Source: Flavobacteriales bacterium 34_180_T64 (GTDB lineage: Bacteria; Bacteroidota; Bacteroidia; Flavobacteriales; Flavobacteriaceae). From it: DNA of 64,000 nucleotides. Numbering within the stretch: the stretch's first letter is position 1; each line of letters begins with the position of its first letter. The position numbers and the translations under genes are program-made. Location of the stretch: contig MAAR01000004.1 in assembly GCA_002162765.1 (NCBI GenBank), forward strand, positions 496,001 through 560,000. Direction: 5' to 3'. Below, piece by piece: positions 1-64,000 of the stretch. The notes under the pieces are model-generated. The model ran no database searches. It was not told where the DNA came from and saw nothing but the letters and a program-made list of their open reading frames with translations.

Positions 1-958
1 TAATATGTTTTACAATTGCCAAACCTAAACCTGATCCTCCTTCTTTTCGTGAGCCACTTTTATCCACTCTATAAAAACGTTCAAATAATCTAGGTATATT
101 GGCATTAGCAATACCCTCACCATTGTCTGTAACTCTAACAATCACTTTGTTTTTAATTAAATCTTCAATATTTACTTCTGTTGTCCCTTGATCTTGTCCA
201 TATTTTATTGAATTAACAATCAAGTTAGTCAACACCTGTTGAATGCGTTCCTTATCAGCATTTACGTAAACTGGAGTCTTATAGACTCTATCGAAAATTA
301 ACGTGATGTTTTTCATTGAAGCCTTCATTTCTAGTAAATCAAAAACGCTTTTTATAAGCTCTACAATATCAAATTTTTCTATGGTTAAACTTAAGTCGCC
401 AACTTCCAACTTCGTTATCATATCCAAATCTTTCACAATATAAATAAGGCGTTCAACACCTTTTTCGGCACGACCTAAATACTTCTCTCTAATTTTTTCA
501 TCATTAACGCCACCATCAATGAGCGTAGAAATATAACCTTGAACTGTAAATAATGGTGTTTTCAACTCATGAGAAACATTTCCTAAAAACTCTTTGCGAT
601 ATTCCTCTCTAACTTTTAAAGTTTCAATTTCAAGTTTTTTGTCTCTTGCATATTTATCAATCTCCTGTGTTAGAGTAGCCATATCAGTAGTTACTGGGTA
701 TTTGCGTATGGACGCCGATTCTAAAAGTGTAAGATCATCATATATTCTTTTAACACGTCTATAAATAAAGCGTTCGACTCTAAATTGAATAATAAAAAAT
801 GAGATGCCATAGCAAGAAATTGCAAAAGCCACGATCAATATCCAATTAAAACTGTTTGAGAATGCTAAAAAAATACTTATAAAGAGTGATAAAAAAAGGG
901 TGATATAAAACGATGTTTTAATAGCAAATTTATACGATTTCTTTAATTTATTTTGCAT
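1..958 (-). CDS. Sensor histidine kinase, PhoR-like (3' end outside window)
   Basis: Membrane sensor kinase expected to phosphorylate the response regulator encoded just upstream. The frame is open from the ATG at 958 to the left edge (about 319 residues), so the end of the ATP-binding domain is missing. Two N-terminal membrane helices (about residues 12-60) lie close together, so there is little periplasmic sensor. The H-box reads NVSHELKTPL with His near residue 130. The N-box (TNLIVNSIKYG) is near 250, DNGEGIAN near 280 and GGSGLGLAIVKH near the edge. The start ATG shares a base with the TAA stop of the regulator (TAATG), so the two are co-transcribed and translationally coupled. The family is certain; the stimulus is unknown, although the pairing resembles PhoR/PhoB. 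Confidence 0.93.
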   Translation of the reverse strand, partial: MQNKLKKSYKFAIKTSFYITLFLSLFISIFLAFSNSFNWILIVAFAISCYGISFFIIQFRVERFIYRRVKRIYDDLTLLESASIRKYPVTTDMATLTQEIDKYARDKKLEIETLKVREEYRKEFLGNVSHELKTPLFTVQGYISTLIDGGVNDEKIREKYLGRAEKGVERLIYIVKDLDMITKLEVGDLSLTIEKFDIVELIKSVFDLLEMKASMKNITLIFDRVYKTPVYVNADKERIQQVLTNLIVNSIKYGQDQGTTEVNIEDLIKNKVIVRVTDNGEGIANANIPRLFERFYRVDKSGSRKEGGSGLGLAIVKHI

Positions 959-1641
959 TAATCTACAAACTTATAGCCAACTCCTTTAACCGTTTTAAAG
1001 CTTTCATCTCCAATTTTCTCTCGAAGTTTTCTTATATGAACATCAATAGTTCTTCCTCCAACAATCACTTCACTTCCCCATACTTTATCCAAGATTTCAT
1101 CTCGTTTGAATACTTTTCCAGGCTTTGCTGCTAACAAAGATAATAGTTCAAATTCTTTTCTAGGTAATAGAATTTCTTTACCATGATTCGTAATTTTATA
1201 TTCTTCTCTATTAATGATAAGACTCCCTATTTTCAATACCCCGACTGATGAATCTTCGTCTTTTAATCGTCTTAGTAGTGCTTTAACCTTGCTCACTAAC
1301 ACTTTTGGCTTTATTGGTTTCGTAATATAATCATCTGCTCCAGCATCAAAACCTGCAACTTGAGAATAATCTTCTCCTCTTGCTGTCAAAAAAGTAATTA
1401 TAGTTTGGCTCAATTCTGGTATTTTCCTTATCAACTCGCAGGCTTCAATACCATCCATTTCAGGCATCATGACATCGAGTATAATTAATTGTGGTTTTTC
1501 CGCCTTTGCTTTTTTAACAGCTTCAACGCCATTTTCAGCTGTTATAATTTGATAGCCTTCAGAAGACAAATTATAACCAACAATTTCAAGAATATCAGGT
1601 TCATCATCGACCAGTAATATTTTAATGTCTTTTTTCTTCAT
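958..1641 (-). CDS. OmpR/PhoB-family response regulator
   Basis: Two-component DNA-binding regulator of 227 residues. The receiver domain (about 1-120) has the acidic pair DD at 12-13, phospho-acceptor Asp56 in ILDVMMPEMDG and the conserved Lys108 in YITKP. A winged-helix domain follows (about 130-227) with the usual GGRTIDVHIRKLREK recognition-helix region and the final GVGYKF. It overlaps by one base with the following sensor kinase on the same strand, its likely partner. The residues around the winged helix look PhoB/RprY-like, but nothing nearby (no pst or phoU genes) shows that it controls phosphate uptake. It is divergent from the exported-protein gene at 1834. Confidence 0.93.
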   Translation of the reverse strand: MKKKDIKILLVDDEPDILEIVGYNLSSEGYQIITAENGVEAVKKAKAEKPQLIILDVMMPEMDGIEACELIRKIPELSQTIITFLTARGEDYSQVAGFDAGADDYITKPIKPKVLVSKVKALLRRLKDEDSSVGVLKIGSLIINREEYKITNHGKEILLPRKEFELLSLLAAKPGKVFKRDEILDKVWGSEVIVGGRTIDVHIRKLREKIGDESFKTVKGVGYKFVD

Positions 1642-1833
1642 ATTTAAATTTTAAAACACACTTCTGCTGTAAAGATAAAATTAATAATTCAGCAAATTCA
1701 ACGTATAAAACAAATAACATTAGCATAACTTAGAGAATACAATGGCTTAACTTTCGATAAACGACACTAAACATTAACAGGACTTTGGTACAACATTTGA
1801 ATTAATTTATTAAATTTAAGTATTATTTAATTT

Positions 1834-2166
1834 ATGAAAAAAAATTACTTAAACACACTATTAATCTTCACTTTTCTGATGGTATCACTTTTGAGCTTTG
1901 GACAGGCTAACCCATCAAATACTTCAAATTCCAATATAGAGGGTCTATTAGTACATCCAAACCCGGTGAACAATGGATTAGTTTACATTTCTACATTAAA
2001 AAATTTAGTAAAGCATATTGAAATATATGATGTCCTCGGTAAGGAAATACACACTTCTTCCCTCCTAGGAATTGAATTAAACATTTCTATTCTCAAACCG
2101 GGTATTTACATTTTAAGAATTACTGAGAATAGTATTACTGCCACTAGGAAGCTGGTTGTTAGATAA
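1834..2166 (+). CDS. Minimal T9SS-exported protein (signal peptide plus sorting domain)
   Basis: A 110-residue protein made almost entirely of export signals. It has a Sec signal peptide (Lys-Lys-Asn, hydrophobic core, cleavage expected after SFGQA near residue 25), about 12 linker residues, then a type A T9SS C-terminal sorting domain. That domain shows HPNPVNNGLVYI, IYDVLGKEI, LNISILKPGIYILRI and the terminal basic KLVVR. T9SS substrates normally carry a folded cargo of hundreds of residues between these parts; here there is none. It may be a remnant of a larger gene whose cargo was deleted, or a very small surface peptide. It lies just upstream of a full-length T9SS substrate. No frameshift is visible. 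Confidence 0.82.
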   Translation: MKKNYLNTLLIFTFLMVSLLSFGQANPSNTSNSNIEGLLVHPNPVNNGLVYISTLKNLVKHIEIYDVLGKEIHTSSLLGIELNISILKPGIYILRITENSITATRKLVVR

Positions 2167-2170
2167 CTAC

Positions 2171-2212
2171 AATTCCAATGTTATTATACTGAATTCCAAT
2201 GTTATTATACTG
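2171..2212. repeat. Perfect tandem duplication, 2 x 21 bp
   Basis: The 21-base unit AATTCCAATGTTATTATACTG at 2171-2191 is followed immediately by an identical copy at 2192-2212. It lies between the two T9SS-protein genes, starting four bases after the first stop codon. Perfect identity suggests a recent slippage duplication. No function is evident. Confidence 0.95.
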
Positions 2213-2263
2213 TAAAATAGTGAATTCGTCCTTTCGATTTATCAATTTGACGTAATTTCTTAC

Positions 2264-2271
2264 TATATTTG
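2264..2271 (+). promoter_or_regulatory. Candidate Bacteroidetes -7 promoter element
   Basis: TATATTTG matches the Bacteroidetes -7 consensus TAnnTTTG and lies 28 bases before the ATG at 2300. A TTTG at 2246-2249 could be the upstream element, but its spacing (14 bp) is shorter than usual. Confidence 0.4.
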
Positions 2272-2299
2272 TTATCCTTAATTTTATATAGAAACAATT

Positions 2300-3973
2300 A
2301 TGAAAAAAATTTACTTTTTATTTTTAACACTTTTAATGACAAGCTTGTCTTTTGGACAAGTTATTGCACAAGATGATTTTTCTTATGCAGATGGAAGTCT
2401 TGTTCCTAATGGCGGATGGACAACAGGTAGTGGTACAGCTGGAGACCTATTAGTCTCATCTGGTCAAGCTGTGGTTCAACATGGTACTCCTAGTGAGGAT
2501 GCTAGACAAACCTTTTCATCGGTTTCTGGAGACATTTATTATGCACTAGATTTCTCTGTAGATGATTTAGGTGCTGCTTACGTTGGAAGTGATAATGAAT
2601 ATTTTTCTCACGTTAATTTCAGAGCTCGCCTTAGTGTTGGACCTGGAACTAGTGGTGGAGATTATACTGTAGGCATTGGATCATCTTCGGCTGGTCAAGC
2701 AATTTGGGCTACCGATCTTACCTTTGGTCAATCCTATCGCGCTGTTGTAAGGTATGATCAAGATCTTGGTTTAGCAGAACTTTGGATCGACCCTGTAAAT
2801 TCTGGTAGTACTAGTATCTCTGGTACTGAAGATGGCGCTACGAGTATTGATTCATTTGATCTTCGCCAATCTGATTCTTCAGAAAATGAGACTGTTCGTG
2901 TTGATGATTTAATGATTGGACAGACTTTTGATGATGTTCTGGTTTATGTAGTTCCAGCATGTACTGTAGCTTTTGAAGCCGTATCTTTTACTTGTGGATC
3001 AAATACAATAGGAGACAATAATGATGGTGTTACTATTAATATTCCATATACAAATTCTGATGCTGGTATTACTTCTGTAACTTCTGGTTCTGGTTCTGTT
3101 AGTGGCGATGATCCTGCTTCCGTTTCTGATGGAACAATTACAATTACTGGTCTTATGGAAGGTGATGCTTGGGATGTAATATTAAATGGTGGTGATTGTG
3201 ATGGAACTACAGTTTCAGGAACAGTCCCTGCAGACCAATGTGACCCATTACCTAGCACATGTATAGATATTAGCAATGGTGCAAATCCATTTGATTTAGT
3301 AAATGTTACTCCTAATAATGGTTTTACAAACATGGGTATGTGGACAAATACTTCTGGAACTTATGCAGCGAATGGATATTGTGGAGGTGGCTGTGTTGAA
3401 CCAGTAGAAGGTTGGCTGGTATTTGGACCTTTAGATATGACATCTGTTAGTGATTTAGAATTAGCATTTGATGCTTCTGAAAATTTTGGAGTTACAGATT
3501 TAGCTGTTTCTTATACAGAATCTTATTCTGGAACGCCTGCAGGTTCTACTTGGACAACAGTCGGAACAATTACTGATTCAGGAACATTTAATATTGATAT
3601 TTCTTCAGCAACAGGCACAACCGTGTATGTTGGTGTACAATATCTTGATGATGGAGTTGATGGATATTCAGCGTGGTCATTATCTAATGTAGCATTAAAT
3701 GCTTTTGGAGGTTGTCCAACTTTGTCTTCTGATCAATTCGAAACTAATAGCTTCAACATTTACCCTAACCCAACGTCGTTAGGTTATGTGAATATTAAAA
3801 GTAATACAGGAGAAGCTATGAGTGTTGCAGTATATAATATTTTAGGTAAGCAAGTAATAAATAAAACTGTTTCTAATGAGCGTTTAGATGTCTCTAGTTT
3901 AAACACTGGTTTATATCTGATGAAAATATCTCAAGGAAATGCGACAGTAACTAAAAAATTAGTGATTAGATAA
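2300..3973 (+). CDS. T9SS-secreted surface protein with type A sorting domain
   Basis: Secreted or cell-surface protein of 557 residues. A Sec signal peptide ends near residue 24. The region after it (DDFSYADGSL, about 25-215) looks like a jelly-roll/LamG-like beta-sandwich. A Ser/Thr/Gly-rich segment with paired cysteines follows (about 220-315), then a choice-of-anchor-like beta domain (about 320-470). The C-terminal 75 residues are a type A T9SS sorting domain with IYPNPTSLGYVNI, YNILGKQV and terminal KKLVIR. No catalytic motif is visible, so adhesin or structural roles are as likely as enzymatic ones. A strong hairpin terminator follows, so it is probably transcribed alone. Confidence 0.85.
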   Translation: MKKIYFLFLTLLMTSLSFGQVIAQDDFSYADGSLVPNGGWTTGSGTAGDLLVSSGQAVVQHGTPSEDARQTFSSVSGDIYYALDFSVDDLGAAYVGSDNEYFSHVNFRARLSVGPGTSGGDYTVGIGSSSAGQAIWATDLTFGQSYRAVVRYDQDLGLAELWIDPVNSGSTSISGTEDGATSIDSFDLRQSDSSENETVRVDDLMIGQTFDDVLVYVVPACTVAFEAVSFTCGSNTIGDNNDGVTINIPYTNSDAGITSVTSGSGSVSGDDPASVSDGTITITGLMEGDAWDVILNGGDCDGTTVSGTVPADQCDPLPSTCIDISNGANPFDLVNVTPNNGFTNMGMWTNTSGTYAANGYCGGGCVEPVEGWLVFGPLDMTSVSDLELAFDASENFGVTDLAVSYTESYSGTPAGSTWTTVGTITDSGTFNIDISSATGTTVYVGVQYLDDGVDGYSAWSLSNVALNAFGGCPTLSSDQFETNSFNIYPNPTSLGYVNIKSNTGEAMSVAVYNILGKQVINKTVSNERLDVSSLNTGLYLMKISQGNATVTKKLVIR

Positions 3974-3994
3974 TTATTCACTTTTAAACTATTT

Positions 3995-4024
3995 AAAAGC
4001 GTTGCCAATGGCAACGCTTTTTTA
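3995..4024 (+). terminator. Rho-independent terminator after the T9SS gene
   Basis: A 12-bp perfect stem (AAAAGCGTTGCC / GGCAACGCTTTT) with a three-base loop is followed by a T run, 21 bases after the stop codon at 3973. Confidence 0.9.
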
Positions 4025-4031
4025 TTTTCTC

Positions 4032-4039
4032 TATTTTTG
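4032..4039 (+). promoter_or_regulatory. -7 promoter element directly before the LuxE-like gene
   Basis: TATTTTTG matches TAnnTTTG and ends five bases before the ATG at 4045. A transcript starting the usual few bases downstream would begin at or beside the start codon, so the mRNA may be leaderless. Confidence 0.5.
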
Positions 4040-4044
4040 TCCTA

Positions 4045-5025
4045 ATGATAAATACTCGCGATATTTTTAATATTCAAAACAAAGACCAATTTGATGCTAT
4101 GGCGTTAAAAGTCTTTAAATTTCAATTTGAAAACAATTCTGTATATCGTTCCTTTTGTGATTTACTCTATAAACATCCAAGCGATATAAAAGAGATAAAA
4201 GACATCCCTTTTCTTCCCATTCAATTTTTTAAGACACGAGACGTTTTAAGTTCAAAAAAACCAATTTTAAAAAGCTTTTCAAGTTCTGGGACAACAGGAC
4301 GTATTCCAAGTAAACATCATATTACAGATCTTTCAATCTACGAAGAAAGCTTTTCCAAAGGATTTAAGGCCTTTTATGGCGACATTACAGATTATGTAGT
4401 ACTAGCCTTATTACCTTCATATTTGGAACGTGAAGGGTCTTCATTAACGTATATGGTTGAATACTTAATAAGTCAATCTAAACAACCAGAAAGTGGATTC
4501 TATCTAAACAATTTATCCGAATTAAAAAAACACCTTATTGAATTAGAAGCTAAAGAGAAAAAGATCTTGCTCATTGGCGTTTCCTTTGCTCTGATGGATT
4601 TAGTAGAATTATCAACCTTCAACCTCAAGAATACTACAGTAATGGAAACTGGAGGTATGAAAGGAAGGCGCAAAGAATTAATAAGAACTGAACTTCATGA
4701 GGTTCTAAATAAAGGATTTGGTGTGCGACAGATTCATAGTGAATATGGAATGACTGAATTATTAAGTCAAGCGTATTCAAAAGGGAATGGCCTTTTCAAA
4801 AGCCCAAACTGGATGTCTGTTCTAACAAGAGACCCAGAAGATGCTTTAAGTATCCAAAGTCCTGGAAAAACTGGAGGCATCAATATAATCGATCTGGCAA
4901 ATATCAATTCATGTGCATTTATTGCGACTCAAGATTTAGGTCGCGTATATGAGGACACTTCATTTGAAATTATTGGACGTTTTGATAATTCCGATATTAG
5001 AGGTTGCAATTTAATGGCGCTATAG
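4045..5025 (+). CDS. LuxE/PaaK-family acyl-activating protein
   Basis: A 326-residue protein related to LuxE (acyl-protein synthetase, an ATP-dependent fatty-acid ligase) and to PaaK-type adenylating enzymes. The adenylate-binding signature SSSGTTGRIPSKH begins near residue 79, and HSEYGMTELLSQ near 230 is the second signature of this fold. There is no signal peptide. The other lux genes (luxCDAB) are absent, so this is not a bioluminescence operon. Flavobacteria commonly carry this gene alone, and its physiological acyl acceptor is not known to me. The gene has its own -7 element almost touching the start codon. Family assignment is good; substrate is unknown. Confidence 0.85.
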   Translation: MINTRDIFNIQNKDQFDAMALKVFKFQFENNSVYRSFCDLLYKHPSDIKEIKDIPFLPIQFFKTRDVLSSKKPILKSFSSSGTTGRIPSKHHITDLSIYEESFSKGFKAFYGDITDYVVLALLPSYLEREGSSLTYMVEYLISQSKQPESGFYLNNLSELKKHLIELEAKEKKILLIGVSFALMDLVELSTFNLKNTTVMETGGMKGRRKELIRTELHEVLNKGFGVRQIHSEYGMTELLSQAYSKGNGLFKSPNWMSVLTRDPEDALSIQSPGKTGGINIIDLANINSCAFIATQDLGRVYEDTSFEIIGRFDNSDIRGCNLMAL

Positions 5026-5082
5026 CATTGTTTCCGTTGTAATGTCTACAAATAATCTTCGACTCAAGGCTAAATTCAAAGC

Positions 5083-5523
5083 ATGAAATTATTAATTACA
5101 CTTTTTCTCATAAGCACATCTGTAGTCTCACAAAAAAGTGATTTCAATACAAAAAAAGGGTTTGCTGCCGAAGGTTATGATGTGGTTGCTTATTTCAATA
5201 ATCAAGCAATTGAAGGGTCAATTGATTATGTTGCAACTCATAATGGCGTGAAATACAAGTTTATTTCTGAAACTAATTTGAAGCAATTTCTATCTCAACC
5301 AGATAGATATTCACCTCAATATGGCGGTTTTTGTGCCTATGCGATAGCTGTCAAATCAAAAAAAGTAAAAATAAATCCTGACACTTTCGAAATAAGGGAT
5401 GGTAAACTCTATTTGTTTTATAATTCTTGGGGAACAAATACGCTCGAATTATGGCAAAAAGAAAATGTGAAAGGTTTGATAAAAAAAGCCGACCAAAATT
5501 GGGAAGCGATTACTTTAGATTAA
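5083..5523 (+). CDS. YHS domain-containing exported protein
   Basis: A 146-residue protein with a short Sec signal peptide (about 1-16) and one YHS domain. The domain is recognisable from GYDVVAYFNNQAIEGS (about 30-47), the central KYKFISETNLKQFLSQPDRYSPQYGGFCAYA (the segment YGGFCAYA near 88-95) and the closing GKLYLFYN. YHS domains occur in metal-associated proteins; the single Cys in GGFCAYA is the usual conserved one. It follows the LuxE-like gene on the same strand with a 57-base gap and ends at a strong hairpin shared with tyrS. Periplasmic metal handling is plausible but not shown. Confidence 0.85.
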   Translation: MKLLITLFLISTSVVSQKSDFNTKKGFAAEGYDVVAYFNNQAIEGSIDYVATHNGVKYKFISETNLKQFLSQPDRYSPQYGGFCAYAIAVKSKKVKINPDTFEIRDGKLYLFYNSWGTNTLELWQKENVKGLIKKADQNWEAITLD

Positions 5524-5570
5524 ATTCTATGGAAAAGAATAATTAGCTTCAAGAATTGGTTGGTTAATTG

Positions 5571-5602
5571 TGAAACGCCAGATTGATGAATCTGGCGTTT
5601 CA
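5571..5602. terminator. Hairpin between convergent YHS gene and tyrS
   Basis: A 14-bp perfect stem (TGAAACGCCAGATT / AATCTGGCGTTTCA) closes a four-base loop between the convergent genes ending at 5523 and 5608. T runs on either side are poor, so it may act as a bidirectional terminator or as a 3' stabiliser. Confidence 0.75.
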
Positions 5603-5607
5603 ATATT

Positions 5608-6915
5608 CTAAACTATTTTAATTATAAAAGTGCTTTTTTTTCCGCGGTTTAAAATGATATATCTATTATTGATTAAATCTTCAGAAGTTAATAGATAACT
5701 TTCATTTACTTTTTCTTTATTTATTGATACCGAATTTTCCTTTAATGCTCTTCGCGCTTCTCCATTTGACGCTAAGAAATTCGTTTTGGCAGATAATGCA
5801 GCTATCATATCTAATCCTTCATTAAATTCAGATTGAGCTATTTCCGATTGTGGTACACCCTCAAACACTTCTAAAAAAGTAGCTTCATCTAAGGTCTTTA
5901 TATCTTCCTTAAAAGATTTGCTATATAAAATTCGGGAAGCACGTTGGGCATTTTCAAAATCAGATTTGGAGTGTACGAATGTAGTCACTTCTTCAGCCAA
6001 TCGTTTTTGTAAAATCTTGAGCCCACGATTCTCATTGTGCTCAATTAACAGATTAGAAATAACATTTTTATCTAAAAATGTAAATATTTTAATATATTTT
6101 TCAGCATCTTCATCTGAAGTATTGATCCAAAATTGAAAGAACTTATATACGGATGTTTTATCAGTATCAAGCCAGATATTACCACCTTCGCTTTTTCCAA
6201 ATTTAGAACCGTCCGCCTTAGTAATTAAAGGGCAAGTCATTGCAAATGCTTTAGCACTTTCTCCAACGTTCATACGTCTTACCAATTCGGTTCCAGTGGT
6301 TATATTTCCCCATTGGTCACTTCCTCCCATTTGCAACAGACAATTGTGAGATTTGTGCAAATGATAAAAATCATAACCTTGAATCAATTGATACGTGAAT
6401 TCTGTAAATGACATCCCAACATTTCCTTCTTCTCCAGATAATCGTTTCTTCACTGAATCTTTTGCCATCATATAATTGACAGTAATACGTTTACCGACAT
6501 CTCGCGCAAAATCAATAAATGTAAAATCTTTCATCCAATCATAATTATTGACTAAAACAGGAGCATTCTCAGCATCAGAATCGAAATTCAAAAAACGAGA
6601 TAAAACATTTTTAATTCCTGAAACATTAAATTCTAAAGTGGCTTCATCTAATAAATTACGTTCATCGCTTTTTCCTGATGGATCGCCAATCATTCCAGTT
6701 GCACCTCCAACCAAAGCAATAGCCTTATGGCCTGCTTTTTCAAGATGAACCAACAAAATTATTGGCACTAAACTTCCAATATGTAATGAATCTGATGTTG
6801 GATCAAATCCAATATAGGCGGTGGTCATTTCTTTGTTTAGTTGGTCTTCAGTTCCTGGCATAATATCATGAACCATCCCTCTCCAACGTAATTCTTCCAC
6901 AAATTTATTCGTCAT
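5608..6915 (-). CDS. tyrS: Tyrosyl-tRNA synthetase
   Basis: Class I aminoacyl-tRNA synthetase that charges tRNA-Tyr; 435 residues from the start chosen here. The frame stays open upstream to 6978, but the family begins at [14 protein letters not shown] (ATG at 6915), and the extra 21 residues are unlike TyrRS. The HIGH signature appears as HIGS near residue 45. The tyrosine-binding segment [11 protein letters not shown] is near 175 and KMSKS appears as KFGKS near 231. A C-terminal S4-like RNA-binding domain occupies about 365-435. A -7/-33 promoter lies just upstream. Cytoplasmic, essential. Confidence 0.97.
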
Positions 6916-6942
6916 AATTAAAGTATTGATAACTAATTTTGG

Positions 6943-6972
6943 CAAAGATATGTTTATAAGCCTAATGACAAA
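6943..6972 (-). promoter_or_regulatory. Promoter of tyrS
   Basis: On the minus strand, TTTG (6972-6969), 18 bases, then TATCTTTG (6950-6943) matches the Bacteroidetes TTTG-N17-20-TAnnTTTG pattern. It lies 28 bases upstream of the chosen ATG at 6915 and inside the longer open frame, which supports the shorter tyrS start. Confidence 0.6.
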
Positions 6973-7003
6973 AGACAATTAGAAAAAAGACTACATTAGC
7001 ATT

Positions 7004-8020
7004 ATGATTTTAGTTACAGGCGGAACAGGACTAGTAGGCTCCCATTTACTTTATAAACTCTTAAGTAGTAATGAATCGGTTACGGCAATTTACAGACGAA
7101 AGCATAAACTTGAAGCTGTTAAGCATGTCTTTTCCTATTACTCAAAGGATGCTAATGTGCTTTTCAACAAAATAAATTGGGTGGAAGCTGATATCACCAA
7201 CATCACAGATTTGGAGGTCGCATTTAAAAACATAACTCATGTGTATCATTGTGCAGCATTCGTATCTTTTGAACCAGATAAATATCATCAACTACGGCAA
7301 ATCAATATTCAAGGAACAGCAAATATTGTTAATTTATGTATTTCCAACGCTATTGAAAAGCTTTGTTATGTAAGTTCTGTTGCAGCTATAGGTCATAATG
7401 AAAATTCGAATAAATTAATTAACGAATCTACGTCATGGAACCCAGAAGATGACAATAGTGTTTATGCCATTACAAAATATGGTGCTGAAATGGAAGTTTG
7501 GCGAGGAACTCAAGAAGGGGTTAATGCTGTAATTATTAATCCTGGTATTATTCTTGGCCCTGGATTTTGGCGAGGAGCTGGTAGTTGTTCACTCATAAAA
7601 AAAGTGTATTCTGGATTTAACTATTATACTTTGGGTGTTACAGGATACGTAGATGTTTGGGATGTTGTAGAAATAATGCAATTGCTTATGAAAAATCCAA
7701 TAAAAAATCAACGCTATATATTAGTTTCGGATAATTTATCTTTTAAGACTTTTCAAGAAAAAGTGGCAATAGCGTTAGGTGTAAAACCGGGTAAAAAAGA
7801 AGCAAGCACCTTACATCTCGAAATAGGATGGAGATTAGATTGGCTACGACATAAGCTTTTAGGTAAACGTAGGCTATTTGTAAAACAAGTCGCTAAAACT
7901 GCAAGAACTTCCAACTTTTATGATAGTTCTAAGCTCATTAATGAATTAGACTACAATTTTAACTCAATAGACAACTCTATTCAAAAGGTCTGCACTTATT
8001 TTAAAACCGATCTAGAATAA
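7004..8020 (+). CDS. NAD-dependent epimerase/dehydratase (extended SDR)
   Basis: A 338-residue extended short-chain dehydrogenase/reductase. The nucleotide-binding glycine motif TGGTGLVGSH is at residues 5-14. The catalytic set is visible: Ser125 in YVSSVAAIG and the Tyr154-xxx-Lys158 pair in YAITK. The overall pattern (HCAAFVSFEP, NIQGTANIV) resembles dihydroflavonol-4-reductase/3-beta-HSD-like sugar or lipid reductases. It is divergent from tyrS and convergent with the DUF4296 lipoprotein gene. The substrate cannot be read from sequence. TACATTAG just before the ATG is one mismatch from the -7 consensus. Confidence 0.85.
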   Translation: MILVTGGTGLVGSHLLYKLLSSNESVTAIYRRKHKLEAVKHVFSYYSKDANVLFNKINWVEADITNITDLEVAFKNITHVYHCAAFVSFEPDKYHQLRQINIQGTANIVNLCISNAIEKLCYVSSVAAIGHNENSNKLINESTSWNPEDDNSVYAITKYGAEMEVWRGTQEGVNAVIINPGIILGPGFWRGAGSCSLIKKVYSGFNYYTLGVTGYVDVWDVVEIMQLLMKNPIKNQRYILVSDNLSFKTFQEKVAIALGVKPGKKEASTLHLEIGWRLDWLRHKLLGKRRLFVKQVAKTARTSNFYDSSKLINELDYNFNSIDNSIQKVCTYFKTDLE

Positions 8021-8040
8021 TATAACTGCTTTATTCCTTT

Positions 8041-8517
8041 TTAGTGTTTTTTTTTGGCTGGCAAATCGGTTGGCATATCAACACGAGCTCTTCTTTTCGT
8101 TTTTTTGATGGTATCGGATAATCTTTTTATAGAATCTTCAAGTCTCTTTCTAGTCTTTTCTTCTTCAAATTCCTTTTTCTTTAAGGCCTCATAAATTTCC
8201 TTTTCTATCTTCAACTTGGACTTAACTTTATCTACTATTGATTTATAAGTCTCGGTATCAAAAGCATAATAATTATTGCTTGAAGCAAACTGCAGGCTAT
8301 CAATTTTATATTTTTCATAAATATATTCCTGCGGATATATACCGTTAATTTCTAAAGTTTTTTTATTAATCCCTTTTGCAGAATTCAAAATAAATACATC
8401 ATAGATAATATTAGCCATTCTATCTTGAGCAATTAAATTATCGGGCTTTTTAGGACGACCTGAATTATTGCAAGCTAAAAAGAAGACTAGTATTACTATG
8501 ACAATTACCTGTTTCAT
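8041..8517 (-). CDS. DUF4296 lipoprotein
   Basis: A 158-residue predicted lipoprotein. A signal peptide ends in the lipobox LACN (Cys near residue 16). The DUF4296 core (about 28-110) follows, with DRMANIIYDVFILNSAK and a conserved YKIDSLQFASSNNYYA segment. The C-terminus is a highly charged Lys/Arg/Glu helix. Its ATG overlaps the dihydroorotase stop (ATGA), so it is the last gene of the mannosyltransferase / dihydroorotase / DUF4296 operon. This order is familiar from flavobacteria, but the function is unknown. Confidence 0.87.
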   Translation of the reverse strand: MKQVIVIVILVFFLACNNSGRPKKPDNLIAQDRMANIIYDVFILNSAKGINKKTLEINGIYPQEYIYEKYKIDSLQFASSNNYYAFDTETYKSIVDKVKSKLKIEKEIYEALKKKEFEEEKTRKRLEDSIKRLSDTIKKTKRRARVDMPTDLPAKKKH

Positions 8518-9857
8518 CTATTAAATGTTAATCGTTTAGCAGCTTTAACGTTTAATACTTCAGAATTCTTATACACTAAAGAGCCATTTACAAAAGTATG
8601 TGTAATTTTTGATTTAAATGTAGTTCCTTCAAATGGAGACCAACCACATTTATAAAGAACGTTGTCTCTACTTACTGTCCAAGGATTATCAAGATCTACA
8701 ATAACCAAATCACCATAATAGCCTTCTTTGATATACCCTCGTTTTTCGATTTGAAATAAAATCGCTGGATTATGGCACATCTTTTCAATTATTTTTTCTA
8801 AGGTTATTTTTCCGCTATGATAGGCTTCAAGCATTGCAACAACTGCATGCTGCACAAGTGGACCTCCAGAGGGTGCTTTAGTATAGATGTTTTGCTTTTC
8901 CTCAAGCGTATGTGGTGCGTGGTCTGTAGCAATTACATCAATTCTATCATCCAAAAGTGCTTCCCATAATTGCGCTCTGTCATTAGCAGACTTAACTGCT
9001 GGATTCCATTTTATAAAAGTTCCCTTTTCTTCATAATCAGCATCGCTAAACCATAAATGGTGCACACAAACTTCAGCAGTAATTTTTTTATCTTTTAAGG
9101 GAATATCATTTGTGAACAAATTGGTTTCTTTCCCAGTAGATAAATGAAAAATATGCAATCTCGCTCCAGTTTTTTTCGCGAGTTCAATTGCTTTTGAAGA
9201 CGATAAATAACACGCCTCAGCACTTCTAATTACAGGATGATACTGCATTGGAATATCCTCTCCATAGGTTTCTAAATGCGCCTCAAGGTTTGCTTTTATG
9301 GTACCTTCATCTTCACAATGTACAGAAATCACCATATCTGTACTTGAAAAAATAGTCTCCAGAACTTCAGGGTCATCGACCAACATATTTCCTGTAGAAG
9401 AGCCTAAAAACAATTTTAAACCTGCCACAGTTTTGGGATTTACTTTTAAAATTTCTTCTAAATTATCATTCGTTCCACCAAACATAAACGAATAATTTGC
9501 ATATGAAGATTGTGCTGCGATACTAAATTTTTCTTCTAATTTTTCTACCGTGGTAGTTTGAGGATTCGTGTTCGGCATCTCTATAAATGATGTAATACCA
9601 CCCGCAATCGCTGCTCTAGATTCAGTTTCAATATTGGCCTTATGCGTTAAACCTGGCTCTCTAAAATGCACTTGATCATCAATTGCTCCTGGAAAAACAT
9701 AATTTCCCATAGCATCTATGATGGTTTCTACATTTACGTCATCTATCGATTCCGACACACGTTTTATGTATTCATTTTCTATAAGAATATCACCTTCAAT
9801 AATTTGGCCTTCATTGACAATTTTAGCATTTTTAATAAGTGTTGTTTTTGCTTCCAT
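8514..9857 (-). CDS. pyrC: Dihydroorotase
   Basis: Zinc amidohydrolase that cyclises N-carbamoyl-aspartate to dihydroorotate in pyrimidine synthesis; 447 residues. The metal-binding HFR motif sits in DDQVHFREPGLTHK near residue 64. Later metal ligands are seen in ISVHCEDEG and LHIFHLST, and the catalytic Asp in IATDHAPHTLEEK. These features fit a class I enzyme. The frame extends to a TTG at 9869, but I chose the ATG at 9857, one base after the stop of the upstream mannosyltransferase gene. The 3' end overlaps the DUF4296 start by four bases. Confidence 0.93.
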   Translation of the reverse strand: MEAKTTLIKNAKIVNEGQIIEGDILIENEYIKRVSESIDDVNVETIIDAMGNYVFPGAIDDQVHFREPGLTHKANIETESRAAIAGGITSFIEMPNTNPQTTTVEKLEEKFSIAAQSSYANYSFMFGGTNDNLEEILKVNPKTVAGLKLFLGSSTGNMLVDDPEVLETIFSSTDMVISVHCEDEGTIKANLEAHLETYGEDIPMQYHPVIRSAEACYLSSSKAIELAKKTGARLHIFHLSTGKETNLFTNDIPLKDKKITAEVCVHHLWFSDADYEEKGTFIKWNPAVKSANDRAQLWEALLDDRIDVIATDHAPHTLEEKQNIYTKAPSGGPLVQHAVVAMLEAYHSGKITLEKIIEKMCHNPAILFQIEKRGYIKEGYYGDLVIVDLDNPWTVSRDNVLYKCGWSPFEGTTFKSKITHTFVNGSLVYKNSEVLNVKAAKRLTFNR

Positions 9858-9858
9858 A

Positions 9859-10581
9859 TTATGTTCCAAATAGACTTTTAATTTTCATGTTTAATACTCC
9901 AAAAATGGCTTCAGAAATTATAGTTCCACTCATTTTTGATTTCCCTCTTATTCTATCGGTAAAAATTACAGGAATTTCAACAATTTTAAACTTGTGCAAA
10001 TGCGCTTTAAATTTCATTTCAATTTGAAAAGCATACCCTACAAACTTGACATTATCCAAATCGAGGGCTTCTAAAACTTGTCGTTTATAACATACAAATC
10101 CTGCAGTAGGATCATGTATTTTCATTCTTGTAATTAACCGTACATACATTGATGCTCCGTAAGACAATAACACTCTCCCCAAAGGCCAATTAACTACATT
10201 AACACCATCAATGTAACGCGAACCAATAGCAACATCAGCTTCGTCTTCTTGACAGGTATTATACAGTCTAATCAAATCTTTTGGATTATGTGAAAAATCT
10301 GCATCCATTTCAAAAATGTAATTGTAATGCAATTTCAAACACCATTTAAATCCATCGATATATGCAGTACCTAATCCTGTTTTGTTTTTACGATTTAATA
10401 AAAACAATTGTTCAGGAAACTCATCTTGAAGTTCTTTTACTTTTAGAGCAGTTAAATCAGGAGAATTATCATCGACAATAAGAATATGAAAACCCTTTTC
10501 TTGAAAAAAGACAGCTCTAATAATAGCTTCAATGTTCTCTATTTCATTATAAGTGGGTATAATGACAATCGCGTCGTGCAT
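9859..10581 (-). CDS. Polyprenol monophosphomannose synthase (GT2)
   Basis: GT-A fold glycosyltransferase of 240 residues, expected to transfer mannose from GDP-mannose to polyprenyl phosphate at the cytoplasmic face of the membrane. The N-terminus VIIPTYNEIENI, the acidic VDDNSPD, the DxD-type MDADFSHNP near residue 90 and IGSRYIDG near 120 are typical of DPM1-like enzymes. It has no C-terminal membrane helices, as in single-domain DPM1 proteins. The frame reaches a TTG at 10599, but the ATG at 10581 (MHDAIVIIPTYNE) matches the family start. It is the first gene of the operon with pyrC and DUF4296. Confidence 0.88.
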   Translation of the reverse strand: MHDAIVIIPTYNEIENIEAIIRAVFFQEKGFHILIVDDNSPDLTALKVKELQDEFPEQLFLLNRKNKTGLGTAYIDGFKWCLKLHYNYIFEMDADFSHNPKDLIRLYNTCQEDEADVAIGSRYIDGVNVVNWPLGRVLLSYGASMYVRLITRMKIHDPTAGFVCYKRQVLEALDLDNVKFVGYAFQIEMKFKAHLHKFKIVEIPVIFTDRIRGKSKMSGTIISEAIFGVLNMKIKSLFGT

Positions 10582-10751
10582 GTATTCTAATTTTAGCAAA
10601 AATAAGTTTTTTAGAAGATAATTCTAATAGAATTACTCATAAACAATGTTAATTAATTAATTGTATTATTCGAATTTAGATTTTTGAATGGTTGATGGCA
10701 TTAAAGGTAAAATAAAATGATTTAGATAAAATTTCTTTATAATTTAGCAAT

Positions 10752-11405
10752 ATGCTAAGAGAACTAATTTCCAACGAATGGTTTACAATTTTCATTGTAT
10801 TGGGATTGGCATCTATCACCTTATCTAAATATGTATTCCCTTCTCGTTTCAATGATTTTATAACTGTTTTAGGAAATTCTAAATATTTAAAAATATATGC
10901 GAGAGATCAAAAATTTATAGATGGTTTTGACTCTCTTCTATTTCTAAATTTAATACTATCAATATCGGTATTTTCATTTTTAGCCTACTCTACTTTAGCT
11001 AGCTTAGAAACATTCGATCTTTTTGTCTTTTTTAAAGTCTTATTTGGAATAGGCGCTATTGTACTTATAAAAATACTTATTGAACGTCTTATCGGAAGCT
11101 TATTTGAAATAGACACTCTTATAGATTCATACCTATTTCAAAAAACCAGTTATAAAAATTTTAGTGGCTTTGTTTTGTTACCAATTAACATCCTATTAAT
11201 TTACGCAATAGCCCCTTCAATAGCTATCATTTATATAGTAATAGGCTTAATTACAATCATTAATTTAATTGGTTTTATAACATCTTTTAAAAATCATCAA
11301 AAGTTGATTATGAGTAATTTATTCTATTTTATTTTGTATCTTTGCGCACTCGAAATTGGACCATATCTAATTTTATACAAGTTAATTATTGATAACAAAG
11401 CTTAA
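10752..11405 (+). CDS. DUF4271 membrane protein
   Basis: A 217-residue integral membrane protein with about six hydrophobic helices. The DUF4271 pattern is recognisable in the N-terminal WFTIFIVLGLASITLSK, YVFPSRFNDFI and the C-terminal FILYLCALEIGPYLILYK. It is followed after 15 bases by hemD, the usual flavobacterial neighbour. Function unknown. It is divergent from the mannosyltransferase operon. Confidence 0.88.
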   Translation: MLRELISNEWFTIFIVLGLASITLSKYVFPSRFNDFITVLGNSKYLKIYARDQKFIDGFDSLLFLNLILSISVFSFLAYSTLASLETFDLFVFFKVLFGIGAIVLIKILIERLIGSLFEIDTLIDSYLFQKTSYKNFSGFVLLPINILLIYAIAPSIAIIYIVIGLITIINLIGFITSFKNHQKLIMSNLFYFILYLCALEIGPYLILYKLIIDNKA

Positions 11406-11420
11406 TCTATTTTTCAGCCT

Positions 11421-12173
11421 ATGACGAAAGTGAAAACCATTTTAGTGTCTCAACCAGAGCCTAAAATCGAAAATTCTCCTTACTTCGATCTTCAAGAAAA
11501 GCAAAAAGTAAAAATTGATTTCAGACCGTTTATTCATGTAGAAGGTGTTGAAGCGAAAGATATCAGACTACAAAAAGTAGACTTAACTCAGTACACGGCT
11601 ATTATTCTTACGAGTAGAAATTCTGTAGATCATTTTTTTAGAGTTGCTGAAGAAATGCGCTTCAAAGTACCAGATGCAATGAAATATTTTTGCCAATCTG
11701 AAGCCGTTGCTTATTACTTACAGAAATATGTAGTATATAGAAAGCGTAAAATTTATGTAGGCAAGCGTACGTTCGAAGATTTGTCTTCATTAATTAAGAA
11801 ATATAAAGACGAAAGCTTCTTATTACCAACAACAGACAAATTAAAACCAGAGGTTCCAGAAATACTTAATGGTTTAAATGTAAAATGGAAAGAGGCGATA
11901 TTTTATAAAACTGTAATTAGCGACCTTTCTGATCTAGCAAATGTGTACTATGATATCTTAGTATTTTTTAGCCCTTCAGGAATAGAATCATTATTGCATA
12001 ATTTCCCGGAGTTCAAGCAAAATGATACGCGTATCGCTGTATTTGGAAATACAACCGTCAAAGCCGTTGAAGCACATGGATTAACAGTAGACATAGCCGC
12101 ACCAACTCCTGAGACACCTTCAATGACCATGGCATTGGAGAAATATATTAAGGCAGCCAATAAAGGAAAATAA
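11421..12173 (+). CDS. hemD: Uroporphyrinogen-III synthase
   Basis: Cyclises hydroxymethylbilane to uroporphyrinogen III in haem and sirohaem synthesis; 250 residues. HemD proteins are poorly conserved, but the two-lobed pattern is present: KTILVSQPEP, YTAIILTSRNSVDHFF (about 52-68), FLLPTTDKLKPEVPEIL, and the second lobe ILVFFSPSGIESLLHNFP and RIAVFGNTTVKAVEAHGL. It is transcribed with the DUF4271 gene and ends at a bidirectional terminator. TATCTTTG at 11337-11344, inside the preceding gene, could be an extra -7 element. Confidence 0.88.
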   Translation: MTKVKTILVSQPEPKIENSPYFDLQEKQKVKIDFRPFIHVEGVEAKDIRLQKVDLTQYTAIILTSRNSVDHFFRVAEEMRFKVPDAMKYFCQSEAVAYYLQKYVVYRKRKIYVGKRTFEDLSSLIKKYKDESFLLPTTDKLKPEVPEILNGLNVKWKEAIFYKTVISDLSDLANVYYDILVFFSPSGIESLLHNFPEFKQNDTRIAVFGNTTVKAVEAHGLTVDIAAPTPETPSMTMALEKYIKAANKGK

Positions 12174-12191
12174 TACTCCATATTAAAATTA

Positions 12192-12229
12192 AAAAAAAGC
12201 GTGATAAATTAATTTATCACGCTTTTTTT
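12192..12229. terminator. Bidirectional terminator between hemD and pckA
   Basis: A 38-base perfect palindrome: seven A, GCGTGATAAATT, its complement, then seven T. It sits between the convergent genes ending at 12173 and 12247 and has a U-tract on both strands. Confidence 0.95.
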
Positions 12230-12246
12230 ATGGCTTTGGAATTCGT

Positions 12247-13857
12247 TTATTTCACATTCGGCGCACCTGCCAATATTTCTTCATTAGCAAACTCTTCAAA
12301 CTGTTTAAAATTCGCTCTGAATGATTCTGAAAGTTTATATGCTGTCTTATAGTATCCTTCGTCATTGTTCCACGTAGATCTCGGACTTAAAACCTCGTCT
12401 GGAACACCTGGACATGTTCTTGGTTGTAATAATCCAAAAACAGAATGTGTACTAAATGTTTCAGGTGTTACATTATCTAAGTGACCATTAAGAGCTGCAC
12501 TTATCATAGCTCTCGTATATTTCAATTTTATTCTGCTCCCAATGCCATAAGGTCCTCCAGTCCAACCTGTATTTATTAACCAGACATTAACACCAGAAGA
12601 TTTCATTTTTTCACTGAGCATTTCTGCATATTTTGTTGGATGCAAAGGCATAAATGGTGCTCCAAAACAAGCGGAAAAACTTGGTAGAGGCTCATCAATT
12701 CCTGCTTCAGTCCCTGCCACTTTAGCCGTATATCCTGAAATAAAATGATAAGCAGCTTGACCTGGACTCAATTTAGAAATTGGAGGTAATACTCCAAATG
12801 CATCCGCAGTTAAAAAGAAAATATTCTTAGGATTTTCACCAATAGAAGGCTCTTTTATATTGTCTATATGATGTATAGGATAACTAACTCGAGTGTTTTG
12901 AGTAATTGAAGTATCTTCATAATCTACTTCACCATTAGCATCTATAATAACATTTTCTAAAATGGCTCCTTTTTTAATTGCTTCATAGATTTCAGGCTCC
13001 TGTGTTCTAGATAAATTAATAACCTTTGCGTAACAACCGCCTTCAAAATTAAAAACAGTATTTTCATCAGTCCATCCATGTTCATCATCACCAATCAAAC
13101 TTCGTTCTGGATCTGTAGATAATGTTGTCTTTCCTGTTCCTGATAATCCGAAGAAAATTGCCGTATCTCCATCTTTACCAACATTAGCACTACAGTGCAT
13201 TGGCAATGTGTTTTTAAACACAGGTAGTATAAAGTTTAATGCAGAAAAAATTCCTTTTTTAATTTCTCCTGTATAACCTGTTCCCCCTATAATTGCAATT
13301 TTTCTAGTAAAATCTAAAATCGCAAAATTATGTTGACGTGTTCCATCAATTTCAGGATCTGCCATAAAACCAGGTGCATTAATTACAGTCCATTCTGGAG
13401 TAAAATCTTTAAGTTCTTCATTTGTAGGACGTATAAACATATTATCCGCAAACATATTACTCCATGGATATTCATTAATAACACGAATATTCAATTTATA
13501 GTTTGGATCAGCACATGCGTAACTATCTCTAACGAATACTTCTTTATCAGATAAATAGCCTGTTATTTTAGTGTATAACTTATTGAATTTTTCTGAGTCA
13601 AAAGGAATATTAATATTTCCCCACCAAACACGATCTTTAGTGATATCATCTTTTACAATAAATCGATCTTTTGGAGATCGTCCAGTGAATTCTCCTGTAT
13701 TTACAGCTAAAACTCCCGAGTTTGTTTCAACCCCTTGGCCTTTTTCTATTGTTAAATCTTGAAGTTGTTCTGAGGATAGTTGATATTGTACTTTAGCATT
13801 CTTAATTCCGTATGGTTCTAACGAAATCGATTTCGATGCTTGGGTATGCTCTACCAT
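12247..13857 (-). CDS. pckA: Phosphoenolpyruvate carboxykinase (ATP)
   Basis: Gluconeogenic enzyme converting oxaloacetate and ATP to phosphoenolpyruvate, CO2 and ADP; 536 residues, the usual length. Visible signatures are NTGEFTGRSPKDRFIV near residue 50, GGTGYTGEIKKGIF near 190 (the Lys binds Mn/substrate), the P-loop GLSGTGKTTLS near 230, and LIGDDEHGW. TAATTTTG at 13889-13882 on the minus strand is a good -7 element about 25 bases upstream of the ATG. It is probably monocistronic, ending at the shared terminator. Confidence 0.97.
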   Translation of the reverse strand: MVEHTQASKSISLEPYGIKNAKVQYQLSSEQLQDLTIEKGQGVETNSGVLAVNTGEFTGRSPKDRFIVKDDITKDRVWWGNINIPFDSEKFNKLYTKITGYLSDKEVFVRDSYACADPNYKLNIRVINEYPWSNMFADNMFIRPTNEELKDFTPEWTVINAPGFMADPEIDGTRQHNFAILDFTRKIAIIGGTGYTGEIKKGIFSALNFILPVFKNTLPMHCSANVGKDGDTAIFFGLSGTGKTTLSTDPERSLIGDDEHGWTDENTVFNFEGGCYAKVINLSRTQEPEIYEAIKKGAILENVIIDANGEVDYEDTSITQNTRVSYPIHHIDNIKEPSIGENPKNIFFLTADAFGVLPPISKLSPGQAAYHFISGYTAKVAGTEAGIDEPLPSFSACFGAPFMPLHPTKYAEMLSEKMKSSGVNVWLINTGWTGGPYGIGSRIKLKYTRAMISAALNGHLDNVTPETFSTHSVFGLLQPRTCPGVPDEVLSPRSTWNNDEGYYKTAYKLSESFRANFKQFEEFANEEILAGAPNVK

Positions 13858-13921
13858 AATTTAAGTGTGTTGTTTATAGTGCAAAATTAAAACTTTATTT
13901 TAAAGTACACACTTAAAATCA

Positions 13922-14314
13922 TCATTTCTCAACTTTGATTTTTAAAAAATTTATCAACAATAAAATCCATGAGAGAATTAAAAGGAACCCTCCAATAGGT
14001 GTTATAAACCCAATGCTTTTAAAATTAAAATTAGTCAAAGTATTTGTCGCCAGACCATAAATGGAACCAGAAAATAAGACGAGACCAAATACAACCAAAT
14101 AAAAGATAGCTTTTTTCGATTTTTGAGAAATAAACGTTGTGTTACCAACCCAAAGTAGCAGTAAGGCATGATACATTTGATAACGCACTCCTGTTTCAAA
14201 AGTTTGTTGAGCATCAATAGAAATTAATGCTTTTAAACCATGAGCTCCAAATGCTCCAATTACAACACTTAAGGCTCCCAAAAGTGCGGCTGTAATTAAT
14301 AGTGCTTTGTTCAT
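13922..14314 (-). CDS. DUF423 small membrane protein
   Basis: A 130-residue protein with four hydrophobic helices. The N-terminus ALLGALSVVIGAFGAHGLK is the hallmark of the DUF423/YgdD family, followed by QTFETGVRYQMYHALLLL and a C-terminal PIGGFLLILSWILL. These are inner-membrane proteins of unknown function. It is divergent from the saccharopine-dehydrogenase-like gene. Confidence 0.9.
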   Translation of the reverse strand: MNKALLITAALLGALSVVIGAFGAHGLKALISIDAQQTFETGVRYQMYHALLLLWVGNTTFISQKSKKAIFYLVVFGLVLFSGSIYGLATNTLTNFNFKSIGFITPIGGFLLILSWILLLINFLKIKVEK

Positions 14315-14402
14315 ATAATTATATAATTTCAGTTTTTTTAACCCTTTGTATTTATTACATTCGTGCTAACTAACGAAACAAAATTACTCAACAAATCTCA
14401 TT

Positions 14403-15767
14403 ATGCGAAAGATTTTAGTTATAGGTTCTGGGAAATCCACTTCTTACCTCATAAAATATTTATTAGACAAATCAATCGAAGAAGACTTACACGTTATTGT
14501 AGGTGATATAAAAATATATAATGCCAAAAAATTAATTGGAGATCATAAGAATGCACAGGCCATAATGCTTGATGTATTTGATAAAACATCTCGTCTCAAC
14601 GCCATTAAAAACGCAGACATTGTAGTATCTATGTTGCCAGCGCGTTTTCATATTGACGTTGCTAAAGACTGCATAGCTTGCAATAAAAATATGGTGACCG
14701 CATCCTATATTAGCGAGGACATGCAAAATCTTGATAAAATAGCTCGTGAAAAGGGTCTTGTTTTTATGAATGAAATAGGTGTTGATCCAGGTATTGATCA
14801 TATGAGTGCCATGCAGGTAATTGATAGAATTCGAGAAAAAGGAGGAAAAATGATTTTGTTTGAATCATTTACTGGTGGATTGGTAGCTCCTGAAAGCGAT
14901 AATAATTTATGGAATTATAAATTTACTTGGAACCCAAGAAATGTTGTTCTTGCTGGTCAAGGTGGAGCCGCTAAATTTTTACAAGAAGACACTTATAAAT
15001 ATATTCCTTATAGCCGATTATTTAGACGAACTGAATTCTTAGATATTGAAGGATATGGCCGTTTTGAAGCCTATGCTAATCGCGATTCTTTGAACTACCA
15101 AAGTGCCTACGGACTTGATTATGTAAAGACATTATATCGAGGAACTATGCGTCGTGTTGGTTTCGGTCGTGCTTGGAATATTTTTGTACAACTTGGAATG
15201 ACTGAAGACAGCTATACTATAGATGATAGTGAAAATATGAGCTATCGCGATTTTGTAAATGCATTTTTACCCTACAGTCCAACGGATTCAGTAGAATTAA
15301 AACTAAGACATGCTTTGAAAATTGACCAAGATGATATTGTTTGGGACAAACTTTTAGAGTTAAACCTATTTAGTTCTAAAAAGATGGTTGAGCTTAAAAA
15401 AGCATCTCCTGCTCAAATTCTTCAAAAAATACTACAAGACAGTTGGACGCTCGAAGAGAATGATAAAGATATGATTGTAATGTATCATAAATTTGGATAT
15501 GAATTGAATGGTAAAAATCACCAGATTGATTCTACTATGGTGGTAAAAGGTGATGATCAAACGTATACTGCTATGGCAAAAACTGTCGGGTTACCAGTTG
15601 CTATAGCCACATTAGCTATTTTGAATAAGAAAATTACAACACCAGGAGTTCAAATTCCAATTACTAAAGAAGTTTATGAACCAATATTAAAAGAACTTGA
15701 AGATTACGGTATTGTCTTTACGGAAAAAGAAGTTTCGTATTTAGGTTACAATCCACTAAACCTTTGA
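14403..15767 (+). CDS. Saccharopine dehydrogenase-family oxidoreductase
   Basis: A 454-residue NAD(P)-dependent enzyme of the saccharopine dehydrogenase (Lys9-like) family. The Rossmann motif is ILVIGSGKSTSYLIKYLL at residues 4-21. The following DIVVSMLPARFHIDVAKDC, NEIGVDPGIDHMSAM and the C-terminal substrate domain (FTGGLVAPESDNNLWNYKFTW onward) match this family. In eukaryotic lysine metabolism the enzyme makes or splits saccharopine; the bacterial substrate here is not proven. It is followed after 100 bases by an Lrp/AsnC regulator on the same strand, which may sense an amino acid linked to this enzyme. Confidence 0.85.
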   Translation: MRKILVIGSGKSTSYLIKYLLDKSIEEDLHVIVGDIKIYNAKKLIGDHKNAQAIMLDVFDKTSRLNAIKNADIVVSMLPARFHIDVAKDCIACNKNMVTASYISEDMQNLDKIAREKGLVFMNEIGVDPGIDHMSAMQVIDRIREKGGKMILFESFTGGLVAPESDNNLWNYKFTWNPRNVVLAGQGGAAKFLQEDTYKYIPYSRLFRRTEFLDIEGYGRFEAYANRDSLNYQSAYGLDYVKTLYRGTMRRVGFGRAWNIFVQLGMTEDSYTIDDSENMSYRDFVNAFLPYSPTDSVELKLRHALKIDQDDIVWDKLLELNLFSSKKMVELKKASPAQILQKILQDSWTLEENDKDMIVMYHKFGYELNGKNHQIDSTMVVKGDDQTYTAMAKTVGLPVAIATLAILNKKITTPGVQIPITKEVYEPILKELEDYGIVFTEKEVSYLGYNPLNL

Positions 15768-15868
15768 AGAGAGGAGAGCTCAGATAAAACCGCTAAATCT
15801 GCCTTATTAGAATTACAATTTTAAAACCTTTTAGTACTTTTATCTTTTATTTATAACAGAAAACACTC

Positions 15869-16339
15869 ATGAAGATTGTAAATCAGAACATACAGATTGA
15901 TGGTATTGATAAAAAGATACTTCGCGCTTTAATGAATGATGCAAGAACTCCAATTCTCGAAATTGCCCGTCAAGTTGGAATTTCTGGAGCCGCCATTCAC
16001 CAGCGATTAAGAAAGCTTGAAAAGTCTAAATTGATATCAGGTTCTAAGTTTGTGATTGATCCAAAAGTACTAGGTTACACTACAATGGCATTTGTTGGGA
16101 TTTATTTGGACAAAGCAATTAGCAATCCTGATGCAGTCAAACAACTAAAAAAAATCCCAGAAGTGATCGAATGTCATTATACTACGGGAGATTGGAGTAT
16201 TTTTATTAAGATTTTAAGTAGAGATAATGAGCACTTAATGCATCTCCTAAATAATGATATTCAATCTATAACAGGTGTTTCTCGAACCGAAACATTCATT
16301 TCCTTGGCACAGCAAATTGATAGACAAATTAAGATATAA
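15869..16339 (+). CDS. Lrp/AsnC-family transcriptional regulator
   Basis: A 156-residue feast/famine regulator. The N-terminal helix-turn-helix begins IDGIDKKILRALMNDART and includes IARQVGISGAAIHQRLRKLEK (recognition helix near residues 40-58). The C-terminal RAM/AsnC ligand domain follows (about 70-150). Such proteins bind DNA as dimers to hexadecamers and respond to amino acids. It sits directly after the saccharopine-dehydrogenase-like gene, making that gene a reasonable but untested target. A strong terminator follows. Confidence 0.93.
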   Translation: MKIVNQNIQIDGIDKKILRALMNDARTPILEIARQVGISGAAIHQRLRKLEKSKLISGSKFVIDPKVLGYTTMAFVGIYLDKAISNPDAVKQLKKIPEVIECHYTTGDWSIFIKILSRDNEHLMHLLNNDIQSITGVSRTETFISLAQQIDRQIKI

Positions 16340-16373
16340 AAAAAAGCCTCTGAATTATCAGAGGCTTTTTTTT
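16338..16373 (+). terminator. Rho-independent terminator after the Lrp gene
   Basis: A perfect stem (eight A, GCCTCTGA / TCAGAGGC, eight T) around a four-base loop. The left arm overlaps the stop codon of the Lrp gene. A-tract and T-tract symmetry also lets it serve the convergent peptidase gene ending at 16392. Confidence 0.93.
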
Positions 16374-16391
16374 ATAAATCTATTTTAGGTA

Positions 16392-17087
16392 TTAGTCTCG
16401 TCCTGCAAACACTTGAATTCCCCAATATAATAATGATGCCAAAGCACCAATTGCTGCCACTAAATATGTTCTTGCGGCCCATTTTAGCGCATCTTCTGAA
16501 CCTTTATACTCTTCTTGTGACACCATGTTTTTATTCTTCAACCAAGCCAAAGCTCTGTTACTTGCATCATATTCAACGGGTAGTGTGATAAAACTAAATA
16601 CTGTAGCAAATCCCATCATGGCCAATCCTGCAACTGCAACCCATTGTCCAAACCCAACTCCTGCTGCACCTGCTAAAATTAAACCTCCAATTACTACCCA
16701 TTGTGACATTCCAGATGTTACTGAAACAACTGGTACTAATGAAGAACGCATTTGCAACCAACTATACGCTTGCGCATGCTGAACCGCATGACCGCATTCG
16801 TGAGCTGCAACTGCTGCTGATGCCGCATTACGCTGATTATATACAGCCTCACTTAAGTTTACGGTTTTATTTTTTGGATTGTAATGATCCGTTAATTGTC
16901 CTGCTACCGAAATCACTTCAACATCACTTATACCGTGATCGGCAAGCATTTTTTCGGCAATTTCTCTACCGCTCATCCCATTACGTAACTGCACTTTTGA
17001 ATAATGTGCAAACTTCTTTTTTAATTTATTACTCACCATCCAACTCACAAGTGCGATGACTCCAATAAGTATATAATATCCAAACAT
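16392..17087 (-). CDS. YugP-type membrane zinc metallopeptidase
   Basis: A 231-residue membrane protein of the neutral zinc metallopeptidase family (PF04298, YugP-like). The zinc-binding HExxH is H96-E-C-G-H100 in AAVAAHECGHAVQHA. An N-terminal helix (about 1-20) and three later hydrophobic stretches anchor it in the membrane. The third zinc ligand is probably in the LPVEYDASNRAL segment. The natural substrate is unknown. Confidence 0.9.
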   Translation of the reverse strand: MFGYYILIGVIALVSWMVSNKLKKKFAHYSKVQLRNGMSGREIAEKMLADHGISDVEVISVAGQLTDHYNPKNKTVNLSEAVYNQRNAASAAVAAHECGHAVQHAQAYSWLQMRSSLVPVVSVTSGMSQWVVIGGLILAGAAGVGFGQWVAVAGLAMMGFATVFSFITLPVEYDASNRALAWLKNKNMVSQEEYKGSEDALKWAARTYLVAAIGALASLLYWGIQVFAGRD

Positions 17088-17167
17088 ATGTTTTAATTCT
17101 ATTTAATAAATATATAACATCAATAGCAAAAAATAAGCCAAATTTGAGTTAAGAAATTTTGTCAGGT

Positions 17168-20065
17168 CTAACCCACAATATTCACGATTTTCCCCGGAAC
17201 GACAATCACTTTTTTAGGCTGACGCCCTTGCAATTGTTCTTTGGTTTTGTCATGTGCCATAACAGCTGCTTCAATATCCTCTTTACTCATATCTAATGGC
17301 AATTCTAATGTGAAGCGCATTTTTCCATTAAAAGAGATTGGATAATTCTTACTGCTTTCTACCAAATGACTTGCATCAAACTCTGGAAAAGGTGCGGTAG
17401 AAATTGATTTGTCATGCCCCAATTGACTATACAGTTCCTCAGCAATATGTGGTGCATAAGGCGATAATAGAATTAGCAATGGTTCAAGTATGTTCTTACT
17501 CGTACATTTTTGAGCCGTAAGTTCATTAACTGCAATCATAAAGGTGGATACTGATGTATTGAAAGAAAAATTCTCAATATCTTCTTCTACTTTCTTAATG
17601 GTTTTATGAAGTGTCTTTAAATTGTCTTTTGATGGTTCTGCATCTGTTACAGTAAGACCGTTTTCACCAAAATACAATTTCCATAATTTTTTCAGAAAGC
17701 CGTGAACACCAGTGATACCAGCTGTATTCCAGGGTTTCGCTTGTTCTAAAGGCCCCAAAAACATTTCATACAATCTTAAACTATCAGCTCCATACTGAGC
17801 GCAGATATTATCAGGACTAACTACATTGTACTTAGACTTGGACATTTTTTCAACTTCACGACTTACTTTAAAGCTACCATCTTCTTCAGTAATAAATTCG
17901 GCATTCTTGAAATCTGTTCTCCAGTTTTTAAAAGCCTCAATATCTAGCTCATCAGAAGCATTTACAAAAGACACATCTGCATGAATTGGTTGAACATCTT
18001 TATTTTTAATTAAACTTTTTGATAAAAAAGTATTCGTTCCTTCCATTCTATAAACAAAGGCACTTGTCCCCAGAATCATCCCTTGATTAATCAGTTTCTT
18101 AGCAAATTCGTCCACAGGCACTAAGCCCATATCAAACATAAACTTTTGCCAAAATCGGGCGTATAATAAATGTCCTGTTGCATGCTCGCTTCCGCCAATA
18201 TATAAATCGACCTGCTTCCAATAATCAATGGCTTCTTTTGAGAAGATTTCATTCTCATTATGCGGATCCATATATCGATTGAAATATTGTGAACTTCCAG
18301 CCCAACCTGGCATGGTATTCAATTCTAAAGGATGGATATTAACATTATCAATGTCCTTGTTTTTTGCCAACTCGCCCTTGAGGGCGTCCCATGCCCAAAC
18401 TGTTGCGTTTCCTAAAGGTGGCTCACCAGTTTCAGTTGGCAAATATTTTTCAACTTCTGGTAAGGTAATCGGTAAATGTTTCGCGTCAATCATCTGAGGC
18501 AATCCATTCACATAATATACTGGAAAGGGTTCGCCCCAATAGCGTTGTCTAGAAAATACAGCATCACGCAATCTGTAATTTGTTTTCCCTTCGCCTTGTC
18601 CTAATTTTTCTAATTCGTAAATCGCAGTTTTAACCGCTTTTTTATACTTAAGACCATTTAGGAAATCACTATTTACAATAACCGTCTTGTCTTTATCAGC
18701 AAAGGCTTCTTCAGAAATATCAACGCCATCAAAAATATTAGGAATGGCAATGTTGAAATGTTTTGCAAAATCATAATCACGTTGATCACCACAAGGTACA
18801 GACATTACTGCCCCTGTTCCGTAGCCAGCTAGTACGTAGTCTCCAATCCAAATAGGAATTGGTTCCTTTGAAAATGGATGCTCCGCATAAGCACCTGTAA
18901 ATACTCCAGATATCGTTTTCACATCAGCCATTCTATCTCGCTCACTACGCTTTGCAGTCGCTTTAATATAGGCTTCAACCTCAACTTTTTGAGTTTCTGT
19001 TGTGAGTTTAGTAACCAATTCATGTTCTGGTGCCAAAGTCATAAAACTCACACCAAAAATAGTGTCTGGTCGTGTCGTAAACACATCAATCTTATAAGGA
19101 TTGGATTCCGAATTAAGTTCGGAATGACGTTCGGTTTCGTCATGCTGAACTAGTTTCAGCATCTCACTTGTCATTTTCACATTAAAAGTCACTGAAGCAC
19201 CAACCGATTTTCCAATCCAATTGCGTTGTATATCTTTAAGAGATTCTGTCCATTCTAAGTTATCTGTATTATAATCGATCCCATTTAATAAACGTTCAGC
19301 GTAAGCAGAAATACGCATCGACCATTGGGTCATTTTTTTACGAACTACAGGATGTCCACCACGTTCAGAAACGCCGTTAACAATTTCGTCGTTAGCCAAA
19401 ACGGTTCCTAAGGCAGGACACCAATTGACTTCAGTCTCTGCTAAATAGGTTAATCTATATTTTAATAATATCGCTTCTTGTTGCTCTGTTAAATAACTGT
19501 TCCAATCTTCAGCTGAGAACGTTTCAATTGCATCATCACAAGCCGCATTAACATTTGTATTACCTTCAGAAGCAAATACGCTAATCAGTTTAGTAATCGC
19601 TTCCGCTTTATTTGTATCCTTATTATACCAGGATTCAAACAATTGAATAAACACCCATTGGGTCCATTTGTAATAGTTAGGATCACTGGTTCGCACTTCT
19701 CTACTCCAATCAAACGAAAACCCAATTTGATCTAATTGACGTCTATAGGTTTTAATATTCGTTTCTGTAGTCAATGCTGGATGCTGTCCTGTTTGAATCG
19801 CATACTGTTCGGCTGGCAAACCAAAACTATCATAACCTTGTGGATGTAGCACATTAAATCCTTTATGACGTTTATATCGTGCATAAATATCAGATGCAAT
19901 ATAACCTAATGGATGTCCAACATGTAAACCTGCTCCGCTTGGATAAGGGAACATATCAAGTACATAGTACTTGGGTTTATCACTTTGGTTTTGAGCTTGA
20001 AAGGTTTTGTTTTCTGCCCAATATTTTTGCCATTTGGCTTCTATGTCGTTGAAATGGTAATTCAT
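17168..20065 (-). CDS. leuS: Leucyl-tRNA synthetase with in-frame repeat insertion
   Basis: Class I synthetase charging tRNA-Leu; 965 residues. HIGH appears as HVGHPLGY near residue 50 and KMSKS is intact in EKMSKSKYNVV near 740. The CP1 editing domain is present, with the threonine-rich FTTRPDTIFG beginning near 327. Oddity: residues about 300-321, just before the editing-site strand, are encoded by a two-hairpin palindromic repeat (19103-19166) and read as an in-frame insertion. Otherwise the sequence is a normal Bacteroidetes LeuRS. TAAATTTG at 20099-20092 on the minus strand is a good -7 element. Confidence 0.97.
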   Translation of the reverse strand: MNYHFNDIEAKWQKYWAENKTFQAQNQSDKPKYYVLDMFPYPSGAGLHVGHPLGYIASDIYARYKRHKGFNVLHPQGYDSFGLPAEQYAIQTGQHPALTTETNIKTYRRQLDQIGFSFDWSREVRTSDPNYYKWTQWVFIQLFESWYNKDTNKAEAITKLISVFASEGNTNVNAACDDAIETFSAEDWNSYLTEQQEAILLKYRLTYLAETEVNWCPALGTVLANDEIVNGVSERGGHPVVRKKMTQWSMRISAYAERLLNGIDYNTDNLEWTESLKDIQRNWIGKSVGASVTFNVKMTSEMLKLVQHDETERHSELNSESNPYKIDVFTTRPDTIFGVSFMTLAPEHELVTKLTTETQKVEVEAYIKATAKRSERDRMADVKTISGVFTGAYAEHPFSKEPIPIWIGDYVLAGYGTGAVMSVPCGDQRDYDFAKHFNIAIPNIFDGVDISEEAFADKDKTVIVNSDFLNGLKYKKAVKTAIYELEKLGQGEGKTNYRLRDAVFSRQRYWGEPFPVYYVNGLPQMIDAKHLPITLPEVEKYLPTETGEPPLGNATVWAWDALKGELAKNKDIDNVNIHPLELNTMPGWAGSSQYFNRYMDPHNENEIFSKEAIDYWKQVDLYIGGSEHATGHLLYARFWQKFMFDMGLVPVDEFAKKLINQGMILGTSAFVYRMEGTNTFLSKSLIKNKDVQPIHADVSFVNASDELDIEAFKNWRTDFKNAEFITEEDGSFKVSREVEKMSKSKYNVVSPDNICAQYGADSLRLYEMFLGPLEQAKPWNTAGITGVHGFLKKLWKLYFGENGLTVTDAEPSKDNLKTLHKTIKKVEEDIENFSFNTSVSTFMIAVNELTAQKCTSKNILEPLLILLSPYAPHIAEELYSQLGHDKSISTAPFPEFDASHLVESSKNYPISFNGKMRFTLELPLDMSKEDIEAAVMAHDKTKEQLQGRQPKKVIVVPGKIVNIVG
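19103..19166. repeat. Palindromic repeat element inserted in leuS
   Basis: Two inverted repeats lie back to back: ATTCCGAA (19105-19112) / TTCGGAAT (19118-19125) and ATGCTGAA (19142-19149) / TTCAGCAT (19155-19162). Both have 8-bp perfect stems and five-base loops and are separated by a short linker. The wording (GGATTCCGAA...GGAATGACG...GTCATGCTGAA) resembles the REP-like intergenic repeats I know from flavobacterial genomes. The element length keeps the leuS frame open. I see no second copy in this window. Confidence 0.75.
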
Positions 20066-20237
20066 TGTAATATTTTCCGCTTGTAAAAGCGCAAATTTAC
20101 GGTTTCTGCATAAAACAGTAAAACGAATCCTCCTAATTAATTAAGAGCATGCAACAATTGATTTTAAATATTGTTGAATTAAATTCTCTTTCAATTTCAA
20201 TTTGTAATTTCGCCTCGGTTTTTAGACGAACAACTTC

Positions 20238-21158
20238 ATGAAAAATACAACAAAAGCACACCTTGCTTTACTTGGAGCTAACATCATTTATGGCGCCAAT
20301 TATTTAATTGCTAAAGGTGTCATGCCAGAAAAAATTGGTCCTTCAGCATTTGTGTTTTTAAGAATTTTAGGTGCTGGTTTATTATTTTGGATTATTAAGT
20401 CTTTTGTAAAAGAAAAGGTATCAAAAAGAGACCTTGGTATTCTAGCATTATGTGGTTTACTAGGTGTGGCAACCAATCAATTGTTATTTTTTCATGGCTT
20501 AAATTTAACCTCTCCTATAGACGCTTCCATTATTATAACATCAATACCTGTTATGGTATTAATTTTTAGTGCCTTTTTATTAAATGAAAAGATTACAAAA
20601 AATAAATTATTAGGCATCACCATTGGAGGCATCGGAGCTGTGTTTTTAGTATGGTATGGCAAATCTTCTGGAGGGACAAGTTCGGCTTTAGGTAATTTAT
20701 TCATTTTTATAAATGCGTGTTCTTACGCCCTGTATTTAGTAATTGTAAAACCACTAATGAAACGATATAATTCTATAACTGTTATCAGTTGGGTTTTCCT
20801 ATTCGGATTTGTTTGGATGTTCCCCTTTGGAATTAAAGATGTACTAACTACAAATTATGAGGCCTTTTCATTGAATACTTATCTGGTTATTGCGTTTGTA
20901 ATTTTTGGCACTACATTTCTTGCGTATTTATTTAATATTTATGCGCTTAACCATGTGTCTCCATCAGTAACTGGAAGTTATGTTTATGTTCAGCCTGCGG
21001 TAAGCTTTATTATGGTGAGTATTTATGCCTTTTTATTAGGACATGATGAGTACGCTCAAGACATCAATCTCGTAAAAGTATTAAGTTGTATGCTAGTGGT
21101 TTCTGGTGTGTATTTAATTAGTAAAAAGCCAAAAGAAAAATTATTACAACAGGATTAA
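20238..21158 (+). CDS. EamA/DMT-family transporter
   Basis: A 306-residue inner-membrane protein of the drug/metabolite transporter superfamily with about ten predicted helices in two EamA repeats (about 8-140 and 150-295). Typical segments are NIIYGANYLIAKGVMP, FLRILGAGLLFW, LNEKITKNKLLGITIGGIGAVFLV and the second-repeat SPSVTGSYVYVQPAVSFI. Substrate unknown; the family includes amino acid and metabolite exporters. It precedes ftsX on the same strand with a 68-base gap. Confidence 0.88.
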   Translation: MKNTTKAHLALLGANIIYGANYLIAKGVMPEKIGPSAFVFLRILGAGLLFWIIKSFVKEKVSKRDLGILALCGLLGVATNQLLFFHGLNLTSPIDASIIITSIPVMVLIFSAFLLNEKITKNKLLGITIGGIGAVFLVWYGKSSGGTSSALGNLFIFINACSYALYLVIVKPLMKRYNSITVISWVFLFGFVWMFPFGIKDVLTTNYEAFSLNTYLVIAFVIFGTTFLAYLFNIYALNHVSPSVTGSYVYVQPAVSFIMVSIYAFLLGHDEYAQDINLVKVLSCMLVVSGVYLISKKPKEKLLQQD

Positions 21159-21226
21159 AATTTAAACGTTGTAAACCGTAGAGAACTCGTTTTCTTTTTT
21201 ATTTTTACATTATCAATCCATAATTT

Positions 21227-22105
21227 ATGAGTGCATCTTTTGATAGATACCAAAAACGCAAGTTAATTTCCTCTTACTTCTCCGTTGTAATTAGTATTGC
21301 TCTGGTGCTTTTTTTATTAGGCTGTCTAGGTCTGTTAGTCTTGAATGCTAAAAAGGTTGCTGATCATTTTAGAGAACAGGTGGTAGTAAGTATTTATTTC
21401 AGTGATTCTGCAAAAGATGTAGAAATAAAACAGCTCGAAAAAAGTCTTGTTATGGCTGATTATACAAAGTCTACAGAATATGTTTCAAAAGAGACTGCGG
21501 CCGAATTAATGAAGGAAGAAATTGGCGAAGATTTCATGGAATTTTTAGGTAATAATCCGTTTCAGAATTCGATTGATATTATTCTAAAAGCCGATTATGT
21601 AACGAATGAAACATTAGATGGCATCACTGAAGAATTATCAAATAAGAAGTTTATTGATGACATCCGTTATGATAACGACTTAGTTGAACTCATGAATAAC
21701 AACGTTAAAAAAATTACGTTTTGGGTCTTGATACTTAGTGCTTTGTTTACTTTAATTGCAGTTTTACTTATTAATAGCTCCATTAGATTAGCCGTTTACT
21801 CTAAGCGATTCATTATAAAAACAATGCAAATGGTTGGTGCAACTAAGACGTTCATAAGAAGACCATTTGTCTTTAAAAGTGTTCAATTAGGTGTCGTAGG
21901 TGCTATTGTTGCGCTTATAGGAATGGCAATTGCTTTGTACTATCTCAATCGTACCTTCCCTGAATTAGAGCTTATGCAAAACCCGATTTTAGTCGCTTCC
22001 CTTTTTGTTGGAATCTTTTTGCTTGGAATCCTAATTACTTGGATTAGCACCTTTATTGCAACGCAGCGATTCCTAAATCTGAAAACCGATCAATTATATT
22101 ATTAA
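21227..22105 (+). CDS. ftsX: Cell division protein FtsX
   Basis: Permease-like membrane subunit of the FtsEX complex, which regulates peptidoglycan hydrolases at the division site; 292 residues. It has an N-terminal helix (about 18-40), an extracytoplasmic loop (about 45-165) and three C-terminal helices with the FtsX core SRLAVYSKRFIIKTMQMVGAT-like region near 190-208. The C-terminus reads ISTFIATQRFLNLKTDQLYY. ftsE is not adjacent here. It heads a run of ftsX, a small gene, DUF3098, uppP and truB, familiar from flavobacteria. Confidence 0.93.
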   Translation: MSASFDRYQKRKLISSYFSVVISIALVLFLLGCLGLLVLNAKKVADHFREQVVVSIYFSDSAKDVEIKQLEKSLVMADYTKSTEYVSKETAAELMKEEIGEDFMEFLGNNPFQNSIDIILKADYVTNETLDGITEELSNKKFIDDIRYDNDLVELMNNNVKKITFWVLILSALFTLIAVLLINSSIRLAVYSKRFIIKTMQMVGATKTFIRRPFVFKSVQLGVVGAIVALIGMAIALYYLNRTFPELELMQNPILVASLFVGIFLLGILITWISTFIATQRFLNLKTDQLYY

Positions 22106-22131
22106 AAGTTAGCCAAATCAAAGAAGGACAT

Positions 22132-22338
22132 TTGATTGATATTGTGTTTCATGATGATGGGACATACTTTTATTATTTTAAGAAAGGAATAAAACACGGA
22201 TTAAATTTAGAGAGTCTTAACGCTAAAGTTTTAAATAAAACTGTTACTTTGCATTTGCCAAAATTAATTTTTGACAGATCAAAATCTATTGCGCGTCTTG
22301 CAGTTGAGGATGAGATTATATTTACCGAATTCGATTAA
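22132..22338 (+). CDS. Small hypothetical protein between ftsX and DUF3098
   Basis: A 68-codon frame with a TTG start that I do not recognise. It fills the gap between ftsX (stop at 22105) and the DUF3098 gene (ATG at 22341) and ends two bases before that ATG, as expected of a real operon gene. The frame is also open upstream to the ftsX stop (KVSQIKEGH before the TTG), so the true start may be another non-ATG codon. The peptide has a beta-rich pattern (VFHDDGTYFYYFKKG, NKTVTLHLPK) and no membrane helix or signal peptide. Confidence 0.5.
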   Translation: MIDIVFHDDGTYFYYFKKGIKHGLNLESLNAKVLNKTVTLHLPKLIFDRSKSIARLAVEDEIIFTEFD

Positions 22339-22340
22339 AA

Positions 22341-22595
22341 ATGGGAGAACAAAAACGTAAAGAAACAAATAATAACAACTTTGTTTTTGGAAAAAAGAAT
22401 TACAAATTCATGCTAATTGGATTGGGGTGTATAGCTTTGGGATTCATTTTAATGTCTGGTGGCGGTAGTGACGACCCAAATGTATTTGATGAATCAATTT
22501 TTAATTGGAGACGTATTCGATTAGCACCTACTTTAGTACTTATCGGTTTTGCTATTGAAGTTTATGCTATTCTTTTAAATCCTACTAAAAAATAA
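22341..22595 (+). CDS. DUF3098 small membrane protein
   Basis: An 84-residue protein with two membrane helices: FGKKNYKFMLIGLGCIALGFILMSGG (about 17-44) and the C-terminal RLAPTLVLIGFAIEVYAIL. The sequence GGGSDDPNVFDESIFNWRRI between them is the DUF3098 signature. It lies between ftsX and uppP, its usual position in flavobacteria, suggesting a cell-envelope role. No function is established. Confidence 0.88.
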   Translation: MGEQKRKETNNNNFVFGKKNYKFMLIGLGCIALGFILMSGGGSDDPNVFDESIFNWRRIRLAPTLVLIGFAIEVYAILLNPTKK

Positions 22596-22640
22596 TCTCA
22601 AATTACGGTCCCCTTTTATTCTTTGGAATGACTATTTTAA

Positions 22641-22648
22641 TATTTTTG
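22641..22648 (+). promoter_or_regulatory. -7 promoter element directly before uppP
   Basis: TATTTTTG matches TAnnTTTG and ends four bases before the uppP ATG at 22653. This suggests an internal promoter giving a leaderless or nearly leaderless uppP-truB transcript. A TTTG at 22622-22625 is a possible but close upstream element. Confidence 0.45.
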
Positions 22649-22652
22649 CCTC

Positions 22653-23444
22653 ATGGAAATCATTGATTCAATTATTTTAGGGATTATTCAGGGACTAACA
22701 GAATTCCTTCCTGTATCGTCTAGTGGTCACTTAGAATTGGGTAAGGCAATCCTTGGTGATGATTCTATTCCAAAAGAAAGTTTAATGTTTACCGTAGTAC
22801 TTCATTTCGCGACGGCTTTAAGTACAATTGTTGTCTTTAGAAAAGACATTTGGGATATTGTTAAAGGGATTTTAAAATTTGAATGGAATGAAGACCTTCA
22901 ATTTGCTTCTAAAATTGCCTTATCAATGCTACCCGCGGCTGTTATAGGTTTTACTTACGAACATGAGCTTGCCGAATTATTCGGAGGCAATATTAAGCTC
23001 GTAGGCTTTATGCTTATTCTAACAGCATTATTATTATACCTCGCTGATAAAGCGAAAGATACTTCCAAAAAAATATCTTTTAAAAATGCATTAGTAATTG
23101 GTTTTGCACAGACAATTGCGATGCTCCCAGGAATCTCACGTTCTGGAGCTACAATCTCTACTTCAGTATTATTGGGAAATGATAAAACCAAAGCTGCCCG
23201 ATTTTCGTTTTTAATGGTTGTCCCTTTAATACTTGGGAAAATCTCTAAAGACATATTTAGTGGTGATTTAACCTATGACAGTGCTAATTTCACTTCCTTA
23301 AGTGCTGGTTTTGTCGCAGCATTTATTGCGGGATTATTTGCTTGTACTTGGATGATTAGTTTAGTAAAGAAAAGCAAGTTGAGTTATTTTTCAATATACT
23401 GTTTAATAGTTGGTTTAATCGCGATTGCAATCGCATCAAAATAA
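22653..23444 (+). CDS. uppP: Undecaprenyl-diphosphatase UppP/BacA
   Basis: Integral membrane phosphatase that recycles undecaprenyl diphosphate to the monophosphate carrier for peptidoglycan and other glycans; 263 residues, about eight helices. The catalytic signatures are GLTEFLPVSSSGHLELG (about 14-30, with the Glu and Ser-Ser-Ser-Gly-His) and LPGISRSGATIS (about 158-169). It also confers bacitracin tolerance when overexpressed in other bacteria. truB follows four bases after its stop codon. Confidence 0.96.
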   Translation: MEIIDSIILGIIQGLTEFLPVSSSGHLELGKAILGDDSIPKESLMFTVVLHFATALSTIVVFRKDIWDIVKGILKFEWNEDLQFASKIALSMLPAAVIGFTYEHELAELFGGNIKLVGFMLILTALLLYLADKAKDTSKKISFKNALVIGFAQTIAMLPGISRSGATISTSVLLGNDKTKAARFSFLMVVPLILGKISKDIFSGDLTYDSANFTSLSAGFVAAFIAGLFACTWMISLVKKSKLSYFSIYCLIVGLIAIAIASK

Positions 23445-23448
23445 GAAT

Positions 23449-24144
23449 ATGCCTACTGTAGAAGATTTTCTTTCCGGACAAACACTACTTATAGACAAGC
23501 CATTACATTGGACGTCATTTCAAGTTGTCAATAAATTACGATGGGAAATTCGTCAAGCCTTCAATATTAAAAAAATAAAAGTTGGCCATGCAGGTACATT
23601 AGATCCTTTAGCTTCAGGCTTACTTGTGATTTGTACTGGGAAAATGACAAAGCAAATTGATACGTTTCAAGGACAGATAAAAGAGTATACAGGAACCTTT
23701 GTTTTAGGAAGTACAACACCTTCATATGATTTAGAAACTGAAATTGAACGCACTTATTCCACTGAACATATTACTGAAGTTTTGATTAAAGAAACTACCA
23801 AACAATTTATAGGAGAAATTCAACAATTTCCTCCAGTGTTTTCAGCTTTAAAAAAAGATGGAAAGCGGTTGTATGAATATGCCAGAGCAGGTGAAGCCGT
23901 TGAAATCCCATCAAGAACTGTACATATATCAGAATTTAAAATTACAAATATTGCTGACAATACTATTTCATTTAGAGTCGTTTGCAGTAAAGGCACTTAT
24001 ATTCGCTCATTAGCTCACGATTTTGGAAAAGCATTAAAGTCGGGAGCACACTTATCGGCATTGCGTCGTACAAAAATTGGTGAATTTGACGTTTCAAATG
24101 CCATAACACCAGAACAATTTATTACACAACTCGCTTCGGAATAA
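23449..24144 (+). CDS. truB: tRNA pseudouridine(55) synthase
   Basis: Converts U55 in the T-loop of tRNAs to pseudouridine; 231 residues. The catalytic Asp is in GHAGTLDPLASGLL (Asp near residue 52). Other family segments are LLIDKPLHWTSF, FPPVFSALKKDGKRLYEYAR and CSKGTYIRSLAHDFG. The frame continues upstream to a TTG at 23425 inside uppP, but the ATG at 23449 gives the normal N-terminus MPTVEDFLSGQTLLIDKP. It is co-transcribed with uppP. Confidence 0.95.
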   Translation: MPTVEDFLSGQTLLIDKPLHWTSFQVVNKLRWEIRQAFNIKKIKVGHAGTLDPLASGLLVICTGKMTKQIDTFQGQIKEYTGTFVLGSTTPSYDLETEIERTYSTEHITEVLIKETTKQFIGEIQQFPPVFSALKKDGKRLYEYARAGEAVEIPSRTVHISEFKITNIADNTISFRVVCSKGTYIRSLAHDFGKALKSGAHLSALRRTKIGEFDVSNAITPEQFITQLASE

Positions 24145-24180
24145 TTATTGATAAACATATTGCTTCAAACTTTTCAATTT

Positions 24181-24720
24181 ATGAAGCAAGCTATTGTTAT
24201 TTTCATATTATTAATAAATCTTCCATCTTTTTCCCAAGATAATACAAAAACAAAAGGTCTTTTTTATAAAATTTCTTTAGCGACAACATTAGGTATTAAT
24301 GAAGATTTCAGTTTATCCGAAGAGGATAATAAAAATCTAATTAGGCCTAGCGCTATTTTTTTAAATAATACTATTGGCTATCAATTTGATGAGCGTTCAT
24401 CTTTAGGACTAAACACCGAATATAATTGGCATTCTGAAAGCGGCTTACAATTTTTTCCTGTGCATTTAAGTTTTACTTATAATATTTTTGATTTTGATGA
24501 TGTCGTTTTTGTAAGAGGTGGCTATGGAAAACTCTTAAACCTTGGAACGCGTTTTGAAAAAGGAACACTTTATAAAGTCGGAATAGGCTATCGTGCTTAT
24601 GATGACAACTTCAAAAACGCAGTGCTATTTGGACTTGATTTTAGTCGAAAACGATTTGGCTTTAGGCAAACAGAAAAGCTTTCTAGTGTATCTATTTTCT
24701 TAGAATTTATGGTGTTTTAA
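24181..24720 (+). CDS. Exported outer-membrane beta-barrel-like protein
   Basis: A 179-residue protein of no recognised family. It has a signal peptide (MKQAIVIFILLINLPSFSQ), then alternating hydrophobic strands such as IGYQFDERSSLGLNTEYNW, FPVHLSFTYNIF, YKVGIGYRAYD and a C-terminal SVSIFLEFMVF ending in Phe. This pattern suits a small eight-stranded outer-membrane barrel. The frame extends upstream to a TTG at 24148, but the ATG at 24181 begins the signal peptide. It starts 36 bases after truB and may be its operon partner. Confidence 0.7.
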   Translation: MKQAIVIFILLINLPSFSQDNTKTKGLFYKISLATTLGINEDFSLSEEDNKNLIRPSAIFLNNTIGYQFDERSSLGLNTEYNWHSESGLQFFPVHLSFTYNIFDFDDVVFVRGGYGKLLNLGTRFEKGTLYKVGIGYRAYDDNFKNAVLFGLDFSRKRFGFRQTEKLSSVSIFLEFMVF

Positions 24721-24769
24721 TCTTTTTCGCTTATTTTGACGTATATATGTTTAGATAAACACATCAAAT

Positions 24770-25510
24770 TTGGAGTTGATTGAGAAACATAAAGCACTAA
24801 TAATTACATTCTTGCTTACAGGAATTATGCTTTTCGCTATGTTTAGTTTTCATATTACAAAACAAAGTGAATTCATTGCTGAAAGCTATTATGAAATGGA
24901 ACCTCAAACCATCGAAGAACTTAAAAAACTCGAGGCGTTAGAAGCTCTAGAAAAATCATTAACAAAAACAAATCAAGCGTTTAATGAGGATAAGGCATTC
25001 AAAGAAATGATGAAAAATTTCAAATCGATGTCTTCCAACGACTTTGATAAGACAACAAAAAAACTTAAAGAAGAAGCCTCACAAACTCCAGATGAAGTTG
25101 TTTCCTCATCTTCATCCTATACTAGTTCTAATGGGTATTCAGTAGATAAAGAAGCCTTAAATAAATTTAAAAAAGCCAATGCTGTATTAGCAAAGCGTTC
25201 AGAAGAAAAAAGAGCAAAAAACACCAACAACAATGCGAATAGCACACTTACATATTCGTTAAAAGATAGAGACATTTTAGATTATGATACGCCTAGATAT
25301 TTATGTGAAAACAGCGGAATAATTGTTGTTAATATAACTGTAAACGGAAATGGAAACGTCACAGAATCCTATATCAACACATCGTCAACATCAGAAAATG
25401 AATGTTTGATTGAACACGCAATTGAATATGCCAAATCTGTCCAGTTTAGCGCTTCAAGTAATGATTCGCAACTAGGTTCAATTAGCTTTTATTTTAAAGG
25501 AAAGAACTAA
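24770..25510 (+). CDS. TonB-like single-span protein
   Basis: A 246-residue protein with one N-terminal helix (about 9-27, LIITFLLTGIMLFAMFSFHI), a long charged Glu/Lys-rich central region (about 40-155) and a C-terminal domain resembling TonB C-terminal folds: CENSGIIVVNITVNGNGNVTESY then CLIEHAIEYAKSVQFS. The layout is that of energy transducers that connect inner-membrane ExbB/ExbD to outer-membrane transporters. The start is a TTG (24770); no ATG lies before the membrane helix. Its stop overlaps the convergent thioredoxin-family gene by four bases. Confidence 0.65.
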   Translation: MELIEKHKALIITFLLTGIMLFAMFSFHITKQSEFIAESYYEMEPQTIEELKKLEALEALEKSLTKTNQAFNEDKAFKEMMKNFKSMSSNDFDKTTKKLKEEASQTPDEVVSSSSSYTSSNGYSVDKEALNKFKKANAVLAKRSEEKRAKNTNNNANSTLTYSLKDRDILDYDTPRYLCENSGIIVVNITVNGNGNVTESYINTSSTSENECLIEHAIEYAKSVQFSASSNDSQLGSISFYFKGKN

Positions 25511-26106
25511 GATTCAATTAATTTTATTAAATCGTCAATTATATTTTGTCCTTTATTCTTATTATACCAATGTTGTAGGTCTTCTTTGAATTCAGGTGAA
25601 AGACTACCATGTAAATCTTTATAATCAGCAACCAATTTAGTTGCCTCACTCGGACGTGGTCCATAAGTATTCAAAACCTCATTAGTAGAATTATCAATCA
25701 TAATTAATTTCGGAATGGCGCGTCCACCATTTGTTAAAAATTGATTCATTAAAGCATCATTTTCATCCCGAAGAACCAGTTTTAAATCAATACCTGGATT
25801 TAGTTCAGCAACTTTATTCATGACTGGAGTAACGTGGGCAGCATCACCACACCAACTTTCAGTAATAACCAACCAAGTGACATCACCTCTAAAATCTAAA
25901 ATCTTTTCTCTAGATTCATGCGATATTTTGATGGTTTTATCCCATCGCTTCATACGTCTATTATTTAGCATCGTATAATTCACCATTGCCTCAGACTTAT
26001 CATTACCTGTTGTTGATTGTTCATCAACCATTTGAGTTACTATATCTCTATATGCTTTATAGGATACGCTCTTTTGCTTATTATATTCAATTTTATCTTT
26101 TATCAT
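25507..26106 (-). CDS. Thioredoxin-family protein with WCGDA active site
   Basis: A 199-residue thioredoxin-fold protein. The active-site region is WLVITESWCGDAAHVTPVMNK (Cys near residue 83), so the second Cys of CxxC is replaced by Ala; the cis-Pro region is GGRAIPKLIMID. A single-Cys site suggests a monothiol or bacilliredoxin-like role rather than a standard dithiol reductase. There is no signal peptide, so it is cytoplasmic. The frame reaches a TTG at 26112, but the ATG at 26106 (MIKDKIEYNKQ) is preferred. Confidence 0.8.
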   Translation of the reverse strand: MIKDKIEYNKQKSVSYKAYRDIVTQMVDEQSTTGNDKSEAMVNYTMLNNRRMKRWDKTIKISHESREKILDFRGDVTWLVITESWCGDAAHVTPVMNKVAELNPGIDLKLVLRDENDALMNQFLTNGGRAIPKLIMIDNSTNEVLNTYGPRPSEATKLVADYKDLHGSLSPEFKEDLQHWYNKNKGQNIIDDLIKLIES

Positions 26107-26250
26107 GCCCAAATGTAGTTTCTTAATTCGTTAAAAAAGATGACTTTTATCATAACTATGTCTATCTTTAATATATAAACTAACAATTCAAATTAGGCGT
26201 TGATATACAAAGCCTTTTAAAGCATAATTCTTGAAATAAATAAAACTAAT

Positions 26251-26814
26251 ATGACAAAGCATAGATGCGGATGGTGTGTTGGAGACACCTTATATGAAGC
26301 TTATCATGATAAAGAATGGGGCGTTCCAGTGTTTGACGATGAAACCATATTCGAATTTTTAATTTTAGAAACGTTTCAGGCTGGTCTAAGCTGGATTACT
26401 ATACTTCGGAAAAGAGAGAATTTTAGAAAAGCATTCGATAATTTCGACTACAAAACTATTGCTAATTATGATCAAAGTAAAATAGATAGTTTGCTTCTTG
26501 ATGCTGGTATTATTAGAAATAAACTTAAAATAAATGCCACTGTATCAAATGCATTAGCATTTATAGCCATTCAAAATGAATTTGGCTCATTTTCAAAATA
26601 CATCTGGGGATTTGTAAATGAAAAACCTATTAAAAACAGCTTAAAAAGCGCAAATAATGCACCTGCAAATACACCCTTAAGCGATGCGCTAAGTAAAGAT
26701 TTGAAAAAACGAGGGTTTAAATTTGTTGGCTCAACAGTTGTATATGCTCATATGCAGGCCACCGGAATGGTTAACGATCATGAAATGAATTGTTTTAGAT
26801 ATAACGAAGTTTAA
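26251..26814 (+). CDS. tag: DNA-3-methyladenine glycosylase I
   Basis: Base-excision repair enzyme that removes 3-methyladenine from alkylated DNA; 187 residues. Family signatures are RCGWCVGDTLYEAYHDKEWGVP at the N-terminus (zinc-binding Cys4 and His17 region), FEFLILETFQAGLSWITILRKR (about 31-52) and the C-terminal FKFVGSTVVYAHMQATGMVNDHEMNCF supplying further zinc ligands. It is convergent with aat, with a four-base overlap of the 3' ends. Confidence 0.95.
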   Translation: MTKHRCGWCVGDTLYEAYHDKEWGVPVFDDETIFEFLILETFQAGLSWITILRKRENFRKAFDNFDYKTIANYDQSKIDSLLLDAGIIRNKLKINATVSNALAFIAIQNEFGSFSKYIWGFVNEKPIKNSLKSANNAPANTPLSDALSKDLKKRGFKFVGSTVVYAHMQATGMVNDHEMNCFRYNEV

Positions 26815-27437
26815 TATAAATATTTTAAAAATTCGTTTCGAGACAATTCTTCAGCACCTAGACTTTCCAAATGATTGGTATAAACTTGACAATCGATAAG
26901 CTTATAATTTGTGTTTTGAATGAACGATATAAATCCAACTTTGCTGGCATTATTAACTTTGCTAAACATACTTTCCCCACAAAACACGCCATTGTTTAAA
27001 TCTATTCCATAAAGCCCTCCTACAAGTTTATGATCTCGCCAAACTTCTATCGATTTGGCATAACCTAATTTATGTAATTTAATATAGGCCTTTTTCATTT
27101 CCTCTGTAATCCATGTACCAGTTTGTCCGTCTCTTTTTAAGTTACGGCATTGTTCAATAACATCAATAAAAGCTTTGTTTATAGTAACTTCAAAATCTGA
27201 ATTACGTAAAATCTGCTTCATGCTTTTTGAAACTTTTAAATTAGAAGGAAACAACACAAAACGTGGATTTGGCGACCACCATAAAATAGGTTCATCACTA
27301 TCAAACCATGGAAATATTCCATTTTGATATGCAAGAATCAAACGTTCTGAAGACAAATCACCTCCAATGGCAAGTAATCCATCATTAGAAGCCGTTATTG
27401 GATTTGGAAATTCAATTTTATCTGTTAAAATATGCAT
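26811..27437 (-). CDS. aat: Leucyl/phenylalanyl-tRNA-protein transferase
   Basis: N-degron pathway enzyme that attaches Leu or Phe from aminoacyl-tRNA to proteins with N-terminal Lys or Arg, marking them for ClpS/ClpAP; 208 residues. Typical segments are LLAIGGDLSSERLILAYQNGIFPWF (about 22-46; GIFPWF is the hallmark), ILWWSPNPRFVLFPS, GYAKSIEVWRDHKLVGGLYGI and GVFCGESMFSKVNNASKVGF. Cytoplasmic. Confidence 0.95.
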   Translation of the reverse strand: MHILTDKIEFPNPITASNDGLLAIGGDLSSERLILAYQNGIFPWFDSDEPILWWSPNPRFVLFPSNLKVSKSMKQILRNSDFEVTINKAFIDVIEQCRNLKRDGQTGTWITEEMKKAYIKLHKLGYAKSIEVWRDHKLVGGLYGIDLNNGVFCGESMFSKVNNASKVGFISFIQNTNYKLIDCQVYTNHLESLGAEELSRNEFLKYLY

Positions 27438-27528
27438 TCAAAAATATATCCTTTCTGTAAAATTAACCTTTTGTTTCAATAGAACTAACACATTTTCTAT
27501 GGATTAACTCTTAGCTATTATTAAAAAC

Positions 27529-27566
27529 AAACAGCCTCAATGTAAATGTGTACATTGAGGCTGTTT
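27529..27566 (-). terminator. Rho-independent terminator after the DUF3127 gene
   Basis: A 16-bp perfect stem (AAACAGCCTCAATGTA / TACATTGAGGCTGTTT) around a six-base loop, 26 bases beyond the stop of the minus-strand gene at 27592. Confidence 0.85.
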
Positions 27567-27591
27567 AAAATTATATTTAAACTATTATCCC

Positions 27592-27963
27592 TTAAAAAGG
27601 AAGATCATCATGATCTTCTTCTTTTAAGTTTGTTGCAGGTTCAAAGGCTTCTGCTGGTGCAACCGGAGGCATATTATCTGCAGCTGTTTGAGCATTCTCT
27701 AGTCTCCAACCTTGAATAGAATTAAAATATTTAGTTTCTCCTTGTGGATTAACCCATTCTCTACCTCTTAAATTGATATTTACTTTTACAGACTGACCAA
27801 CTTGATAGTCATTTAATAAATCTGTTTTATCCTGAACAAATTCTATCATAATATGTTGTGGATATTGTTCCTCTGTTGTTACAACTAACTCTCTTTTTCT
27901 AAACCCATTGCTTCCAAAAGTTTGAGTCTCTCCTATCATTTTAATTTTTCCTTGTACTTCCAT
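27592..27963 (-). CDS. DUF3127 OB-fold-like protein
   Basis: A 123-residue protein recognised as DUF3127 from MEVQGKIKMIGETQTFGSNGFRKREL, the strand ITHxxIEF-like segment QHIMIEFVQDK, VGQSVKVNINLRGREWVNPQGE and FNSIQGWRLE. The predicted five-strand OB fold and acidic C-terminal tail (EEDHDDLPF) resemble single-stranded DNA-binding proteins, and the DDLPF end mimics the SSB tip that recruits repair proteins. That is an inference from pattern. It is co-oriented with the flavin reductase gene 27 bases upstream. Confidence 0.82.
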   Translation of the reverse strand: MEVQGKIKMIGETQTFGSNGFRKRELVVTTEEQYPQHIMIEFVQDKTDLLNDYQVGQSVKVNINLRGREWVNPQGETKYFNSIQGWRLENAQTAADNMPPVAPAEAFEPATNLKEEDHDDLPF

Positions 27964-27990
27964 TGCTTCTTATTTATTTCTATTCAAAAT

Positions 27991-28860
27991 TTAACTTAAT
28001 AATAATTTCCAGGCACTGTCTATATCTCCATAACTGAGATAATTTCGTGCGATTTTATGTTTTTCTCTATGAGACATTTTTGTAATATTTGGATAGCGCT
28101 CACTTACGTTATCAACAAATTGTGTGATCTCTTGTTTAGATGGCAAGGCTTCAATATTTCCTAACATCCCTAAATCATTTCCTGTTAAAATCATACTGTT
28201 TTTAACCTCATTTGGCATAGCATCTACACCAACACCTATTGTTCGAAGTGGTTTTGGGATTTCAAAAAATCCTTTTTTAGCTCTGTTATAATAACTTCCT
28301 CCAGCACGTGCTACCAGATCCAATTTCTCTTGAATAATAGTTCCATCACTATCCAACACATCTTCAGAAATATGAAACTTTACAACTTCACATATCACTA
28401 AATTTCCAGCTCCACCTTCGTTACCAAGCTTAATAATCTCATTCACTTTGCATTCAAATTGAACTGGAGATTCCGCAACTCGAAATGGTTTAACACTATC
28501 AGACTCGAGCATTGTTAGTCCAGTTTTGTCAAACTCATTCACCGACTTAGCATATTCTGTACTACTTAATGATGCTTGATGAACGAGGTCATAGTTCACT
28601 ACATTTATGACAACTTCCTTTACCGTTTCTACATTTTCTAAGGTATGTTTCGTTGTATTATCTCGTACTCTTCGAGCTGGAGAAAAAATAAGAATTGGTG
28701 GATTAGCACTAAATACATTAAAAAAACTAAAAGGAGATAAGTTTGGATTGCCTTCGGCATCAATCGTACTTGCAAATGCAATAGGTCTTGGAGCTACTGC
28801 ACTTAATAAATAACCATGAAGTTTTCCTGTTGAAAGGTCTTTTGGATTAAAAGATATCAT
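27991..28860 (-). CDS. Flavin reductase-family FMN-binding protein
   Basis: A 289-residue protein with a flavin reductase-like split-barrel domain (about 1-200): GYLLSAVAPRPIAFASTID (about 18-36), NLSPFSFFNVFSANPPILIFSP and the VKFHI / GSYYNRA strands. The extra C-terminal region (about 205-289) is a helical extension. Members bind FMN and either reduce flavins for a partner monooxygenase or oxidise small substrates; no partner is encoded nearby. No signal peptide. Confidence 0.85.
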   Translation of the reverse strand: MISFNPKDLSTGKLHGYLLSAVAPRPIAFASTIDAEGNPNLSPFSFFNVFSANPPILIFSPARRVRDNTTKHTLENVETVKEVVINVVNYDLVHQASLSSTEYAKSVNEFDKTGLTMLESDSVKPFRVAESPVQFECKVNEIIKLGNEGGAGNLVICEVVKFHISEDVLDSDGTIIQEKLDLVARAGGSYYNRAKKGFFEIPKPLRTIGVGVDAMPNEVKNSMILTGNDLGMLGNIEALPSKQEITQFVDNVSERYPNITKMSHREKHKIARNYLSYGDIDSAWKLLLS

Positions 28861-28983
28861 TTTTATAATGTGTTAAGATGCAAATGTAACCATATTACTA
28901 AAGTTATAAAAACAATTTGCTCAGCTTGATATACAATATTATTAACATAATTCCATTATATTTAAAATTAAAAAAACAAATCT

Positions 28984-30135
28984 ATGGCAGTACCCATAAA
29001 TCAAAATATTCTACGTTGGATTATCACCTTGGCATCCTTTGTAATAATTTCGTTAATTCTGTGGAATACTTATATATTCTTTCAAAACTTTAAGGCCGAA
29101 GAGCGTTCTAAAATGCAGAATTGGTCATTTGCGCAAACCGAATTCATCAAATCTGACACAGACACAAATTTAGATTTGACATTACAGGTTTTAAATAGTA
29201 ATACCACAACTCCAATGTTAGTAATAAGTAAAGATGGAAGTCTAGGGAGTTCTAATAACATTGATGAAACCAAAATTGATGATTCATTATATGTTCAAAG
29301 CCTAATTTCCAAATTTAAAAATGAGAACACACCAATTGAAGTTCGGTACAAAGACAGTGTTTATTCTACAATTTATTACGGAAATTCTCCTTTACTCAAT
29401 AAGTTAAAGTATTATCCATTGGCCTTATTACTTATCATTTTCTTGTTCGCAGCTGTCGCTTACTTTTTTTATAGGAGCTCTAAAAATGCTGCACAGAATA
29501 AATTGTGGACAGGAATGGCAAAAGAAACTGCACATCAAATTGGAACACCATTATCATCTTTAGTTGGTTGGACAGAAATATTAAGGTCAGAACATGTAAA
29601 TCCCGACTATCTCATAGAAATTGAAAAAGATGTTAATCGCTTGCAAACAATAACGGATCGATTTAGTAAAATTGGATCCGTTCCAACGCTTAAAAAAGAG
29701 GATATTGTTACTGAAACCATAGAATCTTATGAATATTTAAAAGCGCGTTCGTCAAAATTAATAGATTTTGAAATTAGTGCTCCAAGCGATATTCTTTATG
29801 TAAATCTAAATTCCCAATTATTTAGTTGGACCATCGAAAATCTTGTGAAGAATGCTATAGATGCCATGAAGGGAAAAGGTCAATTAAAAATTAAAATTTT
29901 AAAAGATGATAAATTCGTTAAAATTAACATTATTGATTCTGGAAAAGGGATTACCAAACAAAAGTTTAGCAAAATATTTGAGCCTGGGTATACGAGCAAA
30001 AGACGTGGTTGGGGTTTAGGATTATCATTAGCGAAACGTATTATTGAAGACTACCACAATGGTCGAATAAGAGTATTAAATTCGGAAATTGATAAAGGAA
30101 CAACCATGCAAATTTCATTAAAGTTAATACAATAA
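28984..30135 (+). CDS. Membrane sensor histidine kinase (orphan)
   Basis: A 383-residue kinase. An N-terminal helix (about 14-33), a periplasmic region of about 110 residues and a second helix (about 146-164) precede the H-box MAKETAHQIGTPLSSLVGW (His near 186). The catalytic domain carries NLVKNAIDAMKG (about 292-303), DSGKGI and GLGLSLAKRIIEDYH. The HQIGTPL variant of the H-box is common in Bacteroidetes kinases. No response regulator is adjacent, so it is an orphan here; the orphan NarL-type regulator at 52718 is in the same window but 22 kb away. Confidence 0.9.
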   Translation: MAVPINQNILRWIITLASFVIISLILWNTYIFFQNFKAEERSKMQNWSFAQTEFIKSDTDTNLDLTLQVLNSNTTTPMLVISKDGSLGSSNNIDETKIDDSLYVQSLISKFKNENTPIEVRYKDSVYSTIYYGNSPLLNKLKYYPLALLLIIFLFAAVAYFFYRSSKNAAQNKLWTGMAKETAHQIGTPLSSLVGWTEILRSEHVNPDYLIEIEKDVNRLQTITDRFSKIGSVPTLKKEDIVTETIESYEYLKARSSKLIDFEISAPSDILYVNLNSQLFSWTIENLVKNAIDAMKGKGQLKIKILKDDKFVKINIIDSGKGITKQKFSKIFEPGYTSKRRGWGLGLSLAKRIIEDYHNGRIRVLNSEIDKGTTMQISLKLIQ

Positions 30136-30144
30136 AATTGGATT

Positions 30145-30498
30145 ATGGACGCGAAGTTTTTCACTTTAAAAGAGGTAAATCTCAATAATAATTGTCCAGA
30201 ATGTTATTCACGCGAAGGGTTGCAATTGACTTTTTTTCAAAAATTTATAGAAAATCAGTTCTTCAAAGCAATTACTACTCAAACAATTGAAAAACTGTAT
30301 TGCTACACTTGTAAAACTGAGATCTTTTCAATACGATGGACAAATGACATTGATCAAGTAGTGGCGTATCAAAAAAGAGCCGCAACTCCAAAGACGAACT
30401 CTATTAAATTAAAAAAGCTGAGCTGGATACTTATTACAAGTATTGCAGTTGTTTTAGCAGGCATAATACTCTATACGGCCGGATTATTTGATACTTGA
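30145..30498 (+). CDS. Small zinc-ribbon membrane-tail protein
   Basis: A 117-residue protein of no named family that I recognise. Two CxxC pairs, NCPEC (about 17-21) and YCYTC (about 52-56), form a likely zinc ribbon, and one helix near the C-terminus (about 92-112) anchors it in the membrane. It begins nine bases after the sensor kinase stop codon, so the two are probably one operon and may act together. Confidence 0.7.
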   Translation: MDAKFFTLKEVNLNNNCPECYSREGLQLTFFQKFIENQFFKAITTQTIEKLYCYTCKTEIFSIRWTNDIDQVVAYQKRAATPKTNSIKLKKLSWILITSIAVVLAGIILYTAGLFDT

Positions 30499-30500
30499 AT

Positions 30501-30893
30501 CTAACCCAAATTTGAATTTATACGTTTCGCAAGCGCCTTAAACGTTTCATCATCTAGTTTTACTTTTTGAATAAATCGCACATCTTCCATAGTATTTAAA
30601 GGAATTAAATGTACATGTGTATGCGGCACTTCTAATCCAATTACCGAAACACCAATGCGTTTACAAGGCACTGTTTTTTCAAGAGCAATTGCCACTTGCC
30701 TCGAGAACTCCATTAATCCAGTATACAGGTCTTTATCAAGATCGAAAAGTTTATCAATTTCAGTTTTAGGAATGCATAGTGTATGACCAATTGCATTAGG
30801 ATTTACATCTAAAAATGCTAAAAAGTCATCCGTCTCAGCAACCTTATAACAAGGAATTTCACCATTAACTATTTTTGTAAATATAGAAGCCAT
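30501..30893 (-). CDS. HIT-family nucleotide hydrolase
   Basis: A 130-residue histidine-triad protein of the HINT/Hit branch. The N-terminus MASIFTKIVNGEIPCYKVAE is standard, NAIGHTLCIPK follows, and the triad is HTHVHLIPL near residue 100. These enzymes hydrolyse nucleoside phosphoramidates or aminoacyl-adenylates. The frame is open to a GTG at 30932, but that start would overlap the greA terminator; the ATG at 30893 gives the family N-terminus. Confidence 0.93.
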   Translation of the reverse strand: MASIFTKIVNGEIPCYKVAETDDFLAFLDVNPNAIGHTLCIPKTEIDKLFDLDKDLYTGLMEFSRQVAIALEKTVPCKRIGVSVIGLEVPHTHVHLIPLNTMEDVRFIQKVKLDDETFKALAKRINSNLG

Positions 30894-30920
30894 TATAATT
30901 TTAGTATCTCTGTAAATATA

Positions 30921-30950
30921 AAAAGATTCCACATGGTAGTGGAATCTTTT
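30921..30950 (-). terminator. Rho-independent terminator after greA
   Basis: A 12-bp perfect stem (AAAAGATTCCAC / GTGGAATCTTTT) around a six-base loop, 24 bases past the greA stop on the minus strand and just upstream of the HIT gene. Confidence 0.85.
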
Positions 30951-30973
30951 CTAGATTTTTATTGATTCACTGA

Positions 30974-31447
30974 CTATCTACTAATTTCTAGTACATCAAA
31001 TTTCATAACACCATTAGGAACTTGAACTTCGGCGACTTCACCAACAGACTTACCTAAAAGCCCTTTACCTATTGGAGAGTTTACCGATATTTTTCCAGAA
31101 GACAAATCAGCTTCTCCATCAGCAACTAAAGTATAGGTCATTTCCATACCATTAGTTTGATTTTTTATTTTGACCGTTGAAAGCACCAATGCTTTAGAAC
31201 TGTCTAATTGCGACTCATCAATTAAACGAGCCCCAGCCAAAGTTTCTTCAAGTTTAGATATTTTCATTTCCAGCATTCCTTGGGCTTCCTTGGCAGCATC
31301 ATACTCTGCATTCTCACTTAAATCGCCTTTATCTCTCGCCTCAGCGATAGCTCTAGATGCGTTTGGGCGTTCAATATCTTTTAATTGTTTTAACTCGTCG
31401 CGCAACTTCTTTAATCCTTCTTCCGTATAATAAGATATATTACTCAT
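30974..31447 (-). CDS. greA: Transcription elongation factor GreA
   Basis: Stimulates transcript cleavage by backtracked RNA polymerase; 157 residues. The N-terminal coiled coil (about 1-75) contains ARDKGDLSENAEYDAAKEAQG, where the acidic tip acts in the polymerase channel. The FKBP-like C-terminal domain ends SPIGKGLLGKSVGEVAEVQVP. Its terminator separates it from HIT. Confidence 0.97.
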   Translation of the reverse strand: MSNISYYTEEGLKKLRDELKQLKDIERPNASRAIAEARDKGDLSENAEYDAAKEAQGMLEMKISKLEETLAGARLIDESQLDSSKALVLSTVKIKNQTNGMEMTYTLVADGEADLSSGKISVNSPIGKGLLGKSVGEVAEVQVPNGVMKFDVLEISR

Positions 31448-31610
31448 AACTTTATCATTTATATTCTACTTACTTTGTGTTATAAATGAATCAATTAAAC
31501 AACTGATCTCAGAATAAAACACAAAAAATCCCGCTCACACGAGATTCTAATACAAATATACAAAATATTTAATGCAACGCTTATTTTGTTGTAAATTGCA
31601 TCACAATTTT

Positions 31611-32045
31611 ATGCGCATGAAATACCTTTTTTTGTCAATTATTTTAATCATTTTATCCTCTTGTAGTAAAAGTGATTCTTCAAATAATTGTAATTTTTTA
31701 GTCAACGCTGGTGTAAATGCGAGTGTAAATTTAAATCTTCCTGAATTCAGCCAATTGCAGTTTACTAGTAGCTCAGTTTATATCCCGAATCAGGGGAATG
31801 GTGGTATTATTGTAATTAATACAGGTGGCGGAAATTTTAGAGCTTGGGATGCGACTGACCCTAACCATATGGTTTCAAATTGTTCGATTTTAGAAATCGT
31901 TGGAGCAGAAGGAATTTGTGGTTGTGAAGACGCCAATACATACAGCCTTTTTTCTGGCCAATCTCTTAACAACCCTCAACCCTGTGGTTTAAAGGAATAT
32001 CGCGTCAGTTCAATTGGGAATAACACCTATTCTATTACAAATTAA
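31611..32045 (+). CDS. Rieske-like lipoprotein with degenerate cluster ligands
   Basis: A 144-residue predicted lipoprotein (signal peptide ending SSCSK). The body resembles the small Rieske-fold lipoproteins of flavobacteria: VNLNLPEFSQLQF, GGIIVINTGGGNFRAWDATDPNHM, NCSILEIVGAEGICGCEDANTYSLFSG and LKEYRVSSI. In true Rieske proteins two Cys-x-His-type motifs hold a 2Fe-2S cluster; here the first site is DPNH and the second CGCED, so a His and a Cys ligand are missing and a cluster is unlikely. Either ATG (31611 or 31617) could be the start. Its 3' end almost touches the convergent CHASE2-TIR gene. Confidence 0.65.
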   Translation: MRMKYLFLSIILIILSSCSKSDSSNNCNFLVNAGVNASVNLNLPEFSQLQFTSSSVYIPNQGNGGIIVINTGGGNFRAWDATDPNHMVSNCSILEIVGAEGICGCEDANTYSLFSGQSLNNPQPCGLKEYRVSSIGNNTYSITN

Positions 32046-32046
32046 T

Positions 32047-33657
32047 CTATACTGTTTTAGACAGCTCCTTTTTAATGGCATCCATGAAATTTGGATTAAC
32101 AGTAATATCTGCAATATTGATATGCGTATAAATTTCAGGCACACAATCAAATGTATAGGCAATCGGCATAATATGAAGCAATTTTTCAACTGAGCGCTTA
32201 TATGCCAAATCCATCTCATTTTTACAATGGTTTTTTCCATAATACTCTTCAGACATTACTGGCACAAATAATTTCGAATCTACAATTCCCCACATATATT
32301 TAGAGGTAAAGGCCTCTCCAATTCCAATACTTTTTACATCAAAAAAGATACTTAGTTTATCTCCATTTGGTTTTCTAAAAGCATCTAAGGGTTCAAATAC
32401 ATTTTTCTTAACCCAAGCACTATTCCCATGAGAATAACTAATAAACACATCATATTTTTGTGCGCCTTCCGCAATTCCTGTAACCAAAAATTTATAAGCA
32501 AAACGCCAAGCTAAGATTACTGCGATTCCAATTGACACAACAGTTAAACCTACTGGAAGAATGTTTCCAGTCGATAAAATAGCTAGACCGAGTAAGATAA
32601 GAAGTCCACAACTTATTATAAAAGCCAATATTGCAATAATTAGAGGTTTCGTTTGAATGGACGTTACATATTTAAATAACAAAGCGAAAATCAAAGTGGT
32701 AAATATTCCGAAAAACAAAATTAATCCAATAATTACTGCAGTACTTTCAAGAGGTTGCTTTGCAAGTTGATTATGATTCAATTGATCTAATAGAGCCCAT
32801 GCCACTAAATGTGTCCCAGTTTTATTTATTCCAACGAGTTGATCCTCTTTTAAACTTCCTATAATTAGTATACGATCAGCCATATTAATTGGCTCTGAAA
32901 ACTCTCCGCCTCCTGTTTGATTTACTTTATGATTGAAAGTAATAGTTTGCGAATTAATATTGGACTCCGTTCCAATTGGTAAAATATAATCGCGTAGTTC
33001 GGTTGGAGGAGAGTCCTCATCAAGAATATCCCGAGCGACTCTCAGTGGTAGCGCTTCAATATATTGAAAACCTCCATTTTCATTTGGAAACTTTAATTCC
33101 GAAGTATAGCTAAGCACTCCCATTTTTTCTATAAACTCCGTATGAATTCTGAATCCTTCAAAATAGTTTTCATAAAATTCCTGTGCTTGTTTTGCATCGT
33201 GTTTCTCGAAATATTTTTTGTCATAATCACGCATGTCATAAACAGCGTAAACCTTGACCCCAGAATCTTTCAAGCGCTTTAACGCCTGTTTAACTGTCTC
33301 TAACTCTTCTTTATCATTTCTGAAAAAACAATCAAGAACAACAGCTTTTGGACGATTATTGGATGCATATTGAACGCCTATGGAATCTAGTAAATTACTT
33401 AGACGTTTTCTATAATTACCCTTATCAAATACATTAGATCCTTCCGCATAATAAGGTAAATCTATTAGATTCATTTTCTTCTTTAATACAACACTTTCAG
33501 GACTATCTAAATAAAACGTTTTATAAACATAATAGTCAATAGACTTCCAGAAACTGGTTAATGATCCTATCAGAATTAAAGATATTAGAAAGAGAAATAG
33601 ATAATGGCCTAGGCGACTGAGAGTCGCCATATTTTTAGGTTTATTTAATTTAGTCAT
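32047..33657 (-). CDS. CHASE2-TIR transmembrane protein
   Basis: A 536-residue membrane protein with the CHASE2 layout. There is one N-terminal helix (about 18-36), a large extracytoplasmic domain (about 40-300) with PKAVVLDCFFRND near 103 and DRILIIGSLKEDQLVG near 261, then three helices (about 306-328, 336-358, 366-386). The cytoplasmic output is a TIR domain (about 400-500): YDVFISYSHGN at 402, LSIFFDVKSIGIGEAF near 435 and HCKNEMDLAY at 477-486. Glu481 aligns with the catalytic Glu of NAD-consuming TIR enzymes (WCxxEL). It starts six bases after the FecR-TPR stop, so the two form an operon. Signalling or defence roles are possible; neither is shown. Confidence 0.82.
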   Translation of the reverse strand: MTKLNKPKNMATLSRLGHYLFLFLISLILIGSLTSFWKSIDYYVYKTFYLDSPESVVLKKKMNLIDLPYYAEGSNVFDKGNYRKRLSNLLDSIGVQYASNNRPKAVVLDCFFRNDKEELETVKQALKRLKDSGVKVYAVYDMRDYDKKYFEKHDAKQAQEFYENYFEGFRIHTEFIEKMGVLSYTSELKFPNENGGFQYIEALPLRVARDILDEDSPPTELRDYILPIGTESNINSQTITFNHKVNQTGGGEFSEPINMADRILIIGSLKEDQLVGINKTGTHLVAWALLDQLNHNQLAKQPLESTAVIIGLILFFGIFTTLIFALLFKYVTSIQTKPLIIAILAFIISCGLLILLGLAILSTGNILPVGLTVVSIGIAVILAWRFAYKFLVTGIAEGAQKYDVFISYSHGNSAWVKKNVFEPLDAFRKPNGDKLSIFFDVKSIGIGEAFTSKYMWGIVDSKLFVPVMSEEYYGKNHCKNEMDLAYKRSVEKLLHIMPIAYTFDCVPEIYTHINIADITVNPNFMDAIKKELSKTV

Positions 33658-33663
33658 AGAAAA

Positions 33664-34845
33664 TTAGAATTGTGCCAATATTGAACTTAAATGATCAGCT
33701 TGCCCATACCAATAATTAGGATTTTGATACTCATACTCTATTTCACCTCCTAGATTCCGTCTTAACTCATAAGCATATCCTAATCCTTCATACATAGAAA
33801 CTAAATCAATTCCAAAACCCCAAGCCGTATCATAATCTCTCAAATCGTAAAAATAATTGTACTCATCGAGATTAAACTTATAAGCTTCATCAATAATACG
33901 AACCGCATAATCCCAATATTGAACACCTGAATCATAATTCTCTGATAAATAATGTGCTTCAGCCAAATCCAAATAATTTTCAGCAATTAAGGGATCCGAC
34001 GGATCTATCTCTAACCATAAATTAAGTGCTTTATTTAAAGGCTCAATCGCGCCTGATGGGTCACCACCATCCAAATACAATCCTCCTAAAAGAGAATATT
34101 CATCTGCTAAAAAATAGGGATCCTCACCATTATAATACCCTTGATCCAACTGATTTTTATATTCACTGATTGCCTCTTCGTATGAGTCATAGCTTGCTGG
34201 TTCTTCATAAGCATTATAATCGTAGAAAGCTTCAGGGTCTCCGGCATTCACATAAGACTTTTTTATAGTATAGAGCTCACGCTCTTTCGTTCTGTTTACA
34301 GCAGACGCTTGATTCACTTTTACTGGCACTCTTCGTTGAATCTCAACACTCCCTTCAGTTGTGTAAAATTTCACATCCTTACCAACAGCTTCTATCGTAA
34401 ACTCAGTTCCTTCAACTGCCCCTTGATACTTATTGCTAGGACCACTGGTTTTATAAAAACTCAGTTTATTAGACACAAAATGTTTAACCTTACCAAAAAA
34501 TGTTTTATGCTTTTCACCCTTTGGACCAGCCTGAGCCAAATGTTTAGAACCAGGCCCCAAACGTTGAGTATTGCCATTACTCGTTAAATACAAAGTGGTA
34601 TATGCTGGAACTTGAAACATAGTTCCCGATTCGAATCGTTGACCAACGTTAACTGATGCGTTTACTGGTTTACCTTTTGGTATTGTTACCACTATATTAA
34701 CAGGTACATCACTCTGACCATTATACTCGGTCTTGGAAACAACTGATTGTGCCTGTATTACTGTCGAAGAAAACACGAATAAAAAACTAAATAATAGACA
34801 GTAAAGAGGTTGGTTTGAGGGCTTGTTCATTCTTTTTGATTTCAT
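33664..34845 (-). CDS. Exported FecR-domain and TPR protein
   Basis: A 393-residue exported protein. The signal peptide ends near residue 33 (VIQAQS). A FecR-like beta domain follows (about 55-175), recognisable from VNVGQRFESGTMFQVP, LTSNGNTQRLGPGS, YQGAVEGTEFTIEAVG and VKFYTTEGSVEI. The C-terminal half has tetratricopeptide-like helices (about 215-370), for example GGLYLDGGDPSGAIEPLNKA and LDLAEAHYLSENYDSGV. It has no sigma-factor or TonB partner, unlike classical FecR. FecR genes next to CHASE2 genes are known in other bacteria, usually with a cyclase or kinase output, so it is probably the periplasmic partner of the CHASE2-TIR protein. Confidence 0.75.
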   Translation of the reverse strand: MKSKRMNKPSNQPLYCLLFSFLFVFSSTVIQAQSVVSKTEYNGQSDVPVNIVVTIPKGKPVNASVNVGQRFESGTMFQVPAYTTLYLTSNGNTQRLGPGSKHLAQAGPKGEKHKTFFGKVKHFVSNKLSFYKTSGPSNKYQGAVEGTEFTIEAVGKDVKFYTTEGSVEIQRRVPVKVNQASAVNRTKERELYTIKKSYVNAGDPEAFYDYNAYEEPASYDSYEEAISEYKNQLDQGYYNGEDPYFLADEYSLLGGLYLDGGDPSGAIEPLNKALNLWLEIDPSDPLIAENYLDLAEAHYLSENYDSGVQYWDYAVRIIDEAYKFNLDEYNYFYDLRDYDTAWGFGIDLVSMYEGLGYAYELRRNLGGEIEYEYQNPNYWYGQADHLSSILAQF

Positions 34846-34997
34846 GATTTATGAATTTAAAATTAAACAAGGGAGATTATAAATATAGTAATAATTTTCC
34901 CACTATCTATAATTCAAAAGATTGAACCAATCTTATTATGGCATATAATAAGGTGTTAAGCTCCTAATATTCTTATATAAAAAATAGGCTCACAGTA

Positions 34998-35028
34998 TTT
35001 GGTAATCAAATATATAATCGTAAATTTG
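34998..35028 (+). promoter_or_regulatory. Promoter of the rplM-rpsI operon
   Basis: TTTG (34998-35001), 19 bases, then TAAATTTG (35021-35028) is a near-ideal Bacteroidetes promoter. Transcription should begin near 35034, giving a leader of about 40 bases before the rplM GTG at 35077. Confidence 0.75.
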
Positions 35029-35076
35029 CAAACTCTTTTTTGAGAGAGGAATGTTTAATAAAGAAAATTAATAAGT

Positions 35077-35532
35077 GTGGACACATTAAGCTACAAAACG
35101 ATTTCAGCCAACAAAGCTACTGTAAATAAAGAGTGGGTTTTAGTTGATGCTGAAGGTCAAACCTTGGGTCGTTTAGCTTCTAAAGTTGCAAAACTTTTAA
35201 GAGGCAAACATAAGCCTAACTTCACACCACATGTTGATTGCGGAGATAACGTAATAGTTATTAATGCTGAAAAAATCAACTTAACAGGTAACAAATGGAC
35301 GGAGAAATCATACATCCGTCACACAGGTTACCCAGGTGGTCAAAGAAGTTTAACTGCGACAGAATTGTTCGGAAAAGATCCTGCAAGAATCGTAGAAAAA
35401 TCAGTAAAAGGAATGCTCCCTAAAAACAAATTAGGTGCTGAGTTATTCCGTAATCTAAATGTTGTTGTTGGTGCAGCCCATTCGCATGAGGCTCAAAAAC
35501 CAAAAACAATTAACTTAAACGAATTTATTTAA
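35077..35532 (+). CDS. rplM: 50S ribosomal protein L13
   Basis: Early-assembly protein of the large subunit; 151 residues. Family segments are [27 protein letters not shown] (about 19-45), [10 protein letters not shown] and [11 protein letters not shown]. The start is a GTG ([16 protein letters not shown]), the normal flavobacterial N-terminus. The stop shares a base with the rpsI ATG (TAATG), so the two are translationally coupled. Confidence 0.98.
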
Positions 35533-35918
35533 TGGAAGTAATTCACAAAATTGGCCGTAGAAAGACGGCTGTTGCTCGTGTATATGTTGCCAAAGGAAAA
35601 GGTAACATAACAGTGAATAAAAAAGACATGGCGGTTTATTTTCCTACTGCAACATTGCAGTATAAGGTAAACCAACCTTTAGCTATGACTAACAATGATG
35701 GCAACTTTGATATTACAGTTAATGTATTTGGAGGTGGTATTACAGGTCAAGCTGAAGCAATCCGTTTAGCAATTTCTCGTGCAATGTGCGAATTAGATGC
35801 AGAAAATAGATTGATACTAAAACCAGAAGGATTATTAACAAGAGACCCAAGAATGGTTGAGCGTAAAAAATTCGGACAGAAGAAAGCGCGTAAGAAATTC
35901 CAATTCTCTAAACGTTAA
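35532..35918 (+). CDS. rpsI: 30S ribosomal protein S9
   Basis: Small-subunit protein whose C-terminal tail reaches the P-site tRNA; 128 residues. GRRKTAVARVYVAKGKGNITVN at the N-terminus and RDPRMVERKKFGQKKARKKFQFSKR-type basic tail (ending FSKR) are diagnostic. It is the second gene of the rplM operon and overlaps it by one base. Confidence 0.98.
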   Translation: MEVIHKIGRRKTAVARVYVAKGKGNITVNKKDMAVYFPTATLQYKVNQPLAMTNNDGNFDITVNVFGGGITGQAEAIRLAISRAMCELDAENRLILKPEGLLTRDPRMVERKKFGQKKARKKFQFSKR

Positions 35919-36098
35919 TATCCCAAACATGATTTGGGATCTCCTTGCGAGATGCTCAAATCGTTTATTAAAAATTTAAACCAGTTATTGTTGTCCATGA
36001 CTTTAGAGTCAGGATTTAGTTAAGCATCTAAATGGTAAAGGCGAGCGTAAAGCAACCACTTAATCATTGCTAATCAACAGAACGTAAACTATTACAAA
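35919..36098 (+). promoter_or_regulatory. Structured rpsB leader (candidate S2 autoregulatory element)
   Basis: The 180 bases between rpsI and rpsB contain several possible stems. ATCCCAAA (35920-35927) pairs with TTTGGGAT (35933-35940). ATCTC (35939-35943) pairs with GAGAT (35949-35953). AGATGCT (35950-35956) pairs long-range with AGCATCT (36023-36029). TGACT (35998-36002) pairs with AGTCA (36007-36011). The second and third pairings share bases and exclude each other. A G-rich segment with GGTAAAGGCGAGCG follows. Such a layout suits a ribosomal-protein leader, but no known Rfam family was tested. Confidence 0.4.
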
Positions 36099-36968
36099 AT
36101 GGAAAAAGTAGAAGTAAAAGACTTACTTGAAGCAGGTGTACATTTCGGTCACTTGACAAGAAAATGGGATCCAAACATGGCGCCCTACATTTATATGGAG
36201 CGTAACGGTATCCATATCATCAATCTTTACAAAACTGCAGCTAAAATTGAAGAAACTTCTCAAGCGCTTCATAAAATTGCAGCCTCAGGAAAGAAAATAT
36301 TATTTGTAGCTACAAAAAAACAAGCCAAAGACATCGTTGCTGAAAAAGCAGGTGCTGTAAACATGCCATACATTACTGAAAGATGGCCTGGTGGAATGTT
36401 AACTAACTTCATTACTATTAGAAAAGCGGTTAAAAAAATGGCTTCTATTGATAGAATGAAAAAGGACGGAACATTTTTAACGCTTTCAAAGAAAGAGCGT
36501 TTACAAGTTGATCGTTTAAGAGCTAAGTTAGAAAAAAACTTAGGTTCAATTACTGACATGACACGTTTACCTGGTGCATTATTTGTAGTGGATATCAAAA
36601 GAGAACATATTGCAATTAAAGAAGCTCAAAAATTAAACATTCCAATTTTTGCAATGGTTGACACAAACTCTGACCCTAGACAGGTGGATTACTTGATACC
36701 ATCAAATGATGATGCTTCAAAATCAATCGATAAAATTCTTTCACTTGTAACTTCAGCTGTAGCTGGAGGACTTGCTGAGAGAAAATCAGAGAAGGCTGAA
36801 AAAGATGCTAAAGCGGAAAAAGAAGTAGCTACTCCGGTTGCTGCGGAAGTGGAAACTCCAGTTGAAGCTAAAGTTGAAGCTAAAGTTGAAGCTCCTACTG
36901 AAACGAAAACTAAAGCAAAAGCTAAACCGGCTGCAAAAGCTAAAGTAGCTGCTGAAGAAGAAGAATAA
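36099..36968 (+). CDS. rpsB: 30S ribosomal protein S2 with Ala/Lys/Glu-rich tail
   Basis: Late-assembling small-subunit protein; 289 residues. The core (about 1-228) is standard: LLEAGVHFGHLTRKWDPNM, NGIHIINLYKT, TERWPGGMLTNF, LPGALFVVDIKREHIA and FAMVDTNSDPRQVDYLIPSNDD. The last 60 residues are a low-complexity tail of Ala, Lys, Glu, Val and Thr, encoded partly by a tandem GAAGCTAAAGTT repeat. Bacteroidetes S2 often has such tails, but their length varies. A long leader precedes the gene and tsf follows after a hairpin. Confidence 0.97.
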   Translation: MEKVEVKDLLEAGVHFGHLTRKWDPNMAPYIYMERNGIHIINLYKTAAKIEETSQALHKIAASGKKILFVATKKQAKDIVAEKAGAVNMPYITERWPGGMLTNFITIRKAVKKMASIDRMKKDGTFLTLSKKERLQVDRLRAKLEKNLGSITDMTRLPGALFVVDIKREHIAIKEAQKLNIPIFAMVDTNSDPRQVDYLIPSNDDASKSIDKILSLVTSAVAGGLAERKSEKAEKDAKAEKEVATPVAAEVETPVEAKVEAKVEAPTETKTKAKAKPAAKAKVAAEEEE

Positions 36969-36990
36969 ATAACATTAGTACAACACAAAT

Positions 36991-37037
36991 AAGTCGTTTA
37001 GTTCTTTTCTCTTTTGAAAATCTATTGAACGACTTTT
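36991..37037 (+). terminator. Hairpin between rpsB and tsf
   Basis: AAGTCGTT (36991-36998) pairs with AACGACTT (37028-37035), followed by T residues. The loop is about 29 bases. It ends just before tsf, so it may attenuate rather than fully stop transcription. Confidence 0.55.
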
Positions 37038-37054
37038 TTAAATATTAAAACAAT

Positions 37055-38026
37055 ATGGAAGCTATAAAAATTACAGCCGCAGAAGTAAACAAACTAAGAC
37101 AAGCAACAGGAGCCGGAATGATGGACTGTAAAAAAGCATTAGTTGAAGCTGAAGGGGATTTTGATAAAGCTATCGAAGTATTACGTAAAAAAGGACAGAA
37201 AGTTGCCGCAAAAAGAGCTGACAGAGACTCATCTGAAGGTGCTGCTATTGCAAAAATCAATGCAGATCAAACTGCTGGAGTAGCAATTGTATTAGGATGC
37301 GAAACTGATTTTGTTGGAAAAAACGAAAATTTTGTTTCTTTAGCAAACCAATTTGCTGAAGTGGCCTTAAATTATAACTCTAAAGATGAGTTTTTAGCTG
37401 CTGATTTCGGTGGAATGACAGTTGCTGAAAAGTTAATTGAGCAAACTGGAGTAATTGGTGAAAAATTAGACATTACTGCTTTTGAAAAATTAGAAGCCAC
37501 TTTTGTTGGTTCGTACGTACATATCAATAAAATTGCTGCTTTAGTTGGATTATCTACTAAAGCTGATAACGCTGAAGCATTAGTTAAAGATATCGCGATG
37601 CAAGTTGCTTCAATGGGAGCGACTTCATTATCTTATAAAGATTTTGATGCTGCATTTGTGGCTTCAGAAACGGAAGCAAGAATTGCTGTTATTGAAAAAG
37701 ATAATATTGAATTGGGGCGTTTAGGAAAAACTCTTAAAAACGTACCTCAGTTTATTTCAATGGCACAATTAACTCCAGAAGTTATTGCTGCGGCTGAAGA
37801 AGCTGCTAAAGCTGAATTGAAAGCAGAAGGAAAACCAGAACAAATTTGGGATAGAATTCTTCCTGGTAAAATGGAACGTTTTATTTCTGATAATACAACG
37901 CTTGATCAAGAGCAATGTTTATTAGACCAGAAATTCATTAAAGATGAAAAACTAACCGTTGCCAAATATGTTGATTCATATGGTGATGTTTCAGTTACAG
38001 GGTTTAAACGTGCAACTGTAGGTTAA
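37055..38026 (+). CDS. tsf: Translation elongation factor Ts
   Basis: Guanine-nucleotide exchange factor for EF-Tu; 323 residues. The N-terminal UBA-like domain reads VNKLRQATGAGMMDCKKALVEAEGDFDKAIEVLRKKG (the core RQATGAGMMDCKKAL is diagnostic, about 12-27), followed by VLGCETDFVGKNENF near 78 and the coiled-coil dimer domain. It ends DQKFIKDEKLTVAKYV. It follows rpsB, as in most bacteria, and ends at a terminator. Confidence 0.97.
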   Translation: MEAIKITAAEVNKLRQATGAGMMDCKKALVEAEGDFDKAIEVLRKKGQKVAAKRADRDSSEGAAIAKINADQTAGVAIVLGCETDFVGKNENFVSLANQFAEVALNYNSKDEFLAADFGGMTVAEKLIEQTGVIGEKLDITAFEKLEATFVGSYVHINKIAALVGLSTKADNAEALVKDIAMQVASMGATSLSYKDFDAAFVASETEARIAVIEKDNIELGRLGKTLKNVPQFISMAQLTPEVIAAAEEAAKAELKAEGKPEQIWDRILPGKMERFISDNTTLDQEQCLLDQKFIKDEKLTVAKYVDSYGDVSVTGFKRATVG

Positions 38027-38048
38027 ATTCATTTTAAAATATCAATAC

Positions 38049-38080
38049 AAAAAGCTGCTCTTAATGAGTGGCTTTTTTTT
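38049..38080 (+). terminator. Rho-independent terminator after tsf
   Basis: AAAAAGCTGCTC pairs with GAGTGGCTTTTT (two G-T wobbles) around a five-base loop, followed by a run of T, 22 bases after the tsf stop. Confidence 0.8.
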
Positions 38081-38143
38081 ATCAAAAATTCTAGGTTTCT
38101 AAAAAAAGATATTGATTATATTTGCTAAACTTTCAAAGACAAA

Positions 38144-38851
38144 ATGAAATATAAAAGAATTCTTTTAAAATTATCTGGTGAAGCCCTAATGGGAACACGT
38201 CAATATGGAATAGATCCGGAACGCCTAGCAGAATATGCTAAGGACATTAGAGACATCACCAATACAGGTGTTGAAGTTGCAATAGTTATAGGAGGCGGAA
38301 ATATTTTTAGAGGGGTTGCTGGGGCGAGTAACGGAATGGATAGAGTTCAAGGAGATCACATGGGCATGTTAGCAACCGTTATTAACGGATTAGCACTTCA
38401 AAGCGCGTTAGAAGACGCTGGTGTACCTACACGATTACAATCTGCCGTTCATATCAATCAGGTTGCAGAGCCATTTATTCGTAGAAAAGCGATGCGTCAT
38501 TTAGAAAAAGGTCGCGTAGTTATTTTTGGAGGTGGAACTGGAAATCCATATTTTACAACCGATTCGGCCGCCGTTTTACGTGCTATCGAAATTGAAGCTG
38601 ATGTTATTTTAAAAGGAACACGTGTCGATGGTATTTACAATACAGATCCTGAAAAAGATGATACTGCGGTAAAATTTGATCATATTACATTCGACGATGT
38701 TTTACGAAAAGGATTAAAAGTAATGGATACTACTGCTTTTACATTAAGTCAAGAAAACGAATTACCAATTATAGTTTTCGATATGAACAAAAAAGGGAAT
38801 TTACTTAAGGTTGTTTCTGGTGAAAAAATTGGAACAAAAGTTAATCTATAG
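38144..38851 (+). CDS. pyrH: UMP kinase
   Basis: Hexameric bacterial UMP kinase (amino acid kinase fold) that makes UDP for nucleic acids and the envelope; 235 residues. Signatures are [13 protein letters not shown] at residues 4-16, [13 protein letters not shown] near 46, [15 protein letters not shown] near 70 and [17 protein letters not shown] near 127. TATATTTG at 38117-38124 is a good -7 element 19 bases before the ATG. frr follows, the usual order. Confidence 0.97.
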
Positions 38852-38903
38852 TAACTGTTTGGCTTATTTTTTGAATAGCTATAAATAATAAAAGAATTTA
38901 ACG

Positions 38904-39461
38904 ATGAACGAAGACATTCAATTTATACTAGATAGCACAAAAGAAGGGATGGATAATTCCTTAAAGCATCTTGAAAAGCAACTTAACAATATTAGAGCTG
39001 GGAAAGCAAGCCCTTCAATGCTTGGTAGTGTAATGGTAGATTATTATGGTTCGCAAACGCCATTAAGTCAAGTGGCAAATGTAAATACTCCAGACGGTAG
39101 AACTATAACTGTGCAACCCTGGGAAAAAACGATGCTTCAAGAAATTGAACGCGGAATCATGTATGCCAACTTAGGATTTAATCCAATGAATAATGGGGAA
39201 ACCATTATAATTAATGTCCCGCCATTAACTGAAGAACGTAGAATTGATTTAGCGAAACAAGCAAGAGCAGAAACTGAAGATGCAAAAGTTGCAATTCGGA
39301 GTGCGCGTAAAGAAGCGAATTCAGAAATCAAAAAACTTGATGATGCTTCTGAAGATATTCAAAAGAATGCAGAAATTGATGTGCAACAAATGACAGATTC
39401 TTACGTTAAAAGAATTGACGATGTCCTAGATGTGAAAGAAAAAGAAATCATGACAGTATAA
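38904..39461 (+). CDS. frr: Ribosome recycling factor
   Basis: Splits post-termination ribosomes together with EF-G; 185 residues, normal length. Diagnostic segments are LNNIRAGKASPSMLGSVMVDYYG (about 27-49), RTITVQPWEKTMLQEIERGI, LGFNPMNNGETIIINVPPLTEERR and the C-terminal helices. It follows pyrH after 52 bases and ends at a strong terminator. Confidence 0.97.
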   Translation: MNEDIQFILDSTKEGMDNSLKHLEKQLNNIRAGKASPSMLGSVMVDYYGSQTPLSQVANVNTPDGRTITVQPWEKTMLQEIERGIMYANLGFNPMNNGETIIINVPPLTEERRIDLAKQARAETEDAKVAIRSARKEANSEIKKLDDASEDIQKNAEIDVQQMTDSYVKRIDDVLDVKEKEIMTV

Positions 39462-39466
39462 TAATC

Positions 39467-39490
39467 AAAGCGACTTATAGTCGCTTTTTT
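39467..39490 (+). terminator. Rho-independent terminator after frr
   Basis: Nine-base perfect stem (AAAGCGACT / AGTCGCTTT) around a three-base loop, followed by more T residues. Confidence 0.9.
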
Positions 39491-39520
39491 CAGCTTAAAA
39501 ACCTCTAATTAAAAACATTA

Positions 39521-40798
39521 ATGTTAAAGTACTGTGTCATAATTATTTTCTTCTACTGCACGTTTACTTCACAGTCTCAATCTCAAAGTAAAATTCAAGA
39601 TTCGGTTAAAACGACTAGAGATTCAATTAAAAAAGTGGATTTTTTAAAACAATTGGGGAATGGTTATTTTCCAACAAAATACATAAATATTGATTTACGT
39701 TATCTGATAAAATTTAATCAGTACGAAGGATTTAGAACTGGGCTTGGGGGAACAACAAATGAGGATTTCTCAAAAAAATATAGAATTAATGGATACTTAG
39801 TCTATGGATTTAGAGATCATAATTATAAATATAGTATTGGTGGTGGATTTAGAATAGCACCAGAAACAAACACTTGGGTAAACTTATCTTATACTGATGA
39901 TTTACAAGAAACTGGAAGCTCAGCTTTTTTATCTGATAGGCGTTTCTTTTCATTTTTCGAGCCTCGTCTTTTAAATATCGATCTATTTCATTGGCATGTC
40001 ACCAAAGCTATGAATATTGAGCATCAATTTAGTAACACCTTTCTTTCTGAATTACAATTAGCAGTCAGTGATATTAATCCTACTTATGATTATGTGTTTG
40101 CCACTAACAATACAACATATAAGGAGTTTCGTTTAACAACCGCTAAAATCGCTTTTCAATGGTCCCCTTTCAGTGAATTTGAAAACACAAAAAATGGAAT
40201 CTTTGAAAAAAAAGTGGGTTATCCAAAATTCACATTGCAGTATACTAAGAATTTTAAAAATGTACTCAAAAGTAATGTTGATTTTTCGAAGCTGGATTTC
40301 AGATCTATATTTCAAACTAAACACAAAAACAGTGCGATTTCTGAGCTAATTATTACTGGAGGTCTCACCAATGGTAATACACCTATAACACACATGTATC
40401 ATGCTTACCCTAACAATATAAGGAAGGAAACAATTATGCAACGTTTCTCAGTTGCTGGTATTAAGAGTTTCGAAACGATGTATTTTAATGAGTTCTTTTC
40501 AGATCGTTTTACTACAGTACAATTCAAACATTTTTTCAATAGATTCAATATTACTAATCGTTTTAAGCCACAACTGGTACTTATTACTAAATATGCCATT
40601 GGAAATATGGACAATATTGAACGCCATCAAAATATAAGCTTTAATACATTAAACAAAGGTTATAACGAATCGGGTTTTGAAATCAACAATCTCGTATTGG
40701 GATTTGGGCTCAGTTTTGCATATCGCTATGGCGCATATCATTTGCCCAAATTGGAAGATAATGTCGCTTTTAAATTTACGTTCAACGTTTCCTTTTAA
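39521..40798 (+). CDS. DUF5686-type outer-membrane barrel, short form
   Basis: A 425-residue protein with a signal peptide (about 1-20) and many amphipathic strands. The last third (TVQFKHFFNRF, NKGYNESGFEINNLVLGFGLSFAYRYGAYHLP, FKFTFNVSF) matches the C-terminal barrel of DUF5686 proteins. Those are usually about 800 residues with an N-terminal carboxypeptidase-regulatory-like domain, which is absent here. The frame is intact, so this is a short family member rather than a visible pseudogene. Outer-membrane location is expected; function unknown. The MMPL transporter follows after 74 bases with its own -7 element. Confidence 0.72.
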   Translation: MLKYCVIIIFFYCTFTSQSQSQSKIQDSVKTTRDSIKKVDFLKQLGNGYFPTKYINIDLRYLIKFNQYEGFRTGLGGTTNEDFSKKYRINGYLVYGFRDHNYKYSIGGGFRIAPETNTWVNLSYTDDLQETGSSAFLSDRRFFSFFEPRLLNIDLFHWHVTKAMNIEHQFSNTFLSELQLAVSDINPTYDYVFATNNTTYKEFRLTTAKIAFQWSPFSEFENTKNGIFEKKVGYPKFTLQYTKNFKNVLKSNVDFSKLDFRSIFQTKHKNSAISELIITGGLTNGNTPITHMYHAYPNNIRKETIMQRFSVAGIKSFETMYFNEFFSDRFTTVQFKHFFNRFNITNRFKPQLVLITKYAIGNMDNIERHQNISFNTLNKGYNESGFEINNLVLGFGLSFAYRYGAYHLPKLEDNVAFKFTFNVSF

Positions 40799-40845
40799 GG
40801 CTAATAATATCCTTAAATTTAAGCAGCTAATCTTTCGCTTTTTTC

Positions 40846-40853
40846 TACCTTTG
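40846..40853 (+). promoter_or_regulatory. -7 promoter element of the MMPL transporter gene
   Basis: TACCTTTG matches TAnnTTTG, 19 bases before the ATG at 40873. Confidence 0.45.
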
Positions 40854-40872
40854 CGCTTCCTTTTATAGGCTT

Positions 40873-43272
40873 ATGTTAAAATTATTTACAACAGGATTTT
40901 GGGAAGTTGTTGCGCGTCTTATATTGCGTAACAAAATTGCTATTCTAATTGGCGTATTATTAGCTACTCTTTTTTTTAGTTATCAGTGGAAACACATGCG
41001 CTTCACTTATACTGAGGCTAATTTATTACCAGATGAGCATGAGGTAAATGTTACTTATAATGATTTCCTTGAAATATTCGGCGAAGAAGGAAACTTAATC
41101 GTTCTAGGAGTAAAGGATTCTACACTATTTACAGTTGAAAAATTAAATGCCTGGAATCAACTTTCAGACGACTTCAAACACTATGAGGAAGTTGAAACAG
41201 TTGTATCCATAAAAGATTTACAAAAACTTGTTAAAAATAAATCTGAAGAGCGTTTCGACTTGGAACCTTTTATAAAAGATTCTCTGAGTTCTATTGAAGA
41301 TATTGAGCTTTTACAAGAAGAATTATTCGAAAAGTATCCATTTTATGACAACTTTCTATTTAATAAAGATAGCAAAACCATCCGCACTGCCATCTATTTA
41401 AAAAAGGACATTGTCAATACACCTGCTCGAAAAGACTTTATTTTAATTACGTTAATAGATAAAATAAAAGCATTTGAAAGTTCTAGTGATTTAGATGTTA
41501 GAGTTTCTGGAATGCCTTACATTCGAACGTTAAATTCACAAAATATTGTGGATGAAATTGGGCTCTTTATTGGATTTGCCTTAGGCATTACATCTCTTAT
41601 TTTCTTTTTCTTTTTCAGATCGTTTAGAGCAACGTTCATATCGCTTATAGTCGTGTGTATTGGTGTCATGTGGACTTTTGGTATCTTAGGCTTGTTGAAA
41701 TATGAAATTACAGTACTAACGGCACTAATTCCACCTTTGATTATTGTAATTGGTATTCCAAATTGTATTTTCTTAATTAACAAATATCAACACGAGGTAA
41801 AATTACATGGTAATAAAGTTAAGTCCTTACAGCGAGTAATTACTAAAATTGGTAATGCCACCTTAATGACTAACGTAACTACTGCGTCGGGTTTTGCAAC
41901 ATTTATATTAACAGAAAGTAAACTCCTCAAAGAATTTGGTATAGTAGCCTCACTTAGTATTTTGGCAATATTTATTTTATGCCTTTTAATTATCCCTATC
42001 ATTTATACTTTTTTACCATACCCTAAAGATCGTCATCTAGAGCATTTGAATAAACGCTGGATTGGTGGTTTTGTGAATTGGATGGAACGTATGGTGAAAG
42101 AGCGCAAAATAGCAATTTATGCGACCTCATTGATTTTATTAGTAGCGAGTATAATTGGAATGTATCAAATTGAAATTTCAGGAAGTTTAATTGAAGATAT
42201 GCCTAAAAAAACAGAGTTCTTTGAGGACATTCGTTTTTTTGAAAAGGAATTCAATGGAATAATGCCACTCGAAATAATGGTAGATACCAAGCGTAAAAAA
42301 GGTGTTATGAAACTCAACACTTTAAAACGTATGAATACTCTTGAAGAGCTTATTCATGAAATACCAGAATTATCTCGACCAATTTCTGCAGTAAGCTTAG
42401 TAAAATATTCCAAACAGGCTTACTACAATGGCAATCCAAAATATTATCAATTACCAACTAGTCAAGAAAATAGTTTTATTTTATCCTATGCAAAAAACTC
42501 ATCATCAGATATGAGTTTGCTGAACAATTTTGTGGATAGTACGGGGCAGTATGCACGTATCACCACTTTTATGAAAGATATTGGTACTGATAAAATGAAA
42601 CGTATTGAAGAAAATCTTCAAGCTAAAATTGATAAAGAGTTTCCAAAAGACCGTTACGAAGTTACGATGACTGGAAAGGCTCTCGTGTTTCAAAAAGGAA
42701 CGACGTATCTCGTTAAAAACTTGATAATTTCATTATCTCTTGCCATCTTCCTTATTTCGCTATTCATGGCCTATATGTTTAGGTCGTTTAGAATGATAAT
42801 TGTATCACTAATACCTAATTTACTACCATTATTAATTACGGCTGGTCTTATGGGTTACCTCGGTGTTCCAATAAAACCATCTACCATTTTAGTTTTTAGC
42901 ATTGCATTTGGTATATCGGTTGATGACACCATCCATTTTTTAGCAAAATATAGACAAGAATTACAAGCCAATCACTGGAAAATTAAAGTTTCTGTTTATG
43001 CTGCGTTACGCGAAACAGGAGTTAGTATGTTTTATACGTCTATCGTTCTATTCTTTGGATTTTCCGTATTTATCATCTCCAGCTTTGGAGGTACAGTAGC
43101 CTTAGGAGCACTAGTCTCAATTACTTTATTGTTTGCTATGCTTTCTAATTTATTACTTCTCCCTTCTTTGCTGTTGTCTTTAGAAAGAAGTATTGCCAAT
43201 AAAGAAGTTTTAAAAGAACCTTCTATTAATATCATTCCTGAGGAAGACCTTAGGGAATCTATCGAAGACTAA
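40873..43272 (+). CDS. MMPL/RND-family membrane transporter
   Basis: A 799-residue RND-superfamily protein of the MMPL/SSD type, with two repeats of one helix, a large periplasmic loop and five helices. The first helix is near residues 24-40. The first helix bundle (about 225-375) includes GIPNCIFLINKYQHE, and the second (about 620-775) includes FSIAFGISVDDTIHFLAKYRQEL, where the Asp-Asp pair is typical of proton-driven members. There is no adaptor or TolC gene beside it, so it acts alone, perhaps exporting lipids or hopanoid-like compounds; that is inference. Confidence 0.87.
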   Translation: MLKLFTTGFWEVVARLILRNKIAILIGVLLATLFFSYQWKHMRFTYTEANLLPDEHEVNVTYNDFLEIFGEEGNLIVLGVKDSTLFTVEKLNAWNQLSDDFKHYEEVETVVSIKDLQKLVKNKSEERFDLEPFIKDSLSSIEDIELLQEELFEKYPFYDNFLFNKDSKTIRTAIYLKKDIVNTPARKDFILITLIDKIKAFESSSDLDVRVSGMPYIRTLNSQNIVDEIGLFIGFALGITSLIFFFFFRSFRATFISLIVVCIGVMWTFGILGLLKYEITVLTALIPPLIIVIGIPNCIFLINKYQHEVKLHGNKVKSLQRVITKIGNATLMTNVTTASGFATFILTESKLLKEFGIVASLSILAIFILCLLIIPIIYTFLPYPKDRHLEHLNKRWIGGFVNWMERMVKERKIAIYATSLILLVASIIGMYQIEISGSLIEDMPKKTEFFEDIRFFEKEFNGIMPLEIMVDTKRKKGVMKLNTLKRMNTLEELIHEIPELSRPISAVSLVKYSKQAYYNGNPKYYQLPTSQENSFILSYAKNSSSDMSLLNNFVDSTGQYARITTFMKDIGTDKMKRIEENLQAKIDKEFPKDRYEVTMTGKALVFQKGTTYLVKNLIISLSLAIFLISLFMAYMFRSFRMIIVSLIPNLLPLLITAGLMGYLGVPIKPSTILVFSIAFGISVDDTIHFLAKYRQELQANHWKIKVSVYAALRETGVSMFYTSIVLFFGFSVFIISSFGGTVALGALVSITLLFAMLSNLLLLPSLLLSLERSIANKEVLKEPSINIIPEEDLRESIED

Positions 43273-43310
43273 TTATAAAAAATTATATTTGCATTCAAAA
43301 TTTTAATCAC

Positions 43311-44744
43311 ATGAAAACGAGTACAGTTGCTGAATTGCTGGCAAAAGACATCAAATTACAAGAAGTAGACATTAAAGGTTGGGTAAGAACATTTAGAGCC
43401 AATCGATTTATTGCTCTTAATGATGGTTCTACTTTAAACAATATTCAATGTGTAGTAAATTTTGAAAATACAGATGAAGAAACTCTAAAGCGAATCACTA
43501 CTGGTGCAGCTGTACATATTAAAGGCGAATTAGTTGAAAGTCAAGGCAAAGGTCAAAGTGTTGAAATAAGTGTCACCTCTTTAGAAATACTGGGAGATTC
43601 TGATCCGGAAACCTATCCTATTCAACCAAAGAAACATTCGTTTGAATTTTTAAGAGAAAATGCTCATTTACGTACCAGAACCAGTACGTTTAGCGCCGTT
43701 ATGCGTTTACGCTCTTCGTTATCATTTGCAATTCATAAGTATTTTAACGAGAATGGATTTTATTATATGCACACACCTATTGTAACAGGAAGTGATGCCG
43801 AAGGTGCTGGTGAAATGTTTCGAGTGAGTGCATTAGACCCTAAAAACCCGCCATTAAATGCTGAAGGCGATATTGATCACAAAAAAGATTTCTTTGGCAA
43901 GGAAACTAATTTAACAGTTTCAGGGCAATTAGAAGCTGAAACTTATGCGATGTCACTTGGTAAAGTATATACTTTTGGGCCAACGTTTAGAGCTGAGAAC
44001 TCAAATACTTCAAGACATTTAGCGGAGTTCTGGATGATTGAACCTGAGGTAGCGTTCATGGATTTGGCAGGAAACATGGATTTAGCAGAAGATTTCATGA
44101 AATCTGTTTTGAGTTATGTTTTAGATCATAATCGAGAAGATTTAGAATTTCTTGAAAAGCGCTTATTGGATGAAGAAAAAACGAAACCACAAGCAGAACG
44201 TAGTGAAATGAGCTTAATTGAAAAATTAAAGTTCGTAGTAGATAACAACTTTAAACGTGTCAGCTACACCGAAGCCATTGAAATTTTACGTAACTGCAAA
44301 CCAAATAAAAAGAAAAAATTCAAATATATTATTGAAGAATGGGGTGCAGACTTACAAAGTGAGCACGAACGTTTCCTAGTAGAAAAACACTTTAAATGTC
44401 CGGTGATTTTATTTGATTACCCTGCAAATATTAAAGCCTTTTACATGCGTTTAAATGAAGATGGTAAAACGGTAAGAGCTATGGATATATTATTCCCTGG
44501 AATTGGTGAAATGATTGGAGGTGCTCAACGTGAAGAACGATTAGACGTGTTAAAGGAAAAAATGAAAGCTCTAGATATAGATGAAGAGGAGTTATGGTGG
44601 TATCTAGATTTACGTAAATATGGAACAGCTGTACATTCAGGTTTTGGTTTAGGATTTGAGCGTTTGGTGATGTTTGCAACTGGTATGGGAAATATTAGAG
44701 ATGTAATTCCTTATCCTAGAACACCACAAAATGCGGAATTTTAA
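43311..44744 (+). CDS. asnS: Asparaginyl-tRNA synthetase
   Basis: Class IIb synthetase charging tRNA-Asn; 477 residues. The N-terminal OB domain reads VDIKGWVRTFRANRFIALNDGS (about 18-39). The catalytic core has motif 2 FGPTFRAENSNTSRHLAEFWMIEPE (about 223-247) and motif 3 GFGLGFERLVMFATG near 452. The AHLRTRT segment is typical. TATATTTG at 43284-43291 is a -7 element 19 bases upstream of the ATG. A terminator follows. Confidence 0.97.
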   Translation: MKTSTVAELLAKDIKLQEVDIKGWVRTFRANRFIALNDGSTLNNIQCVVNFENTDEETLKRITTGAAVHIKGELVESQGKGQSVEISVTSLEILGDSDPETYPIQPKKHSFEFLRENAHLRTRTSTFSAVMRLRSSLSFAIHKYFNENGFYYMHTPIVTGSDAEGAGEMFRVSALDPKNPPLNAEGDIDHKKDFFGKETNLTVSGQLEAETYAMSLGKVYTFGPTFRAENSNTSRHLAEFWMIEPEVAFMDLAGNMDLAEDFMKSVLSYVLDHNREDLEFLEKRLLDEEKTKPQAERSEMSLIEKLKFVVDNNFKRVSYTEAIEILRNCKPNKKKKFKYIIEEWGADLQSEHERFLVEKHFKCPVILFDYPANIKAFYMRLNEDGKTVRAMDILFPGIGEMIGGAQREERLDVLKEKMKALDIDEEELWWYLDLRKYGTAVHSGFGLGFERLVMFATGMGNIRDVIPYPRTPQNAEF

Positions 44745-44770
44745 TACGCCTTTATGACAATATTAATTTA

Positions 44771-44811
44771 AAACAATCTATGTTTACCCATAATATAGAT
44801 TGTTTTTTTTT
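44771..44811 (+). terminator. Rho-independent terminator after asnS
   Basis: Eleven-base perfect stem (AAACAATCTAT / ATAGATTGTTT) around a 13-base loop, then a run of T. Confidence 0.85.
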
Positions 44812-44838
44812 AACTTTATAGAGAACCAAATTTAAAAC

Positions 44839-46305
44839 ATGCTTAAGCAATACCTTCAGTTTAAATTATCACAAAAGTTGTCGCCACAACAGATTCAATT
44901 GATGAAATTGATTCAGTTGCCTACACAAGCATTTGAACAACGATTAAAGCAAGAAATGGAGGAAAATCCGGCTTTAGAGAATGGTAAAGAAACTGTAGAT
45001 GAATTCGAAGATAATTTTGATGACTTTGACAACTCTTCAGATGAGTTAAATGATAATGAATCCATAAATGCTGACGATATTAATGTTGATGAATATTTGA
45101 GTGATGACGATATTCCAGATTATAGAACACATGCCAACAATTACAGTAGTGATGATGAAGAAAAAGTTATGCCTTATGCCGCAGGAACGTCCTTCACGCA
45201 ACACCTAAATAACCAGTTAAACACGTTTCGATTAAGTGAAGAGGAACGTGACATAGCAGAATTCTTAGTTGGAAGTGTTGACGAAAGCGGTTATATCAGA
45301 CGTTCACTATCAGATATTATGGACGATTTGGCTTTCACTCAAAATGTATTTACAACTGAAGATAAAATAGAAAAAGTATTGCATGTGGTGCATCAATTGG
45401 ATCCAGCAGGTGTAGGCGCTCGTAATTTACAAGAGTGTTTGAGTATTCAATTGCATCGAAAAGAGAAACAACCAGATATTGAATTGGCAACAGTCATTAT
45501 TGATAAGGCATTTGAACAATTCACTAAGAAGCATTATAAGAAATTAATTCAAAAGTTTGATATAACTGAAATGCAGTTAAAGGATGCTATTGAAGAAATT
45601 GAACGCCTCAATCCTAAACCTGGCGGATCCTATGCAGGAAATAATAAAATGGTAGAGCATGTGGTTCCAGATTTTGCCATTAAAATTGTTGAGGGCCAAC
45701 TAGAATTAACTCTTAACGGTAGAAATGCTCCCGAACTTCATGTATCTAGAGAATACAGTAACATGATGAAAGGTTATAAGGAGGCTAAAGATAAGAGTAA
45801 ATCGCAAAAAGATGCCGTATTATTTATCAAGCAAAAATTAGATGCAGCTAAATGGTTTATTGAAGCCATTAAACAACGGCAACAAACGCTATTTGTGACT
45901 ATGAGTTCAATAATGCATTATCAAAGTGACTACTTTTTGTCTGGAGATGAGCGTAAGTTAAAACCGATGATTCTTAAGGATATTGCAGATGAAATAGAAA
46001 TGGATGTGTCTACAGTATCACGTGTTGCAAATAGCAAATATGTTGATACACCCTATGGTACAAAACTCATTAAAGAGTTTTTCTCAGAATCAATGACTAA
46101 CGATCAAGGCGAAGAAGTATCGACTCGAGAAATTAAGAAAATTCTTGAAACTGTGATTGAAGATGAAAACAAACGTAAACCATTAACTGATGAAAAACTA
46201 GCTCTGATTCTTAAAGAAAAGGGCTATCCAATTGCAAGAAGAACCGTTGCTAAGTATAGAGAACAGTTAGATATCCCCGTAGCAAGATTACGTAAAAAGA
46301 TATGA
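44839..46305 (+). CDS. rpoN: RNA polymerase sigma-54 factor
   Basis: Alternative sigma factor needing AAA+ activators; 488 residues. Region I is the Gln/Leu-rich start QYLQFKLSQKLSPQQIQLMKLIQLP, which contacts activators. Region II is very acidic (about 50-110). The core-binding region includes LDPAGVGARNLQECL near 195, the HTH lies near 375-400 (DVSTVSRVANSKYV), and the RpoN box is ARRTVAKYRE near 470. The next gene overlaps its stop (ATGA). No sigma-54 activator gene is in the window. Confidence 0.96.
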   Translation: MLKQYLQFKLSQKLSPQQIQLMKLIQLPTQAFEQRLKQEMEENPALENGKETVDEFEDNFDDFDNSSDELNDNESINADDINVDEYLSDDDIPDYRTHANNYSSDDEEKVMPYAAGTSFTQHLNNQLNTFRLSEEERDIAEFLVGSVDESGYIRRSLSDIMDDLAFTQNVFTTEDKIEKVLHVVHQLDPAGVGARNLQECLSIQLHRKEKQPDIELATVIIDKAFEQFTKKHYKKLIQKFDITEMQLKDAIEEIERLNPKPGGSYAGNNKMVEHVVPDFAIKIVEGQLELTLNGRNAPELHVSREYSNMMKGYKEAKDKSKSQKDAVLFIKQKLDAAKWFIEAIKQRQQTLFVTMSSIMHYQSDYFLSGDERKLKPMILKDIADEIEMDVSTVSRVANSKYVDTPYGTKLIKEFFSESMTNDQGEEVSTREIKKILETVIEDENKRKPLTDEKLALILKEKGYPIARRTVAKYREQLDIPVARLRKKI

Positions 46306-46910
46306 TAAGTAAAATTCTAAAAAGCATATCATTTATATTTCATCCTCTTTTTATGCCTTTATTAGGTGTTCTTTTTTATTTTTCAAAATCACCACGATTC
46401 ATTCCAGATCCGATCATACAAGCAAAGGTTTTTTCCATCACCATATTAACCGTAGTCCTACCCATTTTGCTTTACTACCTTCTAAAGACGCTTCACAAAG
46501 TAAAAACTTTTTATCTTGAAACAACACATGAACGTATTATTCCACTTGTTTTAAATGCTGCTATTAACATCCTCGTTATTATACGAGTATTAACTTTTAA
46601 CGAGATTCCAGAACTTTATTTCTTTTTTATTGGGATTTTAGGATCTACAATAGCCTGTTTAATATTGGCATTATTAAAATTTAAAGCGAGTATTCACATG
46701 ATTGGCTCTGCTGGCCTCTTTATGTTTGCGATAGCTGTAGGAATTCATTTTAAAATCAATATAAATGGCACATTGGCATTAATGTGTGTAATTTTAGGTG
46801 CCATTGCAACATCGCGACTACATGTTAAAGCACATACTAGTAACGAGTTGATAATTGGCTTTTTCATTGGGATTATACCTCAGCTTATTATGCTGAATTA
46901 TTGGTTATAG
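46302..46910 (+). CDS. PAP2-like membrane protein, degenerate motifs
   Basis: A 202-residue protein with about six helices. Its C-terminal SRLHVKAHTSNE has the form SRxxxxxHxxxE, close to the third PAP2 phosphatase motif SRxxxxxHxxxD, and SIHM in a membrane-edge position recalls PSGH. The first motif (KxxxxxxRP) is only loosely suggested by ETTHERIIP. It may be a divergent lipid phosphatase or a non-catalytic relative. Its ATG overlaps the rpoN stop by four bases, and its 3' end overlaps the convergent PorT-like gene by six. Confidence 0.6.
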   Translation: MISKILKSISFIFHPLFMPLLGVLFYFSKSPRFIPDPIIQAKVFSITILTVVLPILLYYLLKTLHKVKTFYLETTHERIIPLVLNAAINILVIIRVLTFNEIPELYFFFIGILGSTIACLILALLKFKASIHMIGSAGLFMFAIAVGIHFKININGTLALMCVILGAIATSRLHVKAHTSNELIIGFFIGIIPQLIMLNYWL

Positions 46911-47597
46911 AATATAAAAAATGAGGCCTATTTTGATAACTGAAACCTCTAAAGATTCATTACCAATTTTAACATCTTTATTAAATATTGGATTCAGCGC
47001 ATAGTAGAAATGCACATTCCAAGTATCATATCCAGCGCTTAAAGTTAATCCATATTGAAGGGAATTAAAATCAGGATTCTTTGAAACTTTTATATCTGAT
47101 GGCGAGCCACTATATTTCGAAGAATTAGCAAATACATACCCAAATTTAAAACCTGGATATAGTCTCCAAAATTTATAATCTGAAGCTGTTGAGGTACGCC
47201 ATCTAAATTCAATTGGCATCTCTAGAATATACATAGTGAATTTATTCTTTGTAAATGAAGTTTCACTCTCATCAATAATCGAATAGATGAATTCACTATT
47301 CTCTTTTTGAATTAACATATTCTGATTAAATGAATTAGAGGATAATCCCATACCAATACCTAGTGCTACATTACGTTTTTTATTTATTGGTAGATCTCTA
47401 ATAAATCCTAAATGCAATCCACTAGAAAATCCACTTTGCGTTAAACCATCAGGTATCTTATTCAATAAATTGTACGCAATTGAGACGTAAAATTGATCTT
47501 CTCTATAATTAGAATCAATTGAAGTAGTATCAACTGTCTGTTGTCCAAATACACATTGCAGTACAACAAAGAATACTAGTGTTAATCTAAATTTCAT
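46905..47597 (-). CDS. PorT-like outer-membrane barrel protein
   Basis: A 230-residue protein with a signal peptide ending near residue 18 (CVFGQ), followed by beta strands typical of the PorT/outer-membrane beta-barrel family: SSGLHLGFIRDLPI, NVALGIGMGLSSNSF, MYILEMPIEFRWRTS, GFKFGYVF, YGLTLSAGYDTWNVHFYYAL and a C-terminal SVIKIGLIFYIL. PorT is an outer-membrane component linked to type IX secretion and gliding. Its place downstream of an ExbB/ExbD cluster is usual in flavobacteria. A terminator separates it from the exbD genes. Confidence 0.75.
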   Translation of the reverse strand: MKFRLTLVFFVVLQCVFGQQTVDTTSIDSNYREDQFYVSIAYNLLNKIPDGLTQSGFSSGLHLGFIRDLPINKKRNVALGIGMGLSSNSFNQNMLIQKENSEFIYSIIDESETSFTKNKFTMYILEMPIEFRWRTSTASDYKFWRLYPGFKFGYVFANSSKYSGSPSDIKVSKNPDFNSLQYGLTLSAGYDTWNVHFYYALNPIFNKDVKIGNESLEVSVIKIGLIFYIL

Positions 47598-47641
47598 ATT
47601 ACAAATATATCGTTTAAACAGCTTTCAGTTTAAATAGAAAC

Positions 47642-47678
47642 AAAAAAAGCATCCTGAATTTAAAAGGATGCTTTTTTT
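47642..47678 (-). terminator. Rho-independent terminator after the exbD genes
   Basis: Fourteen-base perfect stem (seven A then GCATCCT / AGGATGC then seven T) with a nine-base loop, between the exbD gene ending at 47697 and the PorT-like gene start. Confidence 0.9.
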
Positions 47679-47696
47679 ATAATTTAAAATATAATT

Positions 47697-48179
47697 TTAA
47701 TTTTTATTTTTGGAGATATCCCCTTCTCGAGTGGTGTAATTAATTTTTAAAGCATTAACTTTTCTCAACTCTTGTTTAATATCACCTACCAATCCCATAT
47801 TAGCGCCTTTATCTACTTTTAAAGCTGTAATTAAATATGGAATTAACTCTTCTCTTTTAGCAGCGCGTTCTGCAGCTATAAATGGAGCGATATCTCTAAT
47901 ATCTGCAAACTTATCATTCAATTGGATACGCGATTCAGTACCATATTTTTTTTGATATCTACCACTAGGTTTTCCCGCATAGATATACATAACTAAGTCC
48001 TTCTTTGCAAGTTTTTCAACCTGATCAGCACTAGGTAATGAGTTTTCAATCATGAGTGTATTGTCTCGCATTACCGTAGCCACCATAAAAAAGAATAATA
48101 GCATAAATACAATATCCGGTAACGATGCAGTATTTACCGCAGGTAACTCGCCTGATTTTTTCTTATTAAATTTAGACAT
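47697..48179 (-). CDS. ExbD/TolR-family biopolymer transport protein (second copy)
   Basis: A 160-residue inner-membrane protein, single N-terminal helix. The channel signature LPDIVFMLLFFFMVATVM (about 21-38) contains the Asp that carries protons with ExbB/MotA-type partners. The periplasmic domain (about 45-160) follows. It is the last exbD gene of the cluster ExbB / 4-helix protein / ExbD / ExbD, which energises outer-membrane transport or gliding-related machinery. It begins 18 bases after the first exbD stop. Confidence 0.9.
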   Translation of the reverse strand: MSKFNKKKSGELPAVNTASLPDIVFMLLFFFMVATVMRDNTLMIENSLPSADQVEKLAKKDLVMYIYAGKPSGRYQKKYGTESRIQLNDKFADIRDIAPFIAAERAAKREELIPYLITALKVDKGANMGLVGDIKQELRKVNALKINYTTREGDISKNKN

Positions 48180-48197
48180 CCTTTATTGTTTTCCAGA

Positions 48198-48797
48198 TTA
48201 TTGTTGTACTTCAGATAATTTTTGTGGGTACTCAAGTTTTATCTTATCAATTTTCTCTTTGAGTTTGGTCTTATTTCCTATCCATTTCACGTCCTTATAA
48301 TTCATTTCCATTTCTTTAAAAGAAGAACCATAAAGTATTTGTGCTCTCTTATCTCTTAGTTCATTATAAGCTGCTACCAACTCATTTTGAACAGATATAT
48401 AAGTAGCATACGTTGTTTCTCTATCATTTTTTAAAGAGATGATTGCCTTGTCTGGATTATCAGACGATTTCGGGTTGCCTTTACCATTACAGTAATCGCA
48501 AGCATCTTCACCAGTTCCACCACCATTATCCAAAAACTCAACTGCCGCTTTTCTCAAATCTTTTAATTCCATGACGTCGTCTTCAACAAGTAACTGATTT
48601 TTACCATTAATTAAAACGGTAAAAATATTCTTTTGCTTAATAATGACATCTTCCTGATCTTCTTCTATAGGAGGGAGTTTACGGTTTATCCCGCTATCAA
48701 CTTCTATGGTGGTAGTCACCAAGAAAAAGATAAGAAGTAGAAATGCAATATCGGCCATTGAGCCTGCATTAACTTCTGGTGCTGCTCGTTTTGCCAT
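48198..48797 (-). CDS. ExbD/TolR-family protein with CDYCNGKG insert
   Basis: A 199-residue ExbD-family protein. The N-terminal helix contains the proton-carrying Asp in SMADIAFLLLIFFLVTTTI (about 13-31). The periplasmic domain is longer than in ordinary ExbD and contains CDYCNGKGNPKSS near residue 100, a CxxCxGxG motif like one repeat of the DnaJ zinc finger. Two Cys in the periplasm suggest a disulfide or metal site. It lies between the 4-helix membrane protein (one base gap) and the second exbD. Confidence 0.88.
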   Translation of the reverse strand: MAKRAAPEVNAGSMADIAFLLLIFFLVTTTIEVDSGINRKLPPIEEDQEDVIIKQKNIFTVLINGKNQLLVEDDVMELKDLRKAAVEFLDNGGGTGEDACDYCNGKGNPKSSDNPDKAIISLKNDRETTYATYISVQNELVAAYNELRDKRAQILYGSSFKEMEMNYKDVKWIGNKTKLKEKIDKIKLEYPQKLSEVQQ

Positions 48798-48798
48798 A

Positions 48799-49248
48799 CT
48801 ATTTTATCATTTTTTTAATTCCTGAAAACAACATCGTTACTGCAGATGCACATATTAATATATAAAAGGCAATTAATCCTGCTCCAACCATTTGTGATTG
48901 TCCCGAAGTTGCTTCAATTCCATTGTATTTATAAACATTTGTATCACCTCCTGAAAGCACATATGCTATCACTAGAACTCCAACAAATGCGCCTAATCCA
49001 ATTAATGTACTTTTTAATGAACCCGTATTTGTAACTAAATTTTTCAATACAAAAAACACAACAAATAATAATATCATTCCAAGAATAATATAAGCAACAA
49101 TTGCCATTGGTTCAACAATTGCGGTATCTCCATCTAGTGCAGCAGCTTTAATAGCCTCATCTCCTTTAGAAATAATTCTAATAAGGAATATAATTCCTGC
49201 TAAACCTAGAACACCCACAAGCATTTTTAAAATTTTATGTAAATCCAT
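48799..49248 (-). CDS. Conserved four-helix membrane protein of the exb cluster
   Basis: A 149-residue membrane protein with about four helices (6-24, 47-68, 80-98, 121-141) and no named family that I recognise. It sits between exbB and the two exbD genes, 23 bases after exbB and one base before the next gene, so it is probably a subunit or assembly partner of the ExbB/ExbD complex. Flavobacterial clusters often have a small membrane gene at this spot. Confidence 0.75.
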   Translation of the reverse strand: MDLHKILKMLVGVLGLAGIIFLIRIISKGDEAIKAAALDGDTAIVEPMAIVAYIILGMILLFVVFFVLKNLVTNTGSLKSTLIGLGAFVGVLVIAYVLSGGDTNVYKYNGIEATSGQSQMVGAGLIAFYILICASAVTMLFSGIKKMIK

Positions 49249-49271
49249 AATTATAAAATTATTGTGGGTTA

Positions 49272-50039
49272 TTATTTTTTGTTTCTAATTAATAAGTCCA
49301 TTAAAGTAATTGATGCATCTTCCATATCATTTACAATACTATCAATTTTTGCAATAATATAATTATAAAATATTTGAAGAATAATTGCTACAATAAGACC
49401 AAATACTGTTGTTAAAAGTGCAACTTTAATACCACCAGCCACTAAAGATGGTTGCATGTCATTTGCCGCTTCAATCTTATCGAATGCTTGAATCATACCA
49501 ATTACAGTTCCCATGAACCCTAACATTGGTGCTAATGCAATAAATAACGAAATCCAAGACACATTTTTCTCTAATTGCCCCATTTGAACTCCTCCATAAG
49601 CAACTACAGCCTTTTCAGCCGCATCGATACCTTCATCAGTTCGATCTAATCCTTGATAGAATATAGAAGCAACAGGTCCTTTTGTATTTCTACAAACTTC
49701 TTTTGCAGCTTCAACGCCACCAGAAGCAAGTGCATCTTCAACGTTTTGAGTTAGTTTCTTAGTATTAGTTGTAGATAAATTTAAAAAGATAATTCTTTCA
49801 ATTGCTATTGCTAGTCCTAAAATAAGACATAGTAAAACAATTCCCATGAATCCTGGTCCACCTTCAATAAAACGTTTTTTCAGTTCTTGATGGAATCCAA
49901 GTTCATCAGCAGTAGCTGGGTCTGCTTGTGTTACTGTAGCCACAATAGCTGCAGCGCTTGTTGTTGTGTATGCATTTGCATTAACAGTTCCAAATGCCAT
50001 GATTCCGGCTATGGCTAGGATAGAAAATAGTCTTTTCAT
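49272..50039 (-). CDS. MotA/TolQ/ExbB proton-channel protein
   Basis: A 255-residue inner-membrane channel subunit. It has an N-terminal signal-like helix (MKRLFSILAIAGIMAFGTVNANA), a short periplasmic segment, then the three ExbB helices. The signatures are GIVLLCLILGLAIAIERI, ISLFIALAPMLGFMGTVIGMIQAF (about 160-184) and VALLTTVFGLIVAIILQIFYNYI. It forms the proton-driven motor with the ExbD proteins downstream. TATCTTTA just upstream is one mismatch from the -7 consensus. Confidence 0.92.
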   Translation of the reverse strand: MKRLFSILAIAGIMAFGTVNANAYTTTSAAAIVATVTQADPATADELGFHQELKKRFIEGGPGFMGIVLLCLILGLAIAIERIIFLNLSTTNTKKLTQNVEDALASGGVEAAKEVCRNTKGPVASIFYQGLDRTDEGIDAAEKAVVAYGGVQMGQLEKNVSWISLFIALAPMLGFMGTVIGMIQAFDKIEAANDMQPSLVAGGIKVALLTTVFGLIVAIILQIFYNYIIAKIDSIVNDMEDASITLMDLLIRNKK

Positions 50040-50198
50040 CGTTCTTGATCTTAATTTTATTAGTTAAAGTGTTAAAGATATAAAAAAAATGCAATTAAAA
50101 AATAAAAATTACGTCACTTAACATAGCGATGCGTATAGTTTTTGCTACAATATTCATGCCTGTTTTATAAATGTAATTATTCCTGATAAATGCTTTTG

Positions 50199-50286
50199 CA
50201 GAGAGGAAGGGATTCGAACCCTCGATACGCTTTTGGCGTATACACACTTTCCAGGCGTGCGCCTTCGACCACTCGGCCACCTCTCT
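50199..50286 (-). tRNA. tRNA-Ser (anticodon GGA)
   Basis: On the minus strand an 88-base class II tRNA folds as follows. The acceptor stem is AGAGAGG / CCTCTCT with discriminator G. T8-G9 and a D arm GCCGAGTGGTCGAAGGC come next. The anticodon loop CTGGAAA has anticodon GGA. A long variable arm (TATACGCC / GGCGTATC-like) and a T arm GAGGGTTCGAATCCC follow. The long variable arm and GGA identify tRNA-Ser reading UCC/UCU. CCA is not encoded. Confidence 0.95.
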
Positions 50287-50359
50287 ATTATTTTTAAATT
50301 TTAAATAGCGGTTGAAATAACAAAAAATTCTTTAAAGACTAAAACTTTAAAGGTTAATT

Positions 50360-51397
50360 TTATGACATTTCTCCTCTCAAGGGCGTTTCAAATATGGTTT
50401 TGAAGGTTTTAGCTGAAATTTTTTCTCCTAATAGGTACATCAATTTAGTAATAGCGGCTTCAGTAGTAATATCTTTTCCAGAAATAACGCCGATAGCTTT
50501 AAGTTGCGTACTGGTTTCATATTGACCCATTGAAACGCTACCACCAGGACATTGAGTTACATTTATTATATGTATTCCTTTTTTTATAATTTGTTTTAAA
50601 ATAGTAATAAACCATGTTTCGGTAGTCGTATTTCCTGCACCATACGTTTCTAGAATAACACCTTTTATATTAGGTGCATTGAGTAAGTGAACTAATATAG
50701 TTTCAGAAATACCTGGGAACAACTTTATCAAAACAATATTGTTGTCAAACATTTTGTGAAGGATTAGCTTTTTTCTTGAATTTGGTTTTAATACAAATTC
50801 TTGATTCACCTTTAAATGCACTCCCGATTCTGCGAGATGAGGATAGTTTAAAGATTCAAAAGCCTCAAAATGTTCAGCATTAATTTTAGTCGTTCTATTT
50901 CCTCTATATAATTTATATTCAAAATACAAACCCACTTCTCTTATAACGGGCTTATTATTCCTTTGTAAGGATGCCATCTGAATAGAGGTTATTAAATTCT
51001 CCTTAGCATCTGTTCGTAAATCACCAATTGGTAATTGAGAGCCTGTAAATATTACTGGTTTATCTAAATTTTCCAACATAAAGCTTAATGCAGAAGCTGA
51101 ATAGCTCATGGTGTCACTACCATGCAATACTACAAATCCATCAATCTCTTCATAGTTGCGTTCTACAATCTCAGCAATTTGAATCCAATAATTGGGACTC
51201 ATATTTGAAGAATCTAAGGGTTCATCGAATGAAATAGTCTTAATATCACAATCTAATAATTTTAATTCAGGAATCCGATCAATTAGGTTTTCAAAATCAA
51301 AAGACTTTAGTGCGCCTGTATCTGCATCTTTTATCATCCCGATAGTTCCTCCTGTATATATTAGTAGAATATTCGGTTGGTGTGTATTCATAGTCAT
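50360..51397 (-). CDS. Type I (cytoplasmic) L-asparaginase
   Basis: Hydrolyses asparagine to aspartate and ammonia; 345 residues. The first catalytic Thr is in IYTGGTIGMIKD (about 13-24) and the second in VVLHGSDTMSYSASALSFML near 88, with Lys in the later segment. No signal peptide is present, so it is the cytoplasmic low-affinity type. Its ATG overlaps the tatD-family stop (ATGA), which supports the first Met over Met3. It is the second gene of the TatD-asparaginase pair. Confidence 0.92.
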   Translation of the reverse strand: MTMNTHQPNILLIYTGGTIGMIKDADTGALKSFDFENLIDRIPELKLLDCDIKTISFDEPLDSSNMSPNYWIQIAEIVERNYEEIDGFVVLHGSDTMSYSASALSFMLENLDKPVIFTGSQLPIGDLRTDAKENLITSIQMASLQRNNKPVIREVGLYFEYKLYRGNRTTKINAEHFEAFESLNYPHLAESGVHLKVNQEFVLKPNSRKKLILHKMFDNNIVLIKLFPGISETILVHLLNAPNIKGVILETYGAGNTTTETWFITILKQIIKKGIHIINVTQCPGGSVSMGQYETSTQLKAIGVISGKDITTEAAITKLMYLLGEKISAKTFKTIFETPLRGEMS

Positions 51398-52161
51398 ACT
51401 TTAAATATATCTTTAGAATTCTGAGTAGTAATTTCTGCAATTATCTCCTTAGGCGTTTCATAAATTTCAGAAAGTTTTTCGAGCACTTTAACAATATAGC
51501 TACTTTCATTTCGCTTTCCTCTAAACGGTTTAGGAGCCAAGTAGGGAGCATCTGTCTCTAATACGACATGTTTCAAATCAATTTGATTTAAAAATTGATC
51601 AATTTTTCCATTTTTAAATGTTGAAACACCTCCTATTCCTAGTTTCATATTATATGATATTGCCTTATTTGCTTGTTCTAAAGTTCCTGTGAAACAGTGA
51701 AAAATCCCAAATAGAGCATCGGATTTTTCACTTTCCAATACTTCAAATATCTCATCAAATGCTTCTCTGCAATGTATAACGATTGGCAACTGATACTGTT
51801 TCGCTAAATGAATCTGATGTTTAAAAGCATCTTTTTGAATAGTTAGCGTAGATTTATCCCAATATAAATCAATTCCTATTTCACCTATTGCATAGAAAAT
51901 ACGTTTAGAAAGCATCTCTTCCACATGTTTCAATTCTCCTTTATAATTATCTTTAACATGAGTAGGATGCAAACCCATCATTAAAAAAACATTTTCAGGG
52001 TAATCCGATTCAAGCTGTAACATAGCCTTCGTATAAGTTGAATCGATTGCAGGTATAAAAAACCGAGTAACATTGTTATCAATAGCACGTTTTATCATTG
52101 CATCTCTATCCTCTTCAAAGGCCTCACTATATAAATGGGTATGTGTATCTGTTATTGTCAT
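51394..52161 (-). CDS. TatD-family metal-dependent hydrolase
   Basis: A 255-residue TIM-barrel nuclease/hydrolase of the TatD family. Metal ligands are seen in ITDTHTHLYSE (about 3-13), AIGEIGIDLYWD near 92, PIVIHCREAFDE near 128, FHCFTGT near 155 and LETDAPYLAP near 202. TatD proteins act in DNA repair or as 3' exonucleases. It is translationally coupled to the asparaginase gene by a four-base overlap and divergent from the retropepsin-like gene. Confidence 0.93.
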   Translation of the reverse strand: MTITDTHTHLYSEAFEEDRDAMIKRAIDNNVTRFFIPAIDSTYTKAMLQLESDYPENVFLMMGLHPTHVKDNYKGELKHVEEMLSKRIFYAIGEIGIDLYWDKSTLTIQKDAFKHQIHLAKQYQLPIVIHCREAFDEIFEVLESEKSDALFGIFHCFTGTLEQANKAISYNMKLGIGGVSTFKNGKIDQFLNQIDLKHVVLETDAPYLAPKPFRGKRNESSYIVKVLEKLSEIYETPKEIIAEITTQNSKDIFKV

Positions 52162-52210
52162 GCAACAAAAATAATTGTTTTATAGGATTATATTTGTATA
52201 AAATCAAAAT

Positions 52211-52651
52211 ATGGAAACTTTACAAGAATTCCTTCTAGAAAAAGGATATACAAAGGTCAAACTAAAACTCACCAAAACAAATCACTTTGAAATAAAAGCA
52301 ACACTAAATGGTGTACAAGGATTATTTATTTTGGATACGGGAGCATCTAGTTCATGCGTTGGTTTTGATGCCGTTGATACTTTTAAGCTTGATGCTAAGG
52401 AATCATTAATTAAGGCTGCAGGCGCTGGCGCAATTGACATGGATACTCAAGTGGCTAAAAAAAATGTTCTTAAAATTGGGAAATGGAAAAATGAAAAAGT
52501 AGCACTAATTCTTTTTAACTTAACACATGTAAACACCGCCTTAATAACACATAACGCCCAACCTGTAGATGGAATTATTGGAGCCGATATACTAAAAAAA
52601 TCAAAGGCCATTATTGATTATGAAAAACGCTATTTATATCTAAAAATGTAG
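52211..52651 (+). CDS. Retropepsin-like aspartic protease
   Basis: A 146-residue single-domain clan AA aspartic protease. The catalytic motif is FILDTGASSSCVG with Asp42-Thr-Gly, and the closing hydrophobic GIIGADILKKSKAIIDY (about 118-134) is the second family signature. Active forms are dimers, as in retroviral protease. There is no signal peptide. TATATTTG at 52189-52196 is a -7 element 14 bases before the ATG. It precedes the NarL-type regulator by 66 bases on the same strand. Substrate unknown. Confidence 0.85.
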   Translation: METLQEFLLEKGYTKVKLKLTKTNHFEIKATLNGVQGLFILDTGASSSCVGFDAVDTFKLDAKESLIKAAGAGAIDMDTQVAKKNVLKIGKWKNEKVALILFNLTHVNTALITHNAQPVDGIIGADILKKSKAIIDYEKRYLYLKM

Positions 52652-52717
52652 TATTTTTTTTACTCATTTAAGAAATTGTCATTATATTTATATACTAATC
52701 CCTAGTAATTAATTTTC

Positions 52718-53344
52718 ATGCAGAATTCTATTATTATCGCTGATGACCACCCGCTTATACTTAAAGGTCTAAATGATTTTCTATTGGAAAAAAATTACAA
52801 TGTCTTGGCAAGTGCGGTAAATGGAAAAGAAGCGCTTCAATTAATTGAAGACCTCCAACCTGATATCGCAATTTTAGATATTCAAATGCCATTTTTAACT
52901 GGTTTGGAGATTGCAAAAAAATGTCAAGATGAAAAATATGCCACTAAAATAGTGTTCATTACTTTCGAAAAAGACGAGACTTTATATTTCAAGGCCAAAG
53001 CTCTAAACACTTACGGGTATGTCCTAAAAGAGTTTGCCTTAACCGAAATTGAAAACTGTATCTCTTCTGTATTAAATAATACACCATATTTTAGTCCAGA
53101 ATTGATTGCACACTTAAATCATATTGAAACCCCTAAAGAGTTGGAATTATTAACGCCAACTGAAAGAGATGTTTTAAAGCTGATAGCTCAAAATCTAACC
53201 GCAAAGGAAATTGGCGAACACATGTTTATTTCTGGTAGGACTGTTGAAAAACACAAGAGTCATATAATAAAGAAATTGAATATTGAGCCCATTCAAAATA
53301 GCCTATTAATTTGGGTTAAGGAAAATCAAGAATTTTTACTCTAG
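52718..53344 (+). CDS. NarL/LuxR-type response regulator, orphan
   Basis: A 208-residue two-component regulator. The receiver domain (about 1-120) has the acidic pair DD at 9-10, phospho-acceptor Asp54 in AILDIQMPFLTG and Lys104 in YVLKEF. The C-terminal LuxR-type helix-turn-helix (about 144-208) reads LTPTERDVLKLIAQNLTAKEIG then SGRTVEKHKSHIIKKL. No kinase gene is adjacent. The stop codon is six bases before the first of three identical 16-bp palindromes with 7-2-7 spacing, the geometry bound by NarL-type dimers, so this protein is the obvious candidate to bind them. Confidence 0.93.
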   Translation: MQNSIIIADDHPLILKGLNDFLLEKNYNVLASAVNGKEALQLIEDLQPDIAILDIQMPFLTGLEIAKKCQDEKYATKIVFITFEKDETLYFKAKALNTYGYVLKEFALTEIENCISSVLNNTPYFSPELIAHLNHIETPKELELLTPTERDVLKLIAQNLTAKEIGEHMFISGRTVEKHKSHIIKKLNIEPIQNSLLIWVKENQEFLL

Positions 53345-53349
53345 AAAAG

Positions 53350-53396
53350 TACGTAACGTTACGTATTGTTTGATATTGAATTAATAACGACCTTTA
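53350..53396 (+). promoter_or_regulatory. Activator palindrome and promoter of sRNA unit 1
   Basis: The perfect palindrome TACGTAACGTTACGTA (53350-53365) is two inverted TACGTAA heptamers around CG. After 23 bases comes GACCTTTA (53389-53396), a degenerate form of the TAnnTTTG -7 box. The dyad centre is about 43 bases before the predicted start at 53401, the position of an activator overlapping the -35 region. Confidence 0.75.
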
Positions 53397-53400
53397 CTGT

Positions 53401-53470
53401 GCTATTAATCAATTCTCAATATAGGAGAAATCAAAGGCTCTAAATTGTCAGTGATTTAGAGCTTTTTTTT
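53401..53470 (+). ncRNA. Candidate small RNA, unit 1 (about 70 nt)
   Basis: Predicted to start at the G of TGCTATTAAT, which is conserved in all three units. It has an internal hairpin TTCTC (53413-53417) / GAGAA (53425-53429) with loop AATATAG, and a terminator GCTCTAAAT (53437-53445) / ATTTAGAGC (53454-53462) with loop TGTCAGTG and eight T. There is no ORF of meaningful size. The terminator stem differs in sequence from unit 2 but keeps pairing, which indicates selection on RNA structure. The 3' arm can alternatively pair with AAGCTCT at 53471-53477 before the downstream peptide ORF. Confidence 0.72.
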
Positions 53471-53496
53471 AAGCTCTTTTTGGGTTCAACTTTTTT

Positions 53497-53598
53497 ATGA
53501 AAAATAAAGTCAATTTATTTAACGCCATGTTAATTATTGGTTTAATTATAAGTTCGATGCTTATAATTACAATAAATATTCTTGTTAATTTTAGTTAG
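53497..53598 (+). CDS. 33-residue membrane peptide 1
   Basis: A short ORF beginning ATG AAA AAT AAA and ending TAG. The product has a positively charged N-terminus (MKNKVNLFN) and one hydrophobic span (MLIIGLIISSMLIITINILV) that would cross the membrane once. The same length and pattern recur in the ORF at 53960: MKNK start, LIIGLI core, NILV near the end. Independent retention of a 33-codon frame in two copies argues that it is translated. It lies 26 bases after the sRNA 1 terminator and has its own terminator. I do not recognise the family. Confidence 0.65.
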   Translation: MKNKVNLFNAMLIIGLIISSMLIITINILVNFS

Positions 53599-53602
53599 TT
53601 AT

Positions 53603-53640
53603 AAAAAGGTGCATTCATATTTTTTGAATACGCCTTTTTT
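53603..53640 (+). terminator. Terminator after membrane peptide 1
   Basis: AAAAAGGTGCATTCA pairs with TGAATACGCCTTTTT (one mismatch and one G-T wobble) around a seven-base loop, followed by T residues, five bases after the peptide stop codon. Confidence 0.75.
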
Positions 53641-53661
53641 AATTTATTAGAAATTAAAATA

Positions 53662-53708
53662 TACGTAACGTTACGTATTGTCTCGTATTATATAATTACC
53701 GATATTTA
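53662..53708 (+). promoter_or_regulatory. Activator palindrome and promoter of sRNA unit 2
   Basis: Identical palindrome TACGTAACGTTACGTA (53662-53677), 23 bases, then GATATTTA (53701-53708). Spacing to the box is the same as in units 1 and 3, although the 23 bases between are not conserved beyond the first four (TTGT). Confidence 0.75.
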
Positions 53709-53712
53709 CATT

Positions 53713-53780
53713 GCTATTAATTCTTAGGGAGAATTATGTATTATTGAAGCTCTGGGTTGTCATTGACCCAGAGCTTTTTT
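53713..53780 (+). ncRNA. Candidate small RNA, unit 2 (about 68 nt)
   Basis: Starts at the G of TGCTATTAAT. The internal hairpin AATTCT (53719-53724) / AGAATT (53730-53735) exposes a TAGGG loop. The terminator AGCTCTGGGT (53748-53757) / ACCCAGAGCT (53766-53775) has loop TGTCATTG, nearly identical to unit 1 (TGTCAGTG), while the inner stem has changed from TAAAT/ATTTA to GGGT/ACCC with pairing kept. A three-codon ATG frame exists but is not conserved in the other units. No peptide ORF follows this unit. Confidence 0.72.
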
Positions 53781-53820
53781 GATTCCATTATCAATTACAC
53801 TCAAATAGATTTCAGAAATA

Positions 53821-53867
53821 TACGTAACGTTACGTATTGTATGGTATTGATATAATTAGGAAATTTA
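53821..53867 (+). promoter_or_regulatory. Activator palindrome and promoter of sRNA unit 3
   Basis: Identical palindrome TACGTAACGTTACGTA (53821-53836), 23 bases, then GAAATTTA (53860-53867). All three units share the first-T-to-G and last-G-to-A change from the TAnnTTTG consensus, which fits a promoter that depends on an activator. Confidence 0.75.
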
Positions 53868-53871
53868 CGGT

Positions 53872-53934
53872 GCTATTAATTAGTTCTTAGGGAGAATTTT
53901 TGAAGGCTCTGGATCATATAGGTTCAGAGCTTTT
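53872..53934 (+). ncRNA. Candidate small RNA, unit 3 (about 63 nt)
   Basis: Starts at the G of TGCTATTAAT. The internal hairpin TTCT (53884-53887) / AGAA (53893-53896) has the same TAGGG loop as unit 2. The terminator GCTCTGGA (53906-53913) / TTCAGAGC (53923-53930) has one G-T wobble, a nine-base loop and only four T, so it is the weakest terminator of the three. Read-through into the peptide ORF 26 bases downstream is therefore plausible. Confidence 0.7.
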
Positions 53935-53959
53935 GATTTAAATCATTTTTAAACTATTC

Positions 53960-54061
53960 ATGAAAAACAAGTATAGTCCCATAAATAAATTATTAATTAT
54001 AGGCTTAATACTAAGCGCCATTATAATTATATCCGTAAATATTCTTGTTATTTTCTATTAG
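53960..54061 (+). CDS. 33-residue membrane peptide 2
   Basis: Paralogue of the peptide at 53497, again exactly 33 codons. It has a charged start MKNKYSPINK and one hydrophobic span LLIIGLILSAIIIISVNILV. Shared with peptide 1 are MKNK, the LIIGLI core, the small residue pair at positions 19-20, NILV at 27-30 and the aromatic near the end. Differences are mostly conservative (I/L/V, S/T/A), as expected for a selected membrane helix. It follows sRNA unit 3 and ends at a terminator shared with odhB. Confidence 0.65.
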   Translation: MKNKYSPINKLLIIGLILSAIIIISVNILVIFY

Positions 54062-54082
54062 ATATGTATTGTGTATCAAACA

Positions 54083-54112
54083 AAAAGCGCAATTTTAAGA
54101 AATTGCGCTTTT
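54083..54112. terminator. Terminator between peptide 2 and odhB
   Basis: Thirteen-base perfect stem (AAAAGCGCAATTT / AAATTGCGCTTTT) around a four-base loop. The A/T flanks make it usable in both directions for the convergent peptide gene (ending 54061) and odhB (ending 54133). Confidence 0.88.
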
Positions 54113-54132
54113 AATTATTAGGCTTTTAAAAA

Positions 54133-55341
54133 TTATAATTCTAAAGCTTTTTTAATATCATTATCCATTAATAATTCGGTTGGATTTTCTAATGCTTCTT
54201 TTACTGCTACCAAGAATCCAACACTTTCTTTTCCATCAATGATTCTATGATCATAAGATAAAGCCACAAACATTATTGGTCTTATTTCTACTTTACCATC
54301 AATTGCTACCGGACGTTCAACAATATTATGCATTCCTAAAATACCACTTTGAGGCGGATTAATAATTGGTGTTGACAGCATACTACCAAATACTCCTCCA
54401 TTTGAAATAGTGAATGTACCTCCCGTCATTTCATCAACCGTTATTTGACCATCTCTAGCTCTAATAGCCAATCGTTTAACTTCCGCTTCAACTCCCCTAA
54501 AGCTTAGGTTTTCGGCATTTCTAATTACCGGAACCATTAATCCCTTTGGTCCAGAAACTGCGATACTAATATCAACAAAATTATAAGTAAGCATTTCTTT
54601 ACCATCTATCATTGAATTAACCGCTGGATACATTTTCAACGCACGAACAACAGCAAGAGAAAAGAAGCTCATAAAACCTAATCCTACGCCATGCTTCTCT
54701 TTGAATGTTTCTTTGTACTCTTTTCTTAATGCAAATATAGGTGACATGTCTACTTCGTTAAAAGTGGTTAACATGGCCGTTGTATTTTTTGCTTCTACCA
54801 AACGTTCAGCCACTTTACGACGTAACATTGACATTTTACTTCTTGACGTTCCTCTACCCTCAACATTAATTTCTTTCCCCATTGAAGGCACCGCATTTAC
54901 AGCATCATCTTTAGTAATTCGACCATTTACACCAGTGCCTATTACTTCATTTGAAACCATGCTCTTTTCAGCCAAAATTTTCTTTGCTGCAGGACTTGTG
55001 CTTCCAGTTACATACGTCTCTTTAGCTACTATTGGCTCTGATGCTTTTTGAATAACAGCTTCCTTTTTTTCTATGTTATTCGCAGCCTTACCTTCAGGTT
55101 TATCAGCACTTGTATCAATTAAACATACAACAGCACCAACAGCAACGGCATCACCTTCTTCTGCTTTGAGTGTAATTGTTCCACTTTCTTCTGCCGGAAG
55201 TTCTAAGGTTGCTTTATCGCTATCAACTTCGGCAATGGCTTGGTCTTTTTCTACGTAATCACCATCTTCAACTAACCATTCTGCAATTTCTACTTCTGTA
55301 ATAGATTCTCCTGGTGAAGGAACTTTCATTTCTAAAATCAT
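54133..55341 (-). CDS. odhB: 2-oxoglutarate dehydrogenase E2 (dihydrolipoyl succinyltransferase)
   Basis: Transfers the succinyl group to CoA in the TCA-cycle oxoglutarate dehydrogenase complex; 402 residues. The lipoyl domain (about 1-76) carries the lipoylated Lys in [12 protein letters not shown] (about 41-52). The E3/E1-binding domain is near 110-150 ([11 protein letters not shown]). The catalytic domain (about 170-402) ends with the active-site [16 protein letters not shown] (His in DHRxxDG). It follows odhA on the minus strand after 35 bases. The E3 gene is not in this window. Confidence 0.96.
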
Positions 55342-55376
55342 CTTGCTCTACTTTAGTTTATTCCGATATTTTAATA

Positions 55377-58133
55377 TTATCGTTGGTTGTTTTTTGTTTT
55401 ATCAAATACGAAGTCTATAACTTCTTGGTGACGCTTTTTAGAACGCACACTACTTCCAGCAGCTGGAGCGCCATACGCTCTTCTTGTTGCTGATCTAAAT
55501 GTTTTTGCTTCCTCTAAATGCATTAGCATATAACTATAAGCACCCATATTTCTAGGTTCTTCTTGGGCCCAAACAACATCGTCCGCATTATTGTATTTTT
55601 TCAAGACGTCTTTAATAGCTGCATCTGGTAAAGGGAAAAGCTGTTCGATTCTTACTAAAGCTACATTATCCCGTTTTAATTGTTCTTGTTCTTCTAACAA
55701 GTCATAATAGAATTTTCCAGTTACAAAAACTAAGGTTTTCACCATATCTGCTTTCGCATTTTCATCATCTATCAAAGCTTGAAAACTACCATTCGCAAAC
55801 TCATCAACTGAAGATACTACTTTAGGATGACGTAATAAACTTTTAGGTGTGAATACGATAAGTGGTTTTCTGAAATTTCCTTTCATTTGTTTACGCAACA
55901 AATGGTACATATTGGCTGGAGTTGTACAATCCATTACAAACATATTGTCCTTAGCACACAATTGAAGGTATCGCTCCATTCTCCCAGAAGAATGTTCTGC
56001 TCCTTGACCTTCATAACCATGAGGCAATAACATCACCAATCCGTTTTGCAATTTCCATTTGTCCTCGGCTGCAGAAATATATTGATCTAACATTATTTGT
56101 GCTCCATTACCAAAATCTCCAAATTGCGCTTCCCAAATTGTTAAGGTTTTTGGGCGAGCCATTGCATAACCATAATCAAAACCAACAACACCATATTCTG
56201 AGAGCAATGAATTATAAATAAAGAATTTCCCTTGATTCTCACTAATTTGGTTAAGTAACAAGATTTCTTCTTCACTATCCTCAACTTTAACTACGGCATG
56301 TCTGTGTGAAAACGTGCCACGTTCAACATCCTGACCTGAGATTCGAACATCAAATCCTTCCTCAAGTAAAGTTCCATACGCTAAATGTTCTGCCATTGCC
56401 CAATCAAGTTTGTCATTATCAAACATAGCTTTTCTTGATTGCACGAGGCGTTCTATTTTTCTAATGAATTTTTTATCGCTTGGTAACGTTGAAATGATAT
56501 CCGAAATTTTTGTAAGCTTTTCTATAGAATACGTAGTATCTATAGCTTTCATCATTTTATCTTCATCAACAGAGACATAGTCAACCCATTCATTTTGCAT
56601 AAATGGCGTGATTTCTGTTTTTTCAATTTTTCTAGAATCCACTAAATTCTCCTCTAAAGAATCTTTATAATTTTTTTCTAATTGTGTCACATAATTTGAA
56701 TCAATAACACCTTCAGCCATTAGTTTTTCAGCATATATGTCCCTCGGGTTTTTGTGCTTAGAAATCGCTTTATATAGTTTTGGTTGTGTAAAACGCGGTT
56801 CATCGCCTTCATTGTGTCCATACTTTCTATAGCCCAATAAATCAATAAAGACATCGCGCTTAAATTTCATTCTAAAATGAAGTGCAAATAACATCGCATG
56901 GACTACTGCCTCCGCATCGTCCGCATTAACATGAAGTATTGGGGATAGCGTGACTTTCCCGACATCAGTACAATAAACACTTGATCTCGCATCTAAGTAA
57001 TTCGTTGTAAAACCAATTTGATTATTCACTACAATGTGAATTGTTCCATTTGTTTTATAGCCATCCAGCTGTGCCATTTGAACCAATTCATAAACCAATC
57101 CTTGCCCTGCAATTGCAGCATCACCATGCACTATTATAGGCAAAACTTGTGATGGATTTTCAGGATACTTATCATCCTGCTTAGCTCTGGCAATGCCTTC
57201 AACAACCGCTCCAACAGTTTCGAGATGTGAAGGATTTGGTGCTATATTTAAATTTATTTTTTTACCTGTATCTGTAATACGATCACTAGTCCATCCTAAA
57301 TGATACTTTACATCGCCATCAAATATTTCCTGTTCGTAATCTTTACCATCAAACTCGCTAAAAATATCTTTCGCAGATTTTCCAAAAATATTGGTAAGCG
57401 TACTTAGACGTCCTCGATGTGCCATTCCCATAACAAATTCTTTAACGTCAAATTCAGATGCTTTCTCAATGAGTGCATCTAATGCTGGGATTAAAGATTC
57501 GCCTCCTTCTAGAGAGAATCGTTTTTGTCCAACGTATTTGGTATGTAAAAAACTTTCAAAGGAAACAGCTTCATTTAATTTTTTAAGAATATGCTTCTTT
57601 TCATCAACAGAAAAACTAGGCTGATTATCATTTACATTTAGTTTGTTTTGTATCCATGACAATTCATCTGGTCTCCGAATATACATATACTCAATACCAA
57701 TTGAATTACAATAAATAGCTTCAAGATGATTACGAATTTCACGTAGTGATTGCGCTCCTAATCCTAAAATATCTCCAGCATTAAATACCGTATCTAAATC
57801 AGATTTTGACAAGCCGAAATTCTCAATCTCTAAAGTAGGTGCATATTTTCGTCTAGCCCTTACAGGGTTAGTTTTTGTAAAAAGATGGCCACGAGTTCGA
57901 TAGCTATCAATAAGCTTTACAACTTGAAATTCTTTTTGTACGTTTTCGGGTATTTGTGTACTAACACCTTCTATAACTTCACCTTGAACCCCATAGTTTT
58001 CGCTACCAAAATCATAACCTTGAAAAAAGGCTCTCCAACTGGGTTCTACAGAATCAGGGGTTTTTAAGTATTGGTCGTATAAATCAGCAAAGTATGCTGT
58101 ATGCGCTGCATTTAAAAAGGAATATTTATCCAT
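55377..58133 (-). CDS. odhA: 2-oxoglutarate dehydrogenase E1
   Basis: Thiamine-diphosphate-dependent decarboxylase of the oxoglutarate dehydrogenase complex; 918 residues, normal length. The N-terminal NAAHTAYFADLYDQYLKTPDSVEPSWRAFF-type segment (SVEPSWRAFF near 28) is the E2-binding region. VMGMAHRGRLSTLTNIFGK near 237, VHGDAAIAGQGLVYE near 335 and the ThDP-site GYRKYGHNEGDEPRFTQP near 425 are diagnostic. TATTTTTG at 58180-58173 on the minus strand is a -7 element 39 bases upstream of the ATG. It is transcribed with odhB. Confidence 0.97.
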   Translation of the reverse strand: MDKYSFLNAAHTAYFADLYDQYLKTPDSVEPSWRAFFQGYDFGSENYGVQGEVIEGVSTQIPENVQKEFQVVKLIDSYRTRGHLFTKTNPVRARRKYAPTLEIENFGLSKSDLDTVFNAGDILGLGAQSLREIRNHLEAIYCNSIGIEYMYIRRPDELSWIQNKLNVNDNQPSFSVDEKKHILKKLNEAVSFESFLHTKYVGQKRFSLEGGESLIPALDALIEKASEFDVKEFVMGMAHRGRLSTLTNIFGKSAKDIFSEFDGKDYEQEIFDGDVKYHLGWTSDRITDTGKKINLNIAPNPSHLETVGAVVEGIARAKQDDKYPENPSQVLPIIVHGDAAIAGQGLVYELVQMAQLDGYKTNGTIHIVVNNQIGFTTNYLDARSSVYCTDVGKVTLSPILHVNADDAEAVVHAMLFALHFRMKFKRDVFIDLLGYRKYGHNEGDEPRFTQPKLYKAISKHKNPRDIYAEKLMAEGVIDSNYVTQLEKNYKDSLEENLVDSRKIEKTEITPFMQNEWVDYVSVDEDKMMKAIDTTYSIEKLTKISDIISTLPSDKKFIRKIERLVQSRKAMFDNDKLDWAMAEHLAYGTLLEEGFDVRISGQDVERGTFSHRHAVVKVEDSEEEILLLNQISENQGKFFIYNSLLSEYGVVGFDYGYAMARPKTLTIWEAQFGDFGNGAQIMLDQYISAAEDKWKLQNGLVMLLPHGYEGQGAEHSSGRMERYLQLCAKDNMFVMDCTTPANMYHLLRKQMKGNFRKPLIVFTPKSLLRHPKVVSSVDEFANGSFQALIDDENAKADMVKTLVFVTGKFYYDLLEEQEQLKRDNVALVRIEQLFPLPDAAIKDVLKKYNNADDVVWAQEEPRNMGAYSYMLMHLEEAKTFRSATRRAYGAPAAGSSVRSKKRHQEVIDFVFDKTKNNQR

Positions 58134-58243
58134 TACAATGTATAAGACGTTCTCGCTTCAACAAAATTTCTTCAAAAATACAACTTTTGTTAAAATTAAA
58201 GATGCTTTTATTATATTTATAACATAGTACCTCCGCAATTTAT

Positions 58244-58780
58244 ATGATTATGAAATTCATCAAAATCTTCGACAAAAATATCACCTGTTTAATTATAGTT
58301 TTCTTTTTAATTCTTACTTCGATAACTGCTCAAGAAAAAAACAATAAATTCTGGGAGAATGTACGTTTTGGAGGTGGCATAGGACTCAGTTTTGGTGATG
58401 GTTTTTTTAGTGGAACTCTAGCTCCAAGTGCCATCTATGATTTCAATACTCAATTTGCTTTAGGATTAGGCCTAAATGGAGCTTATAATGAACGAAAAGA
58501 TTTTTATAATTCTACAATTATTGGAGCCAGTATAATTGGTCTTTTTAATCCGATTCCGGAGATTCAACTTTCTACTGAATTCGAAGAGCTTAATGTTCAT
58601 AGAAATTGGGAAAATGATTTAGGAATTGAAAATGAACACTATTGGTATCCTGCACTTTTTATGGGATTGGGATATCAAAGTAGAAATGTTATAGTTGGGA
58701 TTAGATATGATCTTCTTTACGACAAAACAAAAAGTATTTATGCAGATCCTTGGGCTCCTTTTTTTAGAGTTTATTTTTAA
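58244..58780 (+). CDS. Small outer-membrane barrel-like protein beside odhA
   Basis: A 178-residue protein with a signal peptide ending near residue 30 (TSITAQ) and strands such as VRFGGGIGLSFGDGFFSG, FALGLGLNGAYNE, YPALFMGLGYQSRNVIVGIRYDLLYD and a C-terminal FFRVYF. This is a small outer-membrane barrel pattern ending in Phe. Relatives next to odhA are sometimes labelled alpha-ketoglutarate decarboxylase; nothing in this protein supports that, and the label probably spread from the neighbour. The start could be either of two ATGs (58244 or 58250). Confidence 0.7.
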   Translation: MIMKFIKIFDKNITCLIIVFFLILTSITAQEKNNKFWENVRFGGGIGLSFGDGFFSGTLAPSAIYDFNTQFALGLGLNGAYNERKDFYNSTIIGASIIGLFNPIPEIQLSTEFEELNVHRNWENDLGIENEHYWYPALFMGLGYQSRNVIVGIRYDLLYDKTKSIYADPWAPFFRVYF

Positions 58781-59127
58781 GAAAATTGGTTTTTAAACCA
58801 AACTTTTTGCCACTCTCTTTTCAATATTAAAAACACCACTTGTTCTGATAATTTTAAGGCATCACTCCCGTCTAACTCCTTAATTAGTTTTTCTGAAACA
58901 TCAATAATATAAAGTAGGTTTAAATAATCGGTGAAATTAATTTGAATTAACCGAAACACAGTTTCATGTAATTGAGTAATTAAAACTTGTGGCGATACAT
59001 CTACTTCAACTTCAAAATAAATATTAGCAAATCTAAAATCTTTATTTAGTTGTTGAATTAATTTTTGATACAATTCGCTTTTTAAAGATGCATCTAATAT
59101 ATCCTGTGGTGTTTTTAATGCTAGCAT
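58777..59127 (-). CDS. Conserved hypothetical protein after polyprenyl synthetase
   Basis: A 116-residue soluble, mostly helical protein that I cannot assign. Segments are TPQDILDASLKSELYQKLIQQLNKDFRFANI, VDVSPQVLITQLHETVFRLI-like helices and YLNLLYIIDVSEKLIKEL. It begins nine bases after the polyprenyl synthetase stop on the same strand, so the two form an operon, an arrangement I associate with flavobacteria. Its 3' end overlaps the convergent barrel gene by four bases. Confidence 0.65.
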   Translation of the reverse strand: MLALKTPQDILDASLKSELYQKLIQQLNKDFRFANIYFEVEVDVSPQVLITQLHETVFRLIQINFTDYLNLLYIIDVSEKLIKELDGSDALKLSEQVVFLILKREWQKVWFKNQFS

Positions 59128-59136
59128 CTCACAGAA

Positions 59137-60111
59137 TTAAACTTCTCTATTCATCAATTGTTCTCCAAACTCTTTCAATAAATCCTTATTATCTTCTGAA
59201 ATATCGAGTAGTTCTAGTATAGAAAATGCCTTGTTCGTGTACTTTTCAATTTCTTGTTTGGTTGCATCTGCCGAACCGCTAGCCATAAAAATTTGTTTCG
59301 CAGTTTCAATTTTATTCGTTTGATCAGGCGGACTTAAACTAAATAAATGTTGCAATTCTAATCGATCTTCAGCTTTCGAAAATTCGAGTGCTTTTAAATA
59401 TAAATATGTTTTTTTATTCTCGATTATATCGCCTCCAACTTGTTTCCCAAAAGTTTTCGGATCTCCAAAAACATCTAAGTAATCGTCTTGCAATTGAAAG
59501 GCTATTCCTAAGTTTTTTCCGAACTCATATATCCTATTTTGATTTTCAATAGAGGATTCGGCGACTATTGCTCCCATTTGCATTGCAGCACCAACCAATA
59601 CCGCAGTTTTATACTCTATCATTTTTAAATAATCTGATATCGTAACATCATCTCTAGTTTCAAAATCGATATCATATTGTTGGCCTTCACATACTTCAAG
59701 TGCTGTTTTACTGAATAATTTTGCCAAAGCTTGAAATGTATGAGATTGATAATTCTCAAATAATTTATAGGCCATAATTAACATGGCGTCTCCTGAGAGA
59801 ATCCCAGTGTTAATATCCCATTTTTCATGCACTGTTTTTTTACCACGTCTTAATGGCGCATCATCCATAATATCATCGTGCACAAGTGAAAAATTATGAA
59901 ACACCTCAATACTTAATGCTGCATCTAAAGCTTTTTGAGGATCGCAATTAAAAATTTCAGCGGTCATTAAAGTCAAAACCGGACGTAATCGCTTACCTCC
60001 TAGACCTAAAATATAATTAATAGGACTATAAAGTGCTAATGGTTCTTTAGTTGTGGTAAAAGTTGACAAATATGCATCAAAGGCATTTTGATAATTGGTA
60101 ATATTTTGCAT
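59137..60111 (-). CDS. Polyprenyl diphosphate synthase family protein
   Basis: Trans-isoprenyl diphosphate synthase of 324 residues. GGKRLRPVLTLM near residue 33 binds isopentenyl diphosphate, the first Asp-rich motif is HDDIMDDAPLRRGKK (about 77-91), and the second is QLQDDYLDVFGD near 207 with GGDIIENKKTYLY after it. The chain length of the product (C15, C20 or longer) cannot be decided by eye. TATTTTTG lies four bases before the ATG, so the transcript may be leaderless. Confidence 0.92.
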   Translation of the reverse strand: MQNITNYQNAFDAYLSTFTTTKEPLALYSPINYILGLGGKRLRPVLTLMTAEIFNCDPQKALDAALSIEVFHNFSLVHDDIMDDAPLRRGKKTVHEKWDINTGILSGDAMLIMAYKLFENYQSHTFQALAKLFSKTALEVCEGQQYDIDFETRDDVTISDYLKMIEYKTAVLVGAAMQMGAIVAESSIENQNRIYEFGKNLGIAFQLQDDYLDVFGDPKTFGKQVGGDIIENKKTYLYLKALEFSKAEDRLELQHLFSLSPPDQTNKIETAKQIFMASGSADATKQEIEKYTNKAFSILELLDISEDNKDLLKEFGEQLMNREV

Positions 60112-60115
60112 TTAG

Positions 60116-60148
60116 CAAAAATAATGTAAATGCCTGAACTATTACAAA
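60116..60148 (-). promoter_or_regulatory. Promoter of the polyprenyl synthetase gene
   Basis: On the minus strand, TTTG (60148-60145), 21 bases, TATTTTTG (60123-60116), then four bases to the ATG at 60111. The predicted start of transcription coincides with the start codon. Confidence 0.55.
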
Positions 60149-60183
60149 CACTTTAATCGAATGTTAAAAAAATATTAAAACTT

Positions 60184-60213
60184 AGGAAACTTTTTAGGTT
60201 TTTATAGTTTCCT
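60184..60213. promoter_or_regulatory. Inverted-repeat operator of the TetR efflux operon
   Basis: AGGAAACT (60184-60191) and AGTTTCCT (60206-60213) form a perfect inverted repeat with a 14-base spacer. It ends five bases before the -7 element TACATTTG (60218-60225) and therefore covers the -33 region. A TetR dimer bound here would block the promoter of its own operon. Confidence 0.7.
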
Positions 60214-60234
60214 GTAGTACATTTGCCCTCGATT

Positions 60235-60840
60235 ATGAGAAATAAAATAATACATAAATCAGCTGAACTCTTTCTAACTTTAGGTTTTAAGAGCGTCACC
60301 ATGGATGACATTGCTAACGAATTAGGGATCTCAAAGAAGACTATTTATGTCCATTTTCCTAATAAAACGAAACTTGTTGAATCGGTAACTTTCGAACTCT
60401 TCGAAACCATATGTGATGGTATTGATGGAATTTGTGAGAGTTCAGCAAATCCTATCGAGGAATTGTATGCAATCAAAATGTTTGTAATGAATCACTTAAA
60501 AAACGAGCGCACTTCACCTCAATTTCAACTTAGAAAGTATTATCCACAAATCTATGCAACACTTCGAATTAAGCAATTCGAAAAAATGCACGAGTCCGTA
60601 AAAACAAGCCTCAAACATGGTGTGGAGACCAATCTATTTAGATCAAATATCGATCTTGACTTTATTTCTAGAATGTATTTTAATGGGATGACTGGAATTA
60701 AGGATGAAGCAATCTTCCCTAGAGAAATATTCACCGTTGAATATTTAATGGAGAGTTATTTGGAGTACCACCTTAGAGCTATTGTGACGGAACAAGGCTT
60801 TAAAATATTAAATCAATTTATTAAAAAAAATCAATCTTAA
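60235..60840 (+). CDS. TetR/AcrR-family repressor
   Basis: A 201-residue regulator. The N-terminal helix-turn-helix reads IIHKSAELFLTLGFKSVTMDDIANELGISKKTIYVHFPNK (recognition part GISKKTIYVHFPNK near residues 31-44). The C-terminal ligand domain is helical and variable. The frame reaches a TTG at 60223, but the ATG at 60235 is better because the -7 element lies just upstream. It is followed one base later by tolC-, adaptor- and RND-permease genes, so it most likely represses that efflux operon from the inverted repeat at 60184-60213. Confidence 0.93.
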   Translation: MRNKIIHKSAELFLTLGFKSVTMDDIANELGISKKTIYVHFPNKTKLVESVTFELFETICDGIDGICESSANPIEELYAIKMFVMNHLKNERTSPQFQLRKYYPQIYATLRIKQFEKMHESVKTSLKHGVETNLFRSNIDLDFISRMYFNGMTGIKDEAIFPREIFTVEYLMESYLEYHLRAIVTEQGFKILNQFIKKNQS

Positions 60841-60841
60841 T

Positions 60842-62188
60842 ATGAGACGTACACTCATTACTATACTAAGTTTATTTGTTGTTTCAGTTGTTTATTGCCA
60901 AGATCAAACGCGTAGCTTCACTTTGCAAGAAGCCATTGACTATGCATTAGAGCATAATAGAACAGCAAAAAATGCGGCTCGAGATATTGAAGCTGCAGAA
61001 CAACAAAAATGGGAAACTACCGCAACAGGTCTTCCACAAATAAATGCTAACATCGAATATCAAAATTGGATAAAACAACAAGTATCCTTGCTTCCTGCTG
61101 AATTTTTTGGCGGTAATCCAGGAGAATTTGCCGAGGTCGCTTTTGGAACAAAACAAACCATGAACGCTACAGTAACCTTAGATCAAAAAATATTTGACGG
61201 TTCTTATCTGGTTGGTTTACAATCGGCTAAAGTGTTTCTGGAAATTTCTAAAAACGCTAAAGAAAAGACAGATCTAGAAGTTAGAAAGACCGTAATTAAT
61301 GCCTATGGAAATGTATTATTAGCAGAAGAAAGTATAAAAATTCTAGAGCGTAATATTGATGTATTAGAAAAAAACTTGGATGAAACCACAAAAATATATG
61401 AAAACGGATTAGAGGAAGAAGAAAGCGTGGAGCAATTACAAATCACCTTATCTGGATTAAGTAGTAGCTTAAACAATGCCTCAAGATTAAAAGTACTTGC
61501 CTATCAAATGCTTAATATTTCTTTAGGAACAGATTTAAATACAAACACTATTTTAACGGATAATCTGGAAACCTTAACCACACAAAATATTGTGTTATCC
61601 TTATTAGATGCTGACGAAGCTGTAGAAAACACCATAGACTACAAAATTGCATCCAATGATAAGGTCTCAAAAGAATTGTTATTAAAACTAGAAAAAAGCA
61701 AAGCACTTCCAACTTTGAATGCCTTTGTGAATGGCGCTTATTCTGGCAATGCAAATAGTTTTGATTTTTCTAAAAAAGATCAACAATGGTTTGGTTCCTC
61801 ATTATTCGGTGTGAGCATGCACATTCCTCTTTTTAGTTCTGGTGAAAGAAGTGCAGCTACACAGCGTGCAAAAATAAATCTCGAAAAAGCGCAAGACGAT
61901 TTAACAGAAACAGAACAAAACCTCAAATTTCAAATTACTTCGGCAAAAAGTGATTATCAATTTTCAATTGAAGAATATGATAACAAAAGGAAAAACCTCA
62001 ACCTTTCGGAGCGTATTGAGCAAAAAAATCAGACCAAGTTTTTTGAAGGAATTGCTTCTAGCTTTGAATTACGACAGGCACAAACACAATTATATTCGGC
62101 TCAACAAGAGTTTTTACAAGCAATGCTAGACGTAATTAATAAAAAGGCAACTCTTGAAACGGTCTTAAATCAAACCTCAATCAATTAA
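60842..62188 (+). CDS. TolC-family outer-membrane efflux protein
   Basis: Outer-membrane channel of 448 residues that forms the exit duct of a tripartite efflux pump. The signal peptide ends near residue 20 (VVYCQ). Two coiled-coil/OEP repeats follow (about 25-220 and 240-445), with the typical FTLQEAIDYALEHNRTAKNAARDIEAAEQQK start and a second-repeat ISxxR-like FELRQAQTQLYSAQQEFLQAMLD. It begins one base after the TetR stop codon. Confidence 0.92.
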   Translation: MRRTLITILSLFVVSVVYCQDQTRSFTLQEAIDYALEHNRTAKNAARDIEAAEQQKWETTATGLPQINANIEYQNWIKQQVSLLPAEFFGGNPGEFAEVAFGTKQTMNATVTLDQKIFDGSYLVGLQSAKVFLEISKNAKEKTDLEVRKTVINAYGNVLLAEESIKILERNIDVLEKNLDETTKIYENGLEEEESVEQLQITLSGLSSSLNNASRLKVLAYQMLNISLGTDLNTNTILTDNLETLTTQNIVLSLLDADEAVENTIDYKIASNDKVSKELLLKLEKSKALPTLNAFVNGAYSGNANSFDFSKKDQQWFGSSLFGVSMHIPLFSSGERSAATQRAKINLEKAQDDLTETEQNLKFQITSAKSDYQFSIEEYDNKRKNLNLSERIEQKNQTKFFEGIASSFELRQAQTQLYSAQQEFLQAMLDVINKKATLETVLNQTSIN

Positions 62189-62217
62189 TCAAAACAAACA
62201 CTAAAACGCATTACACA

Positions 62218-63387
62218 ATGAAACATATAACAACTTTATTAATAGCAACTCTTATTCTAGTATCCTGTGGAGGAGATAAGAAAAAATCTGTTGAAGACAT
62301 TATTGAAGAAGGCAACCTAACAAGCATTCGTGAAAAACGCGGAGAGGTTGTAGCCAAACAACTGGAAATCGCAGAACAAATAAGCCTGCTTGATGCAAAA
62401 ATAGCAACCTTAGATACCATTAAAAGAATTCCATTAATTACGACCTTTGAAGCTAAAGCAGAGGTCTTTAATCACTATTTAGAACTTCAGGGCAATGTGA
62501 ATACTAAAAATTTACTGGTAATTTACCCTGAGTTTTCCGGGATACTCTCAAAAGTTTATGTAAAAGAGGGTCAAAAAGTTACCAAAGGACAATTATTAGC
62601 TACAATAGATGATGGTGGTTTAAATCAGCAGGTTGCTCAATTACAAATTCAAGCCGATTTAGCGCAAACCACTTTTGAGCGACAAGAACGTCTTTGGAAC
62701 CAAAAAATTGGTAGTGAAATTCAATATCTTCAGGCCAAATCGACCTATGAAGCACAACAAAAAGCAGTGAATCAAATGCAAAGTCAGCTAGCTAAAACTT
62801 CAGTTAGAGCTCCTTTTTCAGGTGTTATCGATGATGTCATCACAGAACAAGGTACTGTCGTTGCAGGGGGACAAACACAATTAATGCTTATTGTGAATTT
62901 AGACGATATGTATATTGAAACCGATGTTCCAGAAAACTATATTACTAATGTTACTACTAACAAAAATGTTCTGGTAGAATTTCCAGTTTTAGGAAAAACG
63001 ATGGATGCCAAAATAAGACAAACAGGTAATTTTATAAATCCTGCCAACCGGACATTTAAAATTGAAATTGGTATCCCAAATAAAGATAACAGTATAAAAC
63101 CAAACTTAACTGCGAAACTCAAAATTAACGATTACACCAATAATAATGCAGTATTGATTCCCCAAAGTATTATTTCAGAAAATGAAAATGGAGAACAATA
63201 TATCTATATTATAAAGGATAAAAACGGTAACAACGAAGCAATCGCAGAACGCGTTATTATTAAAACTGGAAAAACCCAGGGTAATGTTATTGAAGTTCTG
63301 GAGGGTGTTAGCGACGGTTCAGAAATTATTCAGGAAGGCGCACGTAGTGTCAAAAATGGTCAAACTGTAAAAGTAATCAACCAATAA
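62218..63387 (+). CDS. RND efflux periplasmic adaptor (MFP) lipoprotein
   Basis: Membrane-fusion protein of 389 residues linking the inner-membrane RND pump to TolC. A lipobox LVSCGG places the lipid-modified Cys near residue 17. A coiled coil follows at about 30-65, the first half of the biotinyl-lipoyl-like domain is KVYVKEGQKVTKGQLLATID near 116, a hairpin covers 135-190, and the beta-barrel domain follows (FSGVIDDVITEQGTVVAGG near 200). It lies 29 bases after the TolC-family gene and nine bases before the RND permease. Confidence 0.93.
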   Translation: MKHITTLLIATLILVSCGGDKKKSVEDIIEEGNLTSIREKRGEVVAKQLEIAEQISLLDAKIATLDTIKRIPLITTFEAKAEVFNHYLELQGNVNTKNLLVIYPEFSGILSKVYVKEGQKVTKGQLLATIDDGGLNQQVAQLQIQADLAQTTFERQERLWNQKIGSEIQYLQAKSTYEAQQKAVNQMQSQLAKTSVRAPFSGVIDDVITEQGTVVAGGQTQLMLIVNLDDMYIETDVPENYITNVTTNKNVLVEFPVLGKTMDAKIRQTGNFINPANRTFKIEIGIPNKDNSIKPNLTAKLKINDYTNNNAVLIPQSIISENENGEQYIYIIKDKNGNNEAIAERVIIKTGKTQGNVIEVLEGVSDGSEIIQEGARSVKNGQTVKVINQ

Positions 63388-63396
63388 GCCAAAACT

Positions 63397-64000
63397 ATGA
63401 CAGATAAAAAAAGGAAACTAGACAAAGAATTTGGTTTATCATCATGGGCGATAAATAATAAAACGACCATATATGTCATGATGATCATGATCCTGTTTTT
63501 AGGTGTTTCTGCCTATTTCAGTATGGCACGAGAAAGTTTTCCGGAAATTAAGGAAACTAAAATATATATAAGTTCATTATTCCCTGGGAATACTGCTGAA
63601 GATATTGAAAAACTAATTACAGACCCCTTAGAGGACAAGCTAAAAACCGTAAGTAATGTTGTTGAAATAACCTCAACATCTCAAGAAGATTACTCTATGG
63701 TGATTGTTGAGTTCGATGAATCCATTACGGTAGATCAAGCTAAACAAAAGGTAAAAGATGAAATTGATTCAGAAACTTCGAGTGAAGACTGGCCCACCTT
63801 TAATGGTGCTAAAGTAGAACCCAATGTGTTTGAATTGAGTATGTCTGAAGAAATGCCAATATTAAACATCAATATTTCGGGTGATTACCCTGTAGAAAAG
63901 CTAAAGGAGTTTGCGGAGTATTTAGAAGATGAAATAGAGGATCTTCAAGAAATTAAGCAAGTTGACATTAGAGGTGCTCAAGAAAAGGAAGTTGAAATTG
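63397..64000 (+). CDS. RND efflux permease (AcrB/HAE1 family), 5' part only
   Basis: Inner-membrane, proton-driven efflux pump subunit. Only the first 201 codons are in the window, and the frame is open to the edge. After a cytoplasmic N-terminus (SSWAINNKTTIYVMMIMILFLGVSAYFSMARESFPE, with the first helix near 22-42), the periplasmic porter domain begins: FPGNTAEDIEKLITDPLEDKLK (about 62-83) and TSQEDYSMVIVEFDES are typical. It is the last visible gene of the TetR-TolC-MFP-RND operon. Confidence 0.93.
   Translation, partial: MTDKKRKLDKEFGLSSWAINNKTTIYVMMIMILFLGVSAYFSMARESFPEIKETKIYISSLFPGNTAEDIEKLITDPLEDKLKTVSNVVEITSTSQEDYSMVIVEFDESITVDQAKQKVKDEIDSETSSEDWPTFNGAKVEPNVFELSMSEEMPILNINISGDYPVEKLKEFAEYLEDEIEDLQEIKQVDIRGAQEKEVEI

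Follow-up and report, generated by a model that had tools for sequence, protein, structure and literature searches.

We describe a family of predicted small RNAs in Flavobacteriaceae whose genes stand in tandem downstream of the gene for a NarL/LuxR-type response regulator (RR). Three such units follow the RR in the 64,000-nucleotide stretch of Flavobacteriales bacterium 34_180_T64 analysed here (the window). We put at roughly 70% the probability of the following reading as a whole: the RR activates all three sRNAs, units 2 and 3 repress translation of the RR itself, further targets exist, and the same RNA is placed under other activators elsewhere.

In the proposed circuit, an RR dimer would sit on each TACGTAnnnnTACGTA palindrome, whose centre is some 43 nt 5' of the RNA start, and would recruit RNA polymerase to the -7 box. 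The products would be three short, terminated, non-coding RNAs, each offering two pairing elements, a single-stranded 5' end (GCUAUUAAU) and the exposed AGGG loop of a hairpin. Units 2 and 3 would pair with the RR leader just before the start codon and block translation, giving negative feedback, and the same elements would act on other mRNAs. Sibling RNAs under other activators would allow other signals to feed one RNA-level output.

Promoter geometry and the linked response regulator

The RR gene (52718 to 53344, plus strand) encodes 208 amino acids with a receiver domain (Pfam Response_reg, 1.8e-23) and a LuxR/GerE helix-turn-helix (GerE, 1.9e-14). The domain scan added a sub-cut-off sigma-70 region 4 and found no sigma-54 activator domain. 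Upstream lies a gene for a retropepsin-like aspartyl protease (52211 to 52651, plus strand; Pfam Asp_protease_2 and gene order), and a probable -7 box of the RR gene, TATATTTA, was read directly at 52683 to 52690 (plus strand). Orthologs of the RR carry the same palindrome-sRNA units downstream. We compared 80 RR loci, the best 80 of 530 confirmed loci in a genome scan, from Winogradskyella, Gelidibacter, Psychroserpens, Formosa, Xanthomarina, Mangrovimonas and other genera; these loci are related, and counts across them are hence not independent. TATCTTTA, TATATTTA and TACCTTTA were among the commonest 8-mers upstream of the RR at these loci.

Each window unit opens with a perfect palindrome, TACGTAACGTTACGTA, at 53350 to 53365, 53662 to 53677 and 53821 to 53836 (plus strand), a putative activator site recognised by direct reading, mismatch search and its geometry relative to the box. 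The first-pass annotation had placed all three correctly. With up to three mismatches allowed, the 64 kb hold these three sites only (0.16 expected; none of 100 shuffles reached three), and the organism's own genome (3.16 Mb in 19 contigs, about 91% complete) has one further copy with at most two mismatches (G000:C6:62110). Exactly 23 nt beyond each palindrome, as first described, comes a GAnnTTTA box on the plus strand (GACCTTTA at 53389 to 53396, GATATTTA at 53701 to 53708, GAAATTTA at 53860 to 53867). Three nucleotides, and not the four originally counted, then lead to TGCTATTAAT, the 5' end that is identical in all three units. The main promoter of Bacteroidetes has a -7 box resembling TAnnTTTG. 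The palindrome centre lies about 43 nt 5' of the RNA start, which we take to be close to the position of a class II activator.

This geometry exceeds chance. Using TAnnTT or nAnnTTTA/G as the box pattern, we found a box at offset 23 for 163 of the 167 palindromes at the 80 RR loci, against a mean of 2.7 and a maximum of 27 at other offsets. Away from sRNA loci the figure was 25 of 36 palindromes (fetched from the own genome and relatives, three of them belonging to a paralogous regulator), with a mean of 1.6 and a maximum of 7 (offset 22) across the other offsets from 5 to 69. The fixed promoter geometry that the first reading had suspected is thereby borne out. The 11 palindromes without a box comprise one in G028 and two in G193, both genomes with sRNAs, three in G008, where the L020 locus has a unit by pattern, and five in G081, G095, G118 and G123, none of which is among the genomes with listed matches to the covariance model R1 described below. 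One more palindrome of the own genome (L269, C6:34422), outside the count of 36, also has no box at 23.

The activator of the sRNA promoters is very probably the RR encoded directly upstream; we infer its binding to the palindromes from linkage and promoter geometry.

The palindrome-box arrangement also occurs before genes other than the sRNAs, as in the own genome at L001/L005, where the product is secreted and carries a type IX sorting tail. A defence regulon behind the palindromes was considered and set aside: PADLOC gave three strong matches and one weak match on ten following genes and one weak match on a second ten, and we claim no general link.

Structure and conservation of the sRNA family

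The three units, all on the plus strand, lie at 53400 to 53470 (sRNA 1; TGCTATTAAT 5' end, TTCTC/GAGAA hairpin, terminator), 53712 to 53779 (sRNA 2; TTCTTAGGGAGAATT hairpin, terminator) and 53871 to 53934 (sRNA 3; TAGTTCTTAGGGAGAATT hairpin, terminator). The predicted RNAs are 64-71 nt long, and each folds into a short hairpin and a terminator hairpin (-18.5, -26.0 and -21.0 kcal/mol for units 1, 2 and 3; z of -3.61, -5.22 and -3.77 against dinucleotide shuffles). The hairpin-plus-terminator architecture given in the first-pass annotation thus recurs in all three folds, the terminator of unit 3 ending in no more than four T. The compensating stem differences among the units are likewise present as it gave them. 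The TGTCAnTG terminator loop, which it called conserved, is found in units 1 and 2 and is absent from unit 3.

The annotation had left its reading to be judged in part by conservation and by comparison with Rfam. We built a covariance model, R1, from 20 units (65 positions, 22 pairs); the window units, which are among its training sequences, score 57.6, 64.4 and 75.2 bits, unit 3 being the top of the three. R1 matches 87 of 299 Flavobacteriaceae genomes, the own genome included. This is a lower bound because the model misses diverged members such as that of G129, a genome without a listed R1 match in which the protease-RR order is kept and three palindrome units are present. Among 296 genomes drawn across the order, six had matches, all of them Flavobacteriaceae (26 of the 296 genomes listed). 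In an alignment made by the model (A4; 146 rows, 139 distinct), 89.6% of cells are paired, every one of the 22 pairs shows two-sided changes, and covariation scores 0.406, compared with 0.226 when shuffled and at most 0.132 in slid controls; these figures lean towards structure, since the alignment was fitted to the structure of the model.

Sequence features point the same way across loci. Of 141 plus-strand units, 119 have the 5' sequence GCTATTAAT and 113 have AGGG, AGGA or GAGAGA in the hairpin region; complete ORFs of at least 8 codons occur three times in the whole set. The best conserved element of the RNA is its unpaired 5' end, not the loop. A simple pattern recovered a palindrome-linked GCTATTAA-like unit at 75 of the 80 RR loci; of 120 units found in this way, 107 had a spacing of 35 or 36 nt. 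Two of the five pattern-negative loci (L067, L080) have R1 matches and a third (L092) has palindromes and, by eye, a diverged unit; at L110 and L115 neither the pattern scan nor inspection of the locus showed an sRNA unit. A search for the RR in 60 relatives gave some match in 58, mostly to other regulators, and about 16 were ortholog-like (at least 47% identity). One to three units stand 3' of the RR at L006-L011 and L014-L020, six at L157 and four at L158. Taken together, the computation supports the view that the units are sibling sRNA genes with a fixed activator geometry.

A locus with several perfect palindromes could also be a decoy array, in which the repeated sites titrate the RR and the transcripts are incidental. 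We find this scarcely credible given that RNA structure and 5' sequence are both conserved and that the same RNA body recurs under other palindromes.

Against Rfam 15, the whole window gave a tRNA alone, the region 53300-54130 gave nothing above the gathering threshold with E up to 5, and the loci of seven relatives gave tRNAs alone, so the units match no described Rfam family in any of these searches. No description of this family was found in the open-access literature searched on small RNAs of flavobacteria and Bacteroidetes. With neither an Rfam family nor a description in that literature, we call it a new sRNA family.

Predicted pairing with the regulator's own leader

In the window, the leader of the RR has the sequence AATCCCTAGTAATTAATTTTC-ATG, which is complementary to sRNA units 2 and 3. 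The predicted pairing site in this short 5' leader, AATCCCTAGTAATTAATT (52697 to 52714, plus strand), is based on duplex energies and on equivalent sites in relatives. On the RNA side, the 5' end GCUAUUAAU and the AGGG loop are complementary to the translation start region of the RR, and GCUAUUAAU is predicted to pair with AUUAAUAGC of the leader. Ranked among 64 window gene starts, the duplex with the RR leader comes first for sRNA 3 (-17.7 kcal/mol) and second for sRNA 2 (-16.9 kcal/mol), and 35th for sRNA 1 (-6.5 kcal/mol). The first-pass annotation had called the RNAs redundant siblings. Sibling genes they are, but full redundancy of the three is unlikely because unit 1 pairs poorly with the RR mRNA. 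It had also proposed that the exposed loop could target or mimic purine-rich mRNA sites; a likelier partner for the AGGG loop is pyrimidine-rich CCCU, foremost in the RR leader.

The pairing test extended to 73 of the 80 loci, the seven without plus-strand model matches being left out. In 57 of the 73, no gene start of the locus paired better than that of the RR, and in 16 some other start did. RR starts averaged -16.1 kcal/mol, compared with -9.4 kcal/mol for 391 other starts, 1.8% of which reach -16.1. Set against their own shuffles, RR leaders had a mean z of -1.76 and fell below -2 in 30 of 73 cases; the composition of the leader therefore accounts for part of the pairing signal. By motif, TTAATAGC occurs in the 65 nt before the start at 43 of 80 RR loci, always beginning at -14 to -10, and at 3 of 419 other starts; TCCCT precedes 31 of 80 RR starts and 2 of 419 others. 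One or the other is present in 54 of the 80 RR leaders and neither in 26. Among RR orthologs paired with the RNA consensus, the leader at L157 reached -18.5 kcal/mol and that at L158, which has four units, was weak (-7.3 kcal/mol).

This complementarity predicts that the sRNAs cause translational autorepression of the RR, on the model of Qrr and luxO or of OmrAB and ompR; the mechanism would be pairing close to the start codon, as PMC11697453 reports for FopS-10 in Bacteroides. It is also conceivable that the siblings, although activated by the RR and acting in trans, target other mRNAs only and that their match to the RR leader is not regulatory. Consistent with this, sRNA and leader show no species-specific co-change (own pairs -16.06 kcal/mol, foreign pairs -16.05 kcal/mol, own better in 39 of 73); since both sides are conserved, sRNAs of other species do as well as the own ones. 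The weak pairing of the four-unit RR at L158, the poor match of window unit 1, and the presence of the same body beside PAS-LuxR regulators whose leaders are weakly complementary would fit it as well. We nevertheless consider it unlikely, as it leaves unexplained why TTAATAGC should stand at a near-fixed position by the RR start so much more often than by other starts, and why the leaders of the sRNA-less loci L110 and L115 should contain neither TTAATAGC nor TCCCT. Autorepression by units 2 and 3 is thus the reading that we retain.

The same RNA body under other putative activators

Fourteen hand-picked R1 matches were read in context. Six copies (L147, L148, L149, the first at L150, L151, L155) lie directly 3' of a gene for a 256-260 aa regulator, under the palindrome ATACTCAATTTGAGTAT or a close form of it. 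Pfam assigned PAS_3 and GerE to one of these six regulators, and the other five are alike in their printed starts. In the own genome, two copies at L146 stand under TTACGG...CCGTAA-type repeats, 3' of a TPR histidine kinase (HATPase_c match below the cut-off) and a 221-aa regulator in which Pfam found no family. The neighbours of the L154 copy are similar, its repeat is less perfect, and Pfam finds a receiver domain in the regulator there. The RR type is represented by the copies at L156 and L159, the second copy at L150 goes with a different repeat, and no palindrome or repeat was recognised on reading upstream of those at L152 and L153. Measured from the centre of the palindrome, the G of GCTATTAAT lies 43 nt away in the PAS type and 41.5 nt away in the own-genome TTACGG type; two copies at L158 gave 43.5 nt and one at L157 gave 45.5 nt, and L154 was measured on another repeat. 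The idea of siblings under one activator, as first put forward, would hold for the RR-linked set in the window and is too narrow for the family, because the same body sits under two other palindrome types beside other regulators.

The leaders of these other regulators gave nothing convincing against the RNA consensus at nine places (six PAS, L154, two L146; -6.9 to -11.8 kcal/mol). The six PAS-regulator leaders, at -8.0 to -11.8 kcal/mol, pair poorly, which makes a shared set of other targets likely.

The PAS-linked copies also bear on whether the units might be cis-acting leaders or attenuators rather than separate sRNAs. Two window units are followed by an ORF for a 33-aa single-pass membrane protein on the plus strand, at 53497 to 53598 (3' of sRNA 1; relatives of this ORF lie downstream of the RR elsewhere) and at 53960 to 54061 (3' of sRNA 3); neither has a Pfam or an NCBIfam match. 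A small membrane ORF pattern lies downstream in 41 of 93 RR loci scanned (45 matches minus four in sRNA-less L012, L013, L110 and L115; a few genomes are counted twice), and the ORF of those four loci, where no sRNA intervenes, has a palindrome or near-palindrome before it; both points favour the cis-acting reading. However, one array (L157) has up to six complete units, and the next gene is convergent in five of the six PAS-linked copies, so these RNAs stand alone and are not leaders. Moreover, the conserved 5' module shows no complementarity to the terminator stems in the folds, and hence no antiterminator is visible. Control of the 33-aa membrane protein genes in cis is therefore very improbable in our view, and we continue to treat the units as separate sRNAs.

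Kinase-adjacent loci and sRNA arrays

At L110 and L115 the gene order is TatD, protease, TPR histidine kinase, RR, palindrome and small membrane protein. A kinase also stands beside the RR, by position, at L012 and L013 (genomes G011 and G026), where no sRNA unit was found. Across the 80 RR loci, the protease gene directly precedes the RR in 78, where no kinase signature was seen, and a kinase does so in the two that are sRNA-less. The sRNA arrays are seen at RR loci without an adjoining kinase gene, and the four kinase-adjacent loci examined are all sRNA-less, a contrast that is a correlation on related genomes and not a count of events. No own-genome match to the L115 kinase was found at E<=1e-40. 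The window RR thus has the look of an orphan with an empty kinase slot; a more distant kinase may serve it.

We tentatively suggest, at somewhat less than even confidence, a wider interpretation. The module of 5' GCUAUUAAU and AGGG hairpin would be a shared, Hfq-free output of at least three activator systems in Flavobacteriaceae, and in the window lineage the tandem copies would have arisen as the cognate kinase gene was lost, turning a kinase-controlled RR into an orphan set by RNA feedback.

Protein partners and candidate targets

Hfq (PF17209) was found in none of 40 genomes, the own genome (about 91% complete) included, with 5 of 14 controls positive. If these RNAs use a chaperone, it would have to be something other than Hfq, such as an RRM protein resembling Bacteroides RbpB (PMC11697453).

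A search of the own genome with ATTAATAGCA gave 73 matches, compared with 24 for the reversed control. We examined 69 of these sites, the rest being the three window units and C13:558238. Outside open frames of at least 90 codons lie 27 of the 69, including two additional copies of the sRNA. In two cases the site ends no more than 3 nt from the ATG of a long frame, which encodes a secreted-like 500/490-aa protein at L171 and is the gene after nirK at L182; at L226 the site is 31 nt upstream of the ATG of a long frame. The combined pattern TCCCT...TTAATA was not enriched in the own genome (56 matches, 53 in the control), and we claim no general target set from the search.

CsrB/RsmY-type RNAs have purine-rich GGG/GGA hairpin loops and are an output of two-component systems. 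The present RNAs could be of that kind, their AGGG/AGGA loops sequestering a regulatory protein, an idea that suits both the AGGG, AGGA or GAGAGA motifs of 113 of 141 units and the convergence of several activators on one RNA body. It is hard to reconcile with the distribution of CsrA (PF02599), which scored above the cut-off in none of 40 genomes including the own genome (one weak sub-threshold match, in G051; 3 of 14 controls positive), and with an unpaired 5' end that is better conserved than the loop. The family further differs from CsrB/RsmY in having one such loop in most units and a conserved 5' pairing sequence. Titration of CsrA itself is rejected on the first of these counts, and we regard protein titration in general as most unlikely. 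Pairing with mRNAs remains our preferred mode of action.

Comparison with known sRNA systems

The omrA and omrB genes are not encoded beside ompR. OmrA/OmrB of the E. coli EnvZ-OmpR system are, according to PMC4211561, tandem siblings with a common 5' end that are activated by a response regulator, repress ompR mRNA and act via their conserved 5' region. The family described here resembles them in its tandem siblings with a common 5' end (TGCTATTAAT in all three window units, GCTATTAAT in 119 of 141). Activation by a response regulator, as linkage and promoter geometry suggest, and repression of the regulator mRNA, to which the RNAs are complementary with no between-species co-change, would be further parallels. 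The family differs in that OmrA/OmrB depend on Hfq, which was not found in the 40 genomes here, in that the RR is of the NarL/LuxR type with palindromic sites, and in having no Rfam match. In Vibrio, several Qrr siblings are driven by LuxO, qrr1 adjoins luxO, and the Qrr repress luxO mRNA, according to parts of PMC8043402 and PMC4211561. The first-pass annotation had likened the units to Qrr in circuit logic while holding them unrelated in sequence, and the computation supports the likeness in logic and gave no Rfam match to Qrr. LuxO, however, works with sigma-54, whereas the RR here is a REC-GerE protein that lacks the domain of sigma-54 activators and goes with a -7 box, and the Qrr use Hfq, again not found in the 40 genomes.

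Nearer relatives of the organism offer two further comparisons. FopS/GibS of Bacteroides are paralogous multicopy sRNAs with a conserved 5' seed, and FopS-10 represses translation by pairing beside the start codon (excerpts of PMC11697453). The FopS consensus as given there has a single-stranded 5' stretch, a terminator and canonical promoters, whereas the present family has an additional 5' hairpin; those excerpts name no linked response regulator, and the family here is RR-linked. The two are set apart by description and by the null Rfam result, on the assumption that the Rfam release used includes the FopS model. Rfp18 of Flavobacterium psychrophilum, a conserved flavobacterial sRNA, is predicted in the excerpted text of PMC9723704 to pair via a third stem-loop; the present RNAs have two hairpins including the terminator and are distinguished from Rfp18 by description only. 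The novelty would accordingly lie in the sRNA family, since the circuit type, siblings repressing the response regulator that makes them, is already known.

Implications

Few characterised sRNA circuits in Flavobacteriaceae were found in the literature, Rfp18 being one, and none of the genomes searched for Hfq gave a match. The new family is present in at least 87 of 299 Flavobacteriaceae genomes; its activator is probably identified, its promoter code is defined, and its pairing site in the RR leader is predicted. Comparing RR loci that have an adjacent kinase and no sRNA with those that have an array and no kinase opens the question of how a signalling pathway acquires RNA feedback, and the presence of one RNA body under several activators raises that of why different signals should converge on one RNA.

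Variation Within the Small RNA Family

Some Winogradskyella-type units (L067:4132-4300, L080:4131-4330 and L092:4128-4320) carry an extra 5' hairpin, approximately GTTATTAATTAAGGGTTAATAAC, which duplicates the module of seed (the conserved, unpaired 5' end of the sRNA) plus AGGG hairpin loop inside a single RNA. We also found three palindrome units at a protease-response regulator locus of another relative (L272, G129:C8), two of which hold GCTATTAAT. These units are absent among the listed matches of our covariance model, and the sRNA family is therefore wider than those matches.

In the bacterium's own genome, an operon of a TPR-kinase and a 221-aa regulator is present in two copies on contig C3 (L146:3300-3800 and 10200-10800). 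Each copy is apparently followed by two tandem repeat-plus-RNA units, and the second RNA behind each shares its body with the sRNAs of the window. Leaders of protein genes at four other loci of this genome (L163, L180, L189 and L257) seemingly start with TGCTATTAAT, as the sRNAs do, a few bases past a -7-like box.

Within a denitrification cluster on contig C6 of the same genome, AATTAATAGCAC lies immediately 5' of the start of the gene that follows nirK (L259:4190-4230), flanked by nirK-like and SUMF1-like genes, both names having been assigned by eye. This site may be an additional target for the 5' end of the sRNAs.

Protein Genes Associated With the Palindrome

A fourth perfect palindrome in the own genome (G000:C6, 62110), with the box TAATTTTG at offset 23, sits 5' of a secreted protein gene (L005:7165-8082). 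The encoded protein, which bears a type IX sorting tail, is probably a further member of the regulon. Genes matching PADLOC models were also observed behind a window-type palindrome and box at three loci (L261, L262 and L265) of genomes G190 and G193, the matches comprising PDC-S37, PDC-M49A (9.4e-290) and one ATPase-Toprim-like gene; a second set of ten palindrome-downstream genes yielded one weak PADLOC match only.

Located 3' of sRNAs in the window are two copies of an ORF for a 33-aa single-pass membrane protein (53497-53598 and 53960-54061), with a terminal consensus of about ISINILVNFF and no match in Pfam or NCBIfam. In relatives where a histidine kinase gene adjoins the response regulator gene, a palindrome or near-palindrome stands immediately 5' of this ORF, and the regulator may originally have had this protein as its output.

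At a paralogous kinase-regulator pair (L268, G028:C3), palindromes with a box at offset 23 are centred on GGTC or GGCT, and two of them stand 5' of secreted-protein genes. Paralogous regulators may be told apart by the four central bases of the palindrome.
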